A stretch of DNA of 8,652 nucleotides from a bacterium (lineage in GTDB: Bacteria > Blakebacterota > Blakebacteria > Blakebacterales > Blakebacteraceae), in assembly GCA_025774205.1 (NCBI GenBank), contig JALGWK010000063.1:1-8652 (forward strand), in the 5' to 3' direction. Below, in pieces: positions 1-8,652 of this stretch. Made by a program: the position numbers and the translations under genes. The notes beneath the pieces are model-generated. The model ran no database searches, was not told the DNA's origin, and saw only the letters and a list, made by a program, of their open reading frames with translations. The first letter of the stretch is position 1, and every line of letters starts with the position of its first letter.

Positions 1-30
1 CCGGTGGATAGAGTGGGGGATATCCACCGG
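1..30. repeat. Perfect 10-bp inverted repeat with 10-nt spacer
   Basis: Positions 1-10 (CCGGTGGATA) and 21-30 (TATCCACCGG) are exact reverse complements separated by 10 nt. The repeat lies inside the coding region of the YigZ-like gene and touches the window edge, so it could be longer upstream. An RNA stem of at least 10 bp would form in the mRNA. No function can be assigned. Confidence 0.6.
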
Positions 31-222
31 GTGTTGTCATCGTTCGAGGTATCGTATCATGAACAGTCGGTGGAAGGCACTTCTGCCACGATCGGTATTG
101 CGGTCCGGGCTGATGATCTCGATCGTCTGCGGGAACGGATCTCCGACGCCTCGGGGGGCACGGGACACCTCCGAGACCGGATCATGAGCAGGAAGGGAAC
201 GGAACCCGATGAACAGCGATGA
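1..222 (+). CDS. YigZ/IMPACT-family protein, C-terminal part (5'-truncated)
   Basis: The reading frame is open from the first base and ends at TGA 220-222, so only the last 73 residues are present and the true start lies upstream. The visible part reads like the C-terminal DUF1949 (EF-G domain V-like) module of the YigZ/IMPACT family: a helix with IHRVLSSF, a strand pair around a TIGIAV segment, a helix with DDLDRLRERISDAS, then a GG turn. This layout aligns by eye with E. coli YigZ (its GIEALL, VLLRVALP and KLADFSRG segments). The family is linked to translation-related or RNA-binding roles, but its biochemical activity is poorly defined. The N-terminal catalytic-like half is outside the window, so the call rests on one small domain. 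The stop codon lies 14 nt inside the following ROK kinase gene, implying co-transcription. The alternative is another protein with a ferredoxin-like fold. Confidence 0.55.
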   Translation, partial: PVDRVGDIHRVLSSFEVSYHEQSVEGTSATIGIAVRADDLDRLRERISDASGGTGHLRDRIMSRKGTEPDEQR

Positions 223-1192
223 TCTCATCCGGGCCATAGGTATCGACCTGGGCGGATCCGCTATCAAGAGCGGACTCGTGAGCAGAGATGGGAGCATCAA
301 TGGCTTCAACCGGGTTACCATCGACAGGATGGCCGGTTCGGAGTACCTGCTGGAGCATATCCAGGCCGAGATCGATCGGCTCGAGGCCCTGGCCGATGAG
401 CGCGGTCTGCAGGCGGTCGGGGTTGGTGTCGGCAGTCCCGGCAGCATCGAACGGTCAACCGGCAGAATCCACAAATCCCCGAATTTCCGGGGCTGGGATG
501 ACTTTCCTCTCCGTGACCGCCTGGTGCATATGACCCCCCTGCCGGTCTATCTGGCCAATGATGTGAACGCCGCCGCGATGGGTGAATTGAAGTTCGGCGC
601 CGGCGGGGACTTCAGGAACTTCATCATGATCACTCTCGGGACCGGTGTCGGAGGCGCCCTGGTCATCGATGGTCGGCTTTATGACGGCGCCGAAGGCTTC
701 GCCGGTGAGATCGGCCATATGGTGGTCGCTCCCGACGGTCCTGACTGTCCCTGCGGGAACCACGGCTGCCTGGAGCAGTTTGTGGGCGCTCCCGCCCTCA
801 TCAGGCGCGCCAGGGAACTCCTCCAGAAAATCGACCGCACCGGCCCCCTCGCGCAGCTCGATCCCGAAGAGATCACGGTGGAAGCTATCGGGCAGGCCGC
901 GGCCGATGGTGATCCGGTCGCCCGGGCTGTCCTCGCCGAGATGGGGCGGTGGCTCGGGATCGCCTTCATTTCCCTTATCAACGTCCTCGATCCCGACTGC
1001 ATCCTCGTCGGAGGCGGCATCGCCCAGGCCGGTCCGCCGCTGTTCGATGTGATCAGGAGAACGGTCGGGAATCACGCGATGTCGGGGAACGCCCGGGTGG
1101 TCCCTGTCATCACTGCTACTCTGGGACCCCGGGCCGGCGCTGCCGGCGCGGGCGCTCTCGCGCTATGGCCGGAACTGACCACAACAGGGTGA
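209..1192 (+). CDS. ROK-family sugar kinase, probably glucokinase
   Basis: This 327-residue protein has the length and motif order of ROK-family kinases, which phosphorylate glucose or related sugars such as N-acetylmannosamine or fructose with ATP in the cytoplasm. Visible motifs are the phosphate-1 loop at residues 11-20 (GIDLGGSAIK), the catalytic N117-D118 pair with candidate catalytic Asp118, the phosphate-2 loop GTGVGG at 144-149, and the sugar-binding EIGH at 167-170. The ROK zinc site is complete: His170 with Cys180, Cys182 and Cys187 in the CPCGNHGC motif. A C-terminal adenosine-binding stretch (ILVGGGI) lies at 265-271. The ATG at 209 is preceded by a GGAAGG Shine-Dalgarno at 191-196. 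The gene overlaps the upstream YigZ-like gene by 14 nt and its end overlaps the start of lptD, so the three are probably one transcript. Substrate specificity cannot be read from the sequence; glucose is the usual substrate for this subgroup. Confidence 0.9.
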   Translation: MNSDDLIRAIGIDLGGSAIKSGLVSRDGSINGFNRVTIDRMAGSEYLLEHIQAEIDRLEALADERGLQAVGVGVGSPGSIERSTGRIHKSPNFRGWDDFPLRDRLVHMTPLPVYLANDVNAAAMGELKFGAGGDFRNFIMITLGTGVGGALVIDGRLYDGAEGFAGEIGHMVVAPDGPDCPCGNHGCLEQFVGAPALIRRARELLQKIDRTGPLAQLDPEEITVEAIGQAAADGDPVARAVLAEMGRWLGIAFISLINVLDPDCILVGGGIAQAGPPLFDVIRRTVGNHAMSGNARVVPVITATLGPRAGAAGAGALALWPELTTTG

Positions 1193-3816
1193 CGAACGCC
1201 ATCGCCGGGCGGCCGTCGCTTCGGCAGGGCCGACCGGTGGTGGTGTCGGCTCTGGCCCTGACCCTCCTGGCACTCTTTCAGCCTGCCTTACGGGCGGAGG
1301 CAGGGGTGTACGCCTCCCTGCAGGAGCCGCCCCCTCCGGCCCGCCAGGATACCCTCGCGATTGCGATCGGTGACACGATCCTCCCCGCCGGAGAAGGGCA
1401 GAGCTCGATCCAGGACAGTCTGGTGACCGGCTGGAACACTCTGGAGAGCGATGGCACGGTGACCACCTTTACCGGCTCGCCCGAGGAACCCGCCTGGATC
1501 AAAATGCAGGATCTGGAGGTCCGGGCCGGGATCATCATCTTCGACAATGAAAAGGAGATGATCACGGCGCTCCCCCTGCCTGACACGTCCGCCACCGGGG
1601 ACGGGACGCCGCTTCACCGGCCCGCTTTCATTCAGGGCAGCACCGACATGGTCGGCGAGCTGATGTATTACGATCTCAAAACCGATCGGGGCAGGGTCTA
1701 CGGCGGCAGAACCACCTATGAGTTCGGTTATTACTTCGGCTCGGAGATCGATGCCCATCGGTCGGAACCCAATTACCTGACTGTTCAGGGCGGCCGTTTT
1801 ACGACCTGTGAACTCGATGATCCTCATTACTGGTTCTCGTCGGATCAGATGAAGATCATCCCGGATGACAAGGTGATCGCCAAGGGGATCAGGTTCCACC
1901 TCCTCGGTATCCCGTTCCCGCCGAAACTCTTTACAATCCCCGGATTGAATCTGGAGGTATTCCCATCGCTTCCATTCATCATCAAGTCGATCCAGTCGGG
2001 CCGGCAGTCGGGTCTTCTCATGCCGCAGTATTCGAACTCGCCCGACCTGACAGGAGTTACCCTGAGGGGATTGGGGTACTACTGGGCGCCAAGTAACCAT
2101 TTCGATGCCCGGGTGGCGGTCGATCTCACCCAGAGGGTCGGGGTGATCGTGCGCGGGCGGGTACGGTACAAGTGGCGTTACACGATCAATGGGAACATCG
2201 AAACCACCTACAACATCGATCATCAGGCCGGGATCCGGAGGTGGGAAACGCGGTTCAACCACAGTCAGACCGTCGATCCCACGCTGCGCATCTCGGCACG
2301 GGGGAACTTCTCCTCCTCATCCGACTTCAACAAGAGGCTCTCTCAAGATCTCGAACGACGGCTGCAGCGGGTTCTGAGAAGCAACGCCAACCTCTCAAAG
2401 CGTTTCTCCGACGGCAGCAATCTCTCTCTGGCGGTCAGTCAGACCAGGTTCCTCGACAGGGGTATCACCACTACCCAGCTGCCGACCGCCACCTACCGGA
2501 TCTCCCGGCGCCCCCTTTTCGGCAGTACCGGTTCGAAGCGTGAGAGCGGCGGACCGGGCGGTCTCTCCGGATTCGGGCTCACCGAGGAGCGTGATGAGGA
2601 GGATATGCTCCCGAAGTGGTACGAGAACTTCTATATCGATTACAACGTGTCGCTCCGGTCATCGATCAAGAACGAACTCCAGGAGATGGGAACAGCCGCC
2701 GAACGGGATTCGATCACCCAGGAGATCGGGATGGAGCAGTCGACGAATATCACCTATTCAGGCAAAGTCTTCGGTTGGCTCAACCTCCAGCCCAATTTCT
2801 CGGCCCGGGAAGCCTGGTATTTCGGAGACAAGGCCCGGGACGGATTCCAGCGACGCTTCCTCTGGAACTCCTCGCTCAGGGCCAGCACCAAGATCTACGG
2901 CATCCTCGACCATCCCTTCGGGGCCGAGGTTGCCTTCCGGCATGTGCTCGAACCGAGCCTCTCGGTGGGTTACGCGCCCGATTTCACCGACATCGGTGAC
3001 ATCCCCTCCCTCTTCGGTAGTAATCCCGGAGGGCAGAAGTCACTGAACTACAGTCTCAGCCAGACTTTCCAGATGAAACGGTGGGTTGGCGAGGAAGAAC
3101 GGCAGTCCGAACTGGCCAGGATCACCACTTCCGGATCGTATAACGCCCGCTCGAAGGGCAGAAAACTGTCGGATGTAAATACTTCACTGATTACGAAAGT
3201 CGGGAGCGTACTGAATCTGCAGCTTAGAGCAACACATTCGTTCTACGAACCCGACACTGAGACGATCCGGCGATCGCCACTCATGGTGACAGCCAGCTAC
3301 CGGAGTTCCATGCGGCTGGATAGCAGGACGGTGGCCGGCTGGTTTGGCAGAAAGGCTGAGGACGAGGAAACCGGGGAGGAAGAGCAGGAACCCGGGGAGA
3401 TTGAAGAGACACCCGAACAGGAAGCTCTGCAGGAAGAGGTTCCGTTCGGTCTCCCGACCCGGGATACCGGAAAGCTCAGATCTCCGGGCATCGAACAGTC
3501 CCGCGCCGGTGGCGGCAGTTGGAACCTGGCAGTGAGTCATAACTACTCCTGGCGAAGGAGCAGTGAGGTTTCAACCCATAGTGTTGACGGCTCTTTGACA
3601 GTGAACATTCCGAAGTGGACGTTGTCGCTATCGAGTCGATACGACTTCGCCCGGAAGGAACTCGTAAGGTTGTCGTTCAACATCTATCGGGATCTGCACT
3701 GCTGGGAGGCTCGACTGCAGGTCGTACCGGACGGACCGGGCAGGGGATACTGGTTCGTAATCGCCATCAAGGACATCCCTGAGATCAAGTACGAACAGCG
3801 AAGAACCGTTTACTGA
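1165..3816 (+). CDS. lptD: LPS-assembly outer-membrane protein LptD
   Basis: This is an 883-residue outer-membrane beta-barrel that, in known systems, works with LptE to insert lipopolysaccharide into the outer leaflet. A Sec signal peptide is visible: basic residues before 25, hydrophobic core about 25-38, and an AEA cleavage site near 44-46. An OstA/LptA-like periplasmic domain follows (about 60-240), carrying the LptD hallmark RFTTC with Cys215 and then DPHYWF. Next come the conserved RQSGLLMPQYS and GYYWAP segments (about 285-310) and a long region of alternating aromatic/polar strands. The C-terminus has DLHCWE with Cys846. These two cysteines are the only ones in the protein. A Glu-rich insertion lies at about 733-760. 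I use ATG 1165, which overlaps the kinase gene by 28 nt; GTG 1189, in a GTGA overlap with the kinase stop codon, is an equally plausible start giving 875 residues and a shorter signal n-region. Neither has a good Shine-Dalgarno, which fits translational coupling to the kinase. The sequence type resembles Bacteroidota or Gemmatimonadota LptD. Confidence 0.88.
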   Translation: MAGTDHNRVTNAIAGRPSLRQGRPVVVSALALTLLALFQPALRAEAGVYASLQEPPPPARQDTLAIAIGDTILPAGEGQSSIQDSLVTGWNTLESDGTVTTFTGSPEEPAWIKMQDLEVRAGIIIFDNEKEMITALPLPDTSATGDGTPLHRPAFIQGSTDMVGELMYYDLKTDRGRVYGGRTTYEFGYYFGSEIDAHRSEPNYLTVQGGRFTTCELDDPHYWFSSDQMKIIPDDKVIAKGIRFHLLGIPFPPKLFTIPGLNLEVFPSLPFIIKSIQSGRQSGLLMPQYSNSPDLTGVTLRGLGYYWAPSNHFDARVAVDLTQRVGVIVRGRVRYKWRYTINGNIETTYNIDHQAGIRRWETRFNHSQTVDPTLRISARGNFSSSSDFNKRLSQDLERRLQRVLRSNANLSKRFSDGSNLSLAVSQTRFLDRGITTTQLPTATYRISRRPLFGSTGSKRESGGPGGLSGFGLTEERDEEDMLPKWYENFYIDYNVSLRSSIKNELQEMGTAAERDSITQEIGMEQSTNITYSGKVFGWLNLQPNFSAREAWYFGDKARDGFQRRFLWNSSLRASTKIYGILDHPFGAEVAFRHVLEPSLSVGYAPDFTDIGDIPSLFGSNPGGQKSLNYSLSQTFQMKRWVGEEERQSELARITTSGSYNARSKGRKLSDVNTSLITKVGSVLNLQLRATHSFYEPDTETIRRSPLMVTASYRSSMRLDSRTVAGWFGRKAEDEETGEEEQEPGEIEETPEQEALQEEVPFGLPTRDTGKLRSPGIEQSRAGGGSWNLAVSHNYSWRRSSEVSTHSVDGSLTVNIPKWTLSLSSRYDFARKELVRLSFNIYRDLHCWEARLQVVPDGPGRGYWFVIAIKDIPEIKYEQRRTVY

Positions 3817-3840
3817 CGCGGGTTTTCGCGGGATAGCCGC

Positions 3841-3870
3841 TTGACACTCTTCTCAGCTGCCGCCTAACAT
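3841..3870 (+). promoter_or_regulatory. Sigma-70-type promoter for the HU gene
   Basis: A perfect -35 box TTGACA at 3841-3846 is followed after 18 bp by TAACAT at 3865-3870, which matches four of six bases of TATAAT. Transcription would start near 3877 and give a leader of roughly 48 nt before the HU start codon. The site lies in the 108-nt gap between lptD and HU, so HU can be expressed independently of lptD. Confidence 0.65.
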
Positions 3871-3911
3871 CGAGGCAGACTTTTGCTGGGAGAGGCTCAC
3901 TAGCAACCCCC

Positions 3912-3919
3912 AGGAGGTG
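3912..3919 (+). promoter_or_regulatory. Strong ribosome-binding site of the HU gene
   Basis: AGGAGGTG at 3912-3919 is near-complementary to the 16S rRNA 3' end and sits 5 nt before ATG 3925. It is the strongest Shine-Dalgarno in the window, as expected for an abundant nucleoid protein, and it fixes the HU start codon. Confidence 0.8.
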
Positions 3920-3924
3920 GAAGC

Positions 3925-4197
3925 ATGACGAAGAAGGAAATCGTCGCGATGGCAGCCGATGAGGCTGGAATCTCGCAGGCCAAGGCTGAAGCAGCCATCA
4001 ACGCCGCATTTGACGGGATCACGAATGCCCTGAAGCAGGGTGACAAGGTGACATTCGTCGGATTCGGTACCTTCGCGACCTCGCATCGGAAGGCCCGGAT
4101 CGGTCGCAACCCCCGGACCGGCGAGTCGATCCAGATCAGGGCCAGCAACGTGCCGAAGTTCAAGGCCGGCAAGGCCCTGAAGGAAGCGATCAACTAG
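3925..4197 (+). CDS. HU-family DNA-binding protein
   Basis: This 90-residue protein is the canonical size of bacterial HU, a dimeric nucleoid protein that bends and compacts DNA without sequence specificity. The N-terminal two-helix dimerisation body covers about 1-40. The beta-saddle has the GFGTF core at 46-50, and the DNA-binding arm carries RKARIGRNP at 55-63, including Pro63, the residue that intercalates DNA in this family. The C-terminal PKFKAGKALK (77-86) completes the HU/IHF signature. IHF subunits are the main alternative, but the arm and tail are HU-like. It is monocistronic: it has its own TTGACA promoter, an AGGAGG ribosome-binding site and a rho-independent terminator 46 nt after its stop codon. 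Confidence 0.96.
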   Translation: MTKKEIVAMAADEAGISQAKAEAAINAAFDGITNALKQGDKVTFVGFGTFATSHRKARIGRNPRTGESIQIRASNVPKFKAGKALKEAIN

Positions 4198-4243
4198 CAC
4201 AGTTGCACCGCTGAAGAAGTCTACATCTGGCCAGCTGGTGAAT

Positions 4244-4276
4244 AAGGAGCAGGGGTTTCGACCTCTGCTCCTTTTT
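4244..4276 (+). terminator. Rho-independent terminator after the HU gene
   Basis: A 13-bp stem (4244-4256 with 4261-4273) contains one G-U pair, a TTCG tetraloop at 4257-4260, and a T5 run at 4272-4276 that overlaps the last two stem pairs. It is a textbook intrinsic terminator for the HU transcript and ends 41 nt before the DMT transporter start codon. Confidence 0.92.
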
Positions 4277-4281
4277 CCTTG

Positions 4282-4309
4282 TTGAAACCACCCCGACAGG
4301 CGGTACCTT
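4282..4309 (+). promoter_or_regulatory. Possible promoter for the DMT transporter, leaderless-type spacing
   Basis: TTGAAA at 4282-4287 is followed after 16 bp by TACCTT at 4304-4309, a weak -10 match of the TAnnnT type. The last base of the -10 lies 8 nt before ATG 4318, so transcription would begin at or next to the start codon. No Shine-Dalgarno is visible before that ATG. The gene needs a promoter here because the HU terminator lies directly upstream, but the match is modest. Confidence 0.35.
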
Positions 4310-4317
4310 GGCCTGCC

Positions 4318-5205
4318 ATGAAGCGCTCTACACAGGCCGATATCGTCTTCCTTGGCATCGCCATCCTCTGGGGATCATCCTTCGCCCTGGCCAAGGGCGC
4401 CCTGGCTCATGTCAGCCCGATTTTCTTCGTTTTCATGAGGTTCATGCTCGCCGGAGCCATCTGGGGGGCCCTCTGGCAAAAAAAAATCAAAAAAAATGCG
4501 CGGCCCGGAACATGGCTCAGAGGACTCACCCTGGGGGGGGTGCTGGGTGGCGGTTTCATCTTCCAGACGATCGGTCTCGAACTGACCGAAGCCAGCATGT
4601 CGGGCTTCATTACCGGCCTCTGGGTGGTGATGGTGCCCGTCCTGGTGATCGTGATCCGGCGCACCATGCCGAAGACCACCTCGATCATCGGGGTGCTCAT
4701 CTGCACTCTCGGCCTCTGGATCCTCGCCTCCCCCTCCGGGGCCGGTTTCAACCTGGGTGATCTGTTCACCCTTCTCTCGGCAACCTGCTTTGCCCTGCAC
4801 ATCGTCTTCGTGGAGATGTTCACTGCCAGCCATGACACCCGGGCCCTCACGGTCATCCAGGCGGTCGGGGTTCTGGCGATAACCATCCCGTCGATGTTCA
4901 TCTTCGAATCGCCCGCGGTGGAGTGGACCTGGCCCCTGATCTGGCGCTGGCTGGTACTGGGGACGATGGCGGCCGGGACCCTGGCCATGCAGATCCACTG
5001 GCAGCGGTTCATCAGCGCCACCAGGGCGGCGGTGATCATCACCATCGAGACTCCGCTGGCGGCTGTCTTCGCGTTCCTCTTCCTGGGAGAACTGCTGACC
5101 GGGACGGCCTACCTGGGCGGCGGACTCATTTTCCTGGGCGCCCTGGTTGCTGAAGGGGGCGCCCGTCTCTTCGGGAACCGGAATAACCCGGTCGGAGTTC
5201 AGTAA
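4318..5205 (+). CDS. EamA/DMT-superfamily inner-membrane transporter
   Basis: This 295-residue, very hydrophobic protein has the ten-helix, two-repeat layout of EamA (DUF6, RhaT/YdcZ-like) drug/metabolite transporters. Repeat 1 covers about 8-138 and carries AILWGSSFALAKGAL and a conserved FMRFMLAGA segment. Repeat 2 covers about 146-277 and ends with the signature IETPLAAVFAFLFLGE (243-258). Such proteins export or import small metabolites, often amino acids or their analogues; the substrate cannot be predicted. I chose ATG 4318 over the in-frame TTG 4279, because the TTG follows directly on the U-tract of the HU terminator and would add a non-membrane N-tail. The loop after helix 2 contains two long A-runs (A9 and A8 at 4478-4496) in an otherwise GC-rich gene, and a G8 run follows at 4533-4540. 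The gene converges on the minus-strand peptidase gene with only 9 bp between stop codons. Confidence 0.88.
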   Translation: MKRSTQADIVFLGIAILWGSSFALAKGALAHVSPIFFVFMRFMLAGAIWGALWQKKIKKNARPGTWLRGLTLGGVLGGGFIFQTIGLELTEASMSGFITGLWVVMVPVLVIVIRRTMPKTTSIIGVLICTLGLWILASPSGAGFNLGDLFTLLSATCFALHIVFVEMFTASHDTRALTVIQAVGVLAITIPSMFIFESPAVEWTWPLIWRWLVLGTMAAGTLAMQIHWQRFISATRAAVIITIETPLAAVFAFLFLGELLTGTAYLGGGLIFLGALVAEGGARLFGNRNNPVGVQ

Positions 5206-5214
5206 AGGTTCAGC

Positions 5215-6096
5215 TCAATATCCTGACCGCAGTTTCTGAAACGCCAGCACCACCTCCATGATATCATCGCTCCGGTAGGTAAGCTCCCAGTCGCCGGTCC
5301 GTTCCGCACCGGGATAGTACTGCCCCGGATAGACGGTGGTCTCTTCCTTCAGCGTCAGGACCATGGTGTAGGGAGACTGCAGCCTGTAAGGCTCGAACCG
5401 GTCCAGGTTCTGCAGGGCCTCGGTGACACCCCGCCGGATCATGTCACGGGACACCTCCGGATGATGATTGATCGCCGCGCCGCCGATCCCCTCTTTCACC
5501 GCCGCCCACCCGACATCGCCGAACATCCCGAGACACTGTTCACAGATGGCCATGTCACCGGCCACAAACGCCACCGGGACATCAAAGTGACCGGCAATGA
5601 GGGCGTTCACACCCGCCTCGGGCAGTGAGACGCCGTTGATGGAGATATCCATGACGTTCCCGGTCATGGTGTGCTCCAGCAGGGCGTCAGGGGTTCCGGC
5701 CTTGGCGTGGTAGCCGATGAAGATGACGGCGTCGAAGCTCTCGTCGATCCCCTCCATCATGCTCAAAGGCCCGCCCGACCATTCTCGTATGAGCCTGGCG
5801 CGGCGATGGAGCATATCAGGAAGAATGTTGCGCGCCGAACCATGCGAATCCCTGACCACGATCGTTTCCGCTCCCCCCGCAATGGCCCCTTCTACAGCCG
5901 CGTTAGCCTCCTGCGTCATAATCCGGCGGAAGTAGTCGTAGTCCTTGCCCTCCCGGCTGGTTTCTTCCCAGTTCACCACCCCGGTGATCCCCTCCATGTC
6001 GACCGAGATGAATACTTTCAGCCCGTCTCCCGCCTGTGCCTGAGCGATGGTGGCACAGAGAAGCAGCGCTCCGAGTACTGATGCGATCCTTTTCAT
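5215..6096 (-). CDS. Secreted M55-family (DppA-type) D-aminopeptidase
   Basis: This 293-residue protein matches the M55 D-aminopeptidase family, zinc enzymes that release N-terminal D-amino acids from peptides such as D-Ala-D-Ala. Motifs are SVDMEGITGV (31-40), RDSHG (82-86), GYHAKAG (128-134), EHTM (141-144) and NGVSLPEAGVNA (154-165). By alignment to B. subtilis DppA, the metal ligands would be Asp33, Glu35, His85, His130 and Glu160, with catalytic His142. Their spacings match DppA to within one residue, so the site appears intact. Unlike cytosolic DppA, it starts with a Sec signal peptide (basic KR, hydrophobic core about 4-18, cleavage at AQA 18-20 or A22), placing it in the periplasm or outside the cell. 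ATG 6096 is preceded by a good GGAGAGG ribosome-binding site. It is the last gene of the minus-strand group, 48 nt after the DUF362 gene and with no terminator between them. Peptidoglycan-derived or dietary D-peptides are possible substrates by inference. Confidence 0.87.
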   Translation of the reverse strand: MKRIASVLGALLLCATIAQAQAGDGLKVFISVDMEGITGVVNWEETSREGKDYDYFRRIMTQEANAAVEGAIAGGAETIVVRDSHGSARNILPDMLHRRARLIREWSGGPLSMMEGIDESFDAVIFIGYHAKAGTPDALLEHTMTGNVMDISINGVSLPEAGVNALIAGHFDVPVAFVAGDMAICEQCLGMFGDVGWAAVKEGIGGAAINHHPEVSRDMIRRGVTEALQNLDRFEPYRLQSPYTMVLTLKEETTVYPGQYYPGAERTGDWELTYRSDDIMEVVLAFQKLRSGY

Positions 6097-6144
6097 GATC
6101 CTCTCCGGTTCTTCTATTGGGGCCGGTGATCCGACCGGGACGGT

Positions 6145-7038
6145 CTAGATCAGCACATCCTCCATCCAGCCGATCTTTATCAGTTCGATCTCGTCCAGGT
6201 TTGCGACTCCCAGTCCATGCCGGGTGTCAGCGTACCCCACGTGTTTCGTCGAGGTCCCACCGCGCGGCGGGCGCTCGTAGAACGCCTTGCGCATCTCTTC
6301 CATGAGCTTCACGCCGAGAGCGTCGACCGCTACCGGATCGGTGCTCACGAACATCCCCTTGTACTGCCAGGTGGCGTCGGGCGCGTACCGGTGGGGGCCG
6401 ATTGAGTGGAAGAGGGGAGTCAGTGCCACCAGGATGTTCAGGCGGCACTTCCCCTTGCAGATCGGCAGGTTCCAGATTTCCCCCAGGTCGGCGCAGGAAT
6501 CGTCATGCCACTCGGCTGGCTGGTCGAAGAGGATGAAGTTCTTGATGCAGCCGCCGATCCCTGACCAGTCATGGGCCCGGATGGGCCGTGCGTTGAGGAG
6601 CGCGGTGGCGTTCTGGAAGTTCGGGTCCCGCAGGACGCCCCTGTCGAGGGTCGATATTCTCTCCTCGGGGATCCCGACCGCCATGGCCCGTTCCTTGAGC
6701 ATTTCATTGAGTTCGGGCGGGGTGGGGAGGGGAGGATAGACGTTGGTCTTGATGCCGAGGGTGTCGGTGGGTTCGAGAAGAGAACTCCAGCAGGCGGCGG
6801 CATCATCGTTGTCGAACAGGGTTGTCATCGCGTCATCGAGCATCTGCTCGAATATCGGGCGATCGATGGTTCCCTCCTCGTCCATAACGTCCTTGTGCCT
6901 GACCAGGACCACTTTCGAGGCCCGCTTCGGGTTGTTGATACCATCCCTGGCCGCTGAGAGTCCCAGGGTCATCCCCGCGACACCGAAGGAGGTCTCTTTT
7001 ACGAAATCACGGCGGGTACGGATCCTGTCATCACTCAT
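6145..7038 (-). CDS. DUF362 domain protein with Tat-type signal
   Basis: This 297-residue protein fits the DUF362 family. The segment at 160-175 with a G-x-KNF core, the stretch around ILVALTPLFHSIGPH (202-216) and GMFVSTDPVAVDALG (228-242) follow the family pattern (KN, a D/T-x-L...GP block, then S-x-DPVAVDA). The N-terminus has a twin-arginine motif, TRRDFVK at 8-14, followed by a short hydrophobic stretch (16-30), suggesting export in folded form through Tat. That usually means a cofactor or metal is bound in the cytoplasm. Five cysteines (83, 164, 182, 194, 198) include a CKGKC pair, but there is no ferredoxin-type CxxCxxC motif. Family function is unknown; some members carry 4Fe-4S domains, which are absent here. 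The ATG overlaps the stop codon of the preceding lipoprotein gene (ATGA), and an AAGGAG ribosome-binding site lies about 8 nt upstream, inside that gene. The downstream gene is the secreted M55 peptidase. Confidence 0.75.
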   Translation of the reverse strand: MSDDRIRTRRDFVKETSFGVAGMTLGLSAARDGINNPKRASKVVLVRHKDVMDEEGTIDRPIFEQMLDDAMTTLFDNDDAAACWSSLLEPTDTLGIKTNVYPPLPTPPELNEMLKERAMAVGIPEERISTLDRGVLRDPNFQNATALLNARPIRAHDWSGIGGCIKNFILFDQPAEWHDDSCADLGEIWNLPICKGKCRLNILVALTPLFHSIGPHRYAPDATWQYKGMFVSTDPVAVDALGVKLMEEMRKAFYERPPRGGTSTKHVGYADTRHGLGVANLDEIELIKIGWMEDVLI

Positions 7039-7982
7039 TGTTCGGCTCCTTCAATGCTTGCCTTGATGGCGGCGAGCAGTGCCCGGGCGCTCCCGGCTGA
7101 CTGCGCGTCGAATACCGCAAACACATATGCCCCCGATGCATCGGCGGCGCTCCACAGGCCGTCCTCGATCTCCACGGCCCCGTCCCTGTCCGCTTCCGGC
7201 AGATAGATGTCAAGGAAGCTGGTGAAGACCTCGCCGGCCCGTTCACGATCGGGATACCGGACCACGAGCAGGTACCGGTATTCCTCGCCACTCTCGTAAT
7301 TGGCCATGACGGCCTCGGTGGAGGGATCGAGGCCGAGGATATTATCGTCGGAGATGAAGTACCAGCGGTTGAGATCGGTGTGCAGGTGGAAGTAGCGGAT
7401 CGTTTCCTCAACCAGGTCCTCTGACGGCAGCATCGTGAGGATCTCCGGCAGCTGACCCACTCCGGTGATATTCTCCGCAATGGCGCCGGCCAGCTCCAGA
7501 ACGTCCTGGTTCGATGCCTCTGTCTCCCGGAGCGTGTAGACGCTGACGTAATAACGATCCTTCCAGAAATTGACCTGTCCCGCCCACTGCTGGGATCCCT
7601 GACCGATTCCGATGTCCGCCCCCGAACGACTGCGGGCGAAGATGCCGAAGGCGTCAGCCGGATTCCCCATGTCGTACACTTCGATGGTGAGTTCCTGGTC
7701 AGGCTTCTCGAAACGGCGAACGAGCATCCCCCGGAAGTCGAAGGAGAGATAGACCTCTCCGGCGCCGTTCATGTAATCGAAGATCGTCTGATGATCGTAG
7801 GCGATGTCCGGGTAATCGACCGAGGACGTCCAGGTTTCGAGGGTCTCAGGAATGAAGTCAGCCAGGTCCATGGCGCTCCCTCCGGTCTGACAGGCCGGCA
7901 GATTCGAGGTGATGGAGACCAGTACGATCAGCAGCAGGGAGAGGGACACGGAAACGGGAGGTCTGTGCGGGTGGGCAGGCAT
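7035..7982 (-). CDS. Predicted lipoprotein, DUF6599-like
   Basis: This 315-residue protein starts with a lipoprotein signal: hydrophobic core about 11-26 and lipobox LPAC with lipidated Cys31. The following residue is Gln, so by the E. coli rule it would go to the outer membrane. The mature part has the motif YMNGAGEVYLSFDF (70-83) followed by a strand-rich segment with TIEVYDMGNPADAFGIF (99-115). I associate this pattern with DUF6599, a family of unknown function, from memory only. No catalytic motif is recognisable. A second half (about 180-310), with RYFHLH and repeated YLLVVRYPD/YVFAVFD strand patterns, resembles the first half in general alpha/beta character and could be a second copy of the fold. 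I chose ATG 7982 because it places the lipobox at a normal distance; the frame is open further upstream but that part lacks signal character. It is the first gene of the minus-strand operon and overlaps the DUF362 gene by 4 nt. Confidence 0.7.
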   Translation of the reverse strand: MPAHPHRPPVSVSLSLLLIVLVSITSNLPACQTGGSAMDLADFIPETLETWTSSVDYPDIAYDHQTIFDYMNGAGEVYLSFDFRGMLVRRFEKPDQELTIEVYDMGNPADAFGIFARSRSGADIGIGQGSQQWAGQVNFWKDRYYVSVYTLRETEASNQDVLELAGAIAENITGVGQLPEILTMLPSEDLVEETIRYFHLHTDLNRWYFISDDNILGLDPSTEAVMANYESGEEYRYLLVVRYPDRERAGEVFTSFLDIYLPEADRDGAVEIEDGLWSAADASGAYVFAVFDAQSAGSARALLAAIKASIEGAEQ

Positions 7983-7988
7983 CCGGCG

Positions 7989-8018
7989 ATTGTACAGGGA
8001 GCCTGCCCCCGGTTTCCA
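7989..8018 (-). promoter_or_regulatory. Possible promoter of the minus-strand operon, leaderless-type spacing
   Basis: On the minus strand, TGGAAA (8018-8013, four of six matches to TTGACA) is followed after 18 bp by TACAAT (7994-7989, five of six matches to TATAAT). The -10 box ends only 6 nt before the ATG of the lipoprotein gene, so the transcript would start at or beside the start codon. There is no clear Shine-Dalgarno before this ATG, which is consistent with a leaderless message. Confidence 0.45.
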
Positions 8019-8029
8019 CACGAGATTCC

Positions 8030-8058
8030 TTGACCAGGCAGGGGTGGATGCATAGTGT
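8030..8058 (+). promoter_or_regulatory. Possible pyrR promoter
   Basis: TTGACC at 8030-8035 (five of six matches) is followed after 17 bp by TAGTGT at 8053-8058 (three of six); CATAGT at 8051-8056 is another -10 candidate with short spacing. Transcription would start near 8064 and leave a leader of about 95 nt. It points away from the minus-strand promoter, and the two -35 elements are 11 bp apart. Confidence 0.35.
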
Positions 8059-8077
8059 GGGAGCTGATGCCGTCCAC
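8044..8077. repeat. Imperfect inverted repeat in the divergent spacer
   Basis: GTGGATGCAT (8044-8053) pairs with ATGCCGTCCAC (8067-8077) over about 10 bp, with one bulged C and one T-G pair; the intervening loop is 13 nt. It overlaps the candidate -10 of pyrR, so it could be an operator for a dimeric regulator or a leader hairpin if transcription starts upstream. No known consensus is recognised. Confidence 0.45.
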
Positions 8078-8159
8078 AGGAGAAATAGTGCCTGACTGAA
8101 TAACCTCCCGCCCCTCCGAGGATTTTTTTTGTACCCGGAAAGACCTGGATACCAGAGCC

Positions 8160-8652
8160 ATGACACCGAGTCCTCCAGCAAAATCCCCTGAACCACGCGC
8201 TACGATCATGGATGCCGACCAGCTCGGGCAGGCACTCGATCGGATCGCCCATGAGATCATCGAGCATACCGGGGTGCCAGCCTGTGATCTGGCCCTGATC
8301 GGTATCAAGACCCGTGGGGTGCCGCTCGCGGAAAGACTCGCCGGGATCATCTCGGATAGCGGGAAATGCGAGGTACCGGTCGGAGTGCTGGATATCACCC
8401 TCTACCGCGACGATTTCAGGGCTCGCGAAAAGACCCCGATCGTCGGCGTGAGCGATATCCCCTTCGATGTCGATGGCCGGACTCTCGTTCTGGTGGATGA
8501 CGTGCTCTTCACCGGTCGGACGGTGAGAGCCGCCCTCGACAGCCTGATGGACTACGGCCGGCCGCTGGTGATCAGGCTGGCGGTCCTGATCGACCGACAG
8601 CAGCGCGACCTGCCGATCCGGGCCGACTTCGTCGGGCAGGAGTCGCCCACCG
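8160..8652 (+). CDS. pyrR: PyrR, bifunctional pyrimidine regulator / uracil phosphoribosyltransferase (3'-truncated)
   Basis: The frame opens at ATG 8160 and runs off the window after 164 codons; PyrR is usually about 180 residues, so only a short tail is missing. Family hallmarks are clear: [12 protein letters not shown] (25-36), [15 protein letters not shown] (46-60), [12 protein letters not shown] (74-85), the PRPP-binding loop [13 protein letters not shown] (110-122), [14 protein letters not shown] (133-146) and [10 protein letters not shown] (151-160). In Bacillus, PyrR binds pyr mRNA in response to UMP and attenuates pyrimidine genes; the protein also converts uracil and PRPP to UMP. 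The ATG gives a tail of about 13 residues relative to B. subtilis PyrR. The in-frame ATG at 8208 would cut into the conserved N-terminus, so 8160 is preferred, although its Shine-Dalgarno is weak. Pyrimidine biosynthesis genes such as pyrB often follow pyrR, but they would lie outside the window. It is divergent from the lipoprotein/DUF362/M55 operon. Confidence 0.93.

Follow-up and report, generated by a model that had tools for sequence, protein, structure and literature searches.

A recurrent DUF6599–DUF362 gene pair with a predicted Tat-exported, LarA-related member, seen from a Blakebacteraceae contig

Three adjacent minus-strand genes of a Blakebacteraceae genome raise the question which of them belong together and which function they may serve. 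The window, i.e. the whole stretch of DNA analysed (8,652 nt), is one entire contig of an 86% complete MAG (G000). Two relatives carry a name, one as a bacterium MAG and the other as a Candidatus Zixiibacteriota MAG. The bacterial family Blakebacteraceae is represented here by four genomes (G000-G003); G001 is of the same genus as G000, and G002 and G003 share a genus. The original prediction described the three genes as an envelope operon and suggested that they act jointly on peptides with D-amino acids. Pfam confirmed the families that it had named, and the coordinates confirmed the order DUF6599, DUF362, M55 on one strand throughout:

7035..7982, minus strand: DUF6599 gene, 315 aa (Pfam PF20244, E=6.7e-34), product predicted to be exported, partner of DUF362
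6145..7038, minus strand: DUF362 gene, 297 aa (Pfam PF04015; hhalign to LarA, N-terminal domain, P=1.4e-5)
5215..6096, minus strand: M55 D-aminopeptidase gene, 293 aa (Pfam PF04951, E=1.6e-91; DppA 1hi9, E=4.3e-38)
7035..7038, minus strand: ATGA, in which the DUF6599 stop overlaps the DUF362 start, read from the sequence
6101..6106, minus strand: Shine-Dalgarno-like GGAGAG 5' of M55, read from the sequence

The start of the DUF6599 gene is an inner ATG, and the frame is open further upstream. DUF362 and M55 are separated by 48 nt, ending in CCGGAGAGGATC ahead of the M55 ATG. Overlap, gap and ribosome-binding site had been described correctly; likewise, no terminator-like site was found on the minus strand in the three-gene region. 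The sole promoter-like site there is at chance level. All three genes are under purifying selection, with dN/dS values against the same-genus genome G001 of 0.09 (M55), 0.08 (DUF362) and 0.23 (DUF6599).

The conserved unit consists of DUF6599 and DUF362 and is found in many bacterial families. More than 20 families contribute to the about 31 loci at which the two were observed side by side. The paired genes lie on the same strand, with a single divergent exception (G057:C117), and frequently overlap. Both gene orders occur; therefore, a single inherited arrangement does not by itself explain the link. DUF362 or LarA is located next door to about 31 of the 53 DUF6599 genes seen. Eight genomes were searched with both Pfam models; they had been chosen as carriers of DUF362 matches, irrespective of adjacency. 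In these, 15 of 23 DUF6599 genes adjoin DUF362 versus about 0.1 expected from 67 DUF362 matches in roughly 28,000 genes, with about 3,500 genes per genome as the authors' estimate. In many bacterial families, two protein families of unknown function are connected by gene order, and the LarA homology described below adds for one of them a link to an enzyme with an unusual cofactor. The claim of an undescribed envelope grouping holds for these two families, which are conserved far beyond the window's genome, and is not supported for the three-gene system, in which M55 is a local element. In the open literature, no paper on DUF6599 or on a function of DUF362 was found.

A recurrent third partner of the pair was not found among the loci viewed; the exceptions are two polyferredoxins, and aldehyde dehydrogenases of two kinds as neighbours. 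The membrane polyferredoxins (Fer4_5; L210:3244-5013 in G014 and L212:6875-8293 in G101) abut the pair in opposite relative positions. In G173 (L205), the pair shares an overlap with a flavoprotein of the succinate-dehydrogenase type. A D-Ala-D-Ala ligase is encoded upstream of the DUF6599-DUF362 pair in G057 (L034:2546-3652), a single case.

The DUF362 protein of the window matches PF04015 marginally but validly (28.1 bits, cut-off 24, E=2.6e-6). The match spans only residues 141-243, corresponding to the C-terminal half of the profile, and the protein shares the H-x9-K-N signature of the family. Motifs for export were located in both members of the pair:

7009..7014, minus strand: twin arginine R9-R10 of the Tat signal TRRDFV in DUF362, aligned RRxF in 32/32 paired proteins
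7890..7901, minus strand: possible lipobox LPAC, residues 28-31 of DUF6599, read from the sequence; LPGC in G001, no Cys in G002

The conserved motif TRRDFV with a hydrophobic stretch marks DUF362 as a predicted Tat substrate. In a multiple alignment, RRxF occupied the position of R9-R10 in 32/32 full-length paired DUF362 proteins versus 25/37 unpaired ones, two or three of the paired rows being overlapping copies of one locus. A ferredoxin motif was present in 0/33 paired versus 7/39 unpaired DUF362 proteins. The window protein belongs to a predicted Tat-exported branch of PF04015 without ferredoxin motif, the branch that pairs with DUF6599. By these motifs, predicted export belongs to the DUF6599-paired DUF362 proteins as a property of the pair. 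TatC was detected in all 13 genomes searched, G000 included. The TatC gene of G000 (G000:C124:12574-13194) is in three pieces in different frames, probably due to assembly frameshifts.

The DUF6599 protein is a clear member of PF20244 (117.5 bits, cut-off 27). Its hydrophobic N-terminus with LPAC makes it plausible as a lipoprotein and not more than that, because the Pro is atypical for a lipobox and the hydrophobic N-terminus of the G002 copy lacks Cys. A strongly hydrophobic N-terminal stretch is present in about 29 of 33 DUF6599 partners, and most of those without it are frames whose start is uncertain; just some of the 33 have a lipobox-like Cys. Three different export signals had been predicted for the locus: the twin-arginine motif of DUF362 and the Sec-type N-terminus of M55 were recovered, and the lipobox of DUF6599 proved weak. 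Sequence searches against the PDB yielded no relative of DUF362 or DUF6599. AlphaFold models of DUF362 (three sequences) and DUF6599 (two sequences) were poor, with pLDDT values of 44.6 and 54.9, and Foldseek comparisons from these low-confidence models gave matches without value. RseB/MucB-like matches of DUF6599 (TM about 0.2) came from the same kind of model and were left unused.

DUF362 and LarA (DUF2088) are placed in one Pfam clan (PMC11770544). A broad DUF362 profile aligned with the LarA profile over 155 columns (hhalign, P=1.4e-5); controls with the same query gave 0.012 for M55, 0.57 for DUF6599 and 0.77 for reversed LarA. Narrower profiles matched LarA weakly, i.e. one of seven close DUF362 proteins (P=0.0047) and a canonical-only one (P=0.0043), so that only the broad profile is clear. 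The window protein alone gave no Lar_N match in Pfam, and the homology is that of the DUF362 profile. In the reverse direction, the PF04015 model matches a LarA protein of G014 above cut-off (28.9 bits, E=1.6e-6), and the same gene is a strong Lar_N match. From these profile comparisons, DUF362 is judged homologous to the N-terminal domain of LarA. Four residues of the window protein were placed relative to LarA, whose cofactor-tethering Lys is number 184:

6748..6750, minus strand: K97, in the region aligned with the phosphate/carboxylate-binding Arg of LarA; 30/32 paired proteins
6571..6573, minus strand: H156, aligned with LarA His174 (hhalign); 27/32 paired proteins
6541..6543, minus strand: K166, aligned with LarA Lys184, the cofactor tether (hhalign); 31/31 non-gap paired proteins
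6505..6507, minus strand: H178, candidate equivalent of LarA His200, a Ni ligand; 30/31 non-gap paired proteins

The alignment places RAHDWSGIGGCIKN on SYHYYSGFTGGRKA, by which H156 corresponds to the second catalytic His of LarA and K166 to the tether Lys, to which the nickel-pincer nucleotide of LarA is bound (residue roles: PMC12611868, PMC7583248). H178 is a candidate nickel ligand placed solely by its position downstream of K166. N167 is kept in 31/31 paired proteins and D234 in 30/31. DUF362 shares with the LarA superfamily (PF09861, DUF2088) the N-terminal domain and the positions of His174 and the tether Lys, and its downstream His is a candidate for the place of the Ni ligand. The Arg75 region contains Lys in DUF362, as in LarA Sp and Bw (PMC12611868). 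Unlike LarA, DUF362 has no His aligned with the first catalytic His (His108), the stretch being occupied by D132-R133, and no LarA C-terminal domain was found in its about 300 aa (LarA about 430). LarA homologues with a single catalytic His are known, but in these the other His is the lost one (PMC12611868). DUF362 further differs from LarA by its predicted Tat export and its pairing with DUF6599, and its LarA-like cofactor is putative. Since His108 is a defining feature and lacks a counterpart, DUF362 is not a member of the LarA enzymes. The conserved residues suggest that the paired proteins possibly work like LarA.

The reading preferred here is that the window holds one copy of an envelope module of DUF6599 and a Tat-exported, LarA-like DUF362 protein, with M55 as a neighbour within the family only; its probability is put at about 45%. 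DUF362 would be a shortened LarA relative, folding in the cytoplasm around a cofactor that is probably LarA-like and may be held by K166 as tether and H178 as metal ligand. The folded protein would leave via Tat and, once in the periplasm, act on a small acid by hydride or proton chemistry of the LarA kind. DUF6599, exported through Sec or in lipoprotein form, would be the dedicated partner of DUF362 for anchoring or substrate delivery. The two proteins may associate physically, and their genes may be co-transcribed.

Rather doubtful is the wider claim that the pair represents an undescribed system of the periplasm with a wide distribution: an enzyme of the LarA clan would receive a nickel-pincer or similar cofactor in the cytoplasm, pass through Tat in folded form and be joined by a dedicated envelope partner. 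Such an exported nickel-pincer system would be, to the authors' knowledge, the first of its kind. A periplasmic LarA-clan function, if true, would assign a role to two families of unknown function. Specific questions follow from the pair, namely whether K166 carries a nickel-pincer nucleotide and whether DUF6599 binds DUF362. The clan link of DUF362 and LarA was already known; for the pair, its exclusive use of Tat-type DUF362 proteins and the alignment of active-site residues, no description was found in the open literature.

LarC is the nickel-inserting enzyme of cofactor synthesis. Of 52 genomes matched by the DUF362 profile, 45 contain it, versus 110 of 238 without a match (Fisher p=4e-8), an association that ignores phylogeny and genome size in genomes where LarA is common. 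In many of these genomes, LarC would also be needed by LarA or LarA-like proteins. Among the genomes with the closest DUF362 homologues, 9 of 11 contain LarC (p=0.05), and all of G000-G003 do. A strict requirement of the pair for LarC is ruled out by G047 (97% complete), which has the pair and lacks LarC. DUF362 as sole client of LarC in the window's family was dropped as well, as G000-G003 carry a LarA-like protein of the GSHGG type. LarA-like proteins of this other kind (G000:C306, L150:760-2070; G057:C15, L149:793-2067) have the motifs GSHGG and KPHTEF...GLLKM...YHR. They give weak Lar_N matches, occur in genomes with strong LarC, and possibly form a further branch of the clan.

LarA homologues at two loci provide further links. 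In G147 (G147:C119, L217:3968-6290), DUF6599 is followed by a LarA homologue on the same strand after a gap of 26 nt; this homologue has Thr at the position of the tether Lys and no obvious Tat motif. A Tat-type aldo/keto-reductase-like gene is located upstream of the two in L217. The LarA homologue of G089 (G089:C321, L147:1291-2724) has an intact H-x9-K and an N-terminal twin-arginine motif RREFV, by which exported LarA-type proteins may exist.

The main rival explanation, a periplasmic redox module, is prompted by three other pairs with polyferredoxins or a flavoprotein next to them. DUF362 would bind another cofactor or metal or transfer electrons, cytoplasmic insertion of the cofactor would be the reason for the use of Tat, and DUF6599 would link the protein to a membrane electron carrier. 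The Fer4_5 polyferredoxins of G014 (L210) and G101 (L212), the overlapping flavoprotein of G173 (L205) and the ferredoxin motifs of some unpaired DUF362 proteins are consistent with such a role. However, neither the window's pair nor the majority of the other pairs has a redox partner nearby, the ferredoxin motif is absent from all paired DUF362 proteins, and the conserved H-x9-K-N matches LarA, as may the downstream His; the redox module is considered unlikely.

Less probable still is a paired DUF362 protein without catalysis, i.e. a ligand or metal carrier with LarA fold for which DUF6599 would be the receptor or anchor. The missing first catalytic His and C-terminal domain of LarA would fit a binding protein, as would the predicted export of both partners. 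Against it, K97, K166, N167, H178 and D234 are nearly fully conserved over distant pairs, like an active site.

The M55 gene gave rise to the predicted joint function on D-amino-acid peptides, and it is the one gene outside the conserved unit. Its product matches PF04951 above cut-off (306.9 bits) and resembles DppA (1hi9) by full-length homology. In the alignment with 1hi9, D33, E35, H85, H130, H142 and E160 occupy the metal and catalytic positions of DppA. The protein differs from DppA by a Sec-type N-terminus, conserved in G001 and G003 as judged by eye, and by its score of 181.9 bits with the NCBIfam DppA equivalog NF058634, whose cut-off is 430. M55 follows DUF362 in G000, G001 and G003, i.e. 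in three of the four genomes of the family; the contig of G003 stops just upstream of DUF362, leaving DUF6599 out of view. G002 contains the complete pair, M55 is cleanly absent, and an aldehyde dehydrogenase gene lies directly after DUF362. In G003, the same aldehyde dehydrogenase comes after M55. The triple is not limited to the window's genome, as the original prediction required, yet it is limited to its bacterial family. Outside this family, M55 genes are located on other contigs or far from the pair. Thirteen other M55 loci were examined, mostly with flanks of about 6 kb to either side, some of them shortened by contig ends: DUF6599 was near none of them, and in one (G014) a DUF362 gene lies at a distance of 2.7 kb. 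As a neighbour of the pair, M55 is specific to the family, since it is absent in G002 and the 13 other M55 loci lack DUF6599. Being outside the conserved unit, it says little about the function of the pair, and a function guessed from this peptidase should be dropped.

A three-gene system, in which D-residues would be removed by M55 from fragments of peptidoglycan or from non-ribosomal peptides, with the other two proteins binding or processing the products, is the least probable explanation. The close same-strand spacing, the M55 ribosome-binding site, the intact catalytic residues of M55, its recurrence in three genomes and the ligase of G057 speak for it, but M55 is missing from G002 and from every pair outside the window's family, DUF6599 from the 13 other M55 loci, and the ligase was seen once. 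As main reading it was rejected because M55 is outside the conserved unit.

The genes on either side of the three are on the plus strand. Positions 1-5205 contain the last part of a frame similar to a YigZ/IMPACT protein and encode a ROK-family kinase, an LptD-like outer-membrane protein, HU and an EamA transporter, the latter convergent with M55. Positions 8160-8652 contain a phosphoribosyltransferase gene (PyrR-like), divergent from DUF6599.
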